From positions 16,391 through 25,855 of the forward strand of contig JAGTWP010000016.1 of NCBI GenBank assembly GCA_018260755.1: a stretch of DNA of 9,465 bases, written 5' to 3'. Origin of the DNA: Candidatus Altarchaeum sp. Lineage in GTDB: Archaea; Altiarchaeota; Altiarchaeia; Altiarchaeales; Altiarchaeaceae. A program made the translations under genes and the position numbers. The notes under the pieces are model-generated. The model was given only the letters and a program-made list of their open reading frames with translations. It did not search any database and had not been told where the DNA came from. Below, in pieces: positions 1 to 9,465 of the stretch (the stretch's first letter is position 1; every line of letters begins with the position of its first letter).

Positions 1-127
1 ATCTTATCTTATATCTTATCTTATATCTTATCTTATATCTTATCTTATATCTTATCTTATATTTTATCTTATATCTTATCTTACATCTTATATCTTATCT
101 TATATTTTATCTTATATCTTATCTTAT
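1..127. repeat. 12-bp tandem repeat array overlapping the lysA 3' end
   Basis: The plus strand is built from the unit atcttatcttat. Five perfect copies occupy 1-60. They are followed by a variant with attttat (61-72), a copy ending in c (73-84), a 7-bp partial copy (85-91), a perfect copy (92-103), another attttat variant (104-115) and a final copy (116-127). The 24-bp blocks at 61-84 and 104-127 differ by one base, so the array also shows a larger 43-bp-period duplication. The array starts at the window edge, so its true length is unknown. Read in the lysA direction the unit is ATAAGATAAGAT; it supplies the last two lysA codons and the TAA stop. It has no T-run on the lysA strand, so it is not an obvious archaeal terminator. 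Confidence 0.95.
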
Positions 128-1360
128 CAAAGCAGCAAGGTTTTCCATTTCCCTCAACACCTTTACCTTTTTATCTTTTCCGATTAAAATTTCCGCCGGC
201 TTTGGCATTGAATTATAATTAGAACTCATACTGAATCCGTAAGCACCCGTATCAAGAATAGCAAGAATATCATTTCTTTTTGCTACAATTCTTCTAGCCC
301 TTCCCAAAATATCCCCGCTTTCGCATAAATTTCCGACAATTTCAAAAATTTCATCACCCTCGCTTAAATCATTTAAATTTAAAATTTTATGATATGCATC
401 ATACATTGCAGGTCTGATTAAATCGTTGAATCCCGCATCAACATTTATAAATTTTTTATAAGGAGTTCGCTTAATACTTAAAACCTTTGTAAGTAATACT
501 CCTGCATTTCCGACAATGCTTCTTCCCGGTTCAAGGAGCAATTCAACCTCATAGCCCAAAATTTTATTTAAATTTTCAATGAGCGGAACTATTCCATTTG
601 CTAAAAGGTTATGAGTTAAGCCATTATAATTTCCATCGTGCAGATAATCAATTCCCAGTCCGCCGCCCAAATCAACAAATTTTAAATTTATTCCGATCTC
701 GTGCAAATCTATTACTATGTTGCTGATTTTTTTTGTTTCTTCAATAAACGGCTCAATTTCCGTAATCTGCGAACCAATGTGGCAGTGAATTCCCAAAATT
801 TCAAAATTTTTCTCTCTCGCAAGTTTGTATGCCTCAATTGCCTGCCTGATGTTAATTCCGAATTTTGATTCCTTGACGCCTGTTGCGATTTTGTCGTGTG
901 TATGCGGATTCACTTCGGGATTTATCCTGAAAGAAATTTTCGGTTTCTTGTCTAATCGTTTTGAGATTTCATCTATGTTCTTTATTTCTTCAAATCCGTC
1001 AATGTTGATGATGCATCCGAAATTTAATGCAGACTCAATTGATTCATCTGTCTTTCCGTTGCTTGTAAAGAGCACATCGTTTGGATTTAAGCCGATGTGT
1101 TTTGCTATGTGTAATTCTCCCGCAGATACGACATCAGCCCTGACATTTAAATTTTTCAAAATTTTACAAATTTCTATGTTGGTGTTTGCTTTATACGCAT
1201 ACACAAGTTTAAATTTCCCATAATTATTAAATGCATCAAAATATTTTTGAACATTCTCATGTAAAATTTCCTCAAAATATACATAAGTCGGGGTTCCAAA
1301 TTTTTCCGAAATTTCAAGTAAATTTTTTTTATGCTCAATCAGATATTTCTGTGTATCCAT
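119..1360 (-). CDS. lysA: Diaminopimelate decarboxylase
   Basis: A cytoplasmic PLP enzyme that decarboxylates meso-2,6-diaminopimelate to L-lysine, the last step of the DAP pathway. The 413-aa length is normal for the family, a fold type III alanine-racemase-like barrel followed by a beta-domain. The PLP lysine is K57 in VYAYKAN. HCHIGSQ (192-198), the phosphate-binding GGG (232-234) and EPGR (277-280) are all present. The CESGD motif (346-350), with the cysteine of the neighbouring active site in the dimer, and GAYGFSMSSNYN (372-383) separate it from ornithine or arginine decarboxylases. All key residues are intact. The ATG at 1360 is the only sensible start and has no Shine-Dalgarno; an A/T box about 26 nt upstream suggests a leaderless transcript. 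It lies 102 bp behind the surface-protein genes and may have its own promoter. The C-terminus runs into the 12-bp repeat. No other lysine-pathway gene is in the window. Confidence 0.97.
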   Translation of the reverse strand: MDTQKYLIEHKKNLLEISEKFGTPTYVYFEEILHENVQKYFDAFNNYGKFKLVYAYKANTNIEICKILKNLNVRADVVSAGELHIAKHIGLNPNDVLFTSNGKTDESIESALNFGCIINIDGFEEIKNIDEISKRLDKKPKISFRINPEVNPHTHDKIATGVKESKFGINIRQAIEAYKLAREKNFEILGIHCHIGSQITEIEPFIEETKKISNIVIDLHEIGINLKFVDLGGGLGIDYLHDGNYNGLTHNLLANGIVPLIENLNKILGYEVELLLEPGRSIVGNAGVLLTKVLSIKRTPYKKFINVDAGFNDLIRPAMYDAYHKILNLNDLSEGDEIFEIVGNLCESGDILGRARRIVAKRNDILAILDTGAYGFSMSSNYNSMPKPAEILIGKDKKVKVLREMENLAALIR

Positions 1361-1378
1361 ATTACAATAAATCAGAAA

Positions 1379-1419
1379 AAATTAAATTTACATATCTAAA
1401 TTTACATAATTGCCAATTT
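1379..1419 (-). promoter_or_regulatory. Probable lysA promoter with direct repeat and palindrome
   Basis: On the minus strand an A/T-rich TATA-like box (GTAAATTTAATT) is centred about 26 nt upstream of the lysA ATG, the spacing expected for archaeal leaderless initiation. The 12-mer taaatttacata occurs twice on the plus strand (1383-1394 and 1397-1408), 14 bp apart. Just upstream is an 11-bp palindrome, AATTG-C-CAATT (1408-1418). The direct repeat could be a duplicated TATA element or an operator. In DNA this AT-rich, chance matches are frequent, so the regulatory reading is an inference. Confidence 0.35.
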
Positions 1420-1462
1420 TTGCTACTCACTCGCTTAAAATATCTTCGTTCTAATTGTTGTT

Positions 1463-4207
1463 TCACTGTGAAAGCCCCTCTAAAATTTCAACAACATCAA
1501 ATATATCTATTGCTTCATCATTATTTATGTTTGCCCTTGCAGGAATAGGTGAAGAAGTAACGGTGTGTTCAATTATTTTAAACGCGTCTTCTAAATCCAG
1601 CATGTTATTTTTATTTGCATCTCCCCATACAAAATTTAATCCAACCGCTCCGGTTCCATTACTTAAGACCTTATAATAGGTAATATTACCAAATGTTACA
1701 GTATCGCTTTCATTCATAATCCTCCAGTTTCCATCACAGTCATTCTCAATCATATTGTTTATGTCGCTCAGATTTGTCGCGTTGTCATTTACACAAACAA
1801 TACCCTTATCATTTTTTACCGGAAGATATAAAATTTTTTCACCGATTTTGTTTGTTTCATTCGCATCCAAATGAAGAATTGTATAACTTAAATTTTGCTC
1901 ACCTACTTCTCCTGATTTTGCAATAACATTTCCAAAATTTGGACTTTTGTAAGTGAAATTTATATTGACCTCACCAAGTGGAATTGTCTTATTTCCTATT
2001 CTTTCCACTATTTTGGCTATTTTAATGCCGTTGAAACTTGAATTTGCAGGTTTTTCTGTTACATTCCCGCTTACATTTTCAATTACATTTACGGTTAAAT
2101 TTTCCGGAATATTGGTTATATTGACATAGCATCTTGCTTTTGCTCCTATGAGTGCTCCTACTTTTGACCCAATCATTGACGGAACGCTCGGCGGAATTAT
2201 ACTCATATTTTTCTTATTGACACTATAAGAAATTACTCTTTCAATCTTGTTTTGCCTTATTTTGTTTTGTAAATCGCTATAAATTTTTAGGGAGTAGTTC
2301 TCAAAGAAAGAGGTATTATCTTGAATTTCAATACATTCTTCTGTAAATATATGAACACTATTATCAAAAGTATAGTTCGTTTGATTTATTATTAATTTAT
2401 ACGAAGTATACCCCTCTTTAAACATAAAAATTTTATAAGTGTGTCCATTTGAAGGTATAAATTCGACAATTCCGTTTTCGTTTGTAAATAAAACAACACT
2501 TTTGTTCGTATTAGTATCAATTATTACAACTTTTGCGTTTTCTAATGAAAGATTGTTAATATCGGCGACATTTAAAGTTATTAAATTTATAGATATATTC
2601 TCATCTGAGATAATTGAATTTTTACTTACATTAAGGATTACCTCATTTGAATAGATGCTTTTTAATGTGTATGTCCCTTCATCCAGAACAATTTCAAAAA
2701 ATCCATTTTCATCAGAACTTAAATTTAAAATTTCTCCGTTGTATTTAGTTAGAGTTAAATTTATATTTGGCAATAATCTTCCGGAATGTTCGGTTTTTCC
2801 GTAAATAATACTTTGATTTTCCTTTATTACAACAAATGCATTTGAAAGGACATTGTTTAATTCGGTTGATTCATTAATTTCAGATGTAGGAAATATTGAT
2901 GCTGTTACAAAATAGATTCCCGAAGGTAATGAAAAATTAAAGGATAAAATGGACTTTGGTGTGAGGTTTGTAGCAATTGTTTGATTTTGAACGATATATT
3001 CATTAATTATTATTGAAACCATTGCAGAACCATTATATAAATTTTGGAATAAATTTTCAGAGGTAACATTTATCGTTAAATTTCCATCCGATATTAAAGG
3101 AACATGAATTTCTGTTATTGCCAAATCTGGCAAAGTGCAATTGCCTATGTTTGTATAATTTGTAAAGTTAACATTAATATTATTTGAGCATATTATATTA
3201 TTACTCAAATCAGGAGAATTATTTGAAGTGATTTCATATCCGTAAATCCCTATATTATTTTTTATAATTTCATTTGCTTCAATTGATATGTTTTTTTCCC
3301 TTCCGATACCATTTCTTATTCCTATTTCATTATATCTTATTAAATTTTTATATATGCTATTATTAATTTCATTGTTAGTATTTCCTATTCCTCTATTGTT
3401 ATTCTGAATCATATTACAATAAATTGTTGTGCTGTTTGACTCAATCCAAATTCCGTTCGAGAAATTTTCAATTATACAATTTTCAATAAGTGCGTTATTT
3501 CCTTGTATATTTATTCCTATGCTATTTATATTCCCTGAAATTTTATGCCACCTGCAGTCCAAAACAGTATTATCTGCGGATATGTTTATACAGGTATTTT
3601 CGCTTGCGTTTATATCCTGCGTTAATATGTATGTTTTATCCCCTTTGTTTAATGTCGTGCAATTTGAAATTTCCGAAACATTTTGCACAGAATATTTTGA
3701 ACCTACTTTGGCACCCACTTTTGCACTAACAATCCCTCCTATTTTACATCCGACCGCAAATTCACAATGGTGATTTTTTGCTGCATATCCTGCATTACAA
3801 TTTAAATTTTTACAATATCCGTTATAGCAATTCTGATTGTTAGAACAGTTTTCATTCGCATTGCAGGAATTTGGAATTTGACACGCAGAGGATAAATTCA
3901 TGGTTAAATTTTCCACTTCGCCGTAGTCATTAATAGAAACACTAAAATGGTAAGAGTTATTACAATATGTAAAATTTATTGAAAAATTTCCTATTCCCAA
4001 TTCACAATATCCGTGAGCATTTGTCGTGCAATTATATAAATTGGTAGAATTGAATATATTAATTGTTAAATTTGTCACCTGGTCTTCATAAATATCTAAA
4101 ACACTGACACCTGTTGCCAAATGGAAATCAGCATTGACATCCACACTTAAAATTAAAAAAACAATAACTAATGCCAAAGCTCCAATCCCAAAAAATTTTG
4201 TTTTCAT
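1463..4207 (-). CDS. Secreted multidomain glycoprotein: Cys-rich, beta-helix, CARDB-like, dockerin
   Basis: A 914-aa exported protein; residues count from the Met at 4207. Visible in order: signal peptide (1-26, cut near VNA); beta-rich region (27-108); Cys-rich EGF-like module with eight cysteines (C109, 115, 121, 127, 132, 137, 148, 154); a G-x-x-x-G tetrapeptide run (153-171); NosD-like right-handed beta-helix (about 181-357); CARDB-like Ig fold starting PDLAITEI (about 360-461); two carboxypeptidase-regulatory-like sandwiches (about 466-541 and 543-619); a second Gly run (679-691); an unassigned beta region; and a C-terminal dockerin (862-912). By hand I count about 54 N-x-S/T sequons, so it is probably heavily glycosylated. 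There is no C-terminal membrane segment, so retention at the surface likely depends on docking. No catalytic motif is evident. An ATG at 4234 would add nine residues before the signal peptide; I prefer 4207 because MKTKFF is a normal n-region. It lies 44 bp after the preceding gene. Confidence 0.85.
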   Translation of the reverse strand: MKTKFFGIGALALVIVFLILSVDVNADFHLATGVSVLDIYEDQVTNLTINIFNSTNLYNCTTNAHGYCELGIGNFSINFTYCNNSYHFSVSINDYGEVENLTMNLSSACQIPNSCNANENCSNNQNCYNGYCKNLNCNAGYAAKNHHCEFAVGCKIGGIVSAKVGAKVGSKYSVQNVSEISNCTTLNKGDKTYILTQDINASENTCINISADNTVLDCRWHKISGNINSIGINIQGNNALIENCIIENFSNGIWIESNSTTIYCNMIQNNNRGIGNTNNEINNSIYKNLIRYNEIGIRNGIGREKNISIEANEIIKNNIGIYGYEITSNNSPDLSNNIICSNNINVNFTNYTNIGNCTLPDLAITEIHVPLISDGNLTINVTSENLFQNLYNGSAMVSIIINEYIVQNQTIATNLTPKSILSFNFSLPSGIYFVTASIFPTSEINESTELNNVLSNAFVVIKENQSIIYGKTEHSGRLLPNINLTLTKYNGEILNLSSDENGFFEIVLDEGTYTLKSIYSNEVILNVSKNSIISDENISINLITLNVADINNLSLENAKVVIIDTNTNKSVVLFTNENGIVEFIPSNGHTYKIFMFKEGYTSYKLIINQTNYTFDNSVHIFTEECIEIQDNTSFFENYSLKIYSDLQNKIRQNKIERVISYSVNKKNMSIIPPSVPSMIGSKVGALIGAKARCYVNITNIPENLTVNVIENVSGNVTEKPANSSFNGIKIAKIVERIGNKTIPLGEVNINFTYKSPNFGNVIAKSGEVGEQNLSYTILHLDANETNKIGEKILYLPVKNDKGIVCVNDNATNLSDINNMIENDCDGNWRIMNESDTVTFGNITYYKVLSNGTGAVGLNFVWGDANKNNMLDLEDAFKIIEHTVTSSPIPARANINNDEAIDIFDVVEILEGLSQ
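1469..1624 (-). other. Dockerin type I-like domain (two Ca-binding loops)
   Basis: The C-terminus of the large surface protein holds two EF-hand-like dockerin loops. The first is GDANKNNMLDLED, with candidate Ca ligands D863, N865, N867, D871 and D874. The second is NINNDEAIDIFD, with N893, N895, D897, D901 and D904 in the same 1-3-5-9-12 spacing. Each is followed by a short hydrophobic helix (AFKIIEH and VVEILEG). Dockerins bind cohesin domains; none is recognisable in the neighbouring proteins, so the partner is either elsewhere or too divergent to see. Confidence 0.8.
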
Positions 4208-4251
4208 ATTTAAAATAATATCATCTAATATCATCTGTTTTTATTAAAATT

Positions 4252-5643
4252 TTAATGTGTACTTTTATGCTCTTCTTTTTTCTTTCCCGTAATTGCATTT
4301 ATTATTTTATCCGTGTATCCGGTTCCAAAAAGCACCAAAATTGAACCTATTATCAACCCGATAATTAATGTTAAAGTAACGGGAAATGGATACTCCTTCC
4401 CCTGAGGATATTCCTTGAGTGGTGCACCCATATCAACACTATCTGTTAATTTATCATATACGTATCCAAGGTCTGCATTAGGGTCATATACATATATTGT
4501 TGGCAATCTGTAGATATATTTTCCTGCCGGCTTGTGATAAATTTTAAATTTACCCTCATTGTCTGTTATTGTCATAATATGTATAACATTTGCTTCAATT
4601 CCGACAAGATAAACACCAACTTCGGCACCTTTTACGGGATTTGCATCTTTATCATAAACAGTTCCTTCCACAATAACTGCAGTGGTAAAGGTTTTAGTTG
4701 TTTCTGTTGCATTTTCTATTACTTTTTTTGTATGTTTATCATTAAGATTAAGTGCAGAACTGTTTGAAAGTAAAAACAACTTCCAGTTATATTCCAAGGT
4801 AAAATTTCTAACTACTATTGATTTTTCAACATAAGAAATACTCTCATTTATATTCTTTAATCCGATAAATTTATAAATAATTCCGTAATCTTTATCTTTG
4901 GAAATGACTTTGATGGGCTCTAATATCCTGTCACTCTTGCTGCAAGGATGTGGCAAGGCATTGCAAGGGTAAGGATATAAATTTATTTTGCCATTTTCTT
5001 CTTTTAAAATGTATTTATATGTTTCGCCACCTATAATTTTTAAAGTCACATCATTTTCTTTTTTATTAAGTTTAAGCGAGTTTTCTCCATCAGTTATATT
5101 TATTTCGTTATCGCTTTTTTTGATTTTTGCATCTTCGGCCAAATCTATTTTTAACTCATCCTTTAAGAATTTCATGAATTCTGCATTATTTTCAGAAATA
5201 TCATCCCAGCTAAACGGATATGGATTTTGAGGCATACACAAATTAGATATATCTTCGCGATAATAATGTGCATCTGTTGTAATTAGCAATGTGTGTATTC
5301 CAGGCCTATTTAGATAAATTTCTGAAACCAAAGTATCTTTTAAATTTAATTTTACATGGTCAAAATATGCCTCATTATCTTTTTGTGTAAGGTTTATTAC
5401 AAACATTTGCTGAACAAACGGCTTATCAATATAGATGTATATAGGAACTACCTGCTTGCTTGCCGAAATGTCAAATTCTACAAAATTATTTTCCATCTCA
5501 TCATGAATAAAATAGGTATGCTCAACATAATTTGATAACTCCGGACATTTTTCTTCATCTGCATATACTAAACCAAGCGTGCCAAAAAACAATATTAATA
5601 TTATTCCTGCAAATATTAATATATTTTTTCCTTTTTTTTCCAT
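4252..5643 (-). CDS. Exported protein with carboxypeptidase-regulatory-like domain and C-terminal membrane anchor
   Basis: A 463-aa single-pass surface protein of unknown function. It has a signal peptide (1-28; MEKKGKN, hydrophobic core, VYA cut site), a long ectodomain with four cysteines (C33, C136, C227, C234), and a carboxypeptidase-regulatory-like beta-sandwich (about 324-386, VEGTVYDKDANPVKGAEV then TDNEGKFKI). A transmembrane helix (about 420-442) and a short Lys-rich cytoplasmic tail (GKKKEEHKSTH) follow. About six N-glycosylation sequons lie in the ectodomain. An upstream ATG at 5709 would add 22 residues and overlap the preceding gene by 16 bp. I chose 5643 because the signal peptide begins there. 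The start context AAATTTTTTAAAATGG also nearly matches that of the beta-propeller gene. With this start the gap to the preceding gene is 50 bp. No enzyme motif was found; residues about 29-323 match nothing I recognise. Confidence 0.85.
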   Translation of the reverse strand: MEKKGKNILIFAGIILILFFGTLGLVYADEEKCPELSNYVEHTYFIHDEMENNFVEFDISASKQVVPIYIYIDKPFVQQMFVINLTQKDNEAYFDHVKLNLKDTLVSEIYLNRPGIHTLLITTDAHYYREDISNLCMPQNPYPFSWDDISENNAEFMKFLKDELKIDLAEDAKIKKSDNEINITDGENSLKLNKKENDVTLKIIGGETYKYILKEENGKINLYPYPCNALPHPCSKSDRILEPIKVISKDKDYGIIYKFIGLKNINESISYVEKSIVVRNFTLEYNWKLFLLSNSSALNLNDKHTKKVIENATETTKTFTTAVIVEGTVYDKDANPVKGAEVGVYLVGIEANVIHIMTITDNEGKFKIYHKPAGKYIYRLPTIYVYDPNADLGYVYDKLTDSVDMGAPLKEYPQGKEYPFPVTLTLIIGLIIGSILVLFGTGYTDKIINAITGKKKEEHKSTH

Positions 5644-5693
5644 TTTAAAAAATTTGTAATTTAATTGATTAAAATTTATTTTTAAATTTTTAC

Positions 5694-7106
5694 TCAACCT
5701 AATAACCATTTATCTTTAGCCCATGCAATCCAGTTATCATCTTTGTATTCCCTGTCAAGTATAACTTCGTACTTATTAACATAATTTTTTGAGTTTATGT
5801 CTACATCTTCGCAATTTGTACATCCTGGTACATGCGCGCTTCCTACCGCTATGTATACGATTCCATCATCTTTGCTTAATTCAATTGTATTCTCATCTAT
5901 CATTTTTCCAACACCAACAAAACCTATTGTATTTTTTAAATCAGAGTATATATTGCCTGTTCTAAATCCATCATCAAGTGTTTCTCCTTTTGTCATCCAG
6001 AAATTTGTATTATTAATACACATTCCTTTTTCTGCAACCTCTTTACCTTTCATTAAATTTATGCAAATTTTGTTCAATGAAGGATTGGGCATATATACAT
6101 AAATAGTATATTCTCCAAGCTTACTTAAATCAACCTCAATGAACTCCACCAACCCTTCATGAATTGATGGTGCTGATGCTCCACTACCACTTCCTCCTTC
6201 CTCACCACTACTTGGTTTTGGTCTTACATCAGTAAATTTCTTTGCCAATCCATTGCCAAATTCAAAAAACGATTTGCTTTTTCCTATTCTTTGATTATAT
6301 ATATTTAAAGGAGAAATTATAACATCACTGAACCTGTCTCCTGATTCTAGCCAGGTATATTTTGTCCATATTTTAATAACTCCATCATCTTTCGTTAGTG
6401 TATTTTTAACTTCATCTAATCCGATACTATTCCATAATTCTTCATGATATCCTTCAGGTCTTGTCCACCCCATAAATAAACTACAATTTAAAATTAAATC
6501 TCCTTCTTCCACAAGTTTGCCCCCATACATTAGGTCAATGTGAACTATGCTTCCCTTATCTTTATCCTCTTTTAACAAAATATAATAATCTCCCAAATCC
6601 TTCAAATCCACGGTATCTTTTTCCGCTTCGTTTTGTGACTTGTATTTCATTTTTGCTGACTCTGGTTCGCTCGGAGAAGAAGTCGGACGCAAGCCATCGA
6701 ATTTTCCTTTCATTATATCCAATATGTGCTGATGGACACCGAGAGCATTCTTGTTTTTAAAATATATATCAAATTTTGCATTTTTCTTCTCAACCTCATA
6801 ATCCCCTTCATATCCTACAAAGTCCTCTTTATTAATACTCTTTGTTGCTATAACATGATACTTTCCTTCTTCCATTGATTTAAGTATATTGTTAGGAATA
6901 GCATAATGTCCTTGTTCATCTGTAATTAGTTTAAATGTCTCTTCATAATTTGTAAATGTTACGGTAGCGTGTGGAATTGGCTCGCCATTGTAATCAATAA
7001 CATTTCCTTCCAAATTCCATGCAGTTAACACAAATACAGCATACCCTAAAAGCAAGGAAAGTCCCAATATTACTATCAGTCCATATAAAAGAGCTTTTGT
7101 ATTCAT
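5694..7106 (-). CDS. Membrane-anchored protein with Ig-like domain and duplicated unknown domain
   Basis: A 470-aa protein with an N-terminal signal anchor (about 6-29, ALLYGLIVILGLSLLLGYAV) and the rest probably outside the cell. Residues 31-118 form a carboxypeptidase-regulatory-like sandwich (LEGNVIDYNGEPIPHATV, then TDEQGHYAIP). After a Ser/Pro linker comes a domain at about 164-262. A Gly/Ser-rich linker (299-313) then separates it from a second, related domain at 323-425. Shared landmarks are VDLxxLGxY, a (Y/K)GK-V-E-G segment, an Asn followed by aromatic residues, and KDDG(V/I)-(K/Y)I. I do not recognise this repeated domain. A CTNC pair (429-432) and a Trp-rich tail close the protein. 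It starts 68 bp behind the beta-propeller gene, with no Shine-Dalgarno before ATG. The weak A/T tract upstream could be an internal promoter, but co-transcription with its neighbours is as likely. Confidence 0.85.
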   Translation of the reverse strand: MNTKALLYGLIVILGLSLLLGYAVFVLTAWNLEGNVIDYNGEPIPHATVTFTNYEETFKLITDEQGHYAIPNNILKSMEEGKYHVIATKSINKEDFVGYEGDYEVEKKNAKFDIYFKNKNALGVHQHILDIMKGKFDGLRPTSSPSEPESAKMKYKSQNEAEKDTVDLKDLGDYYILLKEDKDKGSIVHIDLMYGGKLVEEGDLILNCSLFMGWTRPEGYHEELWNSIGLDEVKNTLTKDDGVIKIWTKYTWLESGDRFSDVIISPLNIYNQRIGKSKSFFEFGNGLAKKFTDVRPKPSSGEEGGSGSGASAPSIHEGLVEFIEVDLSKLGEYTIYVYMPNPSLNKICINLMKGKEVAEKGMCINNTNFWMTKGETLDDGFRTGNIYSDLKNTIGFVGVGKMIDENTIELSKDDGIVYIAVGSAHVPGCTNCEDVDINSKNYVNKYEVILDREYKDDNWIAWAKDKWLLG

Positions 7107-7161
7107 CTTTTTGGATTTATTTTTATTTATTTTTGTTTAATTCTTTTTTAAATTTGTGTTA

Positions 7162-7176
7162 AATAACCCTGTTATT
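7162..7176. repeat. Short inverted repeat at the end of the beta-propeller gene
   Basis: The sequence aataac-cct-gttatt is a perfect 6-bp stem with a 3-nt loop that overlaps the TAA stop of the upstream gene. It is AT-rich and weak, and no T-run follows on the transcribed strand, so a terminator role is doubtful. Confidence 0.4.
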
Positions 7177-9181
7177 ATTCTTTCTTTACCTTTGGCCTTC
7201 TTATGAATAAAATGATTAACACAATTATTCCCACAATAATTGCAATAACGCAGACATCTTGTGCTTTTGAAATTACATCGTAGTCCTTTGCTTCCTTTGT
7301 TGCCTCGGATAAGGTCTTTATGGTCTTTTCATAGTCATTTTCACTTTCTGCTATGTGTGCCTCTTGAATTTTGTCTTCTATGTCTCTGACATCTGCCCCA
7401 AATATTAACCATGGAGTAATTGCTTCTTTCTTCGCTTTCTCAGCATTATCAAATAATTCTTTCGTTCTTTCTTTTGTTAAACCCTCAAGTTCTTTAACAT
7501 CTTCCAAAAGTGTGAATGCATTAACATAATCCTTTTCCGAATTTATTTTTTCATCAAGTGTGGTAATGTTTCCTGTTGGCTCTGCAAATTTGTCTAATGC
7601 CGACTTTCTCAGTTCAACGTCTTTTAATAGAACTAATACATTATCCCTTACATACTGCTCGGTTTCTGTTCTGACTTCTTTAAAGTCACTTATAGCACTT
7701 TTATAATTACCAGTAAGCATTTCTTCCATTGCATTATCATATCTCAATTTTATTCCTGTTGTAAGTATCATACCTTTTTCACTTGCCATTTCCAATAAAT
7801 TATCTGTTTGGCTTTTCTCTTCCGATACATAAGAATTTCCTATCGTGATTTCTTTTGTTTTCAAATTCTTTGCTATCTCATAGACCTTTTCATAATTGCC
7901 TTCATTATATTCTTTTTTCATTTCTTTCAATAAATCTACTATTCCCTTCTTTTCTGCATCTGCTGCACCTATACTTGTAATAGCATTTAATATTTTTTCT
8001 CCTTTTGCAATTGATTCGTTTGCTGAAATTCCAACAAAATTTTTAAACGCTATTGCGTTATCCGAAAATGAAGCAATCATTATCTCGTCTTTTGCTAGAT
8101 AAAATTTCACCTTGTTATTTATATCATCCACAGTAGTTTTCTTTATTGAGGATATTTCTCCGTCAATTACTTCTGCAACAATTGTATCCGGATCCTTAAC
8201 ATCCGTTAATATTACTGCATGATTTTTATTTCCGCTTATGGAAACAATGTGTTCGTTGGGTTTCATTGCATACTCATAGATAATGGATTTGTTATAGCTT
8301 ATTACTCTTAATGTTGAAGGTGCAACATAAGCAATTGCTTTATTTAATCCTGCAATTCCAACAACTGCAGAATCATTTATTAATAAATTTAAGCTATTTG
8401 AATTTTCGCTATAAATATAAATTCCATCCGAACTCGCTATCGCAATTTTATCTGTTCCCGTAACACTTTTAACATTTATATTTTTTGAAAAAATATTTGT
8501 GCCTTCCATTGAAAATACAAAAAATCCATCGTCAGCTCCCACAAATACATCATTATTTAAAATTTTTACATTCTTGCATCCTTTCACTTCTTTATTCCAT
8601 TTGACATTTCCCTGCGAATCCATTATATATACATTATTTCCCGCACATGTTGCTACATTTCCCCCATTAATATCACAGGCTCCAATTTTTCCGCCTAAAT
8701 TTTTTCCCTTAACTCGGGTAGAACCGTCAAATAATGCAAAATCATAATTGCTTGTTCCGTAAGCAAATAAATTTCCGTCTGCACATATTGCAGTTGGATT
8801 TCCAGTAAGAGAAATCACATTTTTATATTTGATTACAGGGGTAACCTCCTTATCATAAATAAATTTGTTGTCCATTAGATTTTTATCCTGCAGGTCAATA
8901 ACATATAAACTAATACTTCCGGATTCTGCGTCCTTTGTAGAAACAAATACAAAATTTTTAGATGAAGAAACCATAATCACATTGCTCAACTTTACACAAT
9001 TTGAATGTTCCGGCGTCGTGTTGCTTTTTGCATTATAACTACAGAGTGTATCCGTTTTCCACTCAGTTAAACTATTTTCACTAAAAACATTTGTTGAAAA
9101 CATCAAACCAATTACAAAAGTTGACACTACAATTGCCGCTACAATCCCAAAAATACCGAATAAATTTTTACCTGAGGCCAT
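7175..9181 (-). CDS. Beta-propeller and helical-repeat membrane protein
   Basis: A 668-aa protein anchored at both ends. An N-terminal hydrophobic segment (about 8-28) lacks an obvious signal peptidase site, and a C-terminal transmembrane helix (642-660) ends in the basic tail RRPKVKKE, placing both termini inside and the middle outside. Residues about 65-385 look like a PQQ/WD-type beta-propeller, with recurring blades such as GNNVYIMDSQGNVKW (181-195), NNDVFVGADDGFFVFS and DKIAIASSDGIYIYSE. Residues 386-640 are mostly helical and charged, with four related motifs: EGNYEKVYEIAKNLK (427-441), TGNYKSAISDFKEVR (490-504), EKDYVNAFTLLEDVK (549-563) and ENDYEKTIKTLSEATK (614-629), resembling half-TPR units. 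No catalytic motif is seen. It probably serves as a binding or scaffolding protein in the envelope. It is the first gene of the cluster and follows a probable leaderless promoter. Confidence 0.85.
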   Translation of the reverse strand: MASGKNLFGIFGIVAAIVVSTFVIGLMFSTNVFSENSLTEWKTDTLCSYNAKSNTTPEHSNCVKLSNVIMVSSSKNFVFVSTKDAESGSISLYVIDLQDKNLMDNKFIYDKEVTPVIKYKNVISLTGNPTAICADGNLFAYGTSNYDFALFDGSTRVKGKNLGGKIGACDINGGNVATCAGNNVYIMDSQGNVKWNKEVKGCKNVKILNNDVFVGADDGFFVFSMEGTNIFSKNINVKSVTGTDKIAIASSDGIYIYSENSNSLNLLINDSAVVGIAGLNKAIAYVAPSTLRVISYNKSIIYEYAMKPNEHIVSISGNKNHAVILTDVKDPDTIVAEVIDGEISSIKKTTVDDINNKVKFYLAKDEIMIASFSDNAIAFKNFVGISANESIAKGEKILNAITSIGAADAEKKGIVDLLKEMKKEYNEGNYEKVYEIAKNLKTKEITIGNSYVSEEKSQTDNLLEMASEKGMILTTGIKLRYDNAMEEMLTGNYKSAISDFKEVRTETEQYVRDNVLVLLKDVELRKSALDKFAEPTGNITTLDEKINSEKDYVNAFTLLEDVKELEGLTKERTKELFDNAEKAKKEAITPWLIFGADVRDIEDKIQEAHIAESENDYEKTIKTLSEATKEAKDYDVISKAQDVCVIAIIVGIIVLIILFIRRPKVKKE

Positions 9182-9195
9182 TTTAAAAATTTTAG

Positions 9196-9212
9196 ATTTT
9201 TATAGATATTTG
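9196..9212 (-). promoter_or_regulatory. Probable promoter of the surface-protein cluster
   Basis: On the minus strand the segment CAAATATCTATAAAAAT contains a TATA-like box centred roughly 20-26 nt upstream of the ATG at 9181, with no Shine-Dalgarno between them. This fits archaeal leaderless transcription starting at or near the ATG. The region is very AT-rich, so the exact box is uncertain; a second candidate, AATTTAAAAT, lies at about 9217-9226. Confidence 0.35.
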
Positions 9213-9237
9213 AACGATTTTAAATTTATTTGAATAC

Positions 9238-9255
9238 TGAAATCTTTTGATTTCA
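9238..9255. repeat. Inverted repeat, 7-bp stem with TTTT loop
   Basis: tgaaatc-tttt-gatttca is a perfect 7-bp stem with a 4-nt loop, just upstream of the cluster promoter and 6 bp from a longer hairpin. It could be an operator half-pair, or part of the end of a transcript coming from beyond the right edge. Confidence 0.55.
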
Positions 9256-9261
9256 ATCTAT

Positions 9262-9285
9262 CAAAAATGCTTGGAAGCATTTTTG
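9262..9285. repeat. Inverted repeat, perfect 11-bp arms
   Basis: caaaaatgctt-gg-aagcatttttg is a 24-bp inverted repeat with perfect 11-bp arms around GG. On either strand the second arm ends in TTTTT, so it could act as a bidirectional terminator-like hairpin, for example for a minus-strand gene lying beyond the right edge. A protein-binding palindrome is an alternative. It is not part of a coding region. Confidence 0.7.
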
Positions 9286-9350
9286 TAAATACACGAACGG
9301 AGTAAGCGTAAGTGAAATTATTTTAATTTTTTATTTTAAATGGTTATAAA
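9286..9350. other. Non-coding spacer with a cgaacggagtaagcg motif
   Basis: Between the hairpin and the 32-bp repeats there is no gene. The stretch tacacgaacggagtaagcg (about 9289-9307) is less AT-rich than its surroundings and resembles, loosely, a segment in the 1422-1451 spacer read on the other strand (GAACGAAG then TAAGCG). The rest is A/T tract. Confidence 0.4.
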
Positions 9351-9465
9351 TTAAAAATTATAAATAAATTAATATAAATAAATTAAAAATTATAAATAAA
9401 TTAATATAAATAAATTAAAAATTATAAATAAATTAATATAAATAAATTAAAAATTATAAATAAAT
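9351..9465. repeat. 32-bp AT-only tandem repeat at the right edge
   Basis: Three perfect 32-bp copies (9351-9382, 9383-9414, 9415-9446) are followed by a 19-bp partial copy (9447-9465) cut by the window edge. The unit starts ttaaaaattataaataaa and continues ttaatataaataaa, so it is itself made of two related 18- and 14-bp halves. It contains only A and T and codes for nothing. Its real length beyond the window is unknown. Confidence 0.95.

Follow-up and report, generated by a model that had tools for sequence, protein, structure and literature searches.

Do four adjacent genes for exported proteins at the end of an Altarchaeum contig encode parts of one cell-surface structure, or is a different feature of this locus the more important one? 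The window, the whole stretch of DNA that was analysed, comprises the last 9,465 bases of contig C49 (positions 16391-25855 of 25855) from a genome of 1.32 Mb that is 85% complete (G000). It was compared with three genomes of the same genus (G001, G002 and G003), all of them, like G000, being incomplete MAGs. The block consists of the following genes, listed in order of transcription:

7175-9181, minus strand: P4, 668 aa; propeller-like, with hydrophobic segments at both ends
5694-7106, minus strand: P3, 470 aa; N-anchored, with a CarboxypepD_reg-like domain and a duplicated unknown domain
4252-5709, minus strand: P2, 485 aa; exported, with N- and C-terminal hydrophobic segments and a CarboxypepD_reg-like domain; host of the element described below; probable start at 5643
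1463-4234, minus strand: P1, 923 aa; secreted and sequon-rich, with CarboxypepD_reg domains and a dockerin-like tail

The initial annotation described four adjacent, co-directional genes for exported or membrane proteins, and the four minus-strand open reading frames (ORFs) bear this out. The gaps of 44-68 bp that it reported hold if internal methionine starts are used for P2 (at 5643) and P1 (at 4207), that between P4 and P3 being 68 bp; the orthologous P2 ORFs in G002 and G003 begin at the methionine equivalent to 5643. Its membrane topology is backed by hydropathy for all four proteins, with two TM-like segments in P4 (residues 1-19 and 642-660), one at the N terminus of P3, one at each terminus of P2 and a single, N-terminal one in P1, which also has 54 N-glycosylation sequons, compared with 21 in shuffled sequences (shuffle maximum 31). 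The duplicated domain of P3 is real, with 30% identity across 121 residues (E 5e-9). The remaining domain assignments stood only in part. CarboxypepD_reg had been assigned to three of the four proteins; P1 scores above the curated cut-off but P3 and P2 fall below it, P3 rising just above when neighbours in frame are summed, and because G000 contains 28 matches to this family its being shared among them is not specific. The P1 dockerin is visible by eye at the C terminus as the motif GDANKNNMLDLEDAF...ANINNDEAIDIFDVVEIL but is called by no Pfam or NCBIfam profile, and the propeller of P4 corresponds to a weak PQQ_3 match (E 0.006).

The downstream neighbour of the block is lysA, encoding diaminopimelate decarboxylase. 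Beyond it, in both G000 and G003, lies a further exported, repeat-rich protein with a dockerin-like tail (L006:14817-16298 and L169:1182-2951, respectively). Next to the end of lysA, at window positions 1-118 and upstream (L006 ~16138-16608), is a low-complexity repeat with masked bases, translated as LILYLILY or ISYLISYL.

A conserved neighbourhood in relatives had been set beforehand as the test of the idea that these genes belong together. The order P4-P3-P2 is kept in G000, G002 and G003, but P1 follows P2 in G000 and G003 only; in the latter the P2-P1 gap is 237 bp and an extra ORF precedes lysA. Other genes follow P4-P3-P2 in G002, and the gene downstream of P2 in G001 also occurs downstream of P2 in G002. 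Full-length relatives of P4 were found within the genus only, in G002 and G003 (76-77%), with weak propeller-like matches outside it, and the part of P2 outside the insert described below had no match beyond the genus among 101 genomes. This pattern fits a genus-specific set of exported Altarchaeum genes with a P4-P3-P2 core, to which P1 is loosely attached. That the four genes encode a cell-surface complex draws on the order kept in three genomes, on the export or membrane location of all four products and on the dockerin-like tail of P1, but the adjacency of P1 is not constant, its dockerin lacks a profile call and the complex was proposed from sequence alone; we regard it as rather doubtful. 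It does not compete with what follows, as an insert in P2 would simply be incidental to such a complex. As a genus-specific set the block looks fairly ordinary, and a mobile coding element within P2 looks to be its more important feature.

The initial annotation overlooked this element. The first clue to it was that residues ~159-247 of P2 gave many matches in each genome, in ORFs of unrelated length, whilst the rest of P2 gave one; exactly this stretch is missing from the orthologue in G003. The following features were delimited within the gene:

4975..5221, minus strand: protein-coding transposable element, 247 bp (1+3n), in frame in P2; residues 164-245 (YPFSWDD...KINLY); profile match 4.7e-33
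5208..5221, minus strand: left terminal inverted repeat, eroded; ATATCCGTTTAGCT against the consensus GTATTTGTTTAGCT, 11/14 by eye
4975..4988, minus strand: right terminal inverted repeat, eroded; reverse complement ATATAAATTTATTT against GTATATGTTTAGCT, 9/14 by eye
5222..5229, minus strand: left copy of the target-site duplication, CAAAATCC; diverged, with a 4/8 match to the right copy
4967..4974, minus strand: right copy of the target-site duplication, CCTTACCC; matches the empty site CCGTATCC (G003) or CCTTATCC (G002)

The site occupied in the window is empty in the G002 and G003 orthologues and filled in G001; the gene has a second insertion site as well, at which G001 and G002 carry a copy and G003 and the window do not. 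The copy in the window is an old one with eroded repeats.

Profile matches to the module numbered 17 in G000, 17 in G001, 10 in G002, 19 in G003 and 25 in G026. Three other Altiarchaeia genomes had one match each, and the remaining 21 scanned had none. Outside the Altiarchaeota, a scan of 84,980 species genomes found the module in ANME-1, ANME-2, Methanoperedens, Methanosarcina, a few unassigned archaea and one Anaerolineales MAG, where its hosts are once more unrelated proteins such as CDC48 and a UvrD-type helicase; viral contigs, phages and plasmids gave no match. The module, 85-90 residues long, occurs in frame within dozens of genes that are unrelated to one another and in some cases essential, with mostly cytoplasmic products. 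Its hosts include PyrG, CdhA, DNA ligase, LonB, RadC, PRPP synthetase, Cas3, CDC48, N6 DNA methylases, a UvrD-type helicase and transposases, and the host family could be recognised on both sides of the insert in PyrG, RadC, ATP DNA ligase, PRPP synthetase, CDC48, Cas3, CdhA and an IS1634 transposase. In LonB the copies lie near the N terminus, and each of the four genus genomes has two of them in the same position.

Several individual hosts are of note. An ATP-dependent DNA ligase of G000 (L172:244-3600, contig C67) contains five copies within one ORF of 1119 aa. Transposase ORFs containing the element were seen in G026 (L033, L038, L041 and L044), where the interrupted ORF is multi-copy and situated at contig ends, and in G002 (L043; IS1634 family). 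All four genus genomes have a conserved unknown protein with a truncated copy at its N terminus (a 475-aa ORF in L172, at G000:C67 ~7764-7961, and L192, L195 and L202), and this copy has possibly been domesticated. The RadC copy L171 (G002:C242) has stops or a frame break in the element region, through either decay or an assembly error.

Evidence that the module moved as DNA comes from its ends. Copies are bounded by the terminal inverted repeats GTATTTGTTTAGCT and GTATATGTTTAGCT, the left repeat being read as G|TAT TTG TTT AGC and the right one, as the reverse complement, as GTATATGTTTAGCT; codon choice is skewed at the element ends (TTG, z 16.7; AGC, 11.9; AAG, 11.0; ATA, 9.6). Across 58 independent sites, the flanking 8 bp matched at a mean of 4.62/8 positions, compared with 2.70 when shuffled (z 12; reached in 0/2000 shuffles). 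This signal was strong at 8 bp and at no other length, and it reappeared when Altiarchaeota (z 6.8) and the remaining genomes (z 9.1) were analysed apart. In PyrG, the empty site of G003 reads ATTAAACAAATCAATG, the filled one of G000 being ATTAAACAAAA-element-AAACAAATCAATG. In RadC of G003 an older copy is interrupted by a younger one whose repeats are perfect and whose duplication is 8/8; the older copy is the only one present in G000 and G001. A perfect 8/8 duplication also surrounds an intergenic copy in G000, between thiolase-like and gyrA-like genes; this copy is nearest to those of Methanoperedens, suggesting transfer between phyla, albeit with modest branch support. A TPR gene shows the nesting pattern too, with duplications of just 1-2/8, and recombination may have produced it; the clean example of nesting is RadC of G003.

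As read from the genome sequences, the empty sites and the nested insertion with its perfect duplication are a demonstration of transposition. The module might alternatively be an ordinary domain with a function in its hosts, spread by recombination and domain shuffling, for which one could cite the predicted fold of the peptide, the purifying selection upon it (both described below) and the shared position of the two LonB copies; yet such a domain would have to account for conserved terminal inverted repeats, 8-bp duplications at 58 independent sites, exact empty sites, a nested copy and an intergenic copy each with 8/8 duplications, and insertion into unrelated enzymes. We consider this alternative improbable, and as a mode of spread domain shuffling is already hard to hold, although individual old copies, for example the LonB pair, may have been domesticated. 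Very probably, then, the P2 module is a non-autonomous transposable element that is translated together with the protein it sits in and is likely to have been moved in trans by an IS66-type transposase.

How such an element could enter genes with little damage is suggested by its length. All 58 stop-free copies are of length 1 mod 3, 30 of the 58 being 262 bp, and as 1+3n plus the 8-bp duplication is divisible by three, the reading frame is kept. Copies were collected by peptide search, a bias that partly explains the intact frames and the 1 mod 3 lengths and makes intact frames by themselves weak evidence; it does not extend to the 8-bp duplication, the empty sites or the two-sided host homology. 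Among non-coding MITEs bearing these repeats, lengths of 0, 1 and 2 mod 3 all occur. Between copies of the coding element, the median dN/dS was 0.40 over 1673 pairs, several same-site orthologues gave values of 0.12-0.37, and the P2 element compared between G000 and G001 gave 0.17. As judged from these ratios, the peptide is shown to be under purifying selection.

AlphaFold2 predicted one helix and six strands for the peptide, with a pLDDT of 83.5. Pfam and NCBIfam families gave scattered weak matches, none common to more than five of 20 copies; no PDB sequence matched the peptide up to E 10, and Foldseek returned no match to the model at E 0.001. In structural comparison the best Z was 4.8, frataxin-like rows scoring ~4-4.5 over 65-70 residues. 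The peptide thus modelled probably folds into a small alpha+beta domain. When the interrupted PyrG was modelled with AlphaFold2, the insert was mostly confident and host residues 41-117 scored below 50, so that this model gives no support to an undisturbed host fold. The host may tolerate the insert because the latter folds independently.

The interrupted PyrG is the only full PyrG (CTP synthase) match in G000, a fact open to two readings. Together with the two-sided host homology and the dN/dS values, it leads us to infer that the element is translated with its host protein in the cell, and it hints that a host can stay functional with the insert in place. It could also be held to favour removal of the element after transcription or translation, by intein-like splicing, RNA excision or translational bypass, leaving mature hosts that lack the insert, since essential enzymes tolerate it, the lone CTP synthase detected in G000 among them. 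A stop-free frame in multiples of three and a dN/dS of ~0.4 nevertheless point to a translated peptide, the boundary residues vary, the Pfam and NCBIfam matches of the 20 copies include no intein (Hint) family, and at 85-90 residues the element is shorter than known inteins; hence we judge removal to be very unlikely.

With an element translated in place, the question becomes what moves it. ANME-1 contains a complete insertion sequence (IS) of 1543 bp (L308), with a DDE_Tnp_IS66 ORF, whose termini match the element repeat at 14/14 positions on the left and 13/14 on the right; its target duplication is 4/8. In G026, a repeated IS at contig ends has an ORF whose end abuts the repeat AGCTAAACAAACAC, with a right end of 13/14, and this ORF end is 50% identical to the C terminus of the ANME-1 IS66 transposase (E 3e-8). 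IS66 elements make 8-bp duplications. G000 itself has no IS66 match. Mobilisation in trans by IS66 transposases is, on the strength of these two elements, the best-supported mechanism, and one that we think reasonably probable. The IS630-like transposase of G001 is a most implausible mobiliser, for although it lies between two perfect copies of the GTATTTGTTTAGCT repeat (1381 bp) flanked by an 8/8 duplication, its IS has inverted repeats of its own, CTAGTGTCTTGACAACTTAATT, and is nested in a non-coding MITE, and its relatives in ANME-1, Methanoperedens and Methanosarcina lack GTATTTGTTTAGCT ends.

A 1928-bp candidate in G108 (L261) was likewise rejected, having a 2/8 duplication, no long transposase ORF and one end that is the end of a coding element. 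The nested IS630-like IS, located at L236:1440-2624, has CTAG-type ends. Non-coding MITEs of ~100-325 bp with the GTATTTGTTTAGCT repeat occur in G000 and G001 (L157-L162 and L164-L167), in ANME-1 genome G103 (L269 and L272) and in G026 (L286), several such MITEs having 7-8/8 duplications.

The proposed mechanism is that a transposase supplied in trans, the likeliest source being an IS66-family IS that shares the GTATTTGTTTAGCT repeat, would insert the ~262-bp element and in so doing duplicate 8 bp of the target. With a single open frame in the element, insertion in sense orientation and matching codon phase would add ~87-90 residues and leave the gene unbroken, and the small folded domain of the added peptide would be tolerated by the host protein. 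The element is presumably maintained selfishly.

A broader proposal, on which we are evenly divided, is that this transposon lineage is specialised for life inside genes: its sole cargo would be a self-folding peptide of frame-preserving length, selected so that intragenic insertion does little harm, and it would spread across archaeal phyla via IS66 transposases and act as a recurrent source of new domains in essential archaeal enzymes. Among its hosts, in uncultured archaea from deep groundwater and the methane cycle, are CTP synthase, CODH/ACS, DNA ligase and CDC48. This makes it possible to test whether selection can shape a transposon whose translated product protects the genes it enters, and whether such inserts seed new protein domains. 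The results also carry a warning, as unusual insertions in archaeal enzymes, phylogenetic markers and structural targets among them, may turn out to be transposons.

No earlier description of the element was found in open-licence PMC text, nor did the exact peptide and repeat strings occur there. Several known systems resemble it in part. Like inteins it lies inside essential genes and would be selfish and translated with its host, but it is much shorter and has DNA-transposon ends and 8-bp duplications. Palindromic amphipathic repeat coding elements, as described in PMC2996958, are intragenic tandem repeats of Mollicutes and other microbes, and are similarly spread horizontally and code for parts of proteins. 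With IS66-family IS and their derived MITEs it shares the inverted repeat (of two IS66-type elements) and the 8-bp duplications, and non-coding MITEs with the same repeat occur in some of the same genomes; unlike them, it both lacks a transposase and carries a conserved translated peptide of frame-preserving length.

The closest functional parallel is with the Rickettsia palindromic elements (RPE), reviewed in PMC2229807 and PMC10969869, where Wolbachia counterparts are cited; in-frame coding mobile elements have so far come mainly from these two genera, and a Rickettsia guanylate kinase carrying an RPE is still active (PMC2229807). Both kinds of element are small and non-autonomous, with terminal inverted repeats and an open frame, and are present in multiple copies, in frame in many unrelated conserved genes. 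RPE are 105-146 bp long and come from Rickettsia, whereas the archaeal element is mostly 262 bp with a sequence of its own; it works like an RPE but, differing in size and host range, is not classed as one. The target duplication of RPE is left open in the reviews, being entered as '?' in PMC2229807, whilst the archaeal element has a defined duplication of 8 bp, a probable IS66 partner and a predicted folded domain of ~87 residues. What is new is therefore an archaeal counterpart for which the target duplication is defined, a transposase family is probable and the product is predicted to fold.
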